A DNA stretch of 64,000 nucleotides, taken from assembly GCF_023638055.1 (NCBI RefSeq), contig NZ_JAKRVY010000004.1:186001-250000 (forward strand), written 5' to 3'. This DNA comes from Natranaeroarchaeum aerophilus (lineage in GTDB: Archaea > Halobacteriota > Halobacteria > Halobacteriales > Natronoarchaeaceae). This document shows positions 1-64,000 of this stretch, piece after piece. Made by a program: the position numbers and the translations under genes. The notes beneath the pieces are model-generated. The model was given only the letters and a program-made list of their open reading frames with translations, had not been told where the DNA came from and made no database searches. How positions within the stretch are numbered: the first letter of the stretch is position 1; every line of letters begins with the position of its first letter.

Positions 1-1170
1 CCGACGTTCCAGGCGCTCTCGGATCGGCTCGATGAACTCGCCGACTTCGGCGTCGACTGCATCTGGCTGACGCCGGTGCTCCAGAACGACGACTTCGACC
101 ACGGCTACAACATCGTCGACTTCTTCTCGATTGCCGACGATCTGGGTAGCCGTGAGGAGTTCGAGTCGTTCATCGAGGACTGTCATGATCACGACATCAA
201 GGTCCTCTTTGACCTCGTGATGAACCACTCTGCCCGCGAACACGAGTTCTTCAAGCGCGCCGAGATCGGCGATCCCGAGTACCGGGACTGGTACGAGTGG
301 GAGGATCCGGACAACGACAAGCCGGGCACGTACTTCGACTGGCCCTACATCGCGAACTTCAACTTCGACAATCTGGAAGTTCGTCGACACCTCCTCGATG
401 CCGTCGACGAGTGGGCACCCCTGGTCGATGGCTTCCGGTGTGACATGGCGTGGGCCGTCCCGACGAGTTTCTGGCAGGAGCTCCGGGACCGCGTGAAATC
501 TCAGGACTCGGAGTTCCTCCTGCTCGACGAGACGATTCCGTATATCGCGGATTTCCACGAACTCTGTTTCGACGTCCACTTCGATACGACGCTGTATCAC
601 AACCTCCGGCAGGTCGGCAACGGCGCGATGGACGCCTCCTCGATCACCGATGCCATCGAGAACCGCGCGCGGACCGGCTTCCCGGACCACGCGGCGTTCT
701 TGCTGTACATGGAGAACCACGACGAGAGCCGCTACGCCGAAGAGTGTGGCAAGACCCAGGCCAAAGCCGCCGCTGGCGCGCTCTTTACTCTTCCCGGGAT
801 CCCGCTGCTCTACGCCGGACAGGAGATCGGCGAGGAGACCCGCCGCGAGAAGGTCGACTGGCACAAAGCTGACGAGGACCTGCGGAACCACTACCACGCG
901 CTGGTGACCGCCCGTGACGAACTTGCACCGCTTAGCTACGATGCGGCCTACGAGGAAGTCGAGAGTGAGGCCTCCCACGAGGGCGTCGTCGCCTACGCGC
1001 GCGAGCAGGACGGGGAACGCGTTGTCGTTGTGCTGAACTTCGGTCCCGACGCCGAAGCCGTCTCTGTGGATGAAGCGGTCGGCTCCGAGGATCTGCTCTC
1101 CGGCGAGGACGTCAACGCGGCCGACGCGGACGTGCTCGTCGAGGACGTCGTCGTCGTTCCGGCCGAGTAG
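1..1170 (+). CDS. GH13 alpha-amylase-family glycosidase, 5' partial
   Basis: The frame is open from the first base, so the start and part of the (beta/alpha)8 barrel lie outside the window; 389 codons are visible. All GH13 landmarks in view are intact: region I DLVMNH, the nucleophile in GFRCDMA, the acid/base in LLLDE and the transition-state Asp in MENHDE. A C-terminal beta domain (VVVVLNFG) follows. The family hydrolyses or transfers alpha-glucosidic bonds; lacking a visible signal region I cannot say whether it is cytoplasmic. It opens a block of four GH13 genes, which suggests starch or maltooligosaccharide use. Exact substrate is not deducible. Confidence 0.9.
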   Translation, partial: PTFQALSDRLDELADFGVDCIWLTPVLQNDDFDHGYNIVDFFSIADDLGSREEFESFIEDCHDHDIKVLFDLVMNHSAREHEFFKRAEIGDPEYRDWYEWEDPDNDKPGTYFDWPYIANFNFDNLEVRRHLLDAVDEWAPLVDGFRCDMAWAVPTSFWQELRDRVKSQDSEFLLLDETIPYIADFHELCFDVHFDTTLYHNLRQVGNGAMDASSITDAIENRARTGFPDHAAFLLYMENHDESRYAEECGKTQAKAAAGALFTLPGIPLLYAGQEIGEETRREKVDWHKADEDLRNHYHALVTARDELAPLSYDAAYEEVESEASHEGVVAYAREQDGERVVVVLNFGPDAEAVSVDEAVGSEDLLSGEDVNAADADVLVEDVVVVPAE

Positions 1171-1288
1171 GACGAACAGATTTATTAGCCGTTCTCTCCC
1201 CGTTCTTTCCGTACTGGGCGATGGAGTCCGCCTGACCCAACCGCTGGCATCCGCTGGCTGATGACTCCTGTCTACACCCATCACAGCT

Positions 1289-1687
1289 ATGTCAGGCACG
1301 CACCCTCTCGTCAGAGTCGAAACGATACTACTGATCGCCGTCGGCGGATTTGCCGGGTCGAACCTCCGGTACTTTATCGAGCTAACGATTCCATCGACAC
1401 TTGGTGCGACCTTTGGCGTTAACGTGCTCGGAAGCTTCGCACTCGCCGTGATCCTCTACGAGGCGTCGGCCATCGGCGCGCTCTCGGACAGGTCGAAGTT
1501 CGTGTTCGGGACCGGCTTTCTCTCCTCGTTCACGACGTTCAGCACGTTCGTATTCGACGTGATCTCCGTCGACCCGGTCGTTGGCCTCGCGTACGTTCTC
1601 GCCAGTTATGCAAGCGGCTTCGGGGCGGTCCTGCTCGGCCGTGTCTTCGTGAACAGGGCAATCGTGCCGCGGGTGGAGGTGGCGTAG
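1289..1687 (+). CDS. crcB: Fluoride channel subunit FluC/CrcB, first of pair
   Basis: A 132-aa membrane protein of the CrcB/FluC family, which exports fluoride as a dual-topology dimer. Visible family marks are the N-terminal GGFAGSNLRYF, the VNVLGSF segment and the TTFSTF phenylalanine motif, spread over four hydrophobic segments. Its stop codon is followed directly by the ATG of a second crcB gene. Paired genes usually encode two oppositely oriented subunits of a heterodimer, so the two were probably kept as a functional pair. They sit between GH13 genes with no evident metabolic link. Confidence 0.93.
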   Translation: MSGTHPLVRVETILLIAVGGFAGSNLRYFIELTIPSTLGATFGVNVLGSFALAVILYEASAIGALSDRSKFVFGTGFLSSFTTFSTFVFDVISVDPVVGLAYVLASYASGFGAVLLGRVFVNRAIVPRVEVA

Positions 1688-2035
1688 ATGGAGGCTGCAT
1701 ACCTGATTGGCACCGGTGGAGCGATCGGTGCAGTCCTCCGCTACGCGGTTAGCGAGGCGCTTCCAGCCGATCGGTTCCCGTGGGCGACGCTGGTCGTAAA
1801 CGTTGTCGGCAGTTTCGTGCTCGGACTGATCGCGTTCGGCGGCGCGGGTGAGGGCGCGATGCTGTTCGTCGGGGTCGGCGCATGTGGCTCGTTCACAACC
1901 TTTTCCTCGTTTTCCTTTGTCGCAGTCGATCTCTGGGAGCAGGGACGACGCTGGACGTCGGTACTACACGTCATCGGGAACCTCGTTTGCAGCCTCGGCG
2001 CGATCGGTCTCGCAGCGATGCTCATCCAGCTGTAA
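1688..2035 (+). CDS. crcB: Fluoride channel subunit FluC/CrcB, second of pair
   Basis: A 115-aa FluC/CrcB protein whose ATG abuts the stop of the preceding crcB, so translation is almost certainly coupled. It shows the family marks GGAIGAVLRYAVSE near the N-terminus, VVNVVGSF, and TTFSSFSF, with four predicted membrane segments. It is shorter than its partner and diverged from it, as expected for the second half of a heterodimeric fluoride channel. The function is well established for the family; heterodimer formation here is inferred from the gene arrangement. Confidence 0.93.
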   Translation: MEAAYLIGTGGAIGAVLRYAVSEALPADRFPWATLVVNVVGSFVLGLIAFGGAGEGAMLFVGVGACGSFTTFSSFSFVAVDLWEQGRRWTSVLHVIGNLVCSLGAIGLAAMLIQL

Positions 2036-2218
2036 GCGGTCTGGGACACGAACACTGTCGGCTGGCTAACCAGTCACCGTGCAGATCGCAAAGTATTATC
2101 AACACCTGTTACAACATATGTAGGTAGTAGTCAGTCGGTGGTCAGGGGCTCGGCCGACGTGCGCTAGACCCGTGAACACGAGCATTCGATCGTCCCAGTG
2201 CCGCCGACGGAGGACATC

Positions 2219-4624
2219 ATGAGCGAGAATACAACTACCTGTACGGTACACGACACCCGGACGGAACGGCTCTGTGAATGGACCGCGGAGCGGCTGGCGG
2301 CACACGATGACCCGTTCGATGCCGCGAAAGCGATCGTCGAGCGCCTCGGCGCACATCTCGACGGGGATCTCGCCGAGTTCGGCTTCTGGACGCCAGAACT
2401 ACTCGACGAGGAGATTGACCCGGAAGACGTCTACCTGGAGCTGTTCACGCCCATCGAGGACGTCGATCCGGGGGCCGAGGAGACGTCCAGCAGGTTCCGC
2501 CACGAGCGCGTCCCGACGCGACGCGAAGGCGAGTACACGTGGACGGCTGTCGAAGGGGCGCAGGCAGGGAATCGGGAGACGCTCGGCGCACTCTACCGGC
2601 TCACCTACGAGACCGACGGAGGCTGGGAGACGATTCAGGATCCGCTCGCGTACTCGGTTCCATTCGGCGCGTACGCGCCCGCAGAGCTGTACGATATCGA
2701 TGCGCTCGACGCCGAGCGGGCGGACCGCGAGTACTTCGAGTCACTGGGGAGCGACGACGAACCGATCGCGACGAGCGAACACGATGGGCTTCCGCGCGTC
2801 GATCCGGCGACGAACCTGCTCGAACTGCATCCGGGGACCGCGTCGGAGGAAGGATCGCTCGCCGGACTCACGCGTCGTTACGAGGAGATCGCGCGCAAAC
2901 AACGTGAAGGGAAGGAACTGACGCCCATGGAGCAGAACTTCGCGGGCTACGACGGGGTGCAGGTGATGCCGATCGCCCCGATCACCGAAGGGGAGTACCA
3001 GCCCGACCACTTCGAGATCGAGGGTAAACTGTCGGCGGAAGGCGGCGAGGTCGAGATCACGACGCGCTCGCCGGACATGGTCAACTGGGGCTATGACATC
3101 GTGATCTCGGGCTTTTCGGCGATCAACCCTGGCGTGCTCGAAAGCGGCCGCCCCGACGAACTGGTCGATTTCATCGCGACCCTCCACGGGATGCCCGAGC
3201 CGATGCGTGTCGTCTTCGATATCGCGCTCGGTCACGCCGACGACGGGGCGATCCCGCTGCTCAATGACTACTTTTTCGAGGGGCCGGGAATGTACGGACA
3301 GGAACTCGACTACCGCCATCCCACCGTGCGCGCGATCCTGCTCGAACTGCAGCGTCGCAAGATGGACTGGGGGGCCGACGGGATCCGCGTCGACGGCGCA
3401 CAGGACTTCACGTACTGGGATCCCGAAACCGAGCAGGAGTACCACGATGACGACTACCTTGCCGCGATGGACGAGGTAACCCACGAGGTCGCCGGCACCG
3501 AGTACCGGCCGTGGATGATCTACGAGGACGGCCGCCCGTGGCCCGAGGAGGACTGGGAGCTCGCCTCCACGTATCGCGAGTTGATCGAGGACCACCCACA
3601 CTCCTTCCAGTGGGGACCAGTTACGTTCGCACACAACACGCCCGCCATCCTCACGTTCTGGGCGAGCAAATGGTGGCGGGTCGAGGAACTCGCCGACATG
3701 GGCGATCACTGGATCTCCGGCGTCGCCAACCACGATACGATGCGCCGCGGCGCGCAGGTCGAGGTTGGCGAGGAGTGGGACGCCACCCAGGAGAACCCCT
3801 ACCTTTCGGACACGCTCCGGGGAACGATCGAGCGGGCCTACGACAACCCCGCGTCGAATATGTTGATGTACTGTTTCCTGCCGGGCGTCCCGATGGACTT
3901 TACTCACGCAAACGCTCGCGCGCCGTGGTACTTCGTCCGTGACACGGACGACACCTGGAACGTCAAGGTCGTCGCCAACGGCGCGTACTTCGTCGACTGG
4001 TACGTCACGGAGTCGGCGTTCGCGGAGCCCGACCAGTTCACACGACTCAAAGATCTCGGTTTCGAGAGCGTCGACGGACTCCGCGAGTTCGGCCATACCC
4101 TCGCCGCGATGGGTGATGCAGTCGACTACGACCTCGACGAACTCGCTCCGCTACTCGATGCGACGAACCCGCCGCTTGGCGACGGTCCCATCTCGCCGGC
4201 GGATCTCGAAGCGTACGCACTGGCGTGGATGCGTGACGTTGCGGAGTTCGCGAATCTCAGCCACTACGAGGACGATCAGGACGCCGATCGCACGGCGTTT
4301 GACTTGCGCGTCCGCGAGTTCCGCCACGAGCGGCCGTGGCTGCGCGAGACCCTCGGGGAGAGTGAAGTCTTCGACTACCGCCATCCGACGGAGCAGTCGG
4401 TCGTCTACTACGGTCGCCGGAGCGCCCCCGACGACAGCGAGGAGCTGTTGTTCGTCGCCAACATGGAAGGACGTCCGGCGACGGTTACGCCGACTGATCT
4501 CGTCGACGCTGACGGCGGGGGCTGGGATGTCGCGCTCGCGACGCCCGCGGTCGACGTCACCGGTGCTGAGCACTCCCTGACGCTTGAGGATAGCGAAGCG
4601 GTGGTCTTCTTACGGACTCCCTGA
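2219..4624 (+). CDS. Divergent 801-aa GH13 family glycosidase
   Basis: I chose the ATG at 2219 because GGAGG (2209-2213) lies at Shine-Dalgarno distance; an in-frame GTG at 2198 is less likely. The first 200 or so residues match nothing I recognise. The middle is a GH13 barrel with the nucleophile in GIRVDGAQD (about residue 392), the acid/base in IYEDGRP (about 435) and the Asp of ANHDT (about 505). Region I reads DIALGHAD instead of the usual DxxxNH, so subsite -1 is unusual. A beta domain closes the protein. No signal peptide is seen, so it is probably cytoplasmic. The activity could be hydrolysis, phosphorolysis or transfer. Confidence 0.82.
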   Translation: MSENTTTCTVHDTRTERLCEWTAERLAAHDDPFDAAKAIVERLGAHLDGDLAEFGFWTPELLDEEIDPEDVYLELFTPIEDVDPGAEETSSRFRHERVPTRREGEYTWTAVEGAQAGNRETLGALYRLTYETDGGWETIQDPLAYSVPFGAYAPAELYDIDALDAERADREYFESLGSDDEPIATSEHDGLPRVDPATNLLELHPGTASEEGSLAGLTRRYEEIARKQREGKELTPMEQNFAGYDGVQVMPIAPITEGEYQPDHFEIEGKLSAEGGEVEITTRSPDMVNWGYDIVISGFSAINPGVLESGRPDELVDFIATLHGMPEPMRVVFDIALGHADDGAIPLLNDYFFEGPGMYGQELDYRHPTVRAILLELQRRKMDWGADGIRVDGAQDFTYWDPETEQEYHDDDYLAAMDEVTHEVAGTEYRPWMIYEDGRPWPEEDWELASTYRELIEDHPHSFQWGPVTFAHNTPAILTFWASKWWRVEELADMGDHWISGVANHDTMRRGAQVEVGEEWDATQENPYLSDTLRGTIERAYDNPASNMLMYCFLPGVPMDFTHANARAPWYFVRDTDDTWNVKVVANGAYFVDWYVTESAFAEPDQFTRLKDLGFESVDGLREFGHTLAAMGDAVDYDLDELAPLLDATNPPLGDGPISPADLEAYALAWMRDVAEFANLSHYEDDQDADRTAFDLRVREFRHERPWLRETLGESEVFDYRHPTEQSVVYYGRRSAPDDSEELLFVANMEGRPATVTPTDLVDADGGGWDVALATPAVDVTGAEHSLTLEDSEAVVFLRTP

Positions 4625-4731
4625 GGTCCCGCAGTACAGCAGTTTCGACGCTGAAAAACGGGAACAGTTCTGGAAACAACACGGCCAGTAGTCGGCAATT
4701 ACTGGCTAGTGTGTCCCATTATCAACGTAAT

Positions 4732-4739
4732 ACTTTATG
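4732..4739 (+). promoter_or_regulatory. TATA box for the gene at 4763
   Basis: ACTTTATG is centred about 27 bp before the ATG at 4763. This is the spacing expected for a leaderless haloarchaeal transcript and argues for that start over the in-frame ATGs upstream. Confidence 0.5.
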
Positions 4740-4762
4740 CGGTGATGACGTACGCTCTACGT

Positions 4763-5149
4763 ATGACTGGGACCCGATTCGAGAACGGACGGCGCGTCAT
4801 CGAGAAGTGGGACGACGTGTTTTCGGTTCTCGACGCCGAACCACGCCGCCGGATCGTCATCTCGCTGCTCGATACGGACGGAGCCGTGTCCCTCCCGGAA
4901 AGTGCGATCAATCCGAATGCACCTGCCGACCCCGAACAGTTACGAGTGGAACTCCACCACAAACACCTCCCGATGCTTGCAGAGCATGGATTCATCGAGT
5001 GGGAGAGCGATCCGCTCATCGCAGCGCCTGGGCCACGGTTCGAGGAAGTTGCCGCCGTGTTCGAGGCATTGCAGGCACAGGCAGAGTCGATTCCGGACTC
5101 GCTGGTGGTCGGCTGCCAGCGGCTCGAAGAGGAACAGGAAGTGGCGTGA
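4763..5149 (+). CDS. Small winged-helix-like haloarchaeal regulator
   Basis: A 128-aa protein beginning MTGTRFENG. The segment VLDAEPRRRIVISLL followed by an HLPMLAEHGFIEW helix-wing pattern is typical of the DUF7344-type winged-helix domains common in haloarchaea; the assignment is from pattern only. A TATA box 27 bp upstream supports this start. It may act as a local DNA-binding regulator, but no target can be named. It lies between two GH13 genes and is transcribed in the same direction. Confidence 0.7.
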   Translation: MTGTRFENGRRVIEKWDDVFSVLDAEPRRRIVISLLDTDGAVSLPESAINPNAPADPEQLRVELHHKHLPMLAEHGFIEWESDPLIAAPGPRFEEVAAVFEALQAQAESIPDSLVVGCQRLEEEQEVA

Positions 5150-5157
5150 CAGCGCGC

Positions 5158-5433
5158 TCAGAGTAACAGCGGGACGCCGAACACGACGAGGAGTCCGACC
5201 GCCGTGATCAATCCGCCGAGCAACGCCTGCCGATTACTGTACGCGCTCTGGGGGGCTGTGGTTCGCTCCTCCACCGCGACCTCCGTATCGCGTTCTTCGT
5301 CGCTGCTGCCGGCGTCAGATGTCGGTTCCGGCTCCTCGAACGCCGCGTCCTCGGAATCCTCTCCGTAGGGAACGTCTGTTTTGCTCGGGTTTTTGTCGAC
5401 TGCGAGTTCGCCCTCTTCGTCGGCGTCAGTCAT
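5158..5433 (-). CDS. Acidic small protein with C-terminal membrane anchor
   Basis: The 91-aa product starts MTDADEEGELAV. An earlier in-frame start would add a basic, Cys-containing stretch unlike the rest. About 65 acidic, probably disordered residues are followed by a Ser/Tyr linker and one hydrophobic segment (LLGGLITAVGLLVVFGVPLL) at the C-terminus, a tail-anchor layout. It converges with the preceding regulator gene, with only 8 bp between stops. I do not recognise the family and assign no function. Confidence 0.6.
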   Translation of the reverse strand: MTDADEEGELAVDKNPSKTDVPYGEDSEDAAFEEPEPTSDAGSSDEERDTEVAVEERTTAPQSAYSNRQALLGGLITAVGLLVVFGVPLLL

Positions 5434-5584
5434 ACGCCAGTGTTCCCGACGGGCTAACTTAAGCAGTTCTGTCCGTCGCCGTGATACCGGTTCGTCAACC
5501 GCCTCGGGTTCTGGGACAGGATATTTACAACACCCACAATGGTTCCCCAGCGTTTTTTGTCGGCGTGCCACGCAGTTGCAGGTG

Positions 5585-7258
5585 ATGACGACATCCAGCC
5601 AACCGGGGGACCGCGAGTGGTGGAAGGAGGCGGTCGTCTACCAGATTTACCCGCAGAGCTTCAACGACTCGGACGGCGACGGGATCGGTGATATTCCCGG
5701 TATCGTCGAGAAGGTCGACTATCTCGACGACCTTGGAGTCGACGTGGTCTGGTTGAATCCAGTCTACGAGTCGCCGATGGCCGACAACGGCTACGACATC
5801 GCGGATTACCGGTCGATCCATCCGGAGTACGGCACGATAGACGACTGGGAGCGCCTGCTGGAGGAACTCCACGACCGGGATATCCGACTCATCATGGACT
5901 TGGTGGTGAACCACACCTCCGATGAACACGAGTGGTTCCAGCGGTCCCGTCAGGGCGATCCCGAATACGACGACTACTACTACTGGCGCGAGGGCGACCC
6001 CGAGGAACCGCCGAACAACTGGGAGTCCTTCTTTGGCGGGCCGGCCTGGAGCTGGGACGACGAACGCGAGGCATGGTATCTCCATCTATTCGACGAGAAA
6101 CAGCCCGATCTCAACTGGCGCAACCCGGACGTTCGTGACGACATCTTCGATATGATGACGTGGTGGCTGGACAAGGGGATCGACGGCTTCCGAATGGACG
6201 TCATCAACCTCATCTCCAAGACCGAGGGCCTGCCCGACGGCGAGACCGGGACGCCGGCGACCGGCACGGAACACTTCGTCGACGGCCCTCGTCTGGGGGA
6301 GTACTTGACCGAGATGGACGAGCGGGTCCTCTCGAACTACGACGTGTTGACCGTCGGCGAGATGGCTGGCGGGATGACCGCGGAAGACGCGGAGCCGTAC
6401 GTCGGCCGGGACGGTCCGCTCTCGATGATTATCCACTTCGAGCACGTCCACGCCGATGTCGGCGAAGACGGCAAGTGGGACATCATCGATCTCGATCTCG
6501 ATGAGCTCAGATCGAGCCTGCACGACTGGCAGACCGCCATGGTCGAGGACGGCTGGAACTGTCTCTACCTCGACAACCACGACCAGCCCCGTGCCGTCTC
6601 ACGCTTTGGCGACGACGGGCAGTTCCGCGAGGAGTCCGCGAAGATGCTCGCTACGTTCCTGTTTACCCTGCAGGGGACGCCCTTCGTCTTTCAGGGCCAG
6701 GAGATCGGGATGACCAACACCACCTTCGGGGACCCCGAGAAGATCCGGGACGTGGAATCGGAGAACTTCCTCGAGGCGGCGCTGGAGCGCGGTGAGAGTT
6801 TCGAGGACGTTCGTCCCCTGCTCGAAGCCCGCAGCCGGGACAACGCCCGGACGCCGATGCAGTGGGACGACTCCGAGTACGCCGGGTTTACCGACGGTGA
6901 GCCCTGGATCCACGTCAACGACAACTACACCGAGATCAACGTGGAAGCTGCTCGCGCCGAGGATGACTCGATCTGGCACTACTACCACGACTTGATCGAA
7001 CTGCGCGAGGAACGCGACGTCTTCGTCTACGGCGACTACGAGTTGCTCGCGCCCGACCACGACGAGGTGTACGCCTACCGTCGGACGCTCGGCGAGGAGG
7101 AACTGGTCGTCGTCTGTAACTTCTTCGACGGTGAGCCAACTGTCGAGTTCCCGGTCGGGCAGGGAGACCTGCTCCTCGGAAACTACCCCGACAGTACGGA
7201 CGGACAGGACGGTAGCCTGGAGCTTCGACCGTACGAGGCTAGAATCTACGAACGCTGA
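5585..7258 (+). CDS. GH13 alpha-glucosidase (oligo-1,6-glucosidase type), copy 1
   Basis: The start MTTSSQPGDREWW is chosen because homology with the next gene begins there; codons upstream are non-homologous. The 557-aa enzyme has the region I motif DLVVNHTSDEH, nucleophile D205 in GFRMDVIN, acid/base E259 in VGEMAGG and D333 in DNHDQPR. Val directly after the nucleophile is the pattern linked to alpha-1,6 preference in the oligo-1,6-glucosidase/maltase group, so isomaltose-type sugars are likely substrates. No signal peptide is seen, hence probably cytoplasmic. It is a tandem duplicate of the next gene. Confidence 0.92.
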   Translation: MTTSSQPGDREWWKEAVVYQIYPQSFNDSDGDGIGDIPGIVEKVDYLDDLGVDVVWLNPVYESPMADNGYDIADYRSIHPEYGTIDDWERLLEELHDRDIRLIMDLVVNHTSDEHEWFQRSRQGDPEYDDYYYWREGDPEEPPNNWESFFGGPAWSWDDEREAWYLHLFDEKQPDLNWRNPDVRDDIFDMMTWWLDKGIDGFRMDVINLISKTEGLPDGETGTPATGTEHFVDGPRLGEYLTEMDERVLSNYDVLTVGEMAGGMTAEDAEPYVGRDGPLSMIIHFEHVHADVGEDGKWDIIDLDLDELRSSLHDWQTAMVEDGWNCLYLDNHDQPRAVSRFGDDGQFREESAKMLATFLFTLQGTPFVFQGQEIGMTNTTFGDPEKIRDVESENFLEAALERGESFEDVRPLLEARSRDNARTPMQWDDSEYAGFTDGEPWIHVNDNYTEINVEAARAEDDSIWHYYHDLIELREERDVFVYGDYELLAPDHDEVYAYRRTLGEEELVVVCNFFDGEPTVEFPVGQGDLLLGNYPDSTDGQDGSLELRPYEARIYER

Positions 7259-7364
7259 GCCGCTGATTTACCGCTACCGGCGGTGAGAAAGTAAAGATCG
7301 GTCGAAGATACCGTGAAGAAATCTATCACCGTCTTTTTGCCTGTCCACCGCCCAGCATCGAACA

Positions 7365-9035
7365 ATGACAACGACAGACCAGCCACTCGACCGAGAGTGG
7401 TGGAAGGAGGCGGTAGTGTATCAGATCTACCCGCGCAGTTTCAACGATTCGGACGGCGACGGAATCGGTGATATTCCCGGCATCGTCGAGAAGGTCGACT
7501 ACCTCGACGCGCTGGGCGTCGATGTCGTCTGGCTGAACCCGGTCTACGAGTCGCCGATGGCCGACAACGGCTACGACATCGCCGATTATCAGTCGATCCA
7601 CCCCGAGTTCGGGACGATGGACGACTGGGAAACTCTGCTAGAGGAGCTCAACAACCGGGATATCCGCCTGATCATGGATCTCGTGGTCAACCACACCTCC
7701 GACGAGCACGAGTGGTTCCAGCGGTCGCGTCAGGGCGATCCCGAATACGAGGACTACTACTACTGGCGTGAGGGCGACCCCGAGGAGCCACCGAACAACT
7801 GGGAATCCTTCTTCGGTGGTCCGGCCTGGAGCTGGGACGACGAACGCGAGGCGTGGTATCTCCACCTGTTCGACGAGAAACAGCCCGACCTCAACTGGCG
7901 CAACCCGGATGTACGCGAGGAGATCCACGACATGATGAACTGGTGGCTCGATCACGGGATCGACGGCTTCCGAATGGACGTCATCAACCTCATCTCCAAG
8001 ACCGAAGGCCTCCCGGATGGTGAACACGGCGGCGGCGAGCACTTCATCGGTGGCCCACAGGTGCTGGAGTACATCGGCGAGATGGTCGACGAAACCGTCG
8101 CCGACCACGACGTGATGACTGTCGGCGAGATGGTGGGTGTCGACGCCGAACGCGCCCGTGAATACGTTGCCGAGGGGGGCTGTGGTCTCTCCATGTTGAT
8201 CCACTTCGAGCATATGGGAGTCGACACGGGCCACGACAAGTGGGACCTGCAGGAACTCGACCTGCTCGAACTCAAGCGGATCATCGGGGAATGGCAACAT
8301 ACCCTCGCCGACGACGGGTGGAACTGCATCTATCTCGGAAACCACGACCAGCCCCGTGGCGTCTCCCGGTTCGGTGACGACGGGGAGTACCGCGAGGAGT
8401 CCGCGAAGATGCTCGCCACGTTCCAGTTCACCCTGCAGGGGACGCCCTTCGTCTTCCAGGGCGAGGAAATCGGTATGACAAACACCACGTTCGAGGATCC
8501 CGAGAAGATCCGGGACGTCGAAGCGCAGAACTTCGCCGAGATGTCCCTTGCCGACTGGGCCGACGACTACGCCGAGGACGTCCAGCCGATCCTCGAGGAC
8601 ATGAGCCGTGACAACGCCCGGACACCGATGCAGTGGGACGATACGGAGCACGCCGGCTTCACCGACGGCGAGCCCTGGATCCACGTCAACGAGAACTACG
8701 ACGAGGTCAACGTCGCCGCTGCACGAGCCGACGAGGACTCGATCTGGCACTACTACCGCGAACTGATGGACCTGCGGGAAGAAAACGACATCTTCGTCTA
8801 CGGTGATTACGAGACCATTGACCGCGAGCATCCGGAAGTGTACGCATACCGCCGCACCCTTGCTGACGACGAACTGATCGTCGTCTGTAACTTCTTCGAG
8901 CGCGAGCCACAGATCGAGATGGCGGATTTAGACGCCGATGCTGAACTCGTCGTGAGTAACTACGACGTGGACGGAATCCCCGAGGACAGGGTGCTCGATC
9001 TGCGCCCCTACGAAGCGCGTGTGTACAGGCAGTAG
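7365..9035 (+). CDS. GH13 alpha-glucosidase (oligo-1,6-glucosidase type), copy 2
   Basis: A 556-aa paralogue of the preceding gene, 106 bp downstream. The catalytic set is complete: nucleophile D205 (GFRMDVIN), acid/base E255 (VGEMVGV) and D328 (GNHDQPR). Roughly the first 220 residues are nearly identical to copy 1, while the stretch between the nucleophile and the acid/base is shorter and diverged (GEHGGGEHF). This suggests changed substrate fit in the loop bordering the active site. Val follows the nucleophile as in copy 1. Possible roles are hydrolysis of isomaltose, panose or sucrose-like sugars; I cannot distinguish these. Confidence 0.92.
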   Translation: MTTTDQPLDREWWKEAVVYQIYPRSFNDSDGDGIGDIPGIVEKVDYLDALGVDVVWLNPVYESPMADNGYDIADYQSIHPEFGTMDDWETLLEELNNRDIRLIMDLVVNHTSDEHEWFQRSRQGDPEYEDYYYWREGDPEEPPNNWESFFGGPAWSWDDEREAWYLHLFDEKQPDLNWRNPDVREEIHDMMNWWLDHGIDGFRMDVINLISKTEGLPDGEHGGGEHFIGGPQVLEYIGEMVDETVADHDVMTVGEMVGVDAERAREYVAEGGCGLSMLIHFEHMGVDTGHDKWDLQELDLLELKRIIGEWQHTLADDGWNCIYLGNHDQPRGVSRFGDDGEYREESAKMLATFQFTLQGTPFVFQGEEIGMTNTTFEDPEKIRDVEAQNFAEMSLADWADDYAEDVQPILEDMSRDNARTPMQWDDTEHAGFTDGEPWIHVNENYDEVNVAAARADEDSIWHYYRELMDLREENDIFVYGDYETIDREHPEVYAYRRTLADDELIVVCNFFEREPQIEMADLDADAELVVSNYDVDGIPEDRVLDLRPYEARVYRQ

Positions 9036-9044
9036 ACGACGTCG

Positions 9045-9455
9045 CTACCGATCTGGCCGCGGAGCAGCTTCGTATTTTTCCATCTTTTCGGGTCTGTCCG
9101 AGATCGATTCGTAGATCCGCTGGAGCGTCTCCTCGGCGGCGAGCAGATTGTGCTCTTCGAGAAACGCCCGCCCCTCCTCGGTCAGCCCGTAGAACTTCCA
9201 GGGGTACCCCTGTTGACGCTTGTCGTCGGGCAGTGCAACCTCTTCGAGGATCCCGGCGTCGATCAGCTTCTGGACGTGCTTGTAGACGGTCGCCTCGCTA
9301 ACGCTGGGGTTGAGCTGTTCGAGTTCGTACATCGAGGGCAACCCCTCTGGATGTTGCAGGACGTTGCCGAGGATGGCAAACCGGGTCTCCTGCGTGAGAA
9401 AGTGTAGTAGCTCCCGGTTCCCCGCGCCGTCGGCAGGGCTCAGATCGGTGCTCAT
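9045..9455 (-). CDS. Winged-helix transcriptional regulator beside the glycosidase genes
   Basis: A 136-aa protein starting MSTDLSPADG. TQETRFAILGNVL and SEATVYKHVQKLIDAGILEE form a winged helix-turn-helix near residues 20-80, resembling the ArsR/PadR type. The C-terminal GLTEEGRAFLEEHNLLAAEE is a dimer-helix type segment. It faces the tandem alpha-glucosidase genes tail to tail and lies just downstream of a strong palindrome (9486-9518) that covers its own promoter. Autoregulation is likely and control of the sugar genes is plausible, but only by position. Confidence 0.8.
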   Translation of the reverse strand: MSTDLSPADGAGNRELLHFLTQETRFAILGNVLQHPEGLPSMYELEQLNPSVSEATVYKHVQKLIDAGILEEVALPDDKRQQGYPWKFYGLTEEGRAFLEEHNLLAAEETLQRIYESISDRPEKMEKYEAAPRPDR

Positions 9456-9485
9456 ACGACACGTTACGGTGCCCGAGCACAAGTA

Positions 9486-9518
9486 GTTTACTCTGGGGTA
9501 AATCACCCGGGAGTAAAC
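9486..9518. promoter_or_regulatory. Large imperfect palindrome between divergent genes (candidate operator)
   Basis: GTTTACTC (9486-9493) pairs with GAGTAAAC (9511-9518). Extending inward, the two 13-base arms match at 11 positions around an A/T-rich centre. The palindrome lies 31 bp before the winged-helix regulator start and 52 bp before the divergent gene at 9570. The left arm overlaps the A/T-rich sequence expected to be the regulator's TATA box, as in autorepression. Confidence 0.6.
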
Positions 9519-9569
9519 CATAATGTGGCCGGACACAACGCATATCCCGCCCCGGTGAGACCCCCCGGT

Positions 9570-10133
9570 ATGTCCAACGAGACGTCGCCCGATTCGGACG
9601 ACTCCCCCGCCCCCGAAGACGTCCTCGCCAGCGCGAACGAGCGCCTCGACGCCGAGGAGATCACGCTCGCGGACAACGAGGAGATCCTCCACGCGATGAG
9701 CGAACTCGCCCCCGTCTACGAGACGGACCGGTCGTACTTCGTCCTTGGCAACTACGATCGGGAACCGATCCGGCGGCTCAACCTCGTCGTCGACCGGCTC
9801 AACCGCCGGGCGGACGCCTACGCCTTCCGGATGGTCGACGTTCGCGGCGAGTGGGACAACAGCATCCAGAAGTTCTGTCTGATCGCCGACCTCGTGACGT
9901 ATCTCGTCGGCGTCGCCGAAAAGGAGCCGAGCGACTTCCTCGTCGAGCAGGGGCTGCTCGTCGGGAGCGAGGAGTACTTCGAAAAGAGCCACGTGCTGAA
10001 ACGCGAATACGAGGAGGAGCGACCCTTCGGCTGGATGCAGGATGGCGTCTTCGAGCTGTTCGACGATGAGGGGCGGCTCTACCGGTGGCGCACGGAGGAC
10101 GATCTCGTCGAGGCGGCCGAAGCGTTGCCATGA
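9570..10133 (+). CDS. Conserved-looking haloarchaeal protein of unknown function
   Basis: A 187-aa acidic soluble protein beginning MSNETSPDSDD. The first 35 residues are disordered and acidic. The rest is a mixed alpha/beta fold with YFVLGNYDREPIRRLN and WMQDGVFELFDDEGRLYRW. No membrane segment, Cys cluster or nucleotide motif is visible. It is divergent from the winged-helix regulator and shares the palindrome-containing region, so it may belong to the same regulon. I do not recognise the family. Confidence 0.72.
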   Translation: MSNETSPDSDDSPAPEDVLASANERLDAEEITLADNEEILHAMSELAPVYETDRSYFVLGNYDREPIRRLNLVVDRLNRRADAYAFRMVDVRGEWDNSIQKFCLIADLVTYLVGVAEKEPSDFLVEQGLLVGSEEYFEKSHVLKREYEEERPFGWMQDGVFELFDDEGRLYRWRTEDDLVEAAEALP

Positions 10134-10209
10134 TCGGCGGGTCGTGTTCGATCGAACGCCCCCTTTGAGTGAGCATAAAAAATATGCCTCGTGACAGCAA
10201 CGTCACGGC

Positions 10210-10641
10210 ATGAACCGCCGAGCCTTCCTCGCTGGGGCAGGAATCACGCTATCCGCTGCTAGTTCGGGATGTCTCAGCAGCGTCCCCGGAATCGGACCGG
10301 ATATAACTTTTGAACGGGTTGACGCCCAGATAGACGTTGATTCTCCGCCGGAGCTGACAGTTGAGAATGAGAGAGTCATCGTACAGGGGACAGTCGTATA
10401 CGGTGCGACTGATTGTTCGGAGCTTGAACTGGCTCATGCCGACTACGAAGGTTCACAGGAGCGCCTGGATCTACTCGTTGCAGGTGTCGACGATCGACGC
10501 TGGCCCGGTGGAAGCTGTACCGATGCCGCAATGGTTCAGGGATATCGTATCGAAGCGACACGTAGCGGTGGGTTTCGATACGTTTCCGCGACAGAACATC
10601 ACGGTCAGGGGGAAACCTATTCGGCGTCTTTCGAGCAGTGA
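10210..10641 (+). CDS. Tat-exported small lipoprotein
   Basis: The 143-aa precursor has the twin-arginine start MNRRAFL and a lipobox ending at Cys21 (SSGC), so it should be folded before export and lipid-anchored on the outer face of the membrane. The mature part is a small beta-rich domain with two further cysteines (DCSEL and GGSCTDA) that could form a disulfide. A TATA-like AT stretch (CATAAAAAATATG, near 10180) lies 30 bp upstream. The function is unknown. Confidence 0.78.
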   Translation: MNRRAFLAGAGITLSAASSGCLSSVPGIGPDITFERVDAQIDVDSPPELTVENERVIVQGTVVYGATDCSELELAHADYEGSQERLDLLVAGVDDRRWPGGSCTDAAMVQGYRIEATRSGGFRYVSATEHHGQGETYSASFEQ

Positions 10642-10687
10642 CCACAATCCCTTCTCGCACATTCAGCTTGATCACACGGACTGTGCA

Positions 10688-11221
10688 TCATCGGCGCTCC
10701 TGCCACTCCCCTTCCAGCAGTCCGTACCAGTGAACGTCCTGATACACCCCGTCAATGAACTCGGCATCACGATGGACGCCCTCCTCGACGAAGCCGACCG
10801 ATTCGAGCAGGGCCTGCGAGGCGTCATTGAACTCGAAAACTCGCGCCTCGATCCGGTGGAGGCCGAGTTGCTGGAACCCGTATTCGATGATCCGAATGGC
10901 GGCGTCACTTCCGTAGCCCATTCGGTGGTGCTCTGGGTCGACCCAGTAACCCAATTCAGCCCTGTCGTTGCCGGTATCGATTCCGTTCAGTCCGACCGTG
11001 CCGACTGCGTCCTCGTCGGTGATCATGAGCGTGACGTTGTCTTCGGTACAGACGACATCCTCGTAGAACGATTGTTCCTGGGCCGCGTTGACTGGGCGAT
11101 CACGTCCGATCGCTCGCCAGGCCTGTGGATCGTTGATCTGCTCCTGGAGGTACTCCAGATCCTCCTCCTCGATCGTTCGCAGGGTGACGTGCTTACCCTC
11201 CAGAAATACGGGGCCAGGCAT
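10688..11221 (-). CDS. GNAT acetyltransferase, RimJ/RimL-like
   Basis: The 177-aa form starting MPGPVFLEG fits the family. The A/T-rich CAACTTTTTATGAG sits about 27 bp upstream, fitting a leaderless message; an in-frame start eight codons earlier is less likely. Visible are LRTIEEEDLEYLQE, typical of the RimJ/RimL N-terminus, GLNGIDTGNDRAELGYWV, and the acetyl-CoA loop region HHRMGYGSDAAIRII followed by NDASQALLESVGFVEEG. The family N-acetylates proteins or small amines with acetyl-CoA. The substrate is unknown. Confidence 0.85.
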   Translation of the reverse strand: MPGPVFLEGKHVTLRTIEEEDLEYLQEQINDPQAWRAIGRDRPVNAAQEQSFYEDVVCTEDNVTLMITDEDAVGTVGLNGIDTGNDRAELGYWVDPEHHRMGYGSDAAIRIIEYGFQQLGLHRIEARVFEFNDASQALLESVGFVEEGVHRDAEFIDGVYQDVHWYGLLEGEWQERR

Positions 11222-11322
11222 AGAGATCGTACAGCAGAGACTCATAAAAAGTTGACTCCACGTCGGCCGAATCCCCGGAGCCGAAACGACGAAAGCGCTG
11301 CTCGCGTTACGTGAGGACAGAC

Positions 11323-12162
11323 ATGGATGGTGATCGTCGGGTGTTCGGCTACACGCGCCGAACTGTTGCGCTCGATCTGTTCGTCGTCGCGGCGGTCATC
11401 CCCGGCCTCCTGATCGCCCTCCACCTGCTTCTCCCCGAGTCCGCACGGACCGCTCTCGTACTCCAGCATGGCGACCCGGACCCGCTGGAGTTTCTCACTG
11501 CCGCGTACGTCCACTCGAACGTCCCACACCTGCGAAACAACGTCACCGGGTACCTCGCTGCGATCGTGATGGCCTACCTGCTCTGCCTCGAAGCGGGCCG
11601 ACGCCGGTGGTTCTTCGTGACGTTCGGGGCCGTGCTGGTACTCATCCCCGTTTTCGTCAACCTCGTGAGTTACGTGACGTTTGCGGGTGCGTTCCCGGCC
11701 GCACCAAGCACGCGGGGCTTTTCGGCGGTCGTCGCTGCGACCGGTGGGTTCGTCTACGTGTCCCTCCTCGTTCTGTTGCGGACCGCCTACTCGACGGAGA
11801 CGGCCACGTTCGCCGGTACAGTGGTCTTTCTCGTGTTGCTCGTGACCTTTTATCTCCTTCACGTGAGCGTCATCGAACCGCTCTTACTGGCCGGTGCCAG
11901 CGCAAGCGCGCTGCTTTGTCTGGCCGCCCTCGCGGTGAGCGCGAGGGGTCGACTCCCTCGCACTCGGGCTGGCTGGCTCCATCTTGGAACCGAGTCGGTA
12001 CCGGTCGTGCTCGTCACTGCCTTGCTCGTCGCGTTCGTGGTCGGTCTCTTTCCCCAGCGCGTCGTCGTCGACGGCATGGTCATCAACGTCTACGCTCACT
12101 GGCTGGGGCTTGTCGGCGGCGTCGCTGCGGCCGTGTTGCTCGAACCGATTGTCGCCGACTGA
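11323..12162 (+). CDS. Rhomboid-family intramembrane serine protease
   Basis: A 279-aa membrane protein with about seven hydrophobic segments. Rhomboid marks in order are AAYVHSNVPHLRNN (the His/Asn loop before the active site), the candidate catalytic Ser in TRGFSAVVAATGG, and the candidate catalytic His in YAHWLGLVGG near the C-terminus. The family cleaves membrane proteins inside the bilayer. ATG 11323 is preferred; GTG 11311 is possible. Its substrate and links to its neighbours are not evident. Confidence 0.83.
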   Translation: MDGDRRVFGYTRRTVALDLFVVAAVIPGLLIALHLLLPESARTALVLQHGDPDPLEFLTAAYVHSNVPHLRNNVTGYLAAIVMAYLLCLEAGRRRWFFVTFGAVLVLIPVFVNLVSYVTFAGAFPAAPSTRGFSAVVAATGGFVYVSLLVLLRTAYSTETATFAGTVVFLVLLVTFYLLHVSVIEPLLLAGASASALLCLAALAVSARGRLPRTRAGWLHLGTESVPVVLVTALLVAFVVGLFPQRVVVDGMVINVYAHWLGLVGGVAAAVLLEPIVAD

Positions 12163-12204
12163 GGGACATGCCGCGTTGACCTGGTGTTTGCGTGGAACGG
12201 TCCC

Positions 12205-12213
12205 TTTGTATAC
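12205..12213 (+). promoter_or_regulatory. TATA box for hisF
   Basis: TTTGTATAC is centred 28 bp before the hisF ATG at 12237. This implies a leaderless transcript and rules out the upstream in-frame start. Confidence 0.5.
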
Positions 12214-12236
12214 CCAGCCACACAACGGTCGGGTAT

Positions 12237-13052
12237 ATGGGCCTCACCAAGCGGATCATCCCCTGTATCGACGTGGATCTGGACGAGGAGGGCAACCCCG
12301 CAGTGTACACCGGCGTTCACTTCGAGGATCTGAAATACACCGGCGACCCGGTCGAGATGGCAAAGCGGTACAACGAGGCCGGTGCCGACGAGTTCGTCTT
12401 TCTCGATATCACCGCCTCGGCCGAGGGGCGCGAAACGATGCTCGGGGTCGTCGAGGACGTCGCCGACGAGGTCTTCATCCCCCTCACCGTGGGCGGCGGC
12501 ATCCGGACGCGCGAGGATATCAAGGAGACGCTGCGCGCCGGCGCGGACAAGGTCTCGGTCACCACCGGCGCGCTCGAACGACCCGAACTGATCAACGAGG
12601 GCGCGGCCGCCTTCGGCAGCCAGTGTATCGTGATCAGTGTCGATGCTCAGCGACGGTACGACGAGGCGGGCGAACATTACGTCGAAATCGATGGCGAGTC
12701 CTGCTGGTTCGAGTGCACGAAGAAGGGCGGCCGCGAGAGCACTGGTATCGACGTCGTCGAGTGGGCTCAGGAGGCCGAACGCCGCGGCGCTGGTGAACTC
12801 TTTGTCAACTCCATTGACGCTGACGGGACGAAAGACGGCTACGACATCCCCCTGACGAAAGCGGTCTGTGACACAGTCAGCACGCCAGTGATCGCCTCAT
12901 CGGGCTGTGGTGGTCCCGAGGACGCCTACGAGGTGTTCACCGAGGCGGACGCCGATGCCGCACTTGCAGCCTCGATCTTCCATTTCGACGAGTATTCGAT
13001 TCGGGAGGTAAAGGAGTACCTCGACGAGCGGGACGTTCCGGTGCGGTTGTAG
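12237..13052 (+). CDS. hisF: Imidazole glycerol phosphate synthase subunit HisF
   Basis: The 271-aa cyclase subunit of IGP synthase, which joins PRFAR and ammonia from HisH to give IGP and AICAR in histidine synthesis. The start MGLTKRIIPCIDVD is the classic HisF N-terminus with the catalytic Asp in CIDVD. The second catalytic Asp lies in FVNSIDADGTKDGYD, and the phosphate-binding loops are IPLTVGGGIRT and IASSGCGG. No other his gene is adjacent; hisC is 7 kb away, which is normal for dispersed archaeal his genes. Confidence 0.97.
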   Translation: MGLTKRIIPCIDVDLDEEGNPAVYTGVHFEDLKYTGDPVEMAKRYNEAGADEFVFLDITASAEGRETMLGVVEDVADEVFIPLTVGGGIRTREDIKETLRAGADKVSVTTGALERPELINEGAAAFGSQCIVISVDAQRRYDEAGEHYVEIDGESCWFECTKKGGRESTGIDVVEWAQEAERRGAGELFVNSIDADGTKDGYDIPLTKAVCDTVSTPVIASSGCGGPEDAYEVFTEADADAALAASIFHFDEYSIREVKEYLDERDVPVRL

Positions 13053-13087
13053 GGAGTAGTACTCCGAGCGACCGTGGGAGGAGGAGC

Positions 13088-13092
13088 TTTTT
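13088..13092 (+). terminator. T-run downstream of hisF
   Basis: Five T residues after the G-rich GTGGGAGGAGGAGC, 36 bp past the hisF stop, resemble a simple archaeal oligo-T terminator. Confidence 0.3.
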
Positions 13093-13230
13093 GGCCCAGA
13101 TGTTTGGAGGAGGTCCGACACGCTGGGAACTCTGGTCGGCCAGCCCTGAACGGATGGGTGAGACCAACACTACAGAAGTTGAAGTGTATTACTTCGAAAA
13201 GTGAAGCACTGTCAAAACGCGCATTGGCCA

Positions 13231-13497
13231 TCACACTGGCGATACCGTCACTGCCCACAGGGCAAGGAGGGCGGCCCCAGCCGCCGTAGCGGCCACCCAC
13301 ATATCCTCCGGAACCGACTCGACTGGCTCCCCCAGCACGAGCGTGTACGCCGAATACAGTATCATCCCGAGGCCCCCAAGCGACATCAGCACGGATCCGG
13401 GGCCGACGATTTCGCCGGTTAGATTGACGCCGCCGACGAACGCGAAGACCATCCCGGCAAGACTCAGCGACCCGTAGAAGACGAACGGTTTGAGCAC
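13231..13497 (-). CDS. Small three-helix membrane protein, GTG start
   Basis: An 88-aa protein with three hydrophobic segments. I place the start at GTG 13497 (VLKPFVFYGS) because a TATA-like CTAAAG (13521-13526) lies 26 bp upstream, while earlier in-frame starts carry polar non-family sequence. GGVNLTGEIVGPGS and EPVESVPEDMW are the loops. It is a hypothetical haloarchaeal membrane protein of unknown function, divergent from the zinc-ribbon gene at 13597. Confidence 0.65.
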   Translation of the reverse strand: MLKPFVFYGSLSLAGMVFAFVGGVNLTGEIVGPGSVLMSLGGLGMILYSAYTLVLGEPVESVPEDMWVAATAAGAALLALWAVTVSPV

Positions 13498-13596
13498 GTA
13501 ACAGGCTACGGAGTGGGTGACTAAAGAGGTCCCGAAGTTCGTCGTGAGACGATCGCTTTCACTACCCTTATGTATTGGATCTCCCAAGATTTGGTG

Positions 13597-13950
13597 ATGG
13601 TGTATCGGTGTGCGCGCTGTGGTAAGCCCCATCCACGCGACGATCCGCCCTGTACTGACTGTGGTCACAACTCGTTCGATGAGTACGACGATACGACGTC
13701 AGGAACGGTCGATACGGGCGGGAACCTGGTCTGGCAGTGTCAGGACTGTGGCCGCGAGCACGTCAAACACTCTCCGCCGTGTAGTCGGTGTGGAAGTCAG
13801 GACCTGCGGAAAGTTGAGCCGGACTACACCGAACTGGACCGTACGCTCGAACAGCGGACGGAGTGGGGTGCGATCGCCCGGCCCTACCTCCCATTGATCG
13901 GCGTCATCGCCGCGGCCGGACTCGTGTTGATCATCCTGATCGTACTGTGA
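13597..13950 (+). CDS. Double zinc-ribbon protein with C-terminal membrane anchor
   Basis: The 117-aa form starting MVYRCARCG carries two C4 zinc ribbons: CARC with CTDC, and CQDC with CSRC. One hydrophobic C-terminal segment (LIGVIAAAGLVLIILIVL) follows. A TATA-like TTATGTAT about 27 bp before 13597 supports this start over ATG 13570. The ribbons probably face the cytoplasm and bind zinc for protein or nucleic-acid contacts. This layout is common in haloarchaeal hypothetical proteins and the role is unknown. Confidence 0.75.
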   Translation: MVYRCARCGKPHPRDDPPCTDCGHNSFDEYDDTTSGTVDTGGNLVWQCQDCGREHVKHSPPCSRCGSQDLRKVEPDYTELDRTLEQRTEWGAIARPYLPLIGVIAAAGLVLIILIVL

Positions 13951-13994
13951 GTCACGGCCTGTCGTCGGCTGTAACCGGCCGAACAGGTGTTTTG

Positions 13995-14000
13995 AAAAAA
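13995..14000 (-). terminator. T-run downstream of rpo11
   Basis: On the minus strand six T residues follow the rpo11 stop by about 20 bp. This is a plausible oligo-T terminator. Confidence 0.4.
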
Positions 14001-14018
14001 TCGTAGTTACCCGTCCGA

Positions 14019-14303
14019 TCAGGCCGCTGTATCGAACGCCTCGCGGAAGGCACTTGCCTTCTCACGAACTCGTCCTGCACCAGCTTCCAGTGCGTCGAGC
14101 GGTTCCGTCGTGTCGTCCGTCTTGATTGCGAGGATCGGTTCGGTCTGTCCACCTGACTGCTCGGGGTTCATGTCGTACGTAGCCGTAGTGACGCCTTCGG
14201 TCTCCAGTAGCGCACCCTTCAGGACGTTCATGAACGTGTGGTCCTCCCCGCCAATCTCGATCGAGAGTTCCTCCTCGGTGTTCTCGATGACCCGTAGTTC
14301 CAT
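14019..14303 (-). CDS. rpoL: RNA polymerase subunit Rpo11 (RpoL)
   Basis: The 94-aa small assembly subunit of archaeal RNA polymerase pairs with Rpo3 and corresponds to eukaryotic Rpb11/AC19. The diagnostic stretch is [15 protein letters not shown] followed by [14 protein letters not shown]. The start MELRVIEN matches the family; in-frame extension upstream (from TTG 14387) is not homologous. A TATA-like TATAGATATACTAAA lies around 14410-14424 on this strand, which would give a short leader. Confidence 0.95.
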
Positions 14304-14594
14304 ATCGACCGATTTGCTCGTTGCGCGTTTGTAGCTTTCGATAGCGAGCCTTTCGCCGTGCGTAGCACCCTCTTGCATCCGAATCAATCGAGAGGACCCC
14401 TGCCAGACGATTTAGTATATCTATATGGGATTTATCCGGCTCGTTCTCGACACGCTCGGCGATGTCGAACTGTCAATCCAAAAGCGGGAACTCGGTGAGG
14501 GAGTCCGGAGTCACAGCTGCAGAGTCGAACATACGGATTGTGGCTGACGGGGAGTGAGACGAGGATTTATTCTCGTCCAGTCGTCAGAGACGGT

Positions 14595-16016
14595 ATGAAC
14601 GTCCACTGGCACCGGCGCGATCTCAGGGCGGCGGACAACCACGGACTTGCAGCGGCCGCCGATCCCGGGCCAGTCCTCCCGGTATTCGTCTTCGATAAAG
14701 ACGTCCTGCAGCACGGGTCATCCGTTCGGGTCGCCTACATGCTCGACGCACTGTCATCGCTGGCGGAGTGGTACCGCGAGCATGGGAGCAACCTACTCGT
14801 CACCCGTGGTGATCCCCGGGAGGTCTTGCCTGCACTTGCCGAGGCGATCAATGCCGAGCATGTCCTCTGGAACAAGGATTACTCCGGGCTAGCGCGGGAG
14901 CGCGACGCCGAGGTTCGGCAGGCGCTCGCCGAACAGGATGTCCGGCGCGGGAGCTATCACGACGCGATCTGTCACGAGCCCGGGTCGATCACGACCAACG
15001 ACGGCGACCCGTACTCGGTGTTCACGTACTTCGGCCGGAAGTGGCAGGATCGAGAGAAAGAGGGTCCCTACGACGCACCGGACGCCGACGAACTTGTCGA
15101 CCCGACAGCCCTTTCGATCCCCGATCGCTGGTCTACCACCTTGCCATCGCTCGACGATCTGGGCTTCGACGAGCCAGACGCCACGCTCCAGCCTGCGAGT
15201 ACGGAGGCAGCCCGTGAACGTCTCGAATCTTTCTGCGCCGAGGATATCTACCGGTACGACGACAGGCGGGACTACCCTGCAGACGGCTGTACGTCCCGGC
15301 TCTCGGCGGACCTGAAGTGGGGAACGATCGGCATTCGCGAAGTCCACGCCGCAACTGTCGAGGCCGCCAAAAGCGCTGACACGGACGCCGAACGTGAGTC
15401 AGTCGAGGAGTTCCAGTCCCAGCTGGCCTGGCGCGAGTTCTACACGCACGTTCTCTTTTTCAGCCCCGAGGTAGTTACGGAGAACTACAGGGAGTACGAG
15501 AACCCGATCGAGTGGCGCGAAGAGCCGGACCACCTGTCGGCATGGAAGGCCGGTGAAACCGGCTACCCCATCGTCGACGCCGGGATGCGCCAGTTGCTGG
15601 ACGAGGGCTACATCCACAACCGCATACGGATGATCGTGGCCTCGTTTCTGACCAAGGACCTCATGCTTGACTGGCGTGAGGGCTACGACTGGTTCCGTGA
15701 GCAACTCGCCGACCACGACACGGCAAACGACAACGGTGGCTGGCAGTGGGCCGCCTCCACGGGAACCGACTCACAGCCGTACTTCCGGATATTCAACCCG
15801 ATGACCCAGGGCGAACGCTACGATCCCGACGCGGAGTATATCAAACGCTACGTTCCCGAACTCGCGGATATCGAACCGGAACAGATCCACTCCTGGCACG
15901 AACTCTCCGTAACCCAGCGACAGCGCCTCGCCCCCGACTATCCCGCACCCATCGTCGATCACAGCGAGCGTCGTGAAGCGGCGATCGAGATGTTCGAAGC
16001 GGCACGCGGAGAGTGA
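14595..16016 (+). CDS. phr: Deoxyribodipyrimidine photolyase (class I, CPD-type)
   Basis: A 473-aa FAD enzyme that uses blue light to split cyclobutane pyrimidine dimers. The N-terminal Rossmann antenna domain starts MNVHWHRRDLRAADN. The C-terminal helical FAD domain shows ETGYPIVDAGMRQL, IHNRIRMIVASFLTKDL, DNNGG-type WQWAASTGTDSQP and the FRIFNPMTQGERYDPD motif. TTTAT at 14566-14571 lies 27 bp before the ATG, fitting a leaderless transcript. A photolyase is expected in sun-exposed halophiles. A cryptochrome or 6-4 role cannot be fully excluded by reading. Confidence 0.95.
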   Translation: MNVHWHRRDLRAADNHGLAAAADPGPVLPVFVFDKDVLQHGSSVRVAYMLDALSSLAEWYREHGSNLLVTRGDPREVLPALAEAINAEHVLWNKDYSGLARERDAEVRQALAEQDVRRGSYHDAICHEPGSITTNDGDPYSVFTYFGRKWQDREKEGPYDAPDADELVDPTALSIPDRWSTTLPSLDDLGFDEPDATLQPASTEAARERLESFCAEDIYRYDDRRDYPADGCTSRLSADLKWGTIGIREVHAATVEAAKSADTDAERESVEEFQSQLAWREFYTHVLFFSPEVVTENYREYENPIEWREEPDHLSAWKAGETGYPIVDAGMRQLLDEGYIHNRIRMIVASFLTKDLMLDWREGYDWFREQLADHDTANDNGGWQWAASTGTDSQPYFRIFNPMTQGERYDPDAEYIKRYVPELADIEPEQIHSWHELSVTQRQRLAPDYPAPIVDHSERREAAIEMFEAARGE

Positions 16017-16118
16017 TATCAGGCACCGGGATGACCTGCCCACCGTGTGGTGTGTGAACGACTGTCTTCTAAACGTTTAACAGTCATCGAACCGATATAG
16101 GAGATGGAGGAGATACAT

Positions 16119-16730
16119 ATGCCAGAACAATCCGATCCCGAACTGCCGCCGCTCCCGTATGACTACGATGCGCTTGAACCGCACATCTCCGAGCAGGTGC
16201 TGACGTGGCACCACGACACCCACCATCAGGGCTACGTGAACGGCCTCGCCAGCGCCGAGGAGACCCTCGCCGAGAACCGCGAGAGCGGGGACTTCGGTAG
16301 CTCCGCAGGCGCGCTCGGCAACGTCACCCACAACGGCTGTGGACACTATCTCCACACGCTGTTCTGGGAGAACATGGATCCCAACGGTGGCGGCGAACCC
16401 GAGGGCGACCTGCTCGACCGTATCGAGGAGGACTTTGGCTCCTACGAGGGCTGGAAAGGCGAGTTCGAGGCAGCTGCGAGCGCCGCAGGTGGCTGGGCAC
16501 TGCTCGTGTACGACCCCGTTGCCAAGCAGCTACGCAACGTCGCGGTCGACAAGCACGATCAGGGCGCGCTCTGGGGCGCACACCCGATCCTCGCAATCGA
16601 CGTCTGGGAGCACTCCTACTACTACGACTACGGCCCGGCACGGGGTGACTTCATCAGCGCGTTCTTCGAGGTTGTCGACTGGGACAAGGCGAGCGAAGAG
16701 TACGCGAAGTGCCTCGACCACTTCGAGTAG
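16119..16730 (+). CDS. sod: Superoxide dismutase (Mn/Fe family)
   Basis: A 203-aa enzyme that dismutates superoxide. Metal ligands are visible in HISEQVLTWHHDTHH (first His), GHYLHTLFW (second, H79) and DVWEHSYYY (Asp and His). The ATG at 16119 has GGAGG six to eight bases upstream, so it is preferred over the in-frame start at 16104. The family is manganese-dependent in most haloarchaea, but metal choice is not decided by sequence here. It follows the photolyase, together giving light and oxygen stress protection. Confidence 0.95.
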   Translation: MPEQSDPELPPLPYDYDALEPHISEQVLTWHHDTHHQGYVNGLASAEETLAENRESGDFGSSAGALGNVTHNGCGHYLHTLFWENMDPNGGGEPEGDLLDRIEEDFGSYEGWKGEFEAAASAAGGWALLVYDPVAKQLRNVAVDKHDQGALWGAHPILAIDVWEHSYYYDYGPARGDFISAFFEVVDWDKASEEYAKCLDHFE

Positions 16731-16752
16731 TGTAGTCGCCGAGCGTACACGA

Positions 16753-16758
16753 TTTTTT
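16753..16758 (+). terminator. T-run downstream of sod
   Basis: Six T residues after a GC-rich stretch, 23 bp past the sod stop, form a simple archaeal oligo-T terminator. Confidence 0.4.
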
Positions 16759-16853
16759 GTTGTCACTTGGCTAGCCTCACTACTGACGTGAAAACGAACG
16801 GCCCAGAAGCCAGTCGTATTGGCGTCGAAGTAGGTTCGGTACCCCTGTACGTT

Positions 16854-16866
16854 TATCAGTCTGATA
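16854..16866. promoter_or_regulatory. Perfect 13-bp palindrome in the padR promoter (candidate operator)
   Basis: TATCAG-T-CTGATA is a perfect inverted repeat ending 25 bp before the padR ATG, exactly over the TATA position. Promoter overlap and symmetry suggest autorepression by the dimeric PadR product. Confidence 0.55.
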
Positions 16867-16890
16867 GTTGGATAACTGCTTGGGGGAACA

Positions 16891-17187
16891 ATGCACGATC
16901 TAACTGGGTTCCAGCGGGACCTACTGTACGTGATCGCCGGGAGAGACGATCCACACGGGCTCGCCATCAAGGAGGAGCTCGAAGACTACTATGAAAGCGA
17001 GATCCATCACGGCCGACTCTACCCGAACCTCGACGCACTCGTCGACAAAGGACTGGTAGAAAAAGGGGAGCTCGATCGGCGAACGAACTATTACGCACTC
17101 ACACAGCGCGGAGACCGCGAACTGGAAGCGCGGCGTGAGTGGGAGAGTAGCTACATCGACAACGAAGAAACCGAGATCTCGTTGTAG
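16891..17187 (+). CDS. PadR-family transcriptional regulator
   Basis: A 98-aa winged-helix protein. LTGFQRDLLYVIAG and HGLAIKEELEDYY, then HHGRLYPNLDALVDKGLVEK and TNYYALTQRG, are the signature PadR recognition helix and wing. It is a short member without the long C-terminal domain. PadR proteins are usually ligand-responsive repressors and often regulate themselves. The palindrome at 16854-16866 over its promoter fits that. No co-transcribed effector gene is present. Confidence 0.9.
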   Translation: MHDLTGFQRDLLYVIAGRDDPHGLAIKEELEDYYESEIHHGRLYPNLDALVDKGLVEKGELDRRTNYYALTQRGDRELEARREWESSYIDNEETEISL

Positions 17188-17209
17188 TCGCCAGCAGTTG
17201 TACTATCGA

Positions 17210-17854
17210 TTACAACGGATCGACCAGGTCTTCGAGCGCCGCCTGCGGGTCATCAGCCTTTGCCACGCCACTGGCGAGCAAGACGCCGTCCGCACCGAGT
17301 TCTTCTGCAGCGACGACATCCTCCCCGGTGCTGATCCCGGCACCACAGTACACATCGACGGACTCGTCGACCGCCGCCGCGGCGTCGACAGCGTCACGGA
17401 CGATATCCGGATCGGCCTGGCTGACGGGCGTACCGGTTCCGATCAGCTCCGGCGGCTCGACGGCGACGGCGTCCGGGCCGAGCGCGGCTGCGGCAGCGAC
17501 CTGTTCCGCGTTGTTCGCGCAGACGACGGTATCGAAGTCGACACGCTCGGCCGCATCGAGCGAACCGTCGATGTCGGCGAGTTTGAGGCGATTCTCGGAG
17601 TGGTTGAGCAAGGTTCCGGTTGCGCCCGCCTCGGCCGTCGCTTCGGCAAGGGTGCTACCAGTGTGGCTCCCGTGCTCGTTCGGGCTGACGTGTTGTGCCC
17701 ACGTTTCGACGCCCGTCTCGGCGACGGTTTCGATGGCCGCGGCCTGGGGCGCGATGGCGACGTCGGCGTCCGACGATTCGCTGACCTCGTGGGCAGCGGT
17801 AGCTACTTCGACAGGATCACACGGATACGCCTTGAGGTTGACAAGGACGAACAT
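17210..17854 (-). CDS. tpiA: Triosephosphate isomerase
   Basis: The 214-aa archaeal-type TIM interconverts DHAP and glyceraldehyde 3-phosphate in glycolysis and gluconeogenesis. The catalytic Lys is in VNLKAYP, the His in LLNHSEN and the Glu in [11 protein letters not shown]. The phosphate loop is [11 protein letters not shown] and [11 protein letters not shown]. The length is typical for the short tetrameric archaeal form. It converges on padR with 22 bp between stops. Confidence 0.96.
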
Positions 17855-17916
17855 AGCTCAACAAGCGGTCGCCGGAGACAAATAGGTTGCGAGAACTCCC
17901 AGTCAGCGGGAAGCAA

Positions 17917-18453
17917 TCAGTCCTTTCGCTTGACGACGTCACCGAGCGTGTATTCACCGGAGGCAGATCCCCCACTCCATTCCTCGTCGTCCGCGGCCAC
18001 GCTACCGGACAGCGAGATGTCGAGGAACTTCTCCAGCTTCGACTGGACGTCGTCGCTCGGCAGCGTATCCCCACGTTCGAGTTTGCGGATCAGGCTCGCC
18101 TTCTCGTTGAGTTCGTTCGCGAGATCGGACTGGCTGAGATCCTTCCCTTCCCGTGCAGAGCGGATCCGCTCGTCGTAGTCGGTAACGATCTCGTCCATGT
18201 CGTCGAACATGTCCGAGCGAGAGCGCGACCGTCCGGAGCCGCCCGAGCCACTCGTGCCGGACGAGCCGCTCGATCCACCGGAGCTACTCGAACTCGAATC
18301 AGTCGAGTACTTCGTGGACGAACTGGAGGACTGCTGGGTCTTTATTTCAGTCCCGAAGTCAGCACAGTCGCTGCAGACGTCGAGTTCAGCTCCCTCGATC
18401 TTGACGGTCTTTGGCGACGACACCGAGGCGCCGCACATTTCACACTGCACCAT
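17917..18453 (-). CDS. Multiprotein bridging factor 1 (archaeal MBF1)
   Basis: A 178-aa protein with a C4 zinc ribbon (CEMCGAS and CSDCADFG), a long Ser/Gly-rich linker (about residues 40-80) and a Cro/XRE helix-turn-helix (DLSQSDLANELNEKASLIRKLE). This is the archaeal MBF1 layout. MBF1 is associated with transcription and ribosome functions in archaea. The Ser/Gly linker is strikingly long and low in complexity. It lies 62 bp upstream of tpiA in the same direction and may be co-transcribed with it. Confidence 0.93.
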   Translation of the reverse strand: MVQCEMCGASVSSPKTVKIEGAELDVCSDCADFGTEIKTQQSSSSSTKYSTDSSSSSSGGSSGSSGTSGSGGSGRSRSRSDMFDDMDEIVTDYDERIRSAREGKDLSQSDLANELNEKASLIRKLERGDTLPSDDVQSKLEKFLDISLSGSVAADDEEWSGGSASGEYTLGDVVKRKD

Positions 18454-18507
18454 ATGTTACTCCCTTTGCCGCGGGCGTTGATAAAAGGTACGCCGCCGTG
18501 ACGTCCT

Positions 18508-18527
18508 CCCACGACTACAGTCGTGGG
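18508..18527. repeat. Near-perfect hairpin resembling an IS200/IS605-type end
   Basis: CCCACGAC pairs with GTCGTGGG around a TACA loop, in the context TCCTCCCACG...CGTGGGCTTCCG. Such sequences recur at the ends of haloarchaeal IS200/IS605 (TnpB) elements. No transposase or TnpB gene is nearby, so this may be a solo remnant or a small terminator between the phosphatidyltransferase and MBF1 genes. Confidence 0.4.
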
Positions 18528-18544
18528 CTTCCGCTGATACTGTG

Positions 18545-19153
18545 TCAATCGAGGTCGTTCCAGGCACCCCAGAAGCGCTGGAGTGCAGTAACGTGGCCGA
18601 CGACCGCAAAGAGCACGAGCAACCAGCCGATTGGCCCAAACCCGGCGACCGTCGGTTGAACGAACGCGGCGATTCCAGTGACGATCCCGATGATTGCCAG
18701 CCGGTCGGCGCGCCCGAGCATCCCGCCGTAGTCGCGGTCGAGACCGACAGCCTGGGCCTGTGTCCCGAGATAGGAGGTCATCAGGACGCCAGTTACGGCT
18801 GCGAAGCCGAGCACGTAGCTGCCGATCCCGGCAGCGAGTCCGGCGATAATGACGATATCGGCGTAGCGGTCCAGTACGTGATCCAGGAGGTCCCCCGCCT
18901 TCGAATCGACGTTCTGTTCGCGCGCAACAGCGCCGTCAAGCAGATCCAGCGCACCGTTGAGTCCGACGAGGACAGCGCCGACGAGATACAGTATCGCCGT
19001 CTCTCCGGCGACGTAGTACGCCCCACCTGCAGCGACTGCTGCGAGGAACGCGAGGACGCTGATCGCGTCGGGCGACAGGCCAAGTCGGGTCGACAGTGCG
19101 ACGAACGGTTCGAGTGCACGATCCGCGACCGATCTGAACTGATCCAGTGTCAT
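18545..19153 (-). CDS. CDP-alcohol phosphatidyltransferase
   Basis: A 202-aa membrane enzyme with about six hydrophobic segments. The catalytic motif is complete: DLLDGAVAR, then GDLLDHVLDRYAD, matching D-xx-DG-xx-AR-G-xxx-D-xxx-D. The family transfers a phospho-alcohol from CDP-archaeol-type lipids, so it is probably an archaetidylinositol-phosphate or archaetidylglycerol-phosphate synthase. Its ATG overlaps the stop of the upstream kinase by ATGA, so it is the last gene of the hisC-kinase-transferase operon. Confidence 0.9.
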   Translation of the reverse strand: MTLDQFRSVADRALEPFVALSTRLGLSPDAISVLAFLAAVAAGGAYYVAGETAILYLVGAVLVGLNGALDLLDGAVAREQNVDSKAGDLLDHVLDRYADIVIIAGLAAGIGSYVLGFAAVTGVLMTSYLGTQAQAVGLDRDYGGMLGRADRLAIIGIVTGIAAFVQPTVAGFGPIGWLLVLFAVVGHVTALQRFWGAWNDLD

Positions 19154-19656
19154 AGGTAGTCGATGTACGAAACCTCTCCTGCACTCGGTTCGCGCTCGCC
19201 ATCGACGACCGACTGGATCTCCAGAGCGACATCTCCGGGAGTGCGTTCTGTCGCTTCGATCTCGTACACGGATTCTGCGCCGTGGGCGTCGACCGCTTCC
19301 GAGAGGATCACGTCGAGTGCCTCGCTTTCGGCGTTCTCGGCCGCTGAGGCCTCGCCCTCGCCGCGCTCGATCAGGCGCTCTTCGAGCACGTCCGGGCGAC
19401 AACGCAGAACAACCACGCGGTCCGCGTCGAGATGGTGCGCGAGATGTGAGTCGATCACGATGTCGTCACGGTCACCGATCCATTCGGACGCAGCATCGAG
19501 GTCGACGACGACGCTGTCCCGCTCCTCATCGACGCGCTCGTACAGCCCCTTCTCGCGGATGGCCTCGTTGAGATGAACCACATCGAGGTCGGTGTCCAGG
19601 ATCTCGGTTGCGGTGGTTTTGCCCGTCCCGGGCGTTCCAGTAACTGCGACTCTCAC
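19150..19656 (-). CDS. Adenylate kinase, Fap7/AK6-type
   Basis: A 168-aa P-loop kinase. Walker A is GTPGTGKTTA at the extreme N-terminus and IDSHLAHHLDADRVVVLRC matches the AK6/Fap7 family, a dual adenylate kinase/ATPase linked to small-subunit ribosome maturation. It overlaps hisC by four bases (ATGA) upstream and the phosphatidyltransferase by ATGA downstream, so translation is coupled across three genes of unrelated pathways. Confidence 0.92.
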   Translation of the reverse strand: MRVAVTGTPGTGKTTATEILDTDLDVVHLNEAIREKGLYERVDEERDSVVVDLDAASEWIGDRDDIVIDSHLAHHLDADRVVVLRCRPDVLEERLIERGEGEASAAENAESEALDVILSEAVDAHGAESVYEIEATERTPGDVALEIQSVVDGEREPSAGEVSYIDYL

Positions 19657-20726
19657 TCCGCGAGCACCTCGTTGATGGCCTCGACCGCGCGTTCCGTCTC
19701 GGCTTCCGTGCCACAGGTCACCCTGATGCAGTCGGGCAGGCCAAAGCTCGTACAGTCCCGGATGATGACGCCACGCTCCTGCAGTCGGTTCGCCACAGTC
19801 GTCGCATCGCCGACCTGAATCAGAACGAAGTTACCATGACTCTCCCACGTCGGTGCGTCGACGTGGTCGTAGATGTATTCTCTGGCCCACTCGGCCGTCG
19901 AGACCGTCTGATCGACGTGCTCGTCGTCGTCGAGTGCTGCCAGCCCGGCGCGACAGGAAAGCTCTCCTGCCGCAAACGGTGTGTTCACTCGCGCGTAGGC
20001 GTCTGCCCACTCGCGTGGTGTGATCGCATAGCCCAGTCGCAGCCCCGCCAGCCCGTAGGCCTTCGAGAACGTCCGGATGACTGCGACGTCGTCCCGCCCC
20101 CGGACCAGTCCGACAGCCGAGTCGATGTCGGCGAACTCCCCGTAGGCCTCGTCGACGACGACCAGCGTCTCCTCGTCGGTTTCCTCGGCGATCCGTTCAA
20201 CATCTTCAAGCGGGCAGACCGTTCCTGTCGGGTTGTGCGGGCTGGTCAGGTAGACGATCCGCTCGCCGTCGTACGCCGAGAGCACGGCGTCGGCGGTCTG
20301 TGCGAACCCGCCGTCCTGATCGAGAGTGTATTCGTTGACCTCACCGTGGTGATAGCGCGCGCTCATCGCGTAGTAGGCAAAGCCCGGCTGTGGGACGAGT
20401 ACTTTTTCGTCGGGGCGGAGGATGGCTCGCGAGAGATAATCGAGCGATCCGTCTCCCCCCGCCGACAGCCAGATCTGTTCCGACTCGACGTTCCAGTCCG
20501 CAGCGAGTCGCTCCGTCAGATCCGTGTGTGATGTCTTGGGGTAGCTACTCACCGACCCGGCATGGGCCTCGATCGCCTCGACGGCAGCCGGACTCGGGCC
20601 GAACGCGTTCTCGTTCGACGCAAGTTTGATCAGCTCCGTCGGCTCCATCCCGAGCTCGCGAGCGACTTCTTCGATGCCCTGGCCCGCAACGTACTCCGTG
20701 TGGGCCGACAGATCCCGTGGTTGCAT
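19653..20726 (-). CDS. hisC: Histidinol-phosphate aminotransferase HisC
   Basis: A 357-aa fold-type I PLP enzyme converting imidazole acetol phosphate to histidinol phosphate. ELIKLASNENAFGPSP is the HisC N-terminal motif. Then come SPHNPTGTVC, VVDEAYGEF and the PLP Lys in RTFSKAYGLAGLRLGY. The start MQPRDLSAHT has a TTAATAA element about 25 bp upstream; a longer in-frame start adds unrelated sequence. First gene of a tightly overlapped operon. Confidence 0.96.
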   Translation of the reverse strand: MQPRDLSAHTEYVAGQGIEEVARELGMEPTELIKLASNENAFGPSPAAVEAIEAHAGSVSSYPKTSHTDLTERLAADWNVESEQIWLSAGGDGSLDYLSRAILRPDEKVLVPQPGFAYYAMSARYHHGEVNEYTLDQDGGFAQTADAVLSAYDGERIVYLTSPHNPTGTVCPLEDVERIAEETDEETLVVVDEAYGEFADIDSAVGLVRGRDDVAVIRTFSKAYGLAGLRLGYAITPREWADAYARVNTPFAAGELSCRAGLAALDDDEHVDQTVSTAEWAREYIYDHVDAPTWESHGNFVLIQVGDATTVANRLQERGVIIRDCTSFGLPDCIRVTCGTEAETERAVEAINEVLAE

Positions 20727-20832
20727 ACTCGCAACCAGTTTCCCGTGGTTATTAAGCGTGCTCAAGGACGCTGCGAGTTTGATCAGTCCGCGCCGCAACG
20801 CTTATTAGATATTGATTTCAAACCCGATACGG

Positions 20833-21438
20833 ATGCAATTCGGCCGAGGTGACGGTGTTCCCGACAGTACGACGTTCTCTCAGGAGCTCGCCGAACTCAA
20901 ACAGAACGGCTGTAACCTCCTGCTCGTCGGCGATGGCTCCGTCCACAGCAACGCGTGCCGTCACCTTCTCGGCAACGATCGGCGTCGGCTATTCGTGTTC
21001 ACGCAAGGCGATCGGGTCTGTGCGTGTGATCCGGAGACACTCGACGGGGGCGACAGGCGGACGGTTCGGGTTGGCGACGACGATCAGTCACTCAACGACA
21101 TCGGTAGCGAGGTCGTCGACAACATTGACGTGTTGGCAGGACCTGCAGACGGCCTCTCATCCGGCGAGCTTCGGCTCTGTTTTGACTCGCTTGGCCCGCT
21201 ATTCGTCGAGCACGATCCCGAACAGCTGTTTCGACTCCTCCACCTCGTCACCGCCTCGGTGCGGCGTGCCGACGGGATCGGTCATTACCATCTCCGGGTG
21301 GACCGCAAGAGCGATCACGTCAATCTGATCGAACCGTTGTTCGACGCACTGATCGAGGTTCGCCGGAAAGGTGGCATCGTAGAACAGCGCTGGCACCTGC
21401 TCGGAAAGGACGTTTCAAGCGACTGGCTCCCTCTCTAG
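20833..21438 (+). CDS. DUF7504-like haloarchaeal protein
   Basis: A 201-aa protein starting MQFGRGDGVPD. The layout, with a CNLLLVGDGSVHSNAC strand-loop and ASVRRADGIGHYHLRV, resembles the RecA-fold-derived DUF7504 proteins widespread in haloarchaea. I see no intact Walker A motif, so ATP hydrolysis is doubtful. It may be a signalling partner. It diverges from hisC, and its stop shares CTAG with the convergent next gene. Family assignment is tentative. Confidence 0.65.
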   Translation: MQFGRGDGVPDSTTFSQELAELKQNGCNLLLVGDGSVHSNACRHLLGNDRRRLFVFTQGDRVCACDPETLDGGDRRTVRVGDDDQSLNDIGSEVVDNIDVLAGPADGLSSGELRLCFDSLGPLFVEHDPEQLFRLLHLVTASVRRADGIGHYHLRVDRKSDHVNLIEPLFDALIEVRRKGGIVEQRWHLLGKDVSSDWLPL

Positions 21439-22874
21439 CGGGTGGCAAGCTCGTCATCGCTCACCCAGTTGAACCCGCCGGAGGCGTCGTCGTTGCTGTC
21501 GCCGGTGTCGGAGGCGTCGTTGTCGTCGCTTCCACCGGACACGTTGTCCCAGCTCTCGGATTCGTTCTCCGCTTCGCGTATCGTTTCGGCATGCGAGGTA
21601 GTTTCACGGTCCGCAGCCGAGTGCTCCTCGATCAGTTCGTCAACCGCCGACTCGTTCGGTGTCCCCTCACTGCCGTCCGAGGACTCGGGCGTCGACCGGG
21701 TTTCGGAGACGGATAGCAACGAGCCACCGGAGCCTGCGGCAGCCACGACGGCAGAACCCTCACCCGGACCGGCCGGGGCGGCGGCGTCATCATCGGTAAG
21801 CGCTTCGCGTTCGATCTGTTCGAACAGTTCGTCAAGACCGCTGGGCTCCGACTCCTCGTCGGGCGCTGCTGCCGCGCCGAGTTCGACCGGCTCCTCGACT
21901 GACGTCCGGTCGTCAGCCTCCTGAGTAACGGGTTCGAGTGAAACGCCCGAAAGGTCGCCGAACACCTGTTTGAGGTCGCTATCTGAGGCCTCCACCTCTT
22001 CCAGTGTGTGTCCGGCATTCTCCCCACCCGCCTGTGCGGCGAGATCGTCGGGGGAGCCGCTAAACACCGCATCGGGATCTGCGTCGGCGTCAGATCGTGG
22101 TGTCGAGGTATCGGCAGGACCTGTCGTCCGCGCGAGCAGTTCGTCCGTCGCGTCCGGTCGCTTGCGTCGGTCGACCGTGCTACGGTTCCGACCTGTACCC
22201 GCCGTCGTTTCGCCGACGTGCGGTTTGATTGCCGTTGCCTCACCGCTCTCGAAGGCATCGAGCTGGTCCTCGCGCAAGAGCGGAACACCCGCGAACTCGA
22301 TACGATCGCCGTACTCCGCCCGGAGCCGATCAAGTCGCGCGTTCTCGATCAGAAGGACGCGCCACCGTCGGTCGATCGGACGCAGCAGTACGAATGTCAG
22401 ATCAGTGTTCGAGAGCAGCTGGCGTTCGATCGCCGCGAGCAGTGCCGGGAAGTTATCGTCCTCGAGAGGCGTCTCCGGGTACTCGAAGGTGATTCGGTGT
22501 CCCGTGCCGGAGGCGTCTTCGAGAACGACCTCGAAGCTCGATTGACCGTTTCCGTGTGTTGCATCACGGAAGGTGACCGAACAGCCGTACGGCTCGAACA
22601 CCTCGTTCAGGTGGACCTCCGGCGCGTAGTTCCAGTAACTGCCGGTAACGTTCATTCCCCGCCTCGATTGGGTCAGGACGTCGACTAGCCGCCGAGCTAG
22701 CACCTCTGGATCGCTCCCGTCGAGGCGCTCTTTGACGAACGCCAGCAGTGGCCCCTCGCCGACCCCGTCGCTCTCGCTAGCGTGTAGGGATCGAATATCG
22801 TCGTCCGGAAGTCCGATGTCACGGAGTAAATCGAGGTATTCGGCGTACGGCTCCGGAGGAAGGTCCACAGTCAT
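21435..22874 (-). CDS. Large acidic protein with globular N-terminus and disordered tail
   Basis: A 479-aa haloarchaeal protein. About the first 215 residues are globular, with YAEYLDLLRDIGLPDDDIRSL, SYWNYAPEVHLNEVFEPYG and WRVLLIENARLDRLR. The remainder is low-complexity and acidic (Ser/Asp/Glu/Thr), ending FNWVSDDELATR. No catalytic motif, signal peptide or membrane segment is seen. The tail could serve as an interaction linker. The family is not recognised. Confidence 0.7.
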   Translation of the reverse strand: MTVDLPPEPYAEYLDLLRDIGLPDDDIRSLHASESDGVGEGPLLAFVKERLDGSDPEVLARRLVDVLTQSRRGMNVTGSYWNYAPEVHLNEVFEPYGCSVTFRDATHGNGQSSFEVVLEDASGTGHRITFEYPETPLEDDNFPALLAAIERQLLSNTDLTFVLLRPIDRRWRVLLIENARLDRLRAEYGDRIEFAGVPLLREDQLDAFESGEATAIKPHVGETTAGTGRNRSTVDRRKRPDATDELLARTTGPADTSTPRSDADADPDAVFSGSPDDLAAQAGGENAGHTLEEVEASDSDLKQVFGDLSGVSLEPVTQEADDRTSVEEPVELGAAAAPDEESEPSGLDELFEQIEREALTDDDAAAPAGPGEGSAVVAAAGSGGSLLSVSETRSTPESSDGSEGTPNESAVDELIEEHSAADRETTSHAETIREAENESESWDNVSGGSDDNDASDTGDSNDDASGGFNWVSDDELATR

Positions 22875-22994
22875 GATGCGGGGTATGTTCTTGATATATA
22901 CTACTTATCGAAGCCATATCTATGTTTTCATGCTATGTGTTGGACCCGCATGATCACCGGTACAATGAGGAAGCCGGAAACCGAACTTGCTGGT

Positions 22995-23504
22995 ATGAAC
23001 TTCGAGACTGTACAGGGCGATGTCGCCGCACAGTCGGCGGACGCGCTGGTCAACGAGGCAGGAACGAGCCTTCGGATGGGAAGCGGTGTTGCCGGTGCGC
23101 TCAGACGTCATGCCGGGCCGGAGATCAACGAGGAAGCGATGTCGAAGGGGCCGATCAATCTGGGCGACGTCGCGGTGACCGAGGCCTACGCGCTTGACGC
23201 GGAATACGTCATCCACGCGGCCGCGATGCCCCACTACGGCGATGGACAGGCGACGACAGAGAGCATCCGCTCTGCAACACGAAACTCGCTGGAAACCGCG
23301 GAGGAACTCGGTTGTACGTCGCTCGTGCTCCCGGCGCTTGGCTGTGGCGTCGCCGGGTTCGATCTCGAAGCGGGCGCTACGCTCATCGGGGAAACGATCG
23401 CCGCGTACCAACCGGAGACGCTCTCGGACGTGCGGTTCATCGCGTACAGCGACGAGGAGTACGCAATTGTCGAGGCCGCGACCGAGCAGTTCGCTGACGC
23501 CTAG
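22995..23504 (+). CDS. Macro-domain protein (ADP-ribose binding)
   Basis: A 169-aa single macro domain. ADALVNEAGTSLRMGSGVAG holds the ADP-ribose-binding Asn and Gly-rich loop, and LVLPALGCGVAGFDLE is the second phosphate loop. Macro domains bind or remove ADP-ribose or hydrolyse O-acetyl-ADP-ribose. The start MNFETVQGD is chosen from the family N-terminus; in-frame ATGs at 22950 and 22965 are alternatives, and a TATA-like ATATCTATG near 22920 does not settle it. It is convergent with the ABC operon. Confidence 0.88.
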   Translation: MNFETVQGDVAAQSADALVNEAGTSLRMGSGVAGALRRHAGPEINEEAMSKGPINLGDVAVTEAYALDAEYVIHAAAMPHYGDGQATTESIRSATRNSLETAEELGCTSLVLPALGCGVAGFDLEAGATLIGETIAAYQPETLSDVRFIAYSDEEYAIVEAATEQFADA

Positions 23505-24571
23505 TCCGCACTGACGATCCGTTCGACGTCAAGCCGAGAGACGGCGACCTGCAGCGCGAACAGCGACAGGACGCCCAGCAGGATGTAGCCTCCCACTGCG
23601 ATCCACGTCGACGTCGCCGGACTGCCGATCGAGAGCTTTGCGATGGTGTTGAGCGGATGTTCGGGTAACAGCGCGGTCACCATTGCGATGGCGAGGATCC
23701 CGAAGGAGTAGAGGAACTGCGCCTGTCGCCGGTCGGTCGTCACGAGTGCGAGGCCGATCCCCATCGAGACCACCGCGAGCGCGAGCGCACCGACGACAGC
23801 AAGCAGCGCCGGGACGTTCTCGATGGGCGTGCCGTTCACCCGAAGCAACACGAGCCACAGAGCCGCCTGTGCGGGTGCCAGCAGCGCGGCTGTCAACAGT
23901 TTCCCGTCGATGATCTCGCCCAACTCGATCGGCGTGACTGCAAGTAACTCAAACGTGCCGCGTTCCAGTTCCTCGCTGATCGTGTCGACCGCGAGGCTGC
24001 CGCTGATAAATACCGGAAGCAAGAGCAGCAGGGGCACCAGAACCGTGTACGTGAAGCCGTAGTACGGCGCGGGGTTCGAGTGATCCGGCCCCGCGAGCGG
24101 CTGGTTATCCAGATACGCCGCCCGCTGGCCCCGCTCAAACGCCTCGTACTGGAGCAGGACTTCCTGAAGGCTCGTCACGACGACCGTCGACTCGATCCCG
24201 TCGGGCGGAACGGTCGTCTCGACCTGTATCCGGCCGTCGCCGCTGCCCTCCGCGATCATGACCGCGTCGATCGCGCCTCCATGATAGGCACTTCGAGCCG
24301 CTGCCGGGTCGTCAAAGGTCACCGTCTCGACGTTCTCCTGGCCGCTCGCGACGCTGGTGAGGTCGTGACGGTGTTCACCGGAGACGCCGACCGACACCTC
24401 ACCGCCCGCGCTCGCCGGGTCATACAGAGAGACAAGCCCGACCACGAGAAACGACGAGAATGCCGCGATGACGAGCTGGATCAGCAGGGCGAGCACGATC
24501 GTCTTCTCGCTTTTGAGCGTCGAGAGCTCTCGCAGTCCGATCCGGATCCGCGGCCGTCGGTCACTGGACAT
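23501..24571 (-). CDS. ABC-2 type transporter permease
   Basis: A 356-aa membrane protein with an N-terminal helix, a large extracytoplasmic domain (about residues 60-170) and five further helices. This is the ABC-2 export permease layout, and SEELERGTFELLAVTPIELGEII is the typical cytoplasmic coupling segment. It overlaps the upstream PrsW-fused permease by 11 bp and is the third gene of an ATPase-permease-permease operon. The cargo is unknown. Confidence 0.88.
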   Translation of the reverse strand: MSSDRRPRIRIGLRELSTLKSEKTIVLALLIQLVIAAFSSFLVVGLVSLYDPASAGGEVSVGVSGEHRHDLTSVASGQENVETVTFDDPAAARSAYHGGAIDAVMIAEGSGDGRIQVETTVPPDGIESTVVVTSLQEVLLQYEAFERGQRAAYLDNQPLAGPDHSNPAPYYGFTYTVLVPLLLLLPVFISGSLAVDTISEELERGTFELLAVTPIELGEIIDGKLLTAALLAPAQAALWLVLLRVNGTPIENVPALLAVVGALALAVVSMGIGLALVTTDRRQAQFLYSFGILAIAMVTALLPEHPLNTIAKLSIGSPATSTWIAVGGYILLGVLSLFALQVAVSRLDVERIVSAD

Positions 24572-26441
24572 GGAAGATCACCACGTAGTTGTACAGCGTG
24601 TGGATCGAAATGGCGAGGACGAGCATCGCCAGGTAGTGGACTCGATCGCGTCGGGCACCGATCGCGGAGACGATCGTAGTGAGCGTATGCAGCGCGAGTG
24701 GCAGGAAAAACAGGCCGACTGCGAGCGTCGGTGAGATCCCATCCGTCGTCGGGAACGCGACCGCGCCGAGCTCCAGCTGTGTGATCCCAACGATCTGGGC
24801 GACGTGTGTCACCTTCTCGGCGACGAAAAAGCCCAGCCCGCTCGCTGCCCCGACGGCGACCGCCGTGCTGATCGAGCGATCGAACCGATTGTGTGCGTAG
24901 CCCGCGTAGACGTGCAAGCTCTTTGCCACCTCTTCGGTACAGGAGATCAACAGGAGCAAGACGGGGAGTGCGAACGACTCCGGCAGCGCGAACAGGACAG
25001 TGACGGTGAGCAACTGGGCGACGAAGACGAAGGGGATCATCAGCGCGCTGATCGCCGCGACGCTTTTCAGCCCCGACACGTAGTTCGCCAGGGCGTCCAG
25101 CACCTTCAGGTGGACCGACCGCTGGGAGAACATGTCCTCCTCGCGGTAGACGCCTGCGCCGAGGCCGAACAGGAGCAGGCTCAGGAGGTAAAAGGATCCA
25201 GTCGAGAAGGTGTACTGGAGCGCGGAGACGGCCTCGCCCTGCAGGTCCCAGACGACCAGCGTCAGCGGCGAAATCAGCGCGATCGGCGTTATTTCTGTGA
25301 AGATCGCCGGGACGAACACGTACGACGTCAGCAGGACGCTGATCGTCACCGTCACGAAGGTCAGCTCCTTGAACGAGCGGGCGAACATCGCGCCGACGAA
25401 GGTGGCGGCGAGAAAGAGCAGGGCGATCGGAACGACGGCAGCGATCGAGACGGGGCCGCCGTCGATCGCGAGCGCAATGGCGACCGAAACGAGGACCAGC
25501 GCGGCGAGATACGGCAACGTCTTCCCGACGATCACGTCCCCGCGGCTCACCGGCGCGACGAGCAGTAACTCGCCACGGCGGTTGATCCGCTCGTTCATGA
25601 TCGAACTCCCGTAGAGCTGGATGACGAAGTTCATCGGGATAATGAAGAGAAACGCAAGCACCAGCGAGCCGAAGGGGAACGGCGGCGAGATCCCCGCTGG
25701 CGTGTCGACGATGCTATCCCCGGCGATCGCGTCGCTGATCCAGTTCCCAGTATCCGAGCTATCGCCGGATGCAGGATCGTCGTCCTCGCTGTCGGTCGTG
25801 TCGTCGCTATCGTCGCTGTCGTCGGCTCCGCCATCGAGGGTTTCATCGTCCGCTTCGCTGCTGTCGTCCCTCGTCTCCTGCTCGTCCGTCTCGTGGTCGC
25901 CGTCCGCCTCCTGATCGCCGTTCGTCTCCGTTCCGCTGGTGTCGTCGTCCGAACCGGCCCCGGCCTCGACGATACCTGCCCCGCCACTGGCCTCGTATCG
26001 GAGATCGACGAGCACCGGGAACGCCGCAGTCTGGTTGCCTTCTGCTTCCATCATCCGGTAGTTGTAGCCGTCGATGGCAGTCTCGAACTCGGCCATTGCG
26101 GCGTCGCCTTTCTGTGTCTCTGCCTGAGACAACTCGTAGCCCCCCGGTCCGTACGGCTCCAGCATGATTTCGGCATCGCCGCGCTCGATCAGGTCGTCTT
26201 CCGGCGGGACCGGTTTCAGCGCGGAGTGTTCGTCGACGGCGGGGTAGTAGCTGCTATCCTCAGGGACGCCGACCCGATAGATGTCGTCGTCGAGGGCGAC
26301 GCTTCCACCGAAGACTGCGAGGCCGCCACCGAAGACCAGTATCAGTCCGAAGATGCCGAGGACGACCGTCCGTCTATCGACCGATCCGACCGAACGGCTG
26401 AGCTCCCACCGGGCCACCCGTAGCGTCTTTCGCGGCTTCAC
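24561..26441 (-). CDS. ABC-2 permease fused to a PrsW-like intramembrane protease
   Basis: A 626-aa fusion. Residues 1 to about 430 form an ABC-2 permease: an N-terminal helix, an extracytoplasmic domain with an acidic Ser/Asp/Glu linker, then RINRRGELLLVAPVSRGDVI and five helices. The last 180 or so residues form a second membrane bundle with PrsW/CPBP-like metal motifs: CTEEVAKSL, FFVAEKVTHV, LALHTLTTI and SIHTLYNY. PrsW-type proteins cleave membrane or signalling substrates. The ATPase gene upstream overlaps it by ATGA. The protease could process exported cargo, but this is inference. Confidence 0.85.
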   Translation of the reverse strand: MKPRKTLRVARWELSRSVGSVDRRTVVLGIFGLILVFGGGLAVFGGSVALDDDIYRVGVPEDSSYYPAVDEHSALKPVPPEDDLIERGDAEIMLEPYGPGGYELSQAETQKGDAAMAEFETAIDGYNYRMMEAEGNQTAAFPVLVDLRYEASGGAGIVEAGAGSDDDTSGTETNGDQEADGDHETDEQETRDDSSEADDETLDGGADDSDDSDDTTDSEDDDPASGDSSDTGNWISDAIAGDSIVDTPAGISPPFPFGSLVLAFLFIIPMNFVIQLYGSSIMNERINRRGELLLVAPVSRGDVIVGKTLPYLAALVLVSVAIALAIDGGPVSIAAVVPIALLFLAATFVGAMFARSFKELTFVTVTISVLLTSYVFVPAIFTEITPIALISPLTLVVWDLQGEAVSALQYTFSTGSFYLLSLLLFGLGAGVYREEDMFSQRSVHLKVLDALANYVSGLKSVAAISALMIPFVFVAQLLTVTVLFALPESFALPVLLLLISCTEEVAKSLHVYAGYAHNRFDRSISTAVAVGAASGLGFFVAEKVTHVAQIVGITQLELGAVAFPTTDGISPTLAVGLFFLPLALHTLTTIVSAIGARRDRVHYLAMLVLAISIHTLYNYVVIFHVQ

Positions 26442-27310
26442 GCCTCGGCCTCCCCGGCAATATCGAGGAAGATGTCTTCGAGGCTCGGCGTCTCCGTCTG
26501 GATGTCGACGACCGATCCGCCCGCGGCGATCGCCCGCTCTCGGATAGCCTCGACTGCCTCCATGTCCTCTACCTCCCGGACGAACCGCCCGTTTTTCTGC
26601 AGGCTATCAGGCACCTCGACGTCCGTATATACCGTGTAGGAGGACTTGCCGTGGCGTTCGCGGATCCCCTCGATCGTCCCCCTGGCGATGATCTTGCCGC
26701 GGTTCATCACGACCAGGCGGTCACAGATGCTTTCGACGTGAAAGAGGTTGTGCGCACTGAACACGACGGTCCGACCCTCTTCGCTCAGTTCACGGGTAAA
26801 CTCGATGATGTAGTTGGTCGTCAGCGGGTCGAGGCCGCTGGCGGGTTCGTCAAAAATCAGCACGTCGGGATCGTTGACAAGCGCACGCGCAATGGCGACC
26901 TTTCGTTTCATTCCTTTCGACATGTCCCCAATTGCCCGGTTTCGATGTTCCAGATCGAGGCGGTCGAGCGTCTCCGTGATCCGCTCGGTTGCGACATCGC
27001 GCGGCACGTCGTAGAGGTCGGCGAAAAATCGGAGATACGAGATCGCCGTCATGTCCTCGTACAGCGGTGACTCCTCGGGGAGGAAGCCGAGATTCCCCCG
27101 CATCTCGGTTTCGCCCGCCTGGACGCCAGCGACCGTCGCGGTACCCGCGGTCGGTTCAATCAGCCCGGCGAGCATCTTCAGCGTCGTCGTCTTCCCCGCC
27201 CCGTTCGGGCCGACGATACCGAACACCTCGCCCGCGTCGATCTCGAACGTGCTGTTCTCGACTGCGACGAACCCGCTGTACTCCTTGCGGAGGTTCTCGA
27301 CCTCGATCAC
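26438..27310 (-). CDS. ABC transporter ATP-binding protein, GTG start
   Basis: A 290-aa ATPase. Walker A is GPNGAGKTTTLKML, the signature is MSKGMKRKVAIARAL and Walker B is VLIFDEPASGLDP. The C-terminal extension is the type seen in ABC-2 exporters. There is no ATG near the homologous start, so GTG 27310 (VIEVENLRKEY) is taken. A TTTTATT box (27336-27343) about 29 bp upstream agrees with a leaderless message. It drives the two membrane partners encoded downstream. Confidence 0.95.
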   Translation of the reverse strand: MIEVENLRKEYSGFVAVENSTFEIDAGEVFGIVGPNGAGKTTTLKMLAGLIEPTAGTATVAGVQAGETEMRGNLGFLPEESPLYEDMTAISYLRFFADLYDVPRDVATERITETLDRLDLEHRNRAIGDMSKGMKRKVAIARALVNDPDVLIFDEPASGLDPLTTNYIIEFTRELSEEGRTVVFSAHNLFHVESICDRLVVMNRGKIIARGTIEGIRERHGKSSYTVYTDVEVPDSLQKNGRFVREVEDMEAVEAIRERAIAAGGSVVDIQTETPSLEDIFLDIAGEAEA

Positions 27311-27380
27311 ACTACTCGGGTGCAGGTACCGGGGGAATAAAAGGATTATCTGGAACGTAAACGACAACAGCCGTGCCGGC

Positions 27381-27815
27381 TCAGAGACCGATTCCGAGCG
27401 AGTAGGCCCAGTCAGCACCGCCCAGCACCAGCAACACGAGCGCACCGCCGAGCAGCGCGACGTTTTTCAGGAACTGCGTCATCTCCTGTTGTGCTTGGTC
27501 CTCTGGAACCGCCCAGAAATCGTGCATCACCGGCGTCGTGACGAGCAGGAACACTGCCAGCGCGCCAGCAGCGATGACCGGAAATACGCCAAGGGCGACA
27601 CCGAGACCGCCGAACATCAACATACCGCCGCTGAACGCGACGCTCAGTCTCGGTGCCGGGATGCCTTTCATCTCCGCGTAGCCGCTCATTGCGTCGAGAT
27701 CCAGGAAGTGGTTCAGTCCCGTGAACGCCAGTACGGCCCCGAAGAGGACGCGACCGATCAGAAACGCCACGTCGGCCCCGGGGGCGTCGAGGAGTAGCGG
27801 AAGTACTGCCGTCAT
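27381..27815 (-). CDS. DoxX-family membrane protein
   Basis: A 144-aa protein with four hydrophobic segments. LIGRVLFGAVLAFTGLNHFLDL is the DoxX N-terminal pattern, cut here only by position, and KNVALLGGALVLL follows near the end. DoxX proteins have been linked to quinone or thiosulfate redox and stress responses, but the role of the haloarchaeal members is uncertain. It has a Shine-Dalgarno-like GGAGG just upstream and a paired-dyad region at 27879-27901 before its promoter. Confidence 0.88.
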   Translation of the reverse strand: MTAVLPLLLDAPGADVAFLIGRVLFGAVLAFTGLNHFLDLDAMSGYAEMKGIPAPRLSVAFSGGMLMFGGLGVALGVFPVIAAGALAVFLLVTTPVMHDFWAVPEDQAQQEMTQFLKNVALLGGALVLLVLGGADWAYSLGIGL

Positions 27816-27878
27816 CGGTCCGCCTCCGAAAGACTGCGCGTTTCAGAGTGCTCGGTGCCAACCGCGAATTGTAGTATC

Positions 27879-27901
27879 ATTACGTTATCTGGTTACGTAA
27901 C
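27879..27901. promoter_or_regulatory. Two TTACGT-type dyads upstream of doxX
   Basis: ATTACGTTAT (27879-27888) and GTTACGTAAC (27892-27901, a perfect 10-bp palindrome) share the core TTACGT with centres 13 bp apart. They lie just upstream of the TATA-like TAATGATACT of doxX. This looks like a double operator or activator site. Confidence 0.45.
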
Positions 27902-28031
27902 GAACTGTATTATACGTTTGGCGACATATAAGATACCAGGTAACCCCCTCGCTATCAGGTGATCGTTCGGGATAGATGTACTGCTGTCGGTGTGATCGAA
28001 CTGCAAGGAGAGTGGGTTCGACGGCGTCGAA

Positions 28032-28277
28032 CTACCGCGAAATCGGCGGGTTCCAGAACACGCCGTCGAGTACCGCGACTGCGCCGATCAGCGCCGCCCC
28101 GAACAACGCCACGTTCAGCGGGACCGACAGCAGCGATCCGAACAGGGCGGCCAACAGGAAGACGACCGGGATCAATATGAGGACAATGTCGTACCTCGAT
28201 ATCGACCGGTCAGGGGTCGTGGTCTGCTTGTTACGTAGCAACTCGCCTCGGATCGGATCTGACGTGCTCTGGCTCAT
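28032..28277 (-). CDS. Small two-helix membrane protein
   Basis: An 81-aa protein starting MSQSTSDPIRGELL with two hydrophobic segments (DIVLILIPVVFLLAALFG and LNVALFGAALIGAVAVLDGV) and a short C-terminal tail. A TATA-like element about 27 bp upstream supports this start over the in-frame one three codons earlier. A 13-bp palindrome sits directly before the ATG. It is a hypothetical haloarchaeal protein and no function can be assigned. Confidence 0.7.
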   Translation of the reverse strand: MSQSTSDPIRGELLRNKQTTTPDRSISRYDIVLILIPVVFLLAALFGSLLSVPLNVALFGAALIGAVAVLDGVFWNPPISR

Positions 28278-28279
28278 TT

Positions 28280-28292
28280 GTATCACCGATAC
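28280..28292. promoter_or_regulatory. Palindrome between TATA and start of the 28277 gene
   Basis: GTATC-ACC-GATAC is a perfect inverted repeat (5-bp arms) immediately upstream of the start codon and downstream of the TATA-like GATATCATAC. In this position a bound protein would block transcription. Confidence 0.35.
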
Positions 28293-28471
28293 AGTATGAT
28301 ATCGTTTCTAATCCTACTAAAATCCTTTTTCAGACCTGTTACAAATTCATGATTGAAGCCTCGCGTATGTCTCGTACTATATCTCTATAACTTATACAGA
28401 TTATATACTTCGTGCAGTAACGGGTCGAACACGCGGGAACATCGAGAACCGGCGGACTAAGCCAGTGAGAG

Positions 28472-28478
28472 AAAAAAA
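28472..28478 (-). terminator. T-run downstream of tyrS
   Basis: Seven T residues on the minus strand begin 6 bp past the tyrS stop codon. This is a good archaeal oligo-T terminator candidate. Confidence 0.5.
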
Positions 28479-28483
28479 TCCGA

Positions 28484-29479
28484 TTACGATCGGAGCTCTT
28501 CGAGCCGTTCGCGCCCCGGCGCGATCAACTCGTCCAGATACGATGCGAGCGTCCCTTTCGCGTCAGCCGGGTGGAGTTCCCCACTTTCGAGGTCCTCGGC
28601 GAGGTCCTCGTAGTCCTCGTAGGTGATGTCACCGCCGTACTGGTCCGGACGTTCGACGACCACCGTCTCGAACCGCGGGAAGACGTGATACTGGAACAGT
28701 TCGAGGACCGGATTCTCGCGGTCGTTGCCGTCCTCGTCCGGTTCGGGGTCACGGGTCGGCGGGCAGTACGCCGAGTTGACCTTCTCTTCGAGGTCCTCGG
28801 CCGTGTCCTCCATCGAGATAGTGACGCCCTCGCTGGAGGACATCTTCCCCTCGCCGGAGATCAGGTCGGCGATGATCGGCGTGTGCAAAGCGGGCCGGAC
28901 ATCGTAGTCGAGACTCGGCAGCTCCTCGCGGGCGAGCATGTGGACTTTCCGCTGGTCGAGGCCGCCGACCGCGAGGTCGACGTCGAGATACTCGATATCG
29001 AGTGCCTGCATCAGCGGGTAGACGACGTGAGAGACCTTCGCGGTCTCGCCGCTTTGAATCTCGGCCATCGCGCGCTGGGCGCGGTTGAGCGAGGTCTCTA
29101 GCTCGATCTGGTGGACGTCAAGCACGTACTCCTCGTCCATCTGGTACGAAGAGCCGTAGACGAACTCCGTCTGGCTCTCGTCGAGGCCGTACGCGAGGAA
29201 CTGCTCGCGCATCTGCTCGGCTGTCTCGCGGATCTCCTCGAAGGTACCCTTCCCGTTCAGGTAGGCGTGAACGTCCGCGAGCAAGACGACGATCTCGAAG
29301 CCCGCCTCCTGCAGGTCGATCAGTTTGTTCGCCGTCAGTAGGTGACCGAGATGAAGCACACCGGAGGGCTCGTAGCCGACGTAGGCGCGTTTGCCTTCGG
29401 GATCGTCGGCCAGTGCCTCCAATTCCTCCTCGGTCACGACCTCCTCGGCGTTGCGAGTGATCAGGTCGTACGTATCCAT
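28484..29479 (-). CDS. tyrS: Tyrosyl-tRNA synthetase
   Basis: A 331-aa class I synthetase charging tRNA-Tyr. GYEPSGVLHLGHLLTANKL holds the HIGH-type motif (HLGH) and GEGKMSSSEG the KMSKS-type loop. DLAVGGLDQRKVHMLARE is the archaeal/eukaryal TyrRS pattern. The short archaeal form without a bacterial C-terminal S4 domain is as expected. The start MDTYDLITRN is preferred, since the longer in-frame start adds non-family sequence. It diverges from birA. Confidence 0.96.
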   Translation of the reverse strand: MDTYDLITRNAEEVVTEEELEALADDPEGKRAYVGYEPSGVLHLGHLLTANKLIDLQEAGFEIVVLLADVHAYLNGKGTFEEIRETAEQMREQFLAYGLDESQTEFVYGSSYQMDEEYVLDVHQIELETSLNRAQRAMAEIQSGETAKVSHVVYPLMQALDIEYLDVDLAVGGLDQRKVHMLAREELPSLDYDVRPALHTPIIADLISGEGKMSSSEGVTISMEDTAEDLEEKVNSAYCPPTRDPEPDEDGNDRENPVLELFQYHVFPRFETVVVERPDQYGGDITYEDYEDLAEDLESGELHPADAKGTLASYLDELIAPGRERLEELRS

Positions 29480-29577
29480 ACCACCACTCTGTCGGGGGAG
29501 GAATTTAGGGCTTCCCAAGTTCGGCAACCCAGTGACGTGGCAGAACCGACATTACCCCTCCCCGCGAACGGCGTGGT

Positions 29578-30507
29578 ATGAACGACACGCGACGCGCCGT
29601 CCTCGAAGCGATCGATGGACAGGCTATCTCGGGTGCCGACCTCGCAGAGCGTCTCGACATCACCCGCGCGGCGATCTGGAAACACGTCGAGGCGCTTCGC
29701 AAGGAGGGCTTCGTCATCGACAGCGAAGACGGCTACCGGCTCGAATCGATCCCCGAATTCGGGGCCAGCGCCGTCGAGTACGGCCTCGACGCGCCCTACG
29801 AGGTCGAGTATCACGACACCATCGGGAGTACGAACGATCGCGCACGCGAGGCCGCCAGCGAGGGCGCACAGAACCTCGTCGTCCTCGCCGACGAACAGAC
29901 CGGCAGCCGGGGACGACTCGACCGCGAGTGGAGCGCGCCGAGCGGCGGCATCTGGGTGAGCCCAGTACTCCGGCCCGACATCCCTCCGGCTCACGCTCCG
30001 CTGGTGACGCTTGCCGCCGCGGTGGCGACTACGACCGCCGCCAGAGAGGCGGGTGTCGACGCTCAAATCAAGTGGCCAAACGACGTGCTGGTGCCGACAG
30101 CGGACGGAGACAAGAAGCTCGTCGGGATCCTCACCGAGATGGAAGGCGAGGCTGACCGGGTCTCGTGGATCGTCCCCGGGATCGGTATCAATGCGAATAT
30201 CGATTCGGACGAGCTTCCCGAGGGCGCGACGAGCCTTCGCGAGCAGGTGGGTGACGTCCACCGCCGGGTGTTCACCCAGCGCGTGCTCGAAACGCTCGAC
30301 GAACTACTTACTGACGAGGATGCGATTCTCGAACAGTGGCGCGAGTACGCGCTAACGCTCGGACAGCGCGTCCGCGTCGAGACTTCGGACGACGTCGTCG
30401 AGGGGGAGGCCGTCGACATCGAGCGTCCGGGAACGCTGCTCGTCGACACCGGATCGGAGACTGTGCGCGTTCACGCGGGCGACTGTGAACATCTCCGACC
30501 GGCCTGA
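29578..30507 (+). CDS. birA: Biotin-protein ligase / biotin repressor BirA
   Basis: A 309-aa bifunctional protein. An N-terminal winged helix (ISGADLAERLDITRAAIWKHV) is followed by the ligase domain with GSTNDRARE, the biotin-binding GSRGRLDREW, KWPNDVLV and a small C-terminal domain. It attaches biotin to acyl-CoA carboxylase carriers via biotinyl-AMP, and the helix-turn-helix suggests biotin-dependent gene control. No biotin gene is adjacent. Confidence 0.95.
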   Translation: MNDTRRAVLEAIDGQAISGADLAERLDITRAAIWKHVEALRKEGFVIDSEDGYRLESIPEFGASAVEYGLDAPYEVEYHDTIGSTNDRAREAASEGAQNLVVLADEQTGSRGRLDREWSAPSGGIWVSPVLRPDIPPAHAPLVTLAAAVATTTAAREAGVDAQIKWPNDVLVPTADGDKKLVGILTEMEGEADRVSWIVPGIGINANIDSDELPEGATSLREQVGDVHRRVFTQRVLETLDELLTDEDAILEQWREYALTLGQRVRVETSDDVVEGEAVDIERPGTLLVDTGSETVRVHAGDCEHLRPA

Positions 30508-30533
30508 CGCGTTTCAGACTGACCGGACGCCAG

Positions 30534-31004
30534 TCAGATGTCGCGGTCCGGTTCGGCGTCGGTGTCAGCGGGCGGTGCCCGCCGCACCGTCAGTATTGGT
30601 CGGTCGGACGTCCTGATTACGCCCTCCGTCACACTCCCCATCAACAGCCTGTCGATCCCCCCTCTACCGTGTGTACCCATCACGATCAGATCACAGTCGT
30701 GGCCCTCGGCGTACTCGACGATTGCACGCCGCGGCGAGCCATCGATCAGTCGCGTCTTGACCGGGACCCCCGAGTCGGCGGCCAGTGCTTCGATCTGTTC
30801 TAGTGCTTCCTCGCCTTCCTCGCGCAGCACGTCACTGATCCCGTCCCAGGACGCCTCCATGGGGAGTCCGGCGAACGTCGCGGAGTTCACGACGTAGATG
30901 GCGTGCACCGTCGCGTCGTGGATCCTCGCGAGTTCGATGGCGTGCTCGACGGCCCGGCCGACGCCGGTCGAACCGTCGGTCGGGACCAGTATCCGATCGT
31001 ACAT
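30534..31004 (-). CDS. Universal stress protein UspA, single domain
   Basis: A 156-aa single USP domain starting MYDRILVPTDGS. The ATP-binding signature GTHGRGGIDRLLMGSVTEGV is intact near residues 115-135. A short acidic tail follows. Such proteins bind ATP and act in stress adaptation. It converges with birA and lies upstream of the amidohydrolase gene with a separate start. It is separated from the large USP cluster at 40.6-45.3 kb. Confidence 0.94.
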   Translation of the reverse strand: MYDRILVPTDGSTGVGRAVEHAIELARIHDATVHAIYVVNSATFAGLPMEASWDGISDVLREEGEEALEQIEALAADSGVPVKTRLIDGSPRRAIVEYAEGHDCDLIVMGTHGRGGIDRLLMGSVTEGVIRTSDRPILTVRRAPPADTDAEPDRDI

Positions 31005-31064
31005 CCTGTGGGATGGTACCGACCCACGTCGTATAACTGTTACCCGCGAACGACTGAACCACCG

Positions 31065-32078
31065 TCAGAGAACGAGTCGCTTCACATCGCCCTGCCCGGC
31101 GCGTCGCACCACCGCGCGCACGACATCCTGCGCCCCCGCGAGATTGTCGGAGTCCCCGTCCAGGACCAGCAGTTTCGCGGGACGACCCTCCTCGACGACC
31201 CCCCGATCGAGCCCTGCCATCTCCGCACCGTTCACCGTTGCCATGCGAAGCACTTCCCTGGCAGAGAGATCGAACACCTTCGCAGTAAAGGCCATCTCGC
31301 GGAACATCGATGGACTGTTCGTCATTACATTATCCGTCCCGAGCGCGAGCGTCGTTCGCGCCGCGAGTTCCTTGACTGGCGGTCGACCCACATCAGTAAC
31401 GACGTTCGATCGGGGACAGACGACGATCGGTACCTCGCTGTCGTCGAGCCGTTCGAGGTGGACCGGTTCCGGGTGGACCATGTGGACGACGAAATCGGGA
31501 TCGAGATCCAGAGCGGGGTTGATATCGCTCTCATCGACCTCGCCGGCGTGGATACCGAAAAGCTTGCCCGCTTCAGCGGTTGCCCTTCGCTCCTCATCGA
31601 AGTTGGCGTCATTGGCTCCGCTCGCACCAAAGCCATCGGCGATCGCCATCGCGTCGATGGTTTCCCGTCCGAGGATCACCGGGTCGAGGTCGACACCTCC
31701 GGCCGCCTCGCGGAGCATTTCGACGCCCGAGATGCCGCCTTCCCGGAATTCGATGGTTGTTCCTGTTCCGGTCGATTGCATGAACTGCAGGGACCGACGC
31801 ATTCCGTCGACGAGGTCCTCGCGTGACGCCGCTCTGAGCAGGCGGTGTTTCAACCCGTCGGGCGGCGCGACGAGCTCTTCGAGCGAGAGATCACCACCGG
31901 CCTCCTTTGCGATCGAATCGCCCAGGTGCGTGTGCGCGTTGACGAACGCCGGGAGCACGATATCGTCGCTCGTCGTCTCGGTCTCCTCGATAGCGACGAT
32001 CTCTCCATCGTCGATCACTACGCGGCCTTCGATCGGCTCGAAGGACGAACCGCGCAGTATGGTCCCCTCCAGATGCAT
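31065..32078 (-). CDS. Amidohydrolase-superfamily metal-dependent deaminase/hydrolase
   Basis: A 337-aa TIM-barrel enzyme of the TatD/SsnA-like amidohydrolase superfamily. Metal ligands are in FVNAHTHLGDS, GIHAGEVDE (His), VHMVHPEP (His) and LALGTDNVM (Asp), in the usual order. DGEIVAIEE and GRPAKLLVLDGD belong to the small beta domain. The family deaminates or hydrolyses cyclic or N-acyl substrates, so a cytosine/guanine-deaminase-like role is possible, but the substrate is not fixed. It ends just before the USP gene at 31004. Confidence 0.9.
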   Translation of the reverse strand: MHLEGTILRGSSFEPIEGRVVIDDGEIVAIEETETTSDDIVLPAFVNAHTHLGDSIAKEAGGDLSLEELVAPPDGLKHRLLRAASREDLVDGMRRSLQFMQSTGTGTTIEFREGGISGVEMLREAAGGVDLDPVILGRETIDAMAIADGFGASGANDANFDEERRATAEAGKLFGIHAGEVDESDINPALDLDPDFVVHMVHPEPVHLERLDDSEVPIVVCPRSNVVTDVGRPPVKELAARTTLALGTDNVMTNSPSMFREMAFTAKVFDLSAREVLRMATVNGAEMAGLDRGVVEEGRPAKLLVLDGDSDNLAGAQDVVRAVVRRAGQGDVKRLVL

Positions 32079-32147
32079 GGATCGATCTATTCAGCAGCCA
32101 CTCATTTGCCTGTCGTTCGGCAGTGGTGCAAGTTACGGGATCGACAC

Positions 32148-33383
32148 TCAGTTGGTCCTGTGTTCGAACTCGTCGAGCGTCGCATAATGTGTCCCCCGAA
32201 CCTCCGAGACGAGCGCGCCCTCGATATCGAGTCCGAGCACGGACGCCGCGGCGTGACCCACCTGCTCCGTCTCCTCGTCCGGAGCGTACACGCCCAGTCG
32301 CCACTGCGACTGCTGTGCTGCACGCAACGCCTCGACAAGCGGCGACTGCTCGTCGAGCCGTCTGACCTCGTTCCCGACGACGACACGGGTCGTCGATTCG
32401 GTCATCGTGGGACGACCTCGAACATCGAGGATGACGTGGGCTGGCCGTACGTCGGCCCGCACAGCGATCTCGTCCTCCAGATCCCGGATCGTCTCGTGGT
32501 CGGCGTCGATGATCTCGTCGGGGACGTCCCGAAGTTCCGCCCAGACGGCCCGCTTGAACAGATCTCGTTCGTCGAGCGCGTCCGCATACCCCTCCGTGCT
32601 GTCGTGGCTCCGCAAGGCGACGAGCAGGTCGCTGTCGTCCATCCGCCGAACCGTCGCTGCGGGGATCGACTCCTCGTCGATCAGCCGCTCGGTGCCGCGG
32701 CGAAGCAACGATTTGCTGATCCGGGCGACGTGGTGGCTGTAGACAGTGGGGTTCATTAGCGCGCGCGCGATGAGCAGACTTTCGGCTGCCTGAACGTTGC
32801 CCTCCTGTAACACGAGCTGTCCGTCCTCGAACGTCAGCTCGCGAACGAGTCGCCCGTGATCGATCGTTCCGTACGGGACGCCGGTGTGGTGGGCATCTCG
32901 GACGAGGTAATCCATCCGGTCGACGTCGAGTTCGCCCGATACCAGTTGCCCGTACTGGCCGTCGCCCGCGATCAGGTCGGCGACGGCCTCCGGGTCGAGG
33001 TCGTGCTCTCGTAGCACGTCACCGACCGGGTTTTCTGCGAGCAGATCGGCGACGTCGTCGTGATACTGCCCAGTATGTCGATAAATCACCGCCTCGATGT
33101 TGTGGCTAAAGGGGCTGTGGCCGACGTCGTGTAGCAACGCTGCGGCCCGGACGCGCTCTGCCTGCGGTCCGTGGATGCCGAGCCCGTCGAGTGCCTGACA
33201 GGCGAGGTGGTAGACGCCGAGGCTGTGCTCGAAGCGAGTGTGGTTCGCGGAGGGATAGACGTACGAGACGGTCCCCAGTTGCCTGATCCGGCGGAGCCGC
33301 TGGACTGCGGGGGTGTCGAGTAGCGCCGCCGCAACGCCCTCGACCTCGATGTGGTCGTGGACGCTGTCCTTGATTGTCGCCAT
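32148..33383 (-). CDS. HD-domain phosphohydrolase
   Basis: A 411-aa protein. The N-terminal region matches dNTPase/HD proteins: YVYPSANHTRFEHSLGVY, ALLHDVGHSPFSHNIE (the HD pair) and VSGELDVDRMDYLVRDAHHTGV. This is the archaeal HD hydrolase family related to dGTP triphosphohydrolases and SAMHD1. The C-terminal 110 or so residues are family-specific. It probably hydrolyses (d)NTPs or a phosphate ester. It follows psmB in the same direction with 52 bp between them. Confidence 0.92.
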   Translation of the reverse strand: MATIKDSVHDHIEVEGVAAALLDTPAVQRLRRIRQLGTVSYVYPSANHTRFEHSLGVYHLACQALDGLGIHGPQAERVRAAALLHDVGHSPFSHNIEAVIYRHTGQYHDDVADLLAENPVGDVLREHDLDPEAVADLIAGDGQYGQLVSGELDVDRMDYLVRDAHHTGVPYGTIDHGRLVRELTFEDGQLVLQEGNVQAAESLLIARALMNPTVYSHHVARISKSLLRRGTERLIDEESIPAATVRRMDDSDLLVALRSHDSTEGYADALDERDLFKRAVWAELRDVPDEIIDADHETIRDLEDEIAVRADVRPAHVILDVRGRPTMTESTTRVVVGNEVRRLDEQSPLVEALRAAQQSQWRLGVYAPDEETEQVGHAAASVLGLDIEGALVSEVRGTHYATLDEFEHRTN

Positions 33384-33435
33384 GCTCTCGGGTTCGGCGG
33401 TGTCCTACAAAAAGTGTCGTACGGGCGAGACAGAA

Positions 33436-34170
33436 CTATAGCAGTTCGTCGAAGTCCTTGTGGCCCTGAATCTCGACGTCTTCCTCGGTCACTTCGGCGA
33501 TGAAGACGCCGTTACCGCTGCCGGTGTCGCGCTCGGTGGCACTCTGGATCGCGCGAGCGGCGACCTCCTTGGCTTCCTCGTTGCTCATGCCTTCCTCGTA
33601 GTGCTGTTCGAGGGTACCGTAGGCGACCTGCATCCCGCTTCCAGTGACGGTGTAGTCGTCGCGGATGACGCCGCCCGCGGGGTCGAGGCTGTAGACGTGG
33701 GAGCCGTCCTCGTCGACACCCGCGAGGATCGGTCGGATGGCGAAGAAGGGACCGCCTCGCGCGAAGTTGCCTGCGAGCGTCGAGAGCGCCTTCATGCTCA
33801 TCTTCTCGCCACGACGGGTCTCGTAGAGGCTGGCTTCGACGCGAAGGTACTTGATGAAAGACTGTGCGCCACCGACGGAGCCGACGAGCGTCAGGACGGC
33901 GTTCGGGTGGATCTGTTCGACCTTCTGGACGTCCTTGCTGGAAACGAACCGGCCACCGAGGCTCGCACGCATGTCGGTCGCGACGACGACGCCTTCGTCG
34001 GTCGTCAGACCGACGGTCGTCGTCCCGGTCTTGTTGACGTTTTCGAGTTCGGACTCGGAGATCTGTGGGTCCGGAAGCGAGCCGATTGACGGGCCGAGTG
34101 GGTCCGAACTGGCGTTGTCGAGGCGGTCCTGATTACGCGAGAACTGGGAGTTATCCATGGGAGTTCGCAT
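33436..34170 (-). CDS. psmB: 20S proteasome beta subunit PsmB
   Basis: A 244-aa precursor of the proteasome beta subunit. The mature N-terminal Thr lies in NKTGTTTVG (about residue 48), after a propeptide that is removed on assembly. Conserved ATDMRASLGGRFVSSKDVQK and TGSGMQVAYGTLE follow. The start MRTPMDNSQF matches other haloarchaeal PsmB proteins. TTTATAT at 34195-34201 about 28 bp upstream agrees. It forms 20S cores with alpha subunits encoded elsewhere. Confidence 0.96.
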   Translation of the reverse strand: MRTPMDNSQFSRNQDRLDNASSDPLGPSIGSLPDPQISESELENVNKTGTTTVGLTTDEGVVVATDMRASLGGRFVSSKDVQKVEQIHPNAVLTLVGSVGGAQSFIKYLRVEASLYETRRGEKMSMKALSTLAGNFARGGPFFAIRPILAGVDEDGSHVYSLDPAGGVIRDDYTVTGSGMQVAYGTLEQHYEEGMSNEEAKEVAARAIQSATERDTGSGNGVFIAEVTEEDVEIQGHKDFDELL

Positions 34171-34194
34171 TGGCTGTCTGTAGAACCCGGCCAC

Positions 34195-34201
34195 ATATAA
34201 A
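34195..34201 (-). promoter_or_regulatory. TATA box for psmB
   Basis: TTTATAT on the minus strand, centred about 28 bp before the ATG at 34170, sets the start and implies a leaderless message. Confidence 0.5.
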
Positions 34202-34286
34202 TAACCGAGTTTGCGGTGAATGGGGTAGACCGTGCGTGTGGCCGTCGCTCAGGAAATCGAAATCGTCCGATACAATGAGTCCGGTT

Positions 34287-34457
34287 CTATGCAGTTGCCT
34301 CGTAGGTCCGCTCGACGCGCTCGATAATGCGGTGTAGCGGGGGCGCACGACCCACGGTGCGCTGGAGCGTTACCGCGATCGGCATCAGGACGATACCGAG
34401 CACGATGGTAAACTGGTACAGGGCAAACAGTGCGGCTTTTGAGACCCGTTCGATCAT
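34287..34457 (-). CDS. Small membrane protein (DUF7535-like)
   Basis: A 56-aa protein starting MIERVSKAALFALYQF. One long hydrophobic stretch (IVLGIVLMPIAVTLQRTVG) is followed by PLHRIIERVERTYE. The pattern resembles a small conserved haloarchaeal membrane protein family (DUF7535-like). An in-frame start ten codons upstream is possible. The A/T-rich promoter region lies 34480-34520. Function unknown. Confidence 0.7.
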   Translation of the reverse strand: MIERVSKAALFALYQFTIVLGIVLMPIAVTLQRTVGRAPPLHRIIERVERTYEATA

Positions 34458-34760
34458 CTGTCTTCGCGGCTGACTCTGCGAGGGCAATATAAAAGAATAA
34501 CTGAAGATATCTTATGTAATGTCGAATCATGAACGAAACGGCCCTTCCACGTCGTGCGATTCAACCGCAGTTTAGCGGGGCGAAAATCAAGTAGGATAAC
34601 TGACTGTCTTCCAGTAGGTGCGGATTTGCTAATCCCGTGGCTCCTCATAACTTATGCGGATTATATGAATCTCGTGCGCATCGACGAAGCCGGGATCACG
34701 TCCCCTCCGCTGCGAGGACGAACCGCAAAGATGGATAACCTCCAGCGGGAACGTGCAGGT

Positions 34761-35138
34761 ATGAGCAACTATCTCGTTGTGATGGAGGCCGCATGGTTGG
34801 TTCGTGACGTTAACTCGATCGATGACGCAATCGGCGTCGCGGTTAGCGAAGCCGGAAAGCGTCTGAACCAACAGGATATGGACTACGTCGAGGTCGACGT
34901 CGGTGCGACGGGCTGTCCGGCCTGCGGCGAGCCGTTCGACTCGGCGTTTATTGCGGCCGATACCGCCCTGGTCGGTCTGGTACTGGAGATGGAGGTGTTC
35001 AACGCCGACAGCGAGGAACACGCCCAGCGGATCGCAAAGAGCGAGGTCGGCGGCACCCTCCGTGACGTCCCACTGTCCGTCGTCGAGACGATCGAATACG
35101 AGGACGAGGGCGAGTTAGAAGACGAGTCCGAACCCTGA
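34761..35138 (+). CDS. DUF555/UPF0212 family protein
   Basis: A 125-aa protein whose MSNYLVVMEAAWLVRDV N-terminus is the DUF555 (UPF0212) signature. A zinc-knuckle-like GATGCPACGEPFDS pair of cysteines follows. Acidic residues close the tail. The start is supported by a TATA-like GGATAACC around 34733-34740. The 300 bp upstream hold only promoter sequence on both strands. The function of DUF555 is unknown; it is widely conserved in archaea. Confidence 0.88.
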   Translation: MSNYLVVMEAAWLVRDVNSIDDAIGVAVSEAGKRLNQQDMDYVEVDVGATGCPACGEPFDSAFIAADTALVGLVLEMEVFNADSEEHAQRIAKSEVGGTLRDVPLSVVETIEYEDEGELEDESEP

Positions 35139-35175
35139 CCCAAACATTATTCTATAACCCGAAGTAATTACGGGT

Positions 35176-35715
35176 ATGGACCTTCCGACGCCTGCGGATC
35201 TGCGCGAACGGCGAAACGAACTGGAGTTGACCCAGAGCGAACTCGCAGATCGGGCCGACGTCTCTCAGCCATTGATCGCCCGAATCGAGGGGGGTGACGT
35301 CGATCCGCGACTCTCGACGCTTCGACGGATCGTCAGCGCGCTCGCCGAGGCCGAAACGGGAATCGTCCGGGCCGAGGATCTAATGCACAGCGACGTGATC
35401 AACGTCGCCCCCGACGACGAACTGAGCGACGCTGTCAGGAAGATGGAAGAGGAAGCATACTCTCAGCTTCCAGTTCTACAGGACGGTATTCCCGTGGGAA
35501 GTATCAGCCAGGGGGATCTGGTTCACGCCGAAGAGGGAGACCGAGGCGAACCGGTTCGGGAGTTCATGAGCGAAAGCTTTCCGACGGTCTCGGAGGATAC
35601 GACCCTCGACGAAGTAACCAGCCTGCTCGAACACTACAAGGCGGTTATGGTCACTGACAGCGGCGAGACGGTCGGAATCCTCACTGAAGCGGATATCGCA
35701 GGTCGACTATCGTAA
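35176..35715 (+). CDS. XRE helix-turn-helix protein with paired CBS domains
   Basis: A 179-aa protein. An XRE/Cro helix-turn-helix at about residues 10-55 ([21 protein letters not shown]) precedes a CBS pair: EDLMHSDVINVAPDDEL to GSISQGDLVH, then REFMSESFPTVSEDTTL to GILTEADIAGRL. CBS pairs bind adenosyl ligands, so DNA binding may be controlled by AMP, ATP or SAM levels. It sits 37 bp after the DUF555 gene, probably in one transcript. Confidence 0.93.
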   Translation: MDLPTPADLRERRNELELTQSELADRADVSQPLIARIEGGDVDPRLSTLRRIVSALAEAETGIVRAEDLMHSDVINVAPDDELSDAVRKMEEEAYSQLPVLQDGIPVGSISQGDLVHAEEGDRGEPVREFMSESFPTVSEDTTLDEVTSLLEHYKAVMVTDSGETVGILTEADIAGRLS

Positions 35716-35752
35716 CGGGAACGCATATGAGGGTGTGTAGCCACGGATACGT

Positions 35753-36337
35753 ATGGACTGGGTAAAACGGGACCTCGGAAGCGGATTCGTGGTGCTCGTG
35801 CCCATTCTGGTGTCGCTGTACGCGTTGCGGTGGCTCTATCTCATTATCGCTGGCCTCCCGCTGTTCAACAACATCGATCCATCGCCAGTTGGTGTCGGAC
35901 TCAGCATTCTACTCGTCGCTGTTGTCGTTTTCAGTGTCGGTTACTTCATGCGGACGGCGATCGGCGAACTCGTCTCGGACGTGCTGGACTGGGTGATGAA
36001 CCGAGTCCCGGGCTTTCGGATCGTCTACAATGCCTCGCAGATGGCAGTCGAAACCGCTGTTTCCGATTCGACAGATCTCAACCAGCCCGTGAAAGTGAAC
36101 CTCTGGGGCAATCTACGAATGACCGCGTTCAAAACCGGGAAGCAAACGACGGACGGAAAACATCTCCTCTTCGTTCCCACGTCACCGAACGTTACCAGTG
36201 GGTTCGTTATCGAACTCGACGACGAGGAGTTCGTCGAAGTCGACGAAAGTATCGAAGACGCACTGATCCGGGTACTTAGCGCAGGGTTCGGCGAGCAGAA
36301 CGGACGAACGAGTTCACAACAGCCGTCCGACGACTAG
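35753..36337 (+). CDS. DUF502 family membrane protein
   Basis: A 194-aa protein of the DUF502 type. Two hydrophobic helices (FVVLVPILVSLYALRWLYLI and GVGLSILLVAVVVFSVGYFM) lie in the first 70 residues. The family block VPGFRIVYNASQM to LLFVPTSPNVTSGFVIEL follows. An acidic tail ends the protein. It is 37 bp after the CBS regulator gene. Its biochemical role is unknown. Confidence 0.9.
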   Translation: MDWVKRDLGSGFVVLVPILVSLYALRWLYLIIAGLPLFNNIDPSPVGVGLSILLVAVVVFSVGYFMRTAIGELVSDVLDWVMNRVPGFRIVYNASQMAVETAVSDSTDLNQPVKVNLWGNLRMTAFKTGKQTTDGKHLLFVPTSPNVTSGFVIELDDEEFVEVDESIEDALIRVLSAGFGEQNGRTSSQQPSDD

Positions 36338-37587
36338 AACAGGTTTCCCCTTCGTACCGGTCTCGGCGGTACGCTTTCAGAGCGACACTCAGTATTCATA
36401 TATCAACATACAATATACACGTTCGAAATCAGACTGTACTCCGTGATAGAAATGGTCTGCTACTTCGCCAATCCCCTGACGAAGAGCACTACTCTCACGG
36501 AACCAGCTCGTGGTGAGTGCTGAGCGAATCACGGGAGGGCAGCCACGAGCCGGGTCCGCTGGCCCGTTCAATGATCGGCTGGATTCAGTCGTGGAGCCAG
36601 ACTGTCGCGAGGACACGACTCCTGTCGGTGACCAGGAGCTAACCACCCAGTACGTACAGATCGATCTCGCCTCGTGTACAAAACGACAACAGGACTTCAG
36701 TATGGGCGAATAAGCGTACCCATCGACTTCAGGGGGCCAGACGTCCCTCACGGCACGTGAGACGCTGTTCCGTCGTCATCAGAACACAGAGGGGACCGAG
36801 ACATGAGATGTATCGTCAACAGCATAAAGCGGGCGTATTATGTCCGATGGTACGCCCGACAAGCGCAAGTCTGTCCACGACGGGTGAGCGGAGGTATCAT
36901 ACTCTTACGACTGTCCTAAGGCAGTGTGCACGAACTGCGATATACCCGGATAGAAGACCGCTGCTTCCATGATGCTATGACCGTAATATCTCCTGATGTG
37001 ACGATTTTCGCTCCTCTTGGCGCGGCGAGGGTGTCACATCGGACCCCGTGTGACATCGGGTGCTGATCCGTCCGGAGCAGCTATCGCCCCAATGACGACC
37101 GATTTGTGTAACTGCCACAGGTACTCCGGAACACTCAGTCTTTCCTCGCCCAGTTTGTCAATTGCTTTGAGCCCAATGGACGAGTTCGTAAAGAGCCCTC
37201 CCGACGGTTAGAGCCACTTGCCGAGAACTCAGTTCGAGCATGGAGAGATGAAGTGCAGTGAACTACCCCGCCCTGCTCGCGCTAACGCACTCGCTGAGGG
37301 CGGGGGCTTAGCGCCTATATCAAGCTAAATAATAGATAGTTATCACTTCATGCTGAGATGAGTACTATTTCCAACATAAAATCCCTCTGCTGGCTATGGC
37401 CACTATGCCCCAGGTCAAGTGCGGTTATTCTGTGATAACCATGATCTGTGAATTTAGGATTTTATGGATTGTTCTATAATATTGTGGCTCCATATTGGCA
37501 AATACACTGGCATCAACTGAGCATATACGGCGAAAGTTAGCAATAATGCAGGCCTATATTTACAGATAAGTATGTTTATCCGCAAGT
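36338..37587. other. About 1.25 kb without a convincing gene; probable decayed accessory DNA
   Basis: No open frame here has the acidic haloarchaeal amino-acid bias or a recognisable domain. The longest (36389-36751, minus strand) is rich in Ser, Arg and Cys and looks like a chance frame. The last 270 bp are A/T-rich compared with the neighbours. A 9-bp-stem hairpin of IS200/IS605 style sits at 37266-37305. I read it as decayed insertion DNA next to the recombinase gene. Confidence 0.5.
37266..37305. repeat. Hairpin resembling an IS200/IS605-type end
   Basis: CCCCGCCCT (37266-37274) pairs exactly with AGGGCGGGG (37297-37305) across a 22-base loop. The context CTACCCCGCCC...GGCGGGGGCTTAG is like the ends of haloarchaeal IS200/IS605 (TnpB) elements. 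No transposase remains within 1 kb. Confidence 0.45.
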
Positions 37588-37626
37588 ATGGGAACATTAA
37601 TGCAGGAGGGATCCATTGACCCGCCC

Positions 37627-38064
37627 ATGAGCACCGAGGACGCGGTCGACACCTCCCGAGCCTCTGTCAAAACCTACGTTCCGGCGTATCAAAAAACGCA
37701 GTGGAAAGAACACGCTGACGATCTCGGTATGAGCCAGAGCGAGTTCGTCCGGACGATGGTGCAGGCCGGTCGCCGGGGGTTCGGTGCGAGCCCAGAGGAG
37801 ATCGAGAACGCACCGAAGGGAGATTCCGGGACGACCGACAGGACCGATACCACTGCCCAGCAGGCGACAAACGGTGCAGAACTCGGTGAGAGAGTAATCG
37901 CATTACTCCAACGCGAGGGGACGCTTTCCTGGGAGGACCTCGTCGAAGCGCTCACCGACGACATCGAGGAGCGGCTCGACGACACGATGGCCGAGTTACA
38001 GGACGAAAGCAAAGTTCGTTACAGCGGTCGTCACGGCGGCTACACGCTCTCGGAGGATAGATGA
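37627..38064 (+). CDS. DUF5805-like protein with two helical DNA-binding-type regions
   Basis: A 145-aa protein starting MSTEDAVDTSRASVKTYVP. The N-terminal part (QKTQWKEHADDLGMSQSEFVRTMVQAGRRGF) resembles a ribbon-helix-helix type unit. The C-terminal part is winged-helix-like (VIALLQREGTLSWEDLVEAL). This is the DUF5805 pattern often found directly before haloarchaeal recombinases. In-frame starts at 37588 and 37600 are alternatives. It overlaps the recombinase by ATGA and is probably its partner or regulator. Confidence 0.82.
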   Translation: MSTEDAVDTSRASVKTYVPAYQKTQWKEHADDLGMSQSEFVRTMVQAGRRGFGASPEEIENAPKGDSGTTDRTDTTAQQATNGAELGERVIALLQREGTLSWEDLVEALTDDIEERLDDTMAELQDESKVRYSGRHGGYTLSEDR

Positions 38065-39110
38065 GCCGCACGACCACTACTGACGAGAGCGTCGACGATC
38101 CGGTTGCCTACTTCGTTCAGGACGTCGGCTACCACGGCAAGACAGAACGGACACAGACGGCCTACGAGCGGGTTCTCAGGCAGTTCGAGGCGTTTCTGGC
38201 CGAGGGGACAGCACGGGCACAGAACGGCGTCAGCGTCGACGAAGCGACGCACAGGGACTGTATGGAGTGGGTCCACTCGCTTCGGACCGACCATGCAGGG
38301 AGCACAGTTGCGACGTACGCCTCGTATCTCCACCGCTTTTACGGGTATATGACACAGGTCGGTGTCCTCGACGCCAACCCGATGACCCTCGTTGTCGACC
38401 AGATCGAGGAGTCGATCGACACCGATCCTGCCCGTCGGGAGATCTCGCTCGAAGAGATGCAGGGGTTCGTCCAGGGGATCACCCATCCACTGGATCGAGC
38501 AATCATCGTAACGCTGCTGAAGACCGGGCTCCGTGTTGGCGAGCTCTGCAATCTCGACGTCCGGGACGTGAACATTGCGACCGATGATCTCGCCGCTGAA
38601 ATGGACGCCAGACCACAGCTCTCTGGGCAGATGAACACCATATACGTCTCCCCGGAGCCATCCCGTGGTGAGCGGCTCAATGGAGAGGAGCGAACAGCCT
38701 CGAACAAACGGAAGCGCCAGACAGTCGTCCCGGTGGACGAGGAACTGGAGTCCGTGCTCGTCGAATGGTTAGCGATTCGGCCGGACCCGGTCTCGGACGC
38801 CGACCCGCTGTTCGTGAGTACGGGGGACTCGTGGGGGCATCGCCTGTCGACGGATATGGCACACACGATCGTCACCGAGCACGCCGAAGTGCGGGGCTGG
38901 TATCGGTCTGGTGGCGGTGCCGCAGAGAACGTTACACCCCACTACTTTCGACACTTCTTCACGACGCATCTTCGGAGCGAAACCGGTGATCGGGGGATCG
39001 TGAAGTATCTCCGTGGGGACGTCGCAGAGGACGTGATCGACACGTACACGCACAACTGGGGTGATCGGGTGCGAGAAACCTACGAAGCGAGTATCTACTC
39101 GCTGTTTTGA
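38061..39110 (+). CDS. Tyrosine recombinase (XerC/D-like integrase)
   Basis: A 349-aa tyrosine recombinase. The N-terminal SAM-like core-binding domain includes TERTQTAYERVLRQFEAFL and VATYASYLHRFYGYM. The catalytic domain has Arg in LLKTGLRVGELCNLDVRDV, HxxR in HYFRHFFTTHL and a candidate Tyr in VIDTYTHNW. The reaction joins or resolves DNA at short recognition sites. It overlaps the DUF5805-like gene by four bases. It lies directly upstream of a truncated dehydrogenase gene, consistent with an integration scar. Confidence 0.93.
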   Translation: MSRTTTTDESVDDPVAYFVQDVGYHGKTERTQTAYERVLRQFEAFLAEGTARAQNGVSVDEATHRDCMEWVHSLRTDHAGSTVATYASYLHRFYGYMTQVGVLDANPMTLVVDQIEESIDTDPARREISLEEMQGFVQGITHPLDRAIIVTLLKTGLRVGELCNLDVRDVNIATDDLAAEMDARPQLSGQMNTIYVSPEPSRGERLNGEERTASNKRKRQTVVPVDEELESVLVEWLAIRPDPVSDADPLFVSTGDSWGHRLSTDMAHTIVTEHAEVRGWYRSGGGAAENVTPHYFRHFFTTHLRSETGDRGIVKYLRGDVAEDVIDTYTHNWGDRVRETYEASIYSLF

Positions 39111-39298
39111 CCGACGAGCGGGCCTGTGTATCGAGGAGTCCTCGATAGATCGAACGGTCACTGTTTTCTGTCTACTACCGATCGGTGCGTCGCGTGGCGA
39201 CCACGTAAACTCTTTTTCGCTATATAGAATATTGCGCACTGGGCTGCAATCGCGCCACGATCGATCCACCCCGATATTTCGATAGCACGGAGAATCAG

Positions 39299-39577
39299 CG
39301 AGTGATCGATCTCCGGACGCTCGTGCCCCTCGATACGGAGACGGTCGTCGAGTCGGTCGGAAAGACCGGTAATCTCGTCGTCGTCGACGAGGACTACCGC
39401 TCGTTCGGCGTCACCGGCGAGGTGGTCGCCAGCGTCGCCGATGAGGCACTCGGCGACCTCGAATCGGTCGAACGGGTCGCAGTCCCGGACGTGCCGATCC
39501 CCTACTCGCGCCCCATGGAGAACGAGGTCATTCCCGACGCTCAGGATATCGAAGACGCAGTCGAACGGACCCGATAG
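39299..39577 (+). pseudogene. C-terminal remnant of 2-oxoacid dehydrogenase E1 beta
   Basis: The 92-codon frame matches only the C-terminal transketolase-like domain of the pyruvate/acetoin-type E1 beta subunit: VIDLRTLVPLDTETVVES, LVVVDEDYRSFGVTGEV and VPIPYSRPMENEVIP. Intact E1 beta is about 330 aa, so over 70% is missing, including the TPP-binding half, and no E1 alpha precedes it. Homology begins around 39299-39302 without a credible start signal. The lipoyl-carrier gene begins directly after its stop, as in an intact operon. Confidence 0.85.
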
Positions 39578-39841
39578 ATGTCGGGAGACACCGATCGAGT
39601 CCCGGTCGTGGCTGACGGGGAGTGGGCGGATGACGTCGAAGAGGAAGAAGGCGTTGTCGTCAACTGGTTCACCGGCGAGGGAGCCACCGTCGCCGAGGGT
39701 GATACCCTCTGTGAGATCCAGGTCGTGAAAGTGAGTATCGACATCCTCGCTCCCACCGAGGGAACGCTGGTCGAGATCGCCAGTGGCGAGGACGACGAGT
39801 TCACGATCGGCGACACGCTCGCCTGGGTCGAACCGGGGTGA
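39578..39841 (+). CDS. Free-standing lipoyl-carrier domain protein
   Basis: An 87-aa biotinyl/lipoyl attachment domain. The hairpin with the lipoylated Lys reads EIQVVKVSIDILAPTEGTL. The Glu-rich start and the GDTLAWVEP end complete the fold. It carries the swinging arm between E1 and E2 in 2-oxoacid dehydrogenase complexes. Separate lipoyl and E2 proteins occur in haloarchaea. Its ATG abuts the stop of the E1 beta remnant, so it relied on upstream translation. Confidence 0.9.
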   Translation: MSGDTDRVPVVADGEWADDVEEEEGVVVNWFTGEGATVAEGDTLCEIQVVKVSIDILAPTEGTLVEIASGEDDEFTIGDTLAWVEPG

Positions 39842-39847
39842 CCGTCG

Positions 39848-40558
39848 ATGAGTGATGCATCCGATGGAGCCGCACCGCGCACCGTCGCCGAGGAACGCTC
39901 CCTCGGCCCGATGCGCCGGACGATCGCCACCCGGCTACAGGAGAGTTATCGAAACGCCGTGCACGTCACTGCGAGCCGAGATGTCGACGCGGAGTCGCTC
40001 CTGATCGCGGCGGATGCACTCGGTGAGGACGTGTCGCTGTTCGACGTCCTGCTCCGTGCGCTGTCGGACGCGCTCGAGGAACACCCGGCATTCAACGCGA
40101 CGTTCGAGGACGGGACTCACCGGCTCTACGAGGAACACAACGTCGGTGTCGCGATGGATATCGACGCCGGACTCGTGACACCGGTCATCGCCGACGTGAG
40201 TGCGAAGTCGGTACGCGAGATTGCGGCCGAACGTCGCCGGCTGACGGTGCTCGTCCAGCAGGGCGAGTACGACATGAACGACCTCCGGGGCAGCACGATC
40301 ACCGTCACGAACCTCGGCGTGCTCGGCGTTGATTCATTTACTCCGGTTATTAATCCGCCCGAAGTGGCGATTCTTGGCGTCGGCCGCATCGTCGAGCGGG
40401 CCCGGCCCGCAGCGGAGTGTGTCGAGTTTCGCCGACAGCTCACTCTCGATCTGAGCTTCGATCACCGGGTCGTCGATGGAGCGGCTGCGGCCCGCTTCCT
40501 GGCGACGCTTGCTGAACACGTCGAGAACGCGACACAGTACACCGCGAACGGGGCGTGA
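39848..40558 (+). CDS. 2-oxoacid dehydrogenase E2 catalytic core, lipoyl-less
   Basis: A 236-aa acyltransferase core without lipoyl or E1/E3-binding domains. It has LGPMRRTIATRLQESYRNAVHVT at the N-terminus, NLGVLGVDSFTPVINPPEV, and the catalytic FDHRVVDGAAAARF with His and Asp. It transfers acyl groups from the lipoyl arm to CoA. It follows the lipoyl gene by 6 bp. With E1 alpha absent and E1 beta broken here, it can work only with an E1 encoded elsewhere, or it is decaying. Confidence 0.93.
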   Translation: MSDASDGAAPRTVAEERSLGPMRRTIATRLQESYRNAVHVTASRDVDAESLLIAADALGEDVSLFDVLLRALSDALEEHPAFNATFEDGTHRLYEEHNVGVAMDIDAGLVTPVIADVSAKSVREIAAERRRLTVLVQQGEYDMNDLRGSTITVTNLGVLGVDSFTPVINPPEVAILGVGRIVERARPAAECVEFRRQLTLDLSFDHRVVDGAAAARFLATLAEHVENATQYTANGA

Positions 40559-40567
40559 CAGCCTGCG

Positions 40568-40588
40568 GGGATCCTCTTCGAGGATCCC
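40568..40588. terminator. Strong hairpin between convergent genes
   Basis: GGGATCCTC (40568-40576) and GAGGATCCC (40580-40588) pair perfectly with a TTC loop, between the E2 stop and the USP stop. It could end transcription from both sides, but no T-run follows. It may instead be a small mobile-element or recombination scar. Confidence 0.45.
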
Positions 40589-40607
40589 ACCGGGTCGTCG
40601 GCACCGA

Positions 40608-41474
40608 TCAGTTGACGGTCAGAACGGGGATGGACGACCGCCGGACGACGCGTGCCGTCGTGCTGCCGAGCAGGCGGCCGGAGCCGACCGACCGCCCGCG
40701 CGTGCCCATCGCCAGGAGGTCCGCGTCGACCATCGAGGCATACGAGAGCAGTTCCTCGGCGGGCACGCCACGGCGAACCGTCGTCGCGACATCGAGTCCC
40801 CGCTCGCGGGCCATCGTTGCCACCTCCTCGACGGCTGTGTTTCCGCCCGTTTTGAGCAGGCCGATGATACTCCGGGGCGCATCACCGAGGTCGTACGCCG
40901 TGGGGTCGACGACGTAGACCACACGGACGTCAGCGCCGTACCTCTCGGCGACGTCGAGAGCAGTCCCTGCGGCGCGTTCTGCAGCATCGCTGCCGTCGGT
41001 CGGCACGACGATCCGCTCGTACGAACCGTCCACAGCTGGGTCGGCGCTCCGGGGTACCGACAGGACCGGAACGTCCGCGCGCATGAGAACTCGTTCAGTG
41101 GTGCTACCCATCCGTACTCGGTCAGCGCCAGTTCGTCCGTGAGTCCCCATCACGACGATGTCGATGTCGTGTTCGTCGACATACTCGAGGATCGTTGTAT
41201 AGGGAACGCCTTCCCGTACTGCACGCGCAGCTTCCAGTCCTGCTTCCTCGACGTCTTCTGCGATTCGAATCGTCGCTTCACGTCCACGCTGCTCTGACGC
41301 TTCGTGAAGCGTTGCGTACTCCTCGTCCGCGAGTCCTGACGGATCCTCCCCCGTCTCGACGACGTAGAGCGCGTGGACGTCTATCCCGAACGCATCTGCA
41401 AGGTCCGTCGCATGTCCGACCGCTGCCGCGGCGGCCTCGCTACCGTCTGTTGGAACGAGCATCTGATTGAACAT
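40608..41474 (-). CDS. Tandem-domain universal stress protein
   Basis: A 288-aa protein of two USP domains. The first carries GTHGRTGADRVRMGSTTERV and the second GTRGRSVGSGRLLGSTTARV, both with the ATP-binding glycine pattern. The start MFNQMLVPTDGS has a TTGATAATCAT element near 41500, about 27 bp upstream. Tandem USPs resemble a fixed intramolecular dimer. First member of a six-gene USP cluster. Confidence 0.94.
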   Translation of the reverse strand: MFNQMLVPTDGSEAAAAAVGHATDLADAFGIDVHALYVVETGEDPSGLADEEYATLHEASEQRGREATIRIAEDVEEAGLEAARAVREGVPYTTILEYVDEHDIDIVVMGTHGRTGADRVRMGSTTERVLMRADVPVLSVPRSADPAVDGSYERIVVPTDGSDAAERAAGTALDVAERYGADVRVVYVVDPTAYDLGDAPRSIIGLLKTGGNTAVEEVATMARERGLDVATTVRRGVPAEELLSYASMVDADLLAMGTRGRSVGSGRLLGSTTARVVRRSSIPVLTVN

Positions 41475-41596
41475 ATGTCTCGATTCGAGAGCCATGATTA
41501 TCAAGGGCTACTGTGGACCGGAAGACCCCAGCTATCACAAGGGATAGTTGTGTGTACTAGGTGAACTGTCGGTAGGGATAGAGCAACCGCGCGGAG

Positions 41597-42022
41597 CTAC
41601 CGGACAACGACCACGGGGACTGACGATCGATGGACAACGGTCTCGGCGACGCTCCCGAGCAGTATACGGGAAAAGCCCTCTCGACCATGACTTCCGATCA
41701 CCACCGTATCGATATCCTCGTGTTCCGCCCGGGCGACAATTACGTCGTCGGGTTGTCCACGAGCGACCTCCGTTTCGACATCGATGTCGTGATCGGACGC
41801 TGTCTGGGCCGCTTCTGAGACGAGTTCGTTTCCGCGCTGGCGAGCTTTGTCGAACCCCGGTGGTTCGCCAGCATCGTCTTCGAACGCCATCCAGTAGCCT
41901 TCGGGTTCGGGCACGACGTAGAGTACCTGTAGTTCGGATTCCGGAAACGTTTCGAGGGTATACTGGAGGGCTTCCTTCGCTGGGTCGGAGCCATCGTACG
42001 GCAGCAGTATCCTGTCGTTCAT
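41597..42022 (-). CDS. Universal stress protein, single domain
   Basis: A 141-aa USP starting MNDRILLPYDGSDPAK. GSHGREGFSRILLGSVAETV is the ATP-binding signature. Between the first strand and the nucleotide loop it has an acidic insertion (AFEDDAGEPPGF). It shares the ISRILLGSVAETV pattern with the second domain of the gene at 44368, so the two are probably close paralogues. The region from 42023 to 42277 holds the next promoter and a short palindrome. Confidence 0.93.
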   Translation of the reverse strand: MNDRILLPYDGSDPAKEALQYTLETFPESELQVLYVVPEPEGYWMAFEDDAGEPPGFDKARQRGNELVSEAAQTASDHDIDVETEVARGQPDDVIVARAEHEDIDTVVIGSHGREGFSRILLGSVAETVVHRSSVPVVVVR

Positions 42023-42114
42023 AGTTGGGATTTCATGCGGAACCTCAATAATCATACAGGGTAGTCTGGATGATCGGTGGATCCGTAGCGGAATTACGGA
42101 ATTGCAAGGAGAAA

Positions 42115-42132
42115 GCTCCGCCCTCTAGAGGG
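42115..42132. repeat. Palindrome in the USP cluster, IS200/IS605-end-like
   Basis: CCCTCTAGAGGG (42121-42132) is a perfect 12-bp palindrome preceded by GCTCCG, in a context (AAGCTCCGCCCT...GTGAGGATT) like short IS200/IS605-end relics in haloarchaea. No transposase is present. An operator for the gene at 42278 is the alternative. Confidence 0.3.
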
Positions 42133-42277
42133 TGAGGATTTCGATCGTCGAGAAGAGTCATCCGATGGAACATGGTCTGAACACACCTCCTGTCACTATG
42201 TATCAACAGACCAGCACGTATCTCTTTGAGTTGCCGCGGAGTAGTCACACAGTGGAGGGCCAAACGATTTCAGAGAG

Positions 42278-43144
42278 ATGACAGAACACGTGCTTACCCC
42301 GATCGACGGCTCGGACGAGGCGTTTGCTGCACTGTCGTATAGTTGCAGCATGTTCCCCGACGCAAACCACGTGGCGATTCACGTAATAAACCCCACGATG
42401 AAACGGTACGAGGGCCACGGATACGACGCGGGATGGCTCACAGAGGCACAACGCGAGGCCGAGGAGTACCACGAGACCGCACGAGAGATAGCCCAGCAGT
42501 ACGATGTTACGGTAGCGGAATCGGTAACGGAACAGGGCGATCCTGCCCGGGAAATCGTCAACTACAGCGCAGAACAGGGGATCGAGCATATCGTGATGGG
42601 GAGTGTTGGACGTTCAAGCCTCGGGAACCTGGTCGTTGGTAGCGTTGCGAAGACGGTCACTCGACGGACTCCCACATCCGTTACTGTCGTGCGAAACGTC
42701 GAAACACCGGAGGTAGATCCCCCTCACGATATCCTCGTCGCTATCGATGGTTCAGAACAGGCCTACGGGGCGCTCGAGTACGCCCTGAGCGCACTTCCAT
42801 CGGCAACGGTCTCGGTCCTGTACGTCGTTGAGCCATCACTGGAGCTGCCGATTTCCCATGCCGAGGCGAAAGCATCCGAGGACACCGCCGAAGGCGCGGA
42901 AAACGATGCGGATGCAGTCCTCGAAACGGCACAGCGACGGGCCGACGAACACGACAGGACGATCGATACCGCATCCAGACGTGGAAAGCCGTCACGGATG
43001 ATTCTCGAACACGTTGCGGAACACGATTTCGATCACCTCGTTGTCGGCCATTCCGGGCAGTCGGGATGGCAGAAGATACTCCTGGGGAGTGTCGCCGAAA
43101 CGATGGTGTTCCGATCCCCTGTCCCGGTTACCGTCGTCCGGTAG
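42278..43144 (+). CDS. Tandem-domain universal stress protein
   Basis: A 288-aa two-domain USP. Domain 1 reads MTEHVLTPIDGSDEAFAAL and GSVGRSSLGNLVVGSVAKTV; domain 2 reads HDILVAIDGSEQAYGALEYA and GHSGQSGWQKILLGSVAETM. Both nucleotide loops are intact. It runs opposite to the neighbours on either side, so it has its own promoter and is not part of a single USP operon. Confidence 0.94.
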   Translation: MTEHVLTPIDGSDEAFAALSYSCSMFPDANHVAIHVINPTMKRYEGHGYDAGWLTEAQREAEEYHETAREIAQQYDVTVAESVTEQGDPAREIVNYSAEQGIEHIVMGSVGRSSLGNLVVGSVAKTVTRRTPTSVTVVRNVETPEVDPPHDILVAIDGSEQAYGALEYALSALPSATVSVLYVVEPSLELPISHAEAKASEDTAEGAENDADAVLETAQRRADEHDRTIDTASRRGKPSRMILEHVAEHDFDHLVVGHSGQSGWQKILLGSVAETMVFRSPVPVTVVR

Positions 43145-43312
43145 TGGGCAACGCCCCCTGAACGGATGGTTCAAAACGAGCGGATCGAGGTCGTTCGAAA
43201 ATCAACGATTTCGCGATAGAGGGGCGCTACTCGCCTTGTCCGGCGACGCCGTCAGCGAATGACCGAGATCGAGACGGTCGGCGATTGACGCGACCAGAAC
43301 CCTTCGAGCCGA

Positions 43313-43732
43313 TCAAACAGTCAACACTGGCCGGTCCGGCGTTCGGAGGATCCGTTCGGCGACGCTTCCGATCCGGTTTGTTCGGCTGTGGCCCTGGCCC
43401 TGATACCCGATCACGATCACGTCCGCATCGATCTCTGCTGCGGCCCTGTGGACCTCCTCCCAGGGTCGCCCACGGCAAACGGTCTGACTCGTCTCGATGC
43501 CGATCTCGGCCGCGCGATCTTCGATCCCTGCAAGTATTGTCGACCCACGGTCTTCGAGGTTGTCGAGTACGAGTTCACTGCTGCTCAGCGCGGGTTGCCC
43601 GTATCGGTTGGTTTCGACGCAGTACAGTGCGTGCACGTCCGCATCGTACCGGGTGGCGAGTTCGAGAGCGTGCTCGACTGCGCGACTCGCTGGATCGCTC
43701 CCGTCAGTCGGAACGAGGATCGTTTCGTACAT
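43313..43732 (-). CDS. Universal stress protein, single domain
   Basis: A 139-aa USP starting MYETILVPTDGSDPAS. The nucleotide loop GYQGQGHSRTNRIGSVAERI is intact but carries a polar insert compared with its neighbours. HALYCVETNRYGQPAL is a short variant after the second strand. It is 68 bp upstream of the stop of another minus-strand USP, but each seems to have its own start region. Confidence 0.93.
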   Translation of the reverse strand: MYETILVPTDGSDPASRAVEHALELATRYDADVHALYCVETNRYGQPALSSSELVLDNLEDRGSTILAGIEDRAAEIGIETSQTVCRGRPWEEVHRAAAEIDADVIVIGYQGQGHSRTNRIGSVAERILRTPDRPVLTV

Positions 43733-43800
43733 CGGTAGGAACGACTAGATCGAACGCGAGCAAATAGTGCGTTTGTCGCTGGTTGACACGACGAGAGCAC

Positions 43801-44205
43801 TCACGCAGTAAGCACCGGGTGGTCGGTGTTTCTGACGACGCGCTCGGCCGTGCTCCCGATCTCTTCACCGCCACCGATTCCCTGGTTCCCGAGGATGAGT
43901 AGCTCCGCGTCGACCGCGTCGGCGTAGTCAATTATCTCGGCGTGCGGACGACCTCGCCGCAGTTCGGTCGTGACGTCGAGTGGAGTTCGGTCGTGTAGAT
44001 CGGCCAACAATCCATCCGCGTGCTCTTCGAGATCATCGAGTACCTGCGTCGATTCCGCCAACATCGAATCTCCGTATCGCCGCGTGTCGATGACCGAGAT
44101 CCCATACAACTCGGATTCGAACGCAGTAGCCAGGTCTACGGCCTGTTCGACGGCACGGGTCGCCGGATCACTGCCATCGGTTGCAACGAGAATTCGATCG
44201 TACAT
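43801..44205 (-). CDS. Universal stress protein, single domain with shortened loop
   Basis: A 134-aa USP beginning MYDRILVATDGSDPAT. The nucleotide loop is shortened (GNQGIGGGEEIGSTAERV), lacking two or three residues between the Gly pair and GS, so ATP binding may differ from its neighbours. It is closely similar to the gene at 43313, from which it probably arose by duplication, and both are on the minus strand. Confidence 0.92.
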   Translation of the reverse strand: MYDRILVATDGSDPATRAVEQAVDLATAFESELYGISVIDTRRYGDSMLAESTQVLDDLEEHADGLLADLHDRTPLDVTTELRRGRPHAEIIDYADAVDAELLILGNQGIGGGEEIGSTAERVVRNTDHPVLTA

Positions 44206-44367
44206 GACCTACTAGTGTTCCACCACGGATCGGGGTAAATACGTTCAAGCCCGTCTTCAGGTGAGCAACAGTGCCCGACCAGCAACTATTCCGACATAAG
44301 GGACTACTCCAGTGCGATCCAGTATGCATACGTACCGAATCGAACACAATCGGCTACAGCACAATTC

Positions 44368-45261
44368 ATGCCACGCACCGTTCTCGTTCCGATCGATGGG
44401 TCCGAGCAATCGTACGGAGGGGTCGCGTACGCACTGGAATCGTTTCCGGCGGCGGAGTTGACCAGCCTCTATGTGATCGATGCGGAGAAAGAATGGGAGA
44501 TCTTTTCGGGACCGGGTCTGACGGAAGACTGGGAATCGCAAGTTACTGAGCTCGCGGAGAAACGCCACGATCGAGCCGAAACGCTCGCATCGGAGTACGA
44601 CACCCATATCGAGCGCGACACGAGGTCCGGAAGCCCTCGCAAACAGATCATCAAGTACGTCATCGATCACGATATCGATCACATCGTGATGGGGCGTCAC
44701 GGCGAGTCGTCGGTTTCCACCCCGTTCATGGGCCAGGTCACGGAAGCCGTCATCAGGCGTTCACCTGTTTCAGTCTCGGTCGTCCCACTCACGGCTCGCG
44801 AGGTGCAGTCTGCCGAGTGGCCTGGAGCGGTTCTGGTACCGTTCGACGGCTCCGACCCCGCAACGGACGCACTGGAGTATACCCTGACTCAGTTTGAGAG
44901 TGACCCAGTAACGGCATTACACGTGATCGAAGGAATTGGCGAGTACGACGCCGAGGGAATCGAAGGGACGTATCTCGAAGAGCAACTGCAGAAACTCTCA
45001 GAGGACGCCGATGAACTGCTCGATACGGCAGAGCGTCTGGCGAGTGGGCACGGGACAGAGATACACACTGCTACGGAGTACGGTCGGGCGGGGCGATCGA
45101 TCATCGAGTACGGTACAGCAAACGGGTTCGACCAGATTATTATGGGAAGTCACGGCCGTACTGGAATCTCCCGAATCGTCCTCGGGAGTGTCGCCGAGAC
45201 GGTCGCCCGACGCTCACCCATCCCCGTCTCGCTCGTGAGAGATGTTCCGGACAGTTCCTGA
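44368..45261 (+). CDS. Tandem-domain universal stress protein with atypical first loop
   Basis: A 297-aa two-domain USP starting MPRTVLVPIDGSEQSY. The first domain's loop reads GRHGESSVSTPFMGQVTEAV with Gly-Gln in place of Gly-Ser, which may weaken phosphate contact. The second domain (GSHGRTGISRIVLGSVAETV) is canonical. One active and one degenerate site would make this an asymmetric sensor. Transcribed away from its neighbour at 44205. Confidence 0.94.
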   Translation: MPRTVLVPIDGSEQSYGGVAYALESFPAAELTSLYVIDAEKEWEIFSGPGLTEDWESQVTELAEKRHDRAETLASEYDTHIERDTRSGSPRKQIIKYVIDHDIDHIVMGRHGESSVSTPFMGQVTEAVIRRSPVSVSVVPLTAREVQSAEWPGAVLVPFDGSDPATDALEYTLTQFESDPVTALHVIEGIGEYDAEGIEGTYLEEQLQKLSEDADELLDTAERLASGHGTEIHTATEYGRAGRSIIEYGTANGFDQIIMGSHGRTGISRIVLGSVAETVARRSPIPVSLVRDVPDSS

Positions 45262-45302
45262 GTTGTCGCACACTCGCGAGGACCGAACTGTCCCGGACAC
45301 CG

Positions 45303-45308
45303 AAAAAA
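45303..45308 (-). terminator. T-run downstream of the solute-binding protein gene
   Basis: Six T residues on the minus strand follow the stop codon by about 70 bp. Six A residues are seen from the plus strand, so this would end only the minus-strand gene. Confidence 0.35.
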
Positions 45309-45378
45309 CGCCACGGGCTGATCTGTTTCGATCGGTTGTACCGTATGTAGCTACATAGCATCTAGCGACGAACGAGGA

Positions 45379-46596
45379 TCACTCCCACCCCTCCCGGATC
45401 TCTTCTGCCGCCGCCGTGAAGCGATCGGCAATATCGTCGCCATCGTCAAGGATGTCGACGATCGCGTCGTCGAGGGGGCCCCATACAGCGTCTATCTCCC
45501 GGTGAGCCGGCTGCAAGCTCGCTTGCGCGAATGACTCGTGGAACGCTGCGACATCCTCCGGCAGCGCTTCGAGATCCACATCGGCAACGACCGGTATACG
45601 AGAGTGATCCGTAGCCATCCGTTCTACGACCTCGTCGTTGGTGCAGTACCACTCCGCGAAGTCGATGGCGGTATCGCGGCGATCGTCTCCCTCGTCGTCG
45701 GTCATCGCGGTCGTGAAATACCACAACGAGATGCCCGCATACGGTGAGAGTTCGCCACCGTCGATCTCCGGAACCGACGTCACACCGGGGTCAACCGTTG
45801 CGTCACGCAGACCGTCTACCGCCCACGGGCCGTTGACGTGGAATAGGGCATCACCGCGGGCGAAGGCATCCGTCTGGGTGTCGTAGTCGAGGTCGGACGG
45901 CTGGAACTCGGACAGTTCGTCACGGTACAGCTCCATCCCTTCGTGAAACTCGTCGTCCTCGATCCCGAGCACCGGGTTGTCATCCTCGTCGAGTCGGGAG
46001 ACGAATCCGCCGAAGGCAAGGAGATACGCACTGAGGAAGTATGCCCGGCCCGGACAGGTGAAGCCGTACTGATCGTCGTCAGGTGCGTGAAACTCCTCGG
46101 CCTCGGTGACCAGTTCGTCGAGCGTCTCGGGCGGACTGTCGAGATACTCGCGATTGTACAGCAGCGTCGGTACCTCGGCCGACCGCGGCAGGCCGATCGT
46201 CTCCTCGCCATCAGGAGTCCGAACCGCCTGTGCAGCGAGTTCAGTAAACGTTTCGTCGACATCCAGGTCGAGATACTCGGTTACGTCGAATAGAAACCCC
46301 CGATCGTGGTGGTTACCGACGCGGTCGTGCGTCCATGTATACAGTTCGGGGGGGTTCCCGCCATCGACTGCCGTCGCAAGCTGGCTCTCCAGAGCAGAGA
46401 ACTCCTGAACACTGATCTGCGATCCCGTCTCGGCTTCGTACGCGTCGACGCCTGTCGCCAGCGCGGCTGCAAGGGGATCGGTGAGCTCGTGCCAGATGCT
46501 GGCGTCACCGGGGGAATCTTCACCGTTCAGACACCCCGACAGCGCGCTCGCGGCGACGATTCCGCCCGCACTCTTGAGCACCGTTCGTCGATCCAT
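45379..46596 (-). CDS. Tat-exported ABC sugar-binding lipoprotein (MalE-like)
   Basis: A 405-aa precursor with twin-arginine MDRRTVL, lipobox ending at Cys22 (LSGC) and a family 1 solute-binding fold: SIWHELTDPLAAAL, NPPELYTWTHD, LPRSAEVPTLLYNREYL and FHVNGPWAV. It should capture an oligosaccharide at the outer membrane face. No permease or ATPase genes flank it, so it depends on a transporter encoded elsewhere. The start at the ATG before DRRTVL is fixed by the signal peptide. Length is normal. Confidence 0.92.
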   Translation of the reverse strand: MDRRTVLKSAGGIVAASALSGCLNGEDSPGDASIWHELTDPLAAALATGVDAYEAETGSQISVQEFSALESQLATAVDGGNPPELYTWTHDRVGNHHDRGFLFDVTEYLDLDVDETFTELAAQAVRTPDGEETIGLPRSAEVPTLLYNREYLDSPPETLDELVTEAEEFHAPDDDQYGFTCPGRAYFLSAYLLAFGGFVSRLDEDDNPVLGIEDDEFHEGMELYRDELSEFQPSDLDYDTQTDAFARGDALFHVNGPWAVDGLRDATVDPGVTSVPEIDGGELSPYAGISLWYFTTAMTDDEGDDRRDTAIDFAEWYCTNDEVVERMATDHSRIPVVADVDLEALPEDVAAFHESFAQASLQPAHREIDAVWGPLDDAIVDILDDGDDIADRFTAAAEEIREGWE

Positions 46597-46766
46597 TATC
46601 TGCTTTTGAGCGAGAACGGACATAGGGTCTGCGGTACGTACTCTCCCGTACCGACTGCCCTCGACAGGAGAGTACCCCGGTGTACGACATCGATAAGCCT
46701 ACATTACGTTCGACCTGTTCCGGTACCCCTTGTCTAACAAAGCGGATCGGCGCTGTTCGTAAACCT

Positions 46767-46985
46767 ATGTCACAGGTCGGCCACCACCTGCCCCTGCCGG
46801 AGGAGATCACGTCACCCCGGGCGAAACTGGTCTACCTTCATATCGCTATCTCCGGGGACGTGTCAGTTCGGGAACTCGAACAGACCCTCCGTATGTCGAA
46901 GCTCGCACTGTTCGGCGTACTCGATTCCCTAGAGAGTGGTGGATTCATCTCGCAGGTCGACCAGCGATACACTTGCAAAACGTGA
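46767..46985 (+). CDS. Small winged-helix-like protein, orphan regulator
   Basis: A 72-aa protein starting MSQVGHHLPLPEEIT. The rest is a winged-helix-like fold: AKLVYLHIAISGDVSVRELEQTLRMSKLALFGVLDSLESGGFI. An in-frame longer start would add a Cys/Arg-rich stretch, which is unlikely. It lies between the sugar-binding protein gene and the isoprenoid genes. No ligand domain is present, so it could act as a minimal DNA-binding regulator. Confidence 0.7.
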   Translation: MSQVGHHLPLPEEITSPRAKLVYLHIAISGDVSVRELEQTLRMSKLALFGVLDSLESGGFISQVDQRYTCKT

Positions 46986-47001
46986 GCCCCCCAGAGCCAG
47001 A

Positions 47002-48054
47002 TCAGTAGCCGCGTTCGATCAGGTAGTCCGCGAGATCCTCGAGCAGATCACGTGACTCGTTATCGGGGAGAACTTCAAGTCGCTCTTTGCCCGACTCCAC
47101 GAGCTCCGCAGACATATCCCGCGCGTAATCGATACTGCCAGCCGCTTCGAGCGCCGCGACCGCCTCGTCGATCTCCGCTTCGGTAACCGCTTCGACGGAG
47201 TCGGTTTCGACAAGCGAGTCGATGTCGACGCCGTGCTCTCTGGCGTGCAGCGTAAGGAGCGTCTGTTTGTTCTCGACGAGGTCGCTTCCGCGCTGTTTGC
47301 CGAGCGTCTCGCTTGGCACAGTCAGATCGAGGACATCATCCTGAATCTGGAACCCGCGCCCGATATCGAGCCCGTACCCGTACAGTGCCTCGACTGTCTC
47401 CTCGTCCGACCCCATCAGGATCGCTGGAAGGCACGCAGCTGCTCCGTACAGCACCGCGGTCTTCTGTTCGACCATGTCGAGGTACTCCTCGGGCAGGACG
47501 TCGTCGCGGGTCTCGAAGGCCACGTCGAGCGCCTGGCCCTCACAGATGTGCGTACAGGTCGACGCGAGAACATCGAGTGCTTCGACCATCTGATCGGACG
47601 GCGCATTCGTCTCAATCATGATCTCGAAGGCCTTCGAGTAGAGCGTGTCGCCTGCGAGAATCGCCGTCTCCAGATCGTACTCGCGGTGGACCGCCGGGAC
47701 GCCACGCCGCAGGTCGTCATCGTCCATGATGTCGTCGTGGATCAGGGTAAACGACTGAATGACCTCGACGCTAATCGCTGCCGATAGCACGTCAATCTCT
47801 TCTTCCTGTTTGAGCGTCGGGAAGGATCGGTACTCGACCTCGGATGCATCGGTGTCCGCAAGCGACTCTGCGACAAGTAACGAAACCGTCGGACGGAGTC
47901 GCTTTCCACCGGCATCGAGCAGATACCGCGAGGCCTCGTAGAGCCGTTCTGGCTCGACGATGGGGAGCTTTTCCGGAATCGCGTCGTTGACGAGTTCGCG
48001 TCGCTGGCGAACTGCCGCTAACACGCGATCGTTTCGGGCCTCGGTATCGTTCAT
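47002..48054 (-). CDS. idsA: Geranylgeranyl/farnesyl diphosphate synthase (IdsA-type)
   Basis: A 350-aa trans-prenyl synthase that condenses IPP onto allylic diphosphates for archaeal lipids. The first Asp-rich motif is IHDDIMDDDD and the second QIQDDVLD; GGKRLRP binds diphosphate and the GKQRGSDLVENKQTLL segment follows the second motif. The ATG at 48054 is just past the RNase J stop (48056-48058), so the two genes are joined. An in-frame TTG at 48063 would overlap RNase J. Chain length is not decided from sequence alone. Confidence 0.95.
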   Translation of the reverse strand: MNDTEARNDRVLAAVRQRRELVNDAIPEKLPIVEPERLYEASRYLLDAGGKRLRPTVSLLVAESLADTDASEVEYRSFPTLKQEEEIDVLSAAISVEVIQSFTLIHDDIMDDDDLRRGVPAVHREYDLETAILAGDTLYSKAFEIMIETNAPSDQMVEALDVLASTCTHICEGQALDVAFETRDDVLPEEYLDMVEQKTAVLYGAAACLPAILMGSDEETVEALYGYGLDIGRGFQIQDDVLDLTVPSETLGKQRGSDLVENKQTLLTLHAREHGVDIDSLVETDSVEAVTEAEIDEAVAALEAAGSIDYARDMSAELVESGKERLEVLPDNESRDLLEDLADYLIERGY

Positions 48055-48055
48055 G

Positions 48056-49408
48056 TCAGTCAACGAGTTGGATGCGGTTGCCGTTCCGAGTTACGTGCAG
48101 ATCGCGTCCCATCGTGTAGCCCTGATTGGACGCGAGGTCGACGTAGCCCGAGAACCCTTTCATGTTCTGGTGGGCCGGGATGACGTGCTGGGGCTGGAGC
48201 GCGTCCAGCATCTCGTAGTGGCCCTCCTGGCAGAGGTGCCCGGAGACGTGGATGTCGTCGTAGATCCGGGCGCCCTGCATGCCGAGCAGTTTCTCGGCCT
48301 GGTAGCGCTGGCCCTCGTTGGTCGGCTCCGGAATCACACGAGCCGAGAAGACGACCTTGTCGCCGTCCTGGATATCGTAGGGCGTCTCACCGCGGGCCAT
48401 CCGGGTAAGCATCGCGCGCGGCTCGCCCTGGTGGCCTGTGACGACTGGCAGGAAGTTCTCCTTGCCCTCGTTCATAATCCGCTTGAACGTGCGGTCGACG
48501 GATTTCCGGTGGCCAAACATTCCCAGGTCGTCCGGGAAGTCGACGAAGTCGAGGCGTTCCGCAGTGCCGGAGTACTTTTCCATCGAGCGCCCGAGCAGGA
48601 CGGGCTGACGCCCGATATCCTTGGCAAACTCGACGAGGCTGGTCACACGCGAGATGTGACTGGAGAACGTCGTCGCGACGATACCCCCGTCGTAGTCCTC
48701 CATGCTGTAGAGGGCGTCTTTGAGGTGCCGTCGCGCGACGGACTCGCTGGGCGTGCGGCCCTTTTTGTTCGCGTTCGTACAGTCCTCGATGTAACAGAGC
48801 ACGCCGTTGCCCTCGCGACCGATCTCGCGGAACCGCTTCATATCGATCGGGTCACCGATGACCGGATCGTGATCCATGCGCTTGTCGAGGCCGTAGACGA
48901 CCGAGCCTTCCGGCGTGTGAAGCACCGGATTGATCGCGTCGATGATCGAGTGCGTGACGTTGACGAACTCAAGATCGACGTTGCCGCTGTCGCCGATCCG
49001 CATCGTCTCGCCTGCTTCCATCTTTACCAGATCGTTGTCGACGCCGAACTTCTGTTCGCCCTCGATCTGCTGTTTGACGAGCTCGATCGTAAACGGCGAC
49101 GCGACGATCGGTGCGTCGTACCGGTGGGCGAGCTTGCTGATCGCGCCGATGTGGTCGAGGTGACCGTGCGTCGGGACGATTGCCTGGACGTCGCCCTCGA
49201 GCTGGCTCATGATCCGATCGTCCGGAATCGCTCCCATATCGATCAGATCGAGACTGTGCATCCGTTCGGTTTCGACGTTGTCGTGGATCAGAACCTGCGA
49301 GAGGTTCAGACCCATGTCGAAGATGACGACGTCGTCACCAGCGCGAACGGCAGTCATCTGCCGTCCGACTTCCTCGTAGCCGCCGATTGTTGCGATTTCG
49401 ATTTCCAT
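48056..49408 (-). CDS. Ribonuclease J (beta-CASP metallo-beta-lactamase)
   Basis: A 450-aa nuclease of the archaeal RNase J group. Zinc ligands lie in [12 protein letters not shown]; the beta-CASP part has the SHISRVTSL and [13 protein letters not shown] motifs and [15 protein letters not shown]. It degrades or trims RNA 5'-to-3'. The start [15 protein letters not shown] matches the family. It overlaps the prenyl synthase start region and is its first operon partner, the usual archaeal arrangement. In other haloarchaea isopentenyl phosphate kinase often sits next to it. Confidence 0.94.
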
Positions 49409-49638
49409 AGTTGGTCCGAGCATTCAAAGCCACGTGTGTGGCGCGTCCGCTCACTGAAACGCCCGCGGAAAACGGGAACGAGACCCCGGCGTCTTACAGC
49501 ACGTCGGCCGCGCACCCGCCTGCAGGATCCGTCGTCACGACGGACCCCACTACCCGCGGGTCGTGTTACTCGCTCCTACGAGTCCCTATACTAAAAAGGC
49601 GCGGCTTGCCGGTCACTGAAATAGGGGTGTCTTTATGG

Positions 49639-50280
49639 CTACTGCTCGACCGCTCCCTGAAGCCGTTCTTTGAGCTGCTCTGCGACCCCCAGGAGGTGGG
49701 CCTGGCCCCAGAGTGCAACGATAAGCGCACCAGCGGTATTGAACATCAGGTCGACGACGGTGTCGTCGAGGCCGTGCTGGGAGAGCGGCATCGTGATGCC
49801 AGTCTGCGCGGCGAAAACATCCAGACCGAACTCGAAGAGCTCCCAGAGGACGCCAAAGGCGATCACGAAGATGAGAATGTAAAAGAAGTAGAACCGCTTC
49901 GGAAGTTCGATCTGATCGCTGTGCAGGTCGAGCGCGCGAACCGTGACGTAGCCGATGCCTGCCACGAGCGACGCCGAGAGTGCGTGGGTCAGGTGATCCC
50001 ACCAGTGGAAGTGGCCGTACATCCCGGCCGATCCGAGCGTATGGAAGAAGACGGCGGCAGTCACCCACAGCGCCAGCCACGGATCGAGTGGCAGTCTGTA
50101 GTTCCGTTCGAGCACCGCAGGCAGGAAGGTAATTGCAAGCGCGAGGCCGCCGTTGACGATCGCCTTCGGGTTGCCGTTCACAATGCCGAACGCGACGATT
50201 CCGACCAGAATCAACTGCATCGCACGGGAGAACCGTCGTTGCTGGCGTGGCGGGACGGCACGGCGGACACGGTCGATCAT
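49639..50280 (-). CDS. Membrane protein, YjdF/DUF2238-like
   Basis: A 213-aa protein with five to six hydrophobic helices. HFHWWDHLTHALSASLV, FGVLWELFEFGLD and GLDDTVVDLMFNTAGA are the histidine/acid-rich motifs of the DUF2238 (YjdF) group. It starts at MIDRVRRAVPP, overlapping the upstream membrane gene by ATGA. The role is unknown; the conserved His/Asp/Glu motifs suggest metal or ligand binding in the membrane. Confidence 0.82.
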   Translation of the reverse strand: MIDRVRRAVPPRQQRRFSRAMQLILVGIVAFGIVNGNPKAIVNGGLALAITFLPAVLERNYRLPLDPWLALWVTAAVFFHTLGSAGMYGHFHWWDHLTHALSASLVAGIGYVTVRALDLHSDQIELPKRFYFFYILIFVIAFGVLWELFEFGLDVFAAQTGITMPLSQHGLDDTVVDLMFNTAGALIVALWGQAHLLGVAEQLKERLQGAVEQ

Positions 50281-50882
50281 CGGCGCATCACCTGGCCGAA
50301 CTTCCGTCGAAGGCGGCGTGATCGCGGCCGGAAGTACAGGTTGAACATGACACCAGCCACAATCCCGGCGAGTGTGACCCAGATCCATTCGATCATGAGT
50401 GCCTCGTTGGTCGTGAGAAATTCCGTGCCGAGATAGACGTCCATGTTGTACCGCAGAATCGTCCACAGCCCCGCCGCTGCAAGCGTCGCCGTGACGGTGA
50501 GGACGACCGCGAACCAGTCGGTGATCCGCATCCACGTCAGCAGGTGGAGTTCGACGGTGACGATCAGGGCGAGCGCCGCGATCGAGAGGTAGGTTGCGAA
50601 GGTGTTCGAGAGCGCGGAGAGTTCGAGCGCGCGCACCACGATCGGTAGCGTCGCGAGCAGTAGTAGCTCCCAGGGTAGCATGACGTACGGCGAGCGGTGA
50701 ACCACCGGCGGGACGAGCACGATACCTGCCGTTGCAGCCGTAAAGGCGATCCACTGCAGGTCGAGATCCAGCACGCTTTCGAGCAAGACGATGCCGAGAA
50801 TTGCGACGAACGTCCACCCGATGATCGCGTTCAGACGGTTGTCGTTGAACAGGCTTTCGAGGATATCCTCCTGTTGTTCCAT
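50277..50882 (-). CDS. Multi-helix membrane protein of unknown function
   Basis: A 201-aa protein with about six hydrophobic segments, from IGWTFVAILGIVLLESVLDL to TLAGIVAGVMFNLYF, then a basic tail (RPRSRRLRRKFG). Its last four bases overlap the YjdF-like gene, so they are translated together and probably work as a pair. I see no known catalytic motif. It separates RNase J from the isopentenyl phosphate kinase end of the cluster. Confidence 0.75.
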   Translation of the reverse strand: MEQQEDILESLFNDNRLNAIIGWTFVAILGIVLLESVLDLDLQWIAFTAATAGIVLVPPVVHRSPYVMLPWELLLLATLPIVVRALELSALSNTFATYLSIAALALIVTVELHLLTWMRITDWFAVVLTVTATLAAAGLWTILRYNMDVYLGTEFLTTNEALMIEWIWVTLAGIVAGVMFNLYFRPRSRRLRRKFGQVMRR

Positions 50883-50969
50883 CTATCCCGTCTGGACACC
50901 CGTTCCTCTTAATAGCTATGGCCCGTCTTTCTACAGTATACTTATCCTTTTGAGATGCCTTTGAAATAT

Positions 50970-51575
50970 ATGATGATGCTGACTACCCACGTACTGGCTG
51001 GCCTCGCACTCGCACTTCCAGTCGTGGTTTTCGTGCCGGAACTCGCTCCTGTCGCGGTCGTCTCCGGGGCACTCGGTGGCGCGTGGCCCGATTTCGACCT
51101 GTACGCGGGCCACCGCAAGACGCTGCACTTTCCCGTGTACTACTCAGCACTGGCGGTTCCGGCCATCGGCTTGGCACTCGTCATCCCGACACTCCTGACG
51201 GTCGCCGTAGCAGTCGGCCTCGCCGCCGCAGCATTGCACTGTTTGATGGACGTCTTCGGCGGCGGCCTCGAACTCCGCCCATGGGAAGGGGGGTCGGAAA
51301 GGGCTGTGTACGACCACTACCACGACCGCTGGGTCACCCCACGGCGACTGATCCGATACGACGGTTCCCCCGAAGACCTCCTGCTCGCTGGCGGGTTTGC
51401 AGTGCCGACCGTCCTGCTACTCGACGGCCTCGTCGTCGTACTCGTCACGTTGTTGCTCGCCGTCTCCTTCGTGTACGTCGTCCTCCGGCGATGGCTCGCG
51501 GACCTCGCACCGGCGGTGTTCTCGAAGGTGCCGGAGCCGATCGAGGAGTACGTCCCCGATCGGTATACGGAGTGA
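50970..51575 (+). CDS. YdjM/DUF457-like membrane protein
   Basis: A 201-aa membrane protein of the YdjM/DUF457 type. The start MMMLTTHVLAGLALALP is chosen over 50955; both are in frame, and a TATATTAT-type TATACTTATC (50938-50947) lies about 25 bp before it. GGAWPDFDLYAGHRKTLH holds the conserved His/Asp motif and ALHCLMDVFGGGLELRP another. These suggest metal binding at the membrane, but the reaction is not known. It is divergent from the preceding pair. Confidence 0.8.
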   Translation: MMMLTTHVLAGLALALPVVVFVPELAPVAVVSGALGGAWPDFDLYAGHRKTLHFPVYYSALAVPAIGLALVIPTLLTVAVAVGLAAAALHCLMDVFGGGLELRPWEGGSERAVYDHYHDRWVTPRRLIRYDGSPEDLLLAGGFAVPTVLLLDGLVVVLVTLLLAVSFVYVVLRRWLADLAPAVFSKVPEPIEEYVPDRYTE

Positions 51576-51620
51576 GCGTCGACGACAACACCTATTTTCC
51601 TCGGACGGCGAACTCCGGCC

Positions 51621-52175
51621 ATGCCGAGCGAACGCGAGAAGATGGTGGCAGGCGAGATGTACGACCCCGAAGATCAGGATCTGAGGGATGCACACAGACA
51701 CGCCCGGCGGCTCGCCGACGAGTACAACCGGACGATCATCGACGACGAGGAGCGCGCCCTCGAACTGCTGGAGGAGTTGTTCGGTTCGACCGGCGAGGAT
51801 CCCTATATTGAACCCGACCTCCGCTGTGATTACGGGTTCAACATCCACGTCGGCGACGACTTCTTCGCGAACGCGAACTGCGTCTTTCTGGACGTCTGTC
51901 CGATCGAGTTCGGCGACGACTGTATGCTGGGACCGGCCGTGCAGGTGTACACCGCGACCCACCCCGTCGACGCCGAGGAGCGCACGGCGGGGCTCGAATA
52001 CGGCAAGCCCGTGACGGTCGGCGACGACGCCTGGATCGGCGGCAACGCGGTGCTCAACCCCGGCGTGACGATCGGTGACGGCGTCGTGATTGGCTCCGGC
52101 GCGGTTGTCACCGAGGACGTGCCGGACAATGTTGTCGTGGCTGGGAACCCGGCAGAGATCGTCAAAGAGCTCTGA
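51621..52175 (+). CDS. Maltose/galactoside O-acetyltransferase (LacA/Maa/NodL type)
   Basis: A 184-aa left-handed beta-helix acetyltransferase. The start [18 protein letters not shown] is the classic family N-terminus. [19 protein letters not shown] and the catalytic His in [12 protein letters not shown] follow, then hexapeptide repeats to the end ([16 protein letters not shown]-like, [17 protein letters not shown]). It acetylates sugars with acetyl-CoA. It is convergent with ipk and has no sugar gene neighbour. Confidence 0.94.
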
Positions 52176-52192
52176 GCACTCGACAGCTCAGA

Positions 52193-52933
52193 TCAATCGA
52201 TTGTCGTCCCGACCCGATCGCCAGCGAGGAACGGACCGACCGAATCAAGGTCGAAGATCGAGGCCTCGACGTCGAGTTCGAGCAAGGCCCGGACCTTCCC
52301 GGCCATCCCGCCGGTCACGTCGGTCGCGTCACTTGCGCCAAGCACCTCCGCGACGTCCTCATACGCCTCGATCCGGGAGATGACGGCATCATCATTATCG
52401 AGTACGCCCGGAACGGCGGAACAGAGCCCGACCCGGTCGGCGTCAACGCTCGCCGCCAGTTCGACGACCAGCTCGTCGCCGCTCACGACGGTCACCCCCT
52501 CGCCCGTGTGGCCGATCACGTCGCCGTGGAGTACGGGGACGAAGCCCTCGCCGAGCAGCGTTCGGACCTGCTGGACGGGCAAGGTCAACTCACCGCCCGT
52601 ATCACGGCTCGCGGCCGAAAGCGGGTGGACGGGAACTGCGGGGACGTCGTGCTCGCGAAGCCGTCGCAGGACGAACTTGTTGAGGGTCTTCATCGCGCCG
52701 TGGATCGCGAGAACGCCGTCGGCATCTCGCGTTCCCTCGGTAGTCGAGACGCCGTAGTCGGCGGCGTTCGGGTGGCCGAAGCTCCCGCCGCCGTGGACGA
52801 CGACCAGACCGTCGAGATCATCGACGGCATCACCGATGGCGGCCGCTGCGGCGTCGAGTGACTCGCCGTCGACTGTCTCCTCACGGTCCTTGTCGGTGAC
52901 GACGCTCCCACCCAGTTTCAGGACGACCGTCAT
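52193..52933 (-). CDS. ipk: Isopentenyl phosphate kinase
   Basis: A 246-aa amino-acid-kinase-fold enzyme converting isopentenyl phosphate to IPP in the archaeal mevalonate pathway. KLGGSVVTDKD is the ATP loop and VVHGGGSFGHP holds the substrate His. DVTGGMAGKVRALLEL is a later conserved block. It overlaps mevalonate kinase by ATGA (52930-52933), so the two are coupled. RNase J and the prenyl synthase normally follow, but about 2.8 kb of other genes intervene here. Confidence 0.95.
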   Translation of the reverse strand: MTVVLKLGGSVVTDKDREETVDGESLDAAAAAIGDAVDDLDGLVVVHGGGSFGHPNAADYGVSTTEGTRDADGVLAIHGAMKTLNKFVLRRLREHDVPAVPVHPLSAASRDTGGELTLPVQQVRTLLGEGFVPVLHGDVIGHTGEGVTVVSGDELVVELAASVDADRVGLCSAVPGVLDNDDAVISRIEAYEDVAEVLGASDATDVTGGMAGKVRALLELDVEASIFDLDSVGPFLAGDRVGTTID

Positions 52934-53919
52934 TGTTCCTCCAGACGGACGCCCTCACGATCGAGCCCGGCCCGGAACGTCTCCTCACAGCCCGGCGTGA
53001 ACCGCAGTGCCGTCTCGGTCTCCTCGCTGTCGTCGAGTGCGACGATACAACCGCCGCCGCCTGCACCGGTGAGTTTCGCGCCGTACGCTCCCGCATCACG
53101 GGCGGCCCACACCATGTTGTCGAGTGATCTGGAGGAGACGCCGAGCGCTTCGAGTAGCCCGTGGTTGAAGTCCATCAGTTCGCCGAGGCGCTCGATATCC
53201 CCCTCGGCCAGCGAGCGCTCGCCCTCGCGCACAATATCGCCGATCGCCGCGACCGTATTCGCGGCGAAGCCGTAGGTCTCCCGGAGTTCGCGGACACCCG
53301 CGACGAGCTCGCCGGTGTCGCCCGCGCCGCCGTCGAAGCCGACCACGATCGGTAGGTCCGGCGCGTCAATGGCCCGGCAGTCGTCGCCCTCCACACGGAC
53401 CGCGCCGCCCATCGCCGAGCAGAACGTATCCGCACGCGAGGCCTGCCCCTCCTGGACCTCGTACTCGGCCTGAAACGCCCGGTCGGCGATCTCTTCGGCT
53501 TCCAGTTCGACGCAGAGTTCGCGCGTCGCCGCGTCGATACCGGCCACCGTTACGGCTGCCGACGAGCCGAGTCCAGCACCCAGCGGAATGTCGCTCTCGA
53601 TAGTAATATCGAAGCCAGCGTCCGGAGCGTCCGCCGCGTCTCTGGCCTGTCGAACTGCCGCGTCCACGTAGCCCATCGCGGCCTGAATCAGCGACTCGGA
53701 GACGTCGATGTCGGGCGCTGCGTCGGTCGCGCCGCTGTACTCGACCGTGAAGCCGTCCAGACTCAGATCGTCGGCGTGGACGCGGAGATGGCTGTCCTCG
53801 CGCTGTTCGACCGTCACCCGCGCCCGGCGCTCGATCGCACACGGCACTGCGGGTTCGCCGTACACAACGGCGTGTTCCCCGAACAGGTAGATCTTCCCGG
53901 GAGCGCTCGAAGTCGTCAT
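52930..53919 (-). CDS. mvk: Mevalonate kinase
   Basis: A 329-aa GHMP kinase phosphorylating mevalonate. PGKIYLFGEHAVVYGEPA is motif 1, IPLGAGLGSSAAVTVAG motif 2 and AKLTGAGGGGCIVAL motif 3. The start MTTSSAPGKIY is fixed by the family N-terminus, since the upstream in-frame extension is unrelated. It is the first gene of the mvk-ipk pair. The toxin-antitoxin operon diverges from it. Confidence 0.95.
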   Translation of the reverse strand: MTTSSAPGKIYLFGEHAVVYGEPAVPCAIERRARVTVEQREDSHLRVHADDLSLDGFTVEYSGATDAAPDIDVSESLIQAAMGYVDAAVRQARDAADAPDAGFDITIESDIPLGAGLGSSAAVTVAGIDAATRELCVELEAEEIADRAFQAEYEVQEGQASRADTFCSAMGGAVRVEGDDCRAIDAPDLPIVVGFDGGAGDTGELVAGVRELRETYGFAANTVAAIGDIVREGERSLAEGDIERLGELMDFNHGLLEALGVSSRSLDNMVWAARDAGAYGAKLTGAGGGGCIVALDDSEETETALRFTPGCEETFRAGLDREGVRLEEQ

Positions 53920-53989
53920 GGCTCTCCCTGCGTGTGCCGGTATTACAATGGTTGCGGAACAACCCGTGGCCAACGGGTGGTCGTCAGTG

Positions 53990-53997
53990 TTAATACT
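53990..53997 (+). promoter_or_regulatory. TATA box for the toxin-antitoxin operon
   Basis: TTAATACT lies about 30 bp before the antitoxin ATG at 54024, a plausible TATA box followed by the operator-like repeat. Confidence 0.45.
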
Positions 53998-54018
53998 GTA
54001 AGGATGTAACGTCCTAAC
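53998..54018. promoter_or_regulatory. Inverted repeat before the toxin-antitoxin start (candidate operator)
   Basis: GTAAGGA (53998-54004) and TCCTAAC (54012-54018) match at six of seven positions with a 7-bp spacer. The repeat sits between the TATA box and the antitoxin start, where the antitoxin or complex typically represses its own operon. Confidence 0.5.
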
Positions 54019-54023
54019 AGCCA

Positions 54024-54218
54024 ATGTCCGCCGACAAACGTATTCCGGTCACCGAGGAAACCCGGAAAGAACTACACGAGCTGAAAGAACCGGGGCAGAC
54101 GTACGATGACCTGCTCCAGGAACTCGCCCAGGCACGCCGTCGTGAAGACCTTGAGCGTCGGTTCCAGGAACTCGAAGGGCAAGACGGCGACGAACTAACC
54201 GCGCTCGAAGATGTCTGA
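54024..54218 (+). CDS. Antitoxin of a RelE-type toxin-antitoxin pair
   Basis: A 64-aa protein starting MSADKRIPVTEETRKELHEL, a short strand-helix DNA-binding start like ribbon-helix-helix antitoxins. It is followed by a long charged helix (DDLLQELAQARRREDLERRFQ) that can wrap the toxin. Its last 8 bp overlap the toxin gene, the usual TA order. Its probable role is neutralisation of the toxin and repression of the operon. Confidence 0.85.
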   Translation: MSADKRIPVTEETRKELHELKEPGQTYDDLLQELAQARRREDLERRFQELEGQDGDELTALEDV

Positions 54219-54504
54219 GTACGACGTGTTACTCGGCGAGGATGCGAGCGAGTTCCTCCCGGTAGCTGATGACAAGACCACCAGAGTCTGCAAAGAGAAG
54301 CTCGGCTATCTCGCCGACAATCCCTACCCTGGGCGAGGTCGCGGAGACAAAGAGAAGCTTCCGATCGACGGTCGCCGTGATCGGTTTCGAATGCACATTT
54401 CGCGGACGTACACGGCGATTTACACTGTAATCGAGGACGATCGTGAAGTCCGCGTTCTCGAAATCCTACCGATCGACGACGCGCACAAACGGTACGGGTT
54501 CTGA
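54211..54504 (+). CDS. RelE/ParE-family toxin
   Basis: A 97-aa RelE/ParE fold protein starting MSEYDVLLGEDASEFL. Conserved elements near the end are RRDRFRMHISRTYTAIY and EVRVLEILPIDDAHKRYGF, with basic Arg and Tyr residues suited to RNA contact. RelE toxins cut mRNA on the ribosome; ParE toxins hit gyrase, and sequence alone does not settle it. It overlaps the antitoxin start-to-stop by 8 bp. Confidence 0.88.
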   Translation: MSEYDVLLGEDASEFLPVADDKTTRVCKEKLGYLADNPYPGRGRGDKEKLPIDGRRDRFRMHISRTYTAIYTVIEDDREVRVLEILPIDDAHKRYGF

Positions 54505-54514
54505 AAGTCCCTGT

Positions 54515-55483
54515 TCACTGCAGCCCGAGCGCCTCAGCGAGAGTATACCCGACCTCGACGTCGTACTCCTGTGCGGCCTCGAATGCCTCTCTGGCCTCGT
54601 TCTGATACTGCTCAGCGTCGACGAGGCTGCCGTCGTCTCGTGCTTTGACCTCCTCTGCGAACAACCTCGCTGCCTCTCCGTAGTACCGAGTGAAGCTCTC
54701 GGCCTCGCCGAGCAACTCGACAGCACCGTCCGCTTCGATAGATTCGGCGTCTTCGCGCATCTCGACCAGTTCCGCGTGGGACCAGTCGTAGTGCTCTGCT
54801 GCCTGTTCGAACGGTTCTATGGCCGCTTCCCACTCCTGATCTCCGCGATATTCTATCCCCTCATTAAAGCGGCTCGTCCCCTCGTTGATCCGCCCCACCG
54901 TCTCACGATACCGCTCGTGGATGTCGACGCGCGTCTCGTAGTCCGGGATCCGGTCGGCCGGATCCGCGGACATGATCGACTGTGGCTCGTCGTCGTGGCC
55001 CAGTCCGAGCGTGTGGCCGAGTTCGTGTTTGATCGTGACGAGCGTGAGGTCGTCGGAAAACCCGTCCTTGATCTCGACGCGCGCAGTTTCGGGGGCGCTG
55101 CCGGTGATGACAGGCGCACACCCGACGGCCTCCTGATCGTGGCCCTCGACCGAACACGTCTGGACGTCCTCGACCAGTTCGACCACGATGTCAGCGTCCT
55201 CGTGATCATCAAGCGTCGGTTCGAAGGTGTACTCGATCTCGTAGCCCGCGTACTCCTCGCTGTGATCCTCCCAGTAAACCATGGCATCGAGCAGCAGCCC
55301 CTCGAACCCCTCCCTGCCGACCTCGGTCTGATCGTCGAGGGTAACGGTTACCGGTAGGTTGGCCCAGGGGCGATCGGGACCCGTCGCCGCGGAGATGCGC
55401 TCGCCAGCCTCTTCCAGTTCAGTGCAGCCAGCGGCCCCGGCACAGACAGCGCCGACGGAGAGCAGTAGTGTTCGGCGGTTCAC
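54515..55483 (-). CDS. Tat-exported lipoprotein metalloprotease (metzincin-like)
   Basis: A 322-aa precursor with MNRRTLLL and a lipobox ending at Cys20 (GAAGC), so it is anchored outside the cell. It holds a zinc protease site, HELGHTLGLGH (H153, E154, H157, H163), with a Met-turn SIMS (Met171) typical of metzincins such as matrixins. The final 130 or so residues form a helical region with repeated Glu/Ala segments. Extracellular protein cutting is likely. It is divergent from the J-domain gene across a 22-bp repeat array. Confidence 0.9.
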   Translation of the reverse strand: MNRRTLLLSVGAVCAGAAGCTELEEAGERISAATGPDRPWANLPVTVTLDDQTEVGREGFEGLLLDAMVYWEDHSEEYAGYEIEYTFEPTLDDHEDADIVVELVEDVQTCSVEGHDQEAVGCAPVITGSAPETARVEIKDGFSDDLTLVTIKHELGHTLGLGHDDEPQSIMSADPADRIPDYETRVDIHERYRETVGRINEGTSRFNEGIEYRGDQEWEAAIEPFEQAAEHYDWSHAELVEMREDAESIEADGAVELLGEAESFTRYYGEAARLFAEEVKARDDGSLVDAEQYQNEAREAFEAAQEYDVEVGYTLAEALGLQ

Positions 55484-55570
55484 GGTGGCTCCTAGAACTT
55501 GGCGAGGAGATAATTGAGTGTTGCGGCCGGGCTGTTCGACCGAATATCGACGTCGGCACCTTACTATTGA

Positions 55571-55658
55571 ATTCGAAGTAATACACTACGGATTTCGAAG
55601 CTATTGACTACAGATATTGAAGTAATTTGCTTCGTATTTCGAAGTAAAATGCTTAGAA
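55571..55658. repeat. Four tandem 22-bp repeats in a divergent promoter region
   Basis: Units at 55571-55592, 55593-55614, 55615-55636 and 55637-55658 share a TTCGAAGTAAT core with CTAC or CTTC near the end. No spacer separates them, so this is not a CRISPR. A 22-bp period is two helical turns, so identical protein-binding faces would align. The array lies between the metalloprotease start (55483) and the J-domain protein start (55760). Confidence 0.85.
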
Positions 55659-55759
55659 AATTGTAGTCTTGTGACTGTCGAATCCATCCGACCGCGTCTC
55701 AGATCTGGTATCGTTGCCGCGCCCGAGACGTTCATTAGTATCCAACGCGTATCCGGGGC

Positions 55760-56362
55760 GTGGTCTGGCAGACACTCGCTGCGCTCCCCGACTGGCTCGT
55801 CGCTGGCGTCGCCCTCGCGGGGGTGTTTTCGGTAATCGTGGCCGGGATCTTCCTCGCCGGACAGCGTCTGATACCGTCATCGACGGGCCAGCGAAAGCGA
55901 CGAACCGACGGGAGTGGCGATGGGATGGCACGTCGCCGCGCCGAGATCAGACACTACTTCGATGCTATCGGAGAGCGCTACGAGGAGGGGCGGACAGTCG
56001 ACGATCAGTACGTCGATTTTTACCTGCCGAGGCGGGGGGTTGCGGTGACGTTCGACGCGCACGTCTACTTCCAGCTCCGGTCGAACGATGTCGAAGCGGT
56101 GCTGGTCGAGCACGAACTGCCGGGCATTGCGCTCGGGAGCAGGCTCCCCTTCGAGACGCCAACCGTGACGATTGACCGATCCGAGGGCGTCCCAACCGGG
56201 GCCTTCACGGAACTGGGCCTATCGACAGACGCGGAGATCAAGGAGATCGAGCGGGCATACCGAAACCGTGTGATGGATGTCCACCCCGACCACGGCGGCG
56301 ACAGCGAGGAGTTCAGACGATTACAGGAGGCATACGACGCCGCGAAAGAGCACGCGAGTTGA
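55760..56362 (+). CDS. Membrane-anchored J-domain protein, GTG start
   Basis: A 200-aa protein. A signal-anchor helix (WLVAGVALAGVFSVIVAGIFLAG) lies in the first 35 residues, a middle beta domain follows (VDFYLPRRGVAVTFDAHVYF), and a C-terminal J-like domain (EIKEIERAYRNRVMDVHPDHGGD) carries the HPD tripeptide. J domains stimulate Hsp70 ATPase. The GTG start is supported by a TATA-like CATTAGTATC about 20-25 bp upstream. Next to a metalloprotease lipoprotein, a role in envelope protein quality is conceivable. Confidence 0.87.
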   Translation: MVWQTLAALPDWLVAGVALAGVFSVIVAGIFLAGQRLIPSSTGQRKRRTDGSGDGMARRRAEIRHYFDAIGERYEEGRTVDDQYVDFYLPRRGVAVTFDAHVYFQLRSNDVEAVLVEHELPGIALGSRLPFETPTVTIDRSEGVPTGAFTELGLSTDAEIKEIERAYRNRVMDVHPDHGGDSEEFRRLQEAYDAAKEHAS

Positions 56363-56364
56363 CC

Positions 56365-57144
56365 CTATAGCTCCGACACTTCGTACCCGACTTCCGCATC
56401 CCGTAGCGCGTCCGTTACGCGCCCGACGTTGTCGGTGGTCGATGCCACGAGAACGTCCAGTCCCCGACTTGCGGCATCGACTGCAACCTCGCCAGCGGCG
56501 AACCGCGTGTCGATATCGACGTCTGCACCGCGCAGTGCGACGACCGCTTCGACGCCCGCAGCGGTCACGATATCGGCGCTCGACGAACGCTCGGCGAGTG
56601 CAGAAGAATCGACGGCACGGCTCCCGCCCGACCGGACCGGCGGGATCTGGAGAACGGTGACGTCACCGGGATCGAGATCGATGATCCCCTCGAAGCCGGT
56701 GACGCCAACGTCCTCACCCGCGTCCGCGTCCGTCGTTGCGACGCCGGTGGCTGGCCCCGATTCCCCCGGCGTCGCACGCAACAGGCCGTCTTCGACAGTT
56801 AACGTGACACTTTCACCCTCATCGATCACAGCAGCGGCAATCGCGGCGTCTTCCTGTACATTACCGAGGATATCTTCGGTGACGTGATCGGCGAAACGGC
56901 GCACGTCGGCTGCCTCGGAGAGGAGCCAGTCGACGCCCTCTTTGGTGATCCGATAGCGCGACCTGCCCTCCTTCTCAACGAGGTCATCGTCGACGAGCTC
57001 GCGGATATACTCGCTCACCGCCTGGCTCGTCACGCCGACGGCGTCGGCGATCTCGCCCTGACTTACCGCGGGTTGTCGGTCCGCTATTTCGACGAGGATG
57101 CGAAATCGTGTCGCGGACCGTTTGTTTTCGAGGACGTCGGACAT
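56365..57144 (-). CDS. MarR-like winged-helix regulator with C-terminal ligand-type domain
   Basis: A 259-aa regulator starting MSDVLENKRSATRF. The N-terminal winged helix is VSQGEIADAVGVTSQAVSEYIRELVDDDLVEKEG. The rest is a regulatory domain of a type seen in haloarchaeal MarR-like proteins (DUF7839-like), with TPGESGPATGVATTD and DPGDVTVLQIPPVRSGGSRAVD. It is divergent from archaeosortase A and may control it. Ligand unknown. It converges with the J-domain gene. Confidence 0.85.
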   Translation of the reverse strand: MSDVLENKRSATRFRILVEIADRQPAVSQGEIADAVGVTSQAVSEYIRELVDDDLVEKEGRSRYRITKEGVDWLLSEAADVRRFADHVTEDILGNVQEDAAIAAAVIDEGESVTLTVEDGLLRATPGESGPATGVATTDADAGEDVGVTGFEGIIDLDPGDVTVLQIPPVRSGGSRAVDSSALAERSSSADIVTAAGVEAVVALRGADVDIDTRFAAGEVAVDAASRGLDVLVASTTDNVGRVTDALRDAEVGYEVSEL

Positions 57145-57256
57145 ATCCACACGGTTACCACGCAGCAGTAAAAAAACACCACGGTGTCGGCGTCTCACCC
57201 GACCGATCGGTCGTCATCGGCGGTCGTGTGTTGGCCGGTCCCGGTCCCGATAGGCC

Positions 57257-57264
57257 TATGTTTA
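57257..57264 (+). promoter_or_regulatory. TATA box for artA
   Basis: TATGTTTA is centred about 26 bp before the GTG at 57286. This spacing supports a leaderless GTG-start transcript and argues against the upstream in-frame start at 57184. Confidence 0.5.
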
Positions 57265-57285
57265 AGCGGAGACTACCGGGGACCA

Positions 57286-58227
57286 GTGACAGTAGCTTCG
57301 AGTACCCCGCTCGTGGTCGACGCGTTCACGTCGTTCGATCCGACGGCCCACTTCGTCTGGGTCGCCATCGGTGCGTTCCTGCTGACGGCCGCACTCGACT
57401 TCGCGGGCAACAGGACACAGGCCCGGTACGCCGGCAGTGTTGCGTGGGCGCTGTTCGGCGTCTTCTGGCTGACGATGGTGCCGTACTTTTACTACGACGC
57501 GCAAAGCCCTCTCCAGACGATCCTCAGCCTCGCCGGACTACCACTGTGTGTCTACACCGGATATCTGCTGTACGGTGGGCGTGATTCGCTGTTGACCCTG
57601 ACGCGTGCCGTCGGGTTGATGGGTATCATCTATCTGCCCTTCACGACGATCGAGCCGCTGAAGATGTGGCTCATCGAGACCGTGACGATCCAGTCTCACA
57701 TGGGGATGCAACTGCTCGGCTACTCGCCGGGGATCGAGGAAGGAATGAACGGCTACCAGAGCCGTTTTGCGTTCGAGGGCTATTCGACGTACATCGTGCT
57801 GGCGTGCACCGGGATCGGGAGCATCTCGATCTTTGGGGGGCTGATCGCCGCAGTCCGCGCACCGCTTCGCCGAAAGCTCGCCGCGTTCGCGGTGGCAGTC
57901 GGCGTGATCTGGATCCTCAACCTCGCCCGGAACGTCTTCGTCGGCCTCGCCGCCCCGCTCGGCTGGTTCGATTACGGCGTCTTCAACACGATTACGGTGA
58001 CGCTCGCGGGTGAAGGGATGCGAACCTCCTTTTTCGTCTCCCATCACCTGATCTCCCAGACGCTCTCGATCGTCGCGCTCGTCGGCATCACCCTGCTCGT
58101 CGTCCGCATCGTCCCCGAGCTGTTCGACGTGCTCGACGACCTGCTGTATATCCTGACCGGCGACGAGTACGATCTTCGCGCCGACCTCGGGATGGAGCCT
58201 GTTATGACGGATGGCGGGGACGACTGA
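57286..58227 (+). CDS. artA: Archaeosortase A
   Basis: A 313-aa polytopic membrane peptidase/transferase that cleaves the C-terminal PGF-CTERM signal of surface proteins and links them to lipid. The catalytic Cys is C174 in VLACTGIGS and the Arg is R215 in NLARNVF, in the spacing of known ArtA; another Arg lies in GMRTSFF. At least seven helices are visible. I take the leaderless GTG start at 57286, since the extension from 57184 adds a Cys/Pro-rich stretch. Confidence 0.93.
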   Translation: MTVASSTPLVVDAFTSFDPTAHFVWVAIGAFLLTAALDFAGNRTQARYAGSVAWALFGVFWLTMVPYFYYDAQSPLQTILSLAGLPLCVYTGYLLYGGRDSLLTLTRAVGLMGIIYLPFTTIEPLKMWLIETVTIQSHMGMQLLGYSPGIEEGMNGYQSRFAFEGYSTYIVLACTGIGSISIFGGLIAAVRAPLRRKLAAFAVAVGVIWILNLARNVFVGLAAPLGWFDYGVFNTITVTLAGEGMRTSFFVSHHLISQTLSIVALVGITLLVVRIVPELFDVLDDLLYILTGDEYDLRADLGMEPVMTDGGDD

Positions 58228-58909
58228 CCCGCAGGTCGGTCGGCGCTCCCTCTATTTCCCCGACGCCGACGCGCTCGTACTTGCTGACCTGCATATCGGC
58301 CGGGACGCCGCCTCGAACGTAGAGTTACCACTGGGCGAGCGTGGGGACCTGACCGAGCGTCTGGGGCAGCTGCTCGATGGCTTCGAGCCTGAAACTGTCG
58401 TCTTCGCGGGCGATATTCTGCACGCGTTCGACTCCGTGCCACTGCAGGCCGAGCGGACGCTCTCGACGCTCATTGAAACCGTCGAGAACACCGGTACGCG
58501 GCCGGTGCTGGTCGCCGGGAACCACGATCGGATGCTCGGTACAGTGTGGGACGGCGACACGGTCGAGGAACACTTGCTCGACGACGATCGGACTGTCGTC
58601 CTGCACGGGCACGAACCACCGACCGTAGACGCAGATCGGTACGTGATCGGTCACGACCATCCGGCCATCGAGATCGAGGGACAGCGTCGTCCGTGTCATC
58701 TCTTCGGTGAGGGCGTCTACGAGGGAAGTGACGTGTTCGTCCTGCCGGCGTTCAACAGGCTTGCACCGGGGATCCTTCTCAACCGGACACGCCAGTTAGG
58801 CTCCCCCCTCATCGACGATCCGGACGAGTTTCGGCCGATCGTCCGGGACGCCGACGCGGGAGAAACGTACCGGTTCCCGCCACTCTCCGAGTTCCGCCAG
58901 CTATTGTAA
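58211..58909 (+). CDS. Metallophosphoesterase, MJ0037-type
   Basis: A 232-aa calcineurin-like phosphoesterase. Metal motifs are in order: LADLHIGRDAAS (D-x-H), FAGDILHAF (GD), VAGNHDRML (GNHD), LHGHEPP and VIGHDHPAI. It is a hydrolase of phosphate mono- or diesters; archaeal members of this group are often near DNA-repair helicases, not here. The ATG overlaps artA by 17 bp, so they form one transcript. Confidence 0.92.
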   Translation: MAGTTDPQVGRRSLYFPDADALVLADLHIGRDAASNVELPLGERGDLTERLGQLLDGFEPETVVFAGDILHAFDSVPLQAERTLSTLIETVENTGTRPVLVAGNHDRMLGTVWDGDTVEEHLLDDDRTVVLHGHEPPTVDADRYVIGHDHPAIEIEGQRRPCHLFGEGVYEGSDVFVLPAFNRLAPGILLNRTRQLGSPLIDDPDEFRPIVRDADAGETYRFPPLSEFRQLL

Positions 58910-58918
58910 GAAAGAACG

Positions 58919-60190
58919 CTACAGTTCGCTCAGCACCGCCTGCGCCGCATCTTTGCCGCTTTCCATCGCCCCGTTGATCGAGGACCAGCGGGTGTACTCG
59001 CCCGCGAGGTAACATCGGCCCTCGGGCGCGTCGACGTTCGGCAGTTCCGACAGCGACCCGGGGGGTTGCTCGAACTGTGCGAAGGGGATCCGCTCGGTCC
59101 GGAGCAACTGGAAGTCGGGGAAGTTCTGCTCGGGATACCACGACGCGAGCGCCCGGCGAGTCAAGTCGTCGAGCCGTGCGTCGGCCTCCTCGCGGTCCCC
59201 GAGGAAGGTCGCACTGACCAGCTGTCGGTCGTCGGGCGCATGCTCGGGGGCGACCCCCGAGTTGACGAGCACCTGATTCGGCGCGTCGCTCTCGGCGTTG
59301 AGGATGAGCCGTTTGCCCGCGCCGAGATCCTTGCCCGCGGGCATCGAGTAGTACTGCGTGACACAGCCCCGGCCGGTGGTCGGGATGGACTCGACACCGG
59401 TTAGCTCCTGGGCGGTCGGCGGATCGGTCGCGACGATGACGGCGTCGGCGTCGCGGTCGTCCCCGTCGACAGTGACGGTCGCACCGTCGTCATCCGCCGC
59501 TATGGCCTCGACGTCGGCATCGAGCGTGATCGTTGCGCCCGATTCGCGCGCGTTATCGGCGAGTTGCTCCGGAATCGCCCCCATCCCCTCGGCGGGAACC
59601 GCGATCAGTCCCTCCGTTAGCATCTTGAAGGTGTACTCGAACACACGCGCGGAGTTCGAGAGCGATCGATCGAGCGTGATCCCCCCGTAGAATGGTGCGG
59701 CAAAGTTCTCGATGAACCCCTCGGAGAAGCCTCGATCGTCGAGATATTCACGGATCGACCGATCCGAGCCGCTGAAGATGGCGGTGTGGGACTTGTTGGC
59801 GAGTTCTCGGCGGAGTGTGAGGACGCGCAGTTTGTCCCGCGTTGTCACCTCACGGTTGAACAGCGAGTCCGTAAACGCCCCTGGATCGCGGAACGGATCC
59901 GACAGGATCGAGCGCTGGCCCTCGCGGGCGATACAGGCACCCGGCGTGAAGTGTCGCAGATCGAGCGCATCGAGGTCGAGTTCGCGCTGGACGGCCGGAT
60001 AAGCGGTGAAAAGCACCTGAAAGCCCCGATCGAACGTATACCCGTCTTCGTGGACCGTCCGGACGCGCCCGCCGACCTCGTCGCGTCGTTCCAGCAGTTC
60101 GACGTCGACCCCGGTCTCGGCGAGATGGCGCGCCGCAACGAGTCCGGCAAGCCCGCCACCCCCGACGAGCACCCGCTTCGTATCTGACAT
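58919..60190 (-). CDS. FAD-dependent amine-oxidase/phytoene-desaturase-like oxidoreductase
   Basis: A 423-aa flavoprotein with the ADP loop KRVLVGGGGLAGLVAARHLAE at the N-terminus, YTFDRGFQVLFTAYP, and the C-terminal YLAGEYTRWSSINGAMESGKDAA typical of the NAD(P)/FAD amine-oxidase/desaturase superfamily. The fold binds FAD tightly and oxidises a C-N or C-C bond. A carotenoid or isoprenoid substrate is plausible in a haloarchaeon but not shown. Convergent with the phosphoesterase. Confidence 0.93.
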   Translation of the reverse strand: MSDTKRVLVGGGGLAGLVAARHLAETGVDVELLERRDEVGGRVRTVHEDGYTFDRGFQVLFTAYPAVQRELDLDALDLRHFTPGACIAREGQRSILSDPFRDPGAFTDSLFNREVTTRDKLRVLTLRRELANKSHTAIFSGSDRSIREYLDDRGFSEGFIENFAAPFYGGITLDRSLSNSARVFEYTFKMLTEGLIAVPAEGMGAIPEQLADNARESGATITLDADVEAIAADDDGATVTVDGDDRDADAVIVATDPPTAQELTGVESIPTTGRGCVTQYYSMPAGKDLGAGKRLILNAESDAPNQVLVNSGVAPEHAPDDRQLVSATFLGDREEADARLDDLTRRALASWYPEQNFPDFQLLRTERIPFAQFEQPPGSLSELPNVDAPEGRCYLAGEYTRWSSINGAMESGKDAAQAVLSEL

Positions 60191-60326
60191 GGGTTCTCGT
60201 TAGCACCCCCGGGTCAAAATTCTACACGTATCGGTCCGCGGCGGGCTGGGGTGGAGGTCGCCGCGCCAACACACCCGCTGTGAGCGGATGGACAGGGATT
60301 AGGCAATGCCGTCACAACCCGTGGGT

Positions 60327-61517
60327 ATGGAAACCAGCCACGCGTTCAGCGGTCTGACGTGTCTCGACTGCGGGACGACGATTCCGGCCGACGAGGTGTC
60401 AGGGCGTTGTCCCGACTGCGGCGGCGTCCTCGACCCACAGTATGAGTACGACGCGATCGAGCTCGATCGGGCGACGCTCGACGACCGCACTGATCGCTCC
60501 CAGTGGCGCTACCGTGAGCTACTGCCGTTCACGCGCGAGAGCGCGGTCAGTCTCGACGAGGGCGGGACGCCACTGGTCGAGTGTCCACGGCTCGCTGACG
60601 AACTCGACGTCGGGCGCGTGCTCGTCAAGGACGACGGTCGGCTTCCGACGGGATCGACTGCGGATCGGGGCCAGTCCCTCGCGCTGACCGCCGCGGCGGG
60701 CCTCGACGTGACCGACGTTGCGCTCCCATCACCGGGCGCAAGCGCGCAGTCTGCGGCGGCGTACGCGGCGCGAGCGGGACTGGACTCCCACGCATTCGTC
60801 CCCTCTCGGACGCCCTTTACCAACAAGGCGATGATCAACGTCCACGGCGGTGACATGAACGTAATCGGCGGGCGCTTTGACGACGCTGTCGATGCCTTCG
60901 AGGATGCGATCGCCGAGGAGCCCTGGCACTCGCTGTCGGCCTTCGACACACCCTACCGTCACGAGGGACGGAAGACGGCGCTGTTCGAGATCGTCGAACA
61001 GCTCGACTGGACACTTCCGGATGCGATCGTTGCCCCAACAGGATCGGGCCTCTCGATTGCCGGACTGTACAAGGGGGCAAGAGAGCTGCGCGAGCTGGGG
61101 CTCGTTGACGACCTGCCCGCGCTGTACGCCGCACAGGCGGCGGGCTGTGCGCCGATCGTCGAGGCCTGGGGTGACGGAGAATCGGAGAGTTCGCCCGTCG
61201 AGCTCCCCGACACGATCTGTGGCGAGCTCGAAATTCCCGATCCGAACGGCTCGGCACACGTTCTCGACGCGCTGGCAGCGACCGACGGCGGTGCCGTCTC
61301 CGTCGAGGATCCGGAGATCCTCGAAAGCGCCGTCACGGCGGCGTCAAGCGAAGGCCTCGAAGTCGGGACGAGTACGGGTGCGGCGCTGGGCGGGACGTGG
61401 CGACTCGCCGAGCGGGATACACTGGCCGAAGACGACTGTGTGGTCGTCCTCAATACTGGGGCCGGAAGCAAAGATGACGACGTGCTCCGGAGCCACCTGA
61501 TGGGCCAGGGGATCTAG
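60327..61517 (+). CDS. Threonine synthase paralogue lacking the PLP lysine
   Basis: A 396-aa fold-type II PLP-family protein. An N-terminal C4 zinc knuckle (CLDCGTTIPADE and CPDCGG) and the threonine-synthase core are present, including SLDEGGTPLVECPRL, GSGLSIAGLYKGA and GTSTGAALGG. The canonical PTGSFKDRG is changed to PTGSTADRG: Ala (codon 60660-60662) replaces the PLP-anchoring Lys. Without it normal synthase chemistry is not expected. It may be a regulatory or binding protein. TATA-like sequence about 27 bp upstream supports this start. Confidence 0.9.
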   Translation: METSHAFSGLTCLDCGTTIPADEVSGRCPDCGGVLDPQYEYDAIELDRATLDDRTDRSQWRYRELLPFTRESAVSLDEGGTPLVECPRLADELDVGRVLVKDDGRLPTGSTADRGQSLALTAAAGLDVTDVALPSPGASAQSAAAYAARAGLDSHAFVPSRTPFTNKAMINVHGGDMNVIGGRFDDAVDAFEDAIAEEPWHSLSAFDTPYRHEGRKTALFEIVEQLDWTLPDAIVAPTGSGLSIAGLYKGARELRELGLVDDLPALYAAQAAGCAPIVEAWGDGESESSPVELPDTICGELEIPDPNGSAHVLDALAATDGGAVSVEDPEILESAVTAASSEGLEVGTSTGAALGGTWRLAERDTLAEDDCVVVLNTGAGSKDDDVLRSHLMGQGI

Positions 61518-62203
61518 GGGTCGATCTCGTCGAGATCGATCGCGGCGACCTCGTCATCGAGCCATTCGCTGAACCAGCGGACTCGTTTGAGCCGCCGATG
61601 GGCGATATCCTGGGCCGTCTCGCTTTCGACCCGGTCGGCGGCGTTCTGGCCACGTTCGAGCACCCGTTCGACCATCTCGGCAGTATCCATGTGCGTGCGA
61701 GCCTCGTAACCCATCCGTAACAGCATCAGTGCCGTTCCGTTCGCACCGATCTTGTCGAGCAGGTCGGCCTCGATGAGACACTGCGTTTCGAGGGGTAGAT
61801 CCTCGACCGATCCCTGATAGGAGTGGTCCCGGACGGCCCGACAGACGCTCTCGACGAAGGATTCGGGATAGTCCCCGTGTGCTTCCAGATACTTGCGTGC
61901 AACTCTCGCACCTTCCTCGGCGTGGACATCCTGCTCGGCGTCGAGCTTCGCGATGTCGTGAAAGAGCGCTGCGACACGGGCGATGTCGACGTCTGCACCC
62001 TCCTTGCGCGCGATTTCCGTCGACAGCTCAACGACGTTCAGGATGTGGTTGTGCCGATACTCCGCGCTGTGCCACGGATACCACCGCATCCGTCCACCTT
62101 CGTCCTCGTTTTGCACGCTCGCCGAGAGATACTCGAAGACGAAATCGGCCATGTCCGCGAACTCCTCTTCAGAGACGCGGGACTCCTTGATTTCAACCCC
62201 CAC
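61514..62203 (-). CDS. HD-domain hydrolase, YfbR/HDc type
   Basis: A 229-aa protein of the HD superfamily. The metal pair is in VAALFHDIAKLDAEQD (HD) after WHSAEYRHNHILNVVEL, and RAVRDHSYQG supplies a further His. The start GTG 62203 (VGVEIKES) has GAGGTGG six bases upstream; GTG 62224 is an alternative. Such proteins hydrolyse nucleotides or phosphate esters. It converges with the threonine-synthase paralogue by four bases. Confidence 0.87.
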   Translation of the reverse strand: MGVEIKESRVSEEEFADMADFVFEYLSASVQNEDEGGRMRWYPWHSAEYRHNHILNVVELSTEIARKEGADVDIARVAALFHDIAKLDAEQDVHAEEGARVARKYLEAHGDYPESFVESVCRAVRDHSYQGSVEDLPLETQCLIEADLLDKIGANGTALMLLRMGYEARTHMDTAEMVERVLERGQNAADRVESETAQDIAHRRLKRVRWFSEWLDDEVAAIDLDEIDP

Positions 62204-62340
62204 AGAACCACCTCGAAAGAGCACGACTGATGTTCATGTTAGTAGCACAAAGGTTCGTTCGACTCTTTAGCGTTACGTATACCAGAGAGATGGATACGCA
62301 GACTGTTCGAGGAGAGCCAGTATCCGGCTGTCGGAGCCAC

Positions 62341-63129
62341 TCAGAACGGTCGTTCGGCGAGCTGTGACCGCGCTGTCGAGTCAATATCGAACACGAACTG
62401 CTCACTCTCGGTGCGCCCGGCACTCGACATGTGTGTGCCAAGGGGTTGTTCGTACGTGATCCGATCAATCTCGACGTCATCGGGGAGATCGTCGGCCACC
62501 ACGACAGCTCTCACCGCTTCGCCGGGGTCGAGGTCGACGGTCGATCCTTTCCAGTCTGCCGGAAGCACGGTATCCGATGCCCGGTGCGATCCGGATGGTC
62601 CGTACTGCTCATTGTCCGTGCCGACAAAGGTCACCCTCCGATTTCCCCGCCAGCGCAGTTGGCGGTCGCTCGTGTTCTCGACGGTGAACCAGGCGAGCGG
62701 TCGGCGGGGGTCGACATCCCCCGTGTTCCACGTGATTCCAGTGAGCTCTGTCTTCCTCACCAGCGAGACGAGCGTGAGCGTGAGATGCTCGCCGTCGATT
62801 TCGAGTCCGACACCTGCACAACATGGCGTCGACTCTGCGCGGGACCGGTCGTGCTCTGTCCCGTCGTTTGCGAGTCGCCAGTTGACGTTCTGGGTCCGTG
62901 TCGTCGCACCACCGTCGGTCGTCGCGGTTTTCGAGGAGACTGATTGTGCTGCAGTTGCTCGATCCTGCCGGCTCTGGATCGCCTCGTAAGCACGCTTGAC
63001 GCGCAGAAACGCGTCCATCGAACCCCCCTGATCCGGATGATGCTCTTTTAACAGCGACCGGTACGCCGATCTGACGGTCTTCTGATCGACGTCGGGCTCC
63101 AGATCGAGGACGGTGTACGGACGCTCCAT
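62341..63129 (-). CDS. J-domain protein with beta-rich C-terminal domain
   Basis: A 262-aa soluble protein. The N-terminal 60 residues are a J domain with the HPD motif (YRSLLKEHHPDQGGSMDAF). A Ser/Thr linker follows, then a beta domain with a Cys pair (TPCCAGVGLEI), WNTGDVDPRRPLAWFTVENTSDRQLRW and a long acidic end. The beta domain resembles extracellular-type Ig/transglutaminase-associated modules, but there is no signal peptide. The J domain should recruit Hsp70. Confidence 0.85.
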   Translation of the reverse strand: MERPYTVLDLEPDVDQKTVRSAYRSLLKEHHPDQGGSMDAFLRVKRAYEAIQSRQDRATAAQSVSSKTATTDGGATTRTQNVNWRLANDGTEHDRSRAESTPCCAGVGLEIDGEHLTLTLVSLVRKTELTGITWNTGDVDPRRPLAWFTVENTSDRQLRWRGNRRVTFVGTDNEQYGPSGSHRASDTVLPADWKGSTVDLDPGEAVRAVVVADDLPDDVEIDRITYEQPLGTHMSSAGRTESEQFVFDIDSTARSQLAERPF

Positions 63130-63218
63130 CTTGTTTGTTTATTGAATCACCACACAAAAATATCTTTTGGATGCGTTGGTAAATGTTGTAGAAAGCCTAC
63201 ATATTCCGAGATGACAGA

Positions 63219-64000
63219 TCAGACAAAGCCGAACACGAACGCTAGCCCCATCACGACCAGCACGATCGCGGTAATCGTCGGCAGGTACGGCGTGTAGCGC
63301 TCGACCGTTTCCCTGTAATGCTCATAGCCCGCGATAAGCAGGAGTGTCGGGGCAAGAATCGCGCCAATAACGGCCAGCGAGTAGATGACCATTAGTTCGA
63401 GACAGAACGTCGTCCCCGCACAGATCGCGAGGATCTGGATCGGCTCCTCGTGAGCGAAGCCGAGCAACAGGGCCGTCGACCCGAGCGTGAACAGCCCTTG
63501 CTGGGCGTGGGACTCGTCGAGATGCTGGTGTCCACCGCCACCGGGGAGGTACGAGCGGATCTGTCCGACGATCCCGGCGTCCTCTTCGTGGTCGTGGTGG
63601 GCTGGGTGATCGTGATCACTATCGTGATGGTGTTCTTCGTGGTGGCTTTCGTGTTCCTCGTGGTGGCTTTCGTGTTCCTCGTGGTGGCTTTCGTGTTCCT
63701 CGTGGTGGCTTTCGTGTTCCTCGTGGTGGCCTTCGTGGTCGTGGTCACCGTCGTGAATGTGTCCATCGCCATGTCCACCGTTGATGTACTCGTTGATACC
63801 GAGCAAGATCAGCAGGGTGCCGGCGAGGACCCCCATCCATGGCCCCTCAGCGAATTCGGCGAATCTACTCACCCAGAAGTACGCGAGCACGAGCGCGACG
63901 CTGCTGACGAGATGACCGGTGCCGAGGATCAGTCCGGCAGCGACGCCGTGTAACCACTTCCGGCGCTTGTCAAGCGCGTAGGTCGCTGCGATCGGCCAGC
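63219..64000 (-). CDS. NicO-like nickel/cobalt transporter, 5' partial, His-rich loop
   Basis: The frame runs off the right window edge at its 5' side, so only the C-terminal 260 or so residues are visible. Helices include LILGTGHLVSSVALVLAYFW, GVLAGTLLILLGINEY and STALLLGFAHEEPIQILAIC, typical of the NicO/RcnA group of nickel and cobalt transporters. Between two helices lies a His/Glu loop with four copies of a 7-residue unit HEEHESH, which likely binds metal. Function as metal export or uptake is inferred. Confidence 0.85.
   Translation of the reverse strand, partial: WPIAATYALDKRRKWLHGVAAGLILGTGHLVSSVALVLAYFWVSRFAEFAEGPWMGVLAGTLLILLGINEYINGGHGDGHIHDGDHDHEGHHEEHESHHEEHESHHEEHESHHEEHESHHEEHHHDSDHDHPAHHDHEEDAGIVGQIRSYLPGGGGHQHLDESHAQQGLFTLGSTALLLGFAHEEPIQILAICAGTTFCLELMVIYSLAVIGAILAPTLLLIAGYEHYRETVERYTPYLPTITAIVLVVMGLAFVFGFV
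63638..63721. repeat. 21-bp tandem repeat encoding a His/Glu heptapeptide
   Basis: CGTGGTGGCTTTCGTGTTCC with a final T repeats four times (63638, 63659, 63680, 63701), with a partial fifth copy at 63722. It lies in the transporter's frame, giving a repeating HHEEHES-type loop on the minus strand. Copy number is likely variable between strains. Confidence 0.9.

Follow-up and report, generated by a model that had tools for sequence, protein, structure and literature searches.

Repeated loss of the PLP lysine from a haloarchaeal threonine-synthase-fold protein, a probable pseudoenzyme

In a 64,000-nt stretch of Natranaeroarchaeum aerophilus DNA (the window), we identified a gene that probably encodes a pseudoenzyme with the threonine synthase fold, one of a set of positional orthologues under selection from which the catalytic lysine would have been lost repeatedly. 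The database label 'threonine synthase' is doubtful for this gene. The gene and the parts of its active site considered first are the following:

60327 to 61517, plus strand: lysine-less threonine-synthase-like gene
60360 to 60419, plus strand: N-terminal Cys4 (C19, C22, C35, C38), a probable zinc knuckle
60645 to 60671, plus strand: PTGSTADRG (canonical PTGSFKDRG), residues 114-122
60660 to 60662, plus strand: GCG codon of Ala119, at the position of the PLP Schiff-base lysine
61035 to 61064, plus strand: PTGSGLSIAG, partly eroded counterpart of the PLP-phosphate loop (columns 246-250)

The intact 403-residue frame spans positions 60306 to 61517 of the plus strand, and residue numbers count from 60306. 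Translation probably starts at 60327 (Met8, METSHAF) rather than at the in-frame upstream ATG at 60306, because a matching METT.AF opens most orthologues. A scan for an upstream promoter and a terminator, with models that omit archaeal promoters, gave no match. The protein matches Pfam PALP (PF00291, E 2.1e-60) and passes NCBIfam PRK08197 'threonine synthase' (325.7 bits versus a cut-off of 303), and it falls below the cut-off of the NCBIfam thrC model TIGR00260 (141.6 versus 167.1 bits). An AlphaFold model computed with 79 family members as input (pLDDT 96.6, pTM 0.94) found its best solved-structure matches in threonine synthases, namely 2c2b (Z 50.1 over 390 residues), 6nmx and 1v7c. Both the Pfam match and the 2c2b superposition place the protein in the fold type II (PALP) threonine synthase fold, which is predicted to be maintained.

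The sequence-only reading had claimed that the PLP lysine is replaced by alanine, and alignment bore this out, with Ala119 (GCG) standing where ThrC has its Schiff-base lysine. Sequencing error, named in that reading as its possible undoing, is unsupported and was rejected, as a congeneric sister species (~92% amino acid identity) has the identical GCG codon, and Ala recurs in two species from a second genus of the family. A substitute lysine was likewise rejected: the window protein has just five lysines (108, 174, 223, 256 and 389), each of them conserved in Lys-bearing orthologues, and no new conserved lysine was found in the alignment across the Lys-less proteins. The further claim that the rest of the fold is kept stood for the overall fold, the PLP-phosphate-loop-like stretch and the Cys4 (each of its columns is Cys in 51-52 of the 52 proteins with Lys and in 82-92 of the 96 without), but not for the PLP pocket. 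The latter is partly eroded in the window protein, where Ala occupies the conserved Asn position N145 and Ser replaces G250, leaving three of the five tested PLP-contact positions. This set of five is complete in 51/52 Lys-bearing versus 18/96 Lys-less proteins.

Lys-to-Thr mutants of tryptophan synthase trap a PLP-amino-acid aldimine. The main functional rival to a pseudoenzyme is a protein that does the same, that is, one that still binds PLP non-covalently and serves as a PLP/amino-acid binding protein or as a slow lysine-independent enzyme. Consistently with this, the 18 Lys-less proteins with all five contact positions mostly have Thr at residue 119, and the fold matches include 2tys, a ligand-bound structure of the K87T mutant of tryptophan synthase. 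Nonetheless, the remaining 78 of 96, the window protein included, are without part of the set, and residue 119 varies freely, even to bulky Leu, Tyr, Phe and Arg, so that we regard aldimine trapping as unlikely.

This variability was evident in an alignment of 154 proteins, including six sequences that are outgroups or the most distant ones and that all have Lys. Residue 119 is Lys in 58 proteins, Thr in 30, Ala and Leu in 20 each, Val in 10, Arg in four, Ile, Tyr, Gly and Phe in two each, and Asn, Gln, His and Asp in one each. Fixation of Ala in an orthologous group, which the earlier reading had put forward as a check, was not what we found: 13 non-Lys residues occur across the class and many same-slot orthologues keep Lys. 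Parsimony requires 35 steps at column 119 versus three at P114, one at T115, four at G116, one at D120 and none at R121, and every more distant relative, bacterial or archaeal, that a genome scan recovered has Lys. Lys also occurs in three lineages of the Lys-less group (L061/L064, L118 and L142); the Lys codon of L061/L064 is AAG, one base apart from the ACG of its sisters, as expected under drift at this position.

At E<=1e-110, a class-wide search recovered orthologues from 311 of the 391 haloarchaeal genomes, mostly one copy per genome. Using the degenerate codon pattern D[DE]xRxPTGxxXDRG, where the second base of the X codon is not A and X hence not Lys, we scored a non-Lys codon in ~179 of the 391 genomes, an approximate figure since codons for Asn, Gln, His, Asp and Tyr escape the pattern and at least two matches (G135 and the second match in G379) are unlike the family. 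The reversed control pattern had no match among the matches listed.

Lys-bearing and Lys-less versions are positional orthologues, because both occupy the same chromosomal slots. In the window, the gene lies between two neighbours with shared synteny:

58919 to 60190, minus strand: divergent FAD amine-oxidase-like gene (PF01593)
61514 to 62224, minus strand: convergent HD-domain gene (PF01966)

The divergent FAD gene adjoins it in several families and the HD-domain gene in many; farther out lie metallophosphoesterase, regulator and DnaJ genes. This FAD/HD slot holds Lys-bearing loci (f7, f8, f9 and some f2 and f4) as well as Lys-less ones (f1/g1, f1/g3, Halococcus and many f5). A second slot, adjoining an LSm gene, is common to both forms in most Natrialbaceae and f4 genomes, and in two species of a single genus it contains a version with Lys (L195) and one with Ala (L153), respectively. 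Same-locus orthologues with Lys, e.g. those of Halopiger, Natronococcus and Halorussus, share ~60% identity, slots and family-specific residues with the window gene, but differ from it in keeping PTGTFKDRG and a complete PLP pocket. Genes for DnaJ-domain proteins at 55760-56362 (plus strand) and 62341-63129 (minus strand) flank the neighbourhood in the window, the first being part of the conserved synteny. Further on, positions 63219-63890 (minus strand) encode a predicted membrane protein without a Pfam match, possibly metal-related, in which HHEEHES units are repeated in a His/Glu-rich stretch.

In the free tree most Lys-less proteins fall together, and parsimony on it implies at least seven Lys/non-Lys changes, or 16 losses if Lys is never regained. 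When the active-site columns were dropped, the Lys-less f2/g45 protein moved into its own family and the minimum became nine (80-protein subset). Constraining family f1 as one clade was not rejected (p-AU 0.108), the log-likelihood of the free tree being better by 25. Our preferred reading of the Lys-less grouping is that convergent pocket erosion pulls these sequences together; the number of losses is uncertain. Synteny and the tree without active-site columns disfavour a single loss, and the aligned sequences indicate that the lysine became dispensable several times among positional orthologues.

The same data bear on a scenario in which two ancient versions were swapped at one locus, either through homologous replacement or because a tandem pair was differentially lost, Lys having been lost once or a few times in a stable paralogue with a function of its own. 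Such swapping would account for the better likelihood of the free tree over the f1-together tree and for the few genomes with two copies, among which G080 and G198 have both kinds. It sits poorly, however, with the presence of both forms in the same slot within families and within one genus, with the return of the f2/g45 protein to its family, with the non-rejection of f1 as one clade, and with the fact that a tandem pair was not seen; we consider it improbable. The two-copy genomes are few within the panel. In G080 (L119 and L143) and G198 (L123 and L141), the Lys-bearing and the Lys-less copy lie at different places, which makes both genomes suitable for comparing what the two forms do. A further threonine-synthase-like paralogue carries one in-frame stop in each of two genomes (G009:C1:732735-733820 and G198:C41:87184-88308).

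Repeated loss of the lysine has not been accompanied by relaxed selection on the whole gene. We obtained dN/dS values of 0.10-0.24 for Lys-less pairs and of 0.12 for the window gene versus that of the sister species, in keeping with the earlier claim that the gene is not decayed. Variation is higher in Lys-less than in Lys-bearing proteins (mean column entropy 1.45 versus 0.74 bits, a gap that stems partly from wider sampling), as a decaying gene would predict; but frames are intact in many genomes, dN/dS is far below 1 and the PTG and DR motifs are invariant. A pseudogene was therefore rejected, and decay of any kind is extremely improbable. Among 49 columns conserved in both Lys-bearing orthologues and outgroups, 34 still reach >=90% in Lys-less proteins; the sole columns below 60% there are K119 (0%) and E231 (55%). 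T88, K108, D120, R121 and R218 are nearly invariant. One of these residues and two segments conserved within haloarchaea map as follows:

60816 to 60851, plus strand: FTNKAMINVHGG, residues 171-182, a motif conserved, by column counts, in both Lys-bearing and Lys-less haloarchaeal orthologues
60957 to 60959, plus strand: R218, found in 52/52 Lys-bearing, 96/96 Lys-less and 6/6 outgroup proteins, and presumably with a substrate-phosphate role
61488 to 61502, plus strand: C-terminal RSHLM motif, residues 395-399, with R395 in 148/148 haloarchaeal proteins and absent from the six outgroup sequences

R168, F171, V179, H180 and R395, among others, are typical of haloarchaeal orthologues, rare in outgroups and kept in both forms, although the haloarchaea-specific columns as a whole are only partly kept in Lys-less proteins (8/22 at >=90%). 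Inside the Lys-bearing clade there are lone losses in L055 (Asn) and L099 (Arg), whose families still possess the full PLP-contact set, which suggests that the lysine was lost first and the pocket eroded later.

The same genome encodes three other threonine-synthase-like proteins, all with Lys in the motif, and one of them, the canonical ThrC L047 (PTGSFKDRG), scores well above the cut-off of the thrC model (294 versus 167.1 bits). With a separate Lys-bearing ThrC encoded, threonine synthesis is not obviously dependent on the Lys-less gene. In Haloferax volcanii, a transposon insertion mutant in thrC3 (HVO_2969) was restored by glycine, serine and threonine together (PMC4300041).

Collectively, a lost and unreplaced essential lysine and purifying selection make the non-catalytic role proposed in the sequence-only reading the best one, and the role itself may be ligand sensing or partner binding. 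A lysine-independent job would already have been present in the family before the losses, since haloarchaea-specific residues are common to Lys-bearing and Lys-less versions; in many lineages this job alone may now be under selection, as the separate ThrC can supply threonine. Retention of the cleft residues leaves some room for a lysine-independent activity instead. In the mechanism that we propose, the two-domain cleft, with R218, K108, T88, D120 and R121 kept, may still bind a small anionic ligand, probably amino-acid-like or phosphorylated. The closed form could then act on a partner protein as a regulatory subunit, possibly by way of two conserved segments, residues 168-182 and the C-terminal RSHLM. 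More tentatively, and with somewhat less than even confidence, this scheme might extend to the whole haloarchaeal orthologous group, so that a lysine-independent function preceded and enabled many separate losses of a near-universal catalytic Lys, and even Lys-bearing members may be selected mainly for it.

The window protein resembles ThrC of the fold type II PLP enzymes (2c2b, 6nmx, 1v7c; PRK08197) in its whole fold, N-terminal Cys4, PTG...DR motif, R218, K108 and K223, but departs from it in the missing Schiff-base lysine, the partly eroded PLP pocket and the haloarchaea-specific conserved segments. Another PLP-fold protein without the lysine is LCB1/SPTLC1, the lysine-less subunit of serine palmitoyltransferase retained as a partner subunit; it differs in being of fold type I, a single stable paralogue and provided with a known partner. 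Rv3778c of Mycobacterium tuberculosis is likewise a PLP-enzyme relative without the covalent lysine and likely noncatalytic (PMC12910592), yet it is kin to cysteine desulfurases, not to threonine synthase. The model for the mechanism outlined above is the catalytically dead deoxyhypusine synthase paralogue of trypanosomatids, which activates its live relative (PMC3663545), a different enzyme for which the partner has been demonstrated. We found no description of such a Lys-less haloarchaeal relative of threonine synthase in the literature covered, which mostly excludes subscription papers.

Pseudoenzymes usually resemble one old duplication. In these haloarchaea, by contrast, one chromosomal gene seems to have changed several times between an enzyme-like and a lysine-less state, all within a single class. 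The orthologues would thereby offer a natural series for the passage from enzyme to pseudoenzyme, with the lysine apparently lost first, the cofactor pocket later and the rest preserved. The label 'threonine synthase' is also probably wrong for many haloarchaeal genes, a point of relevance to metabolic models.
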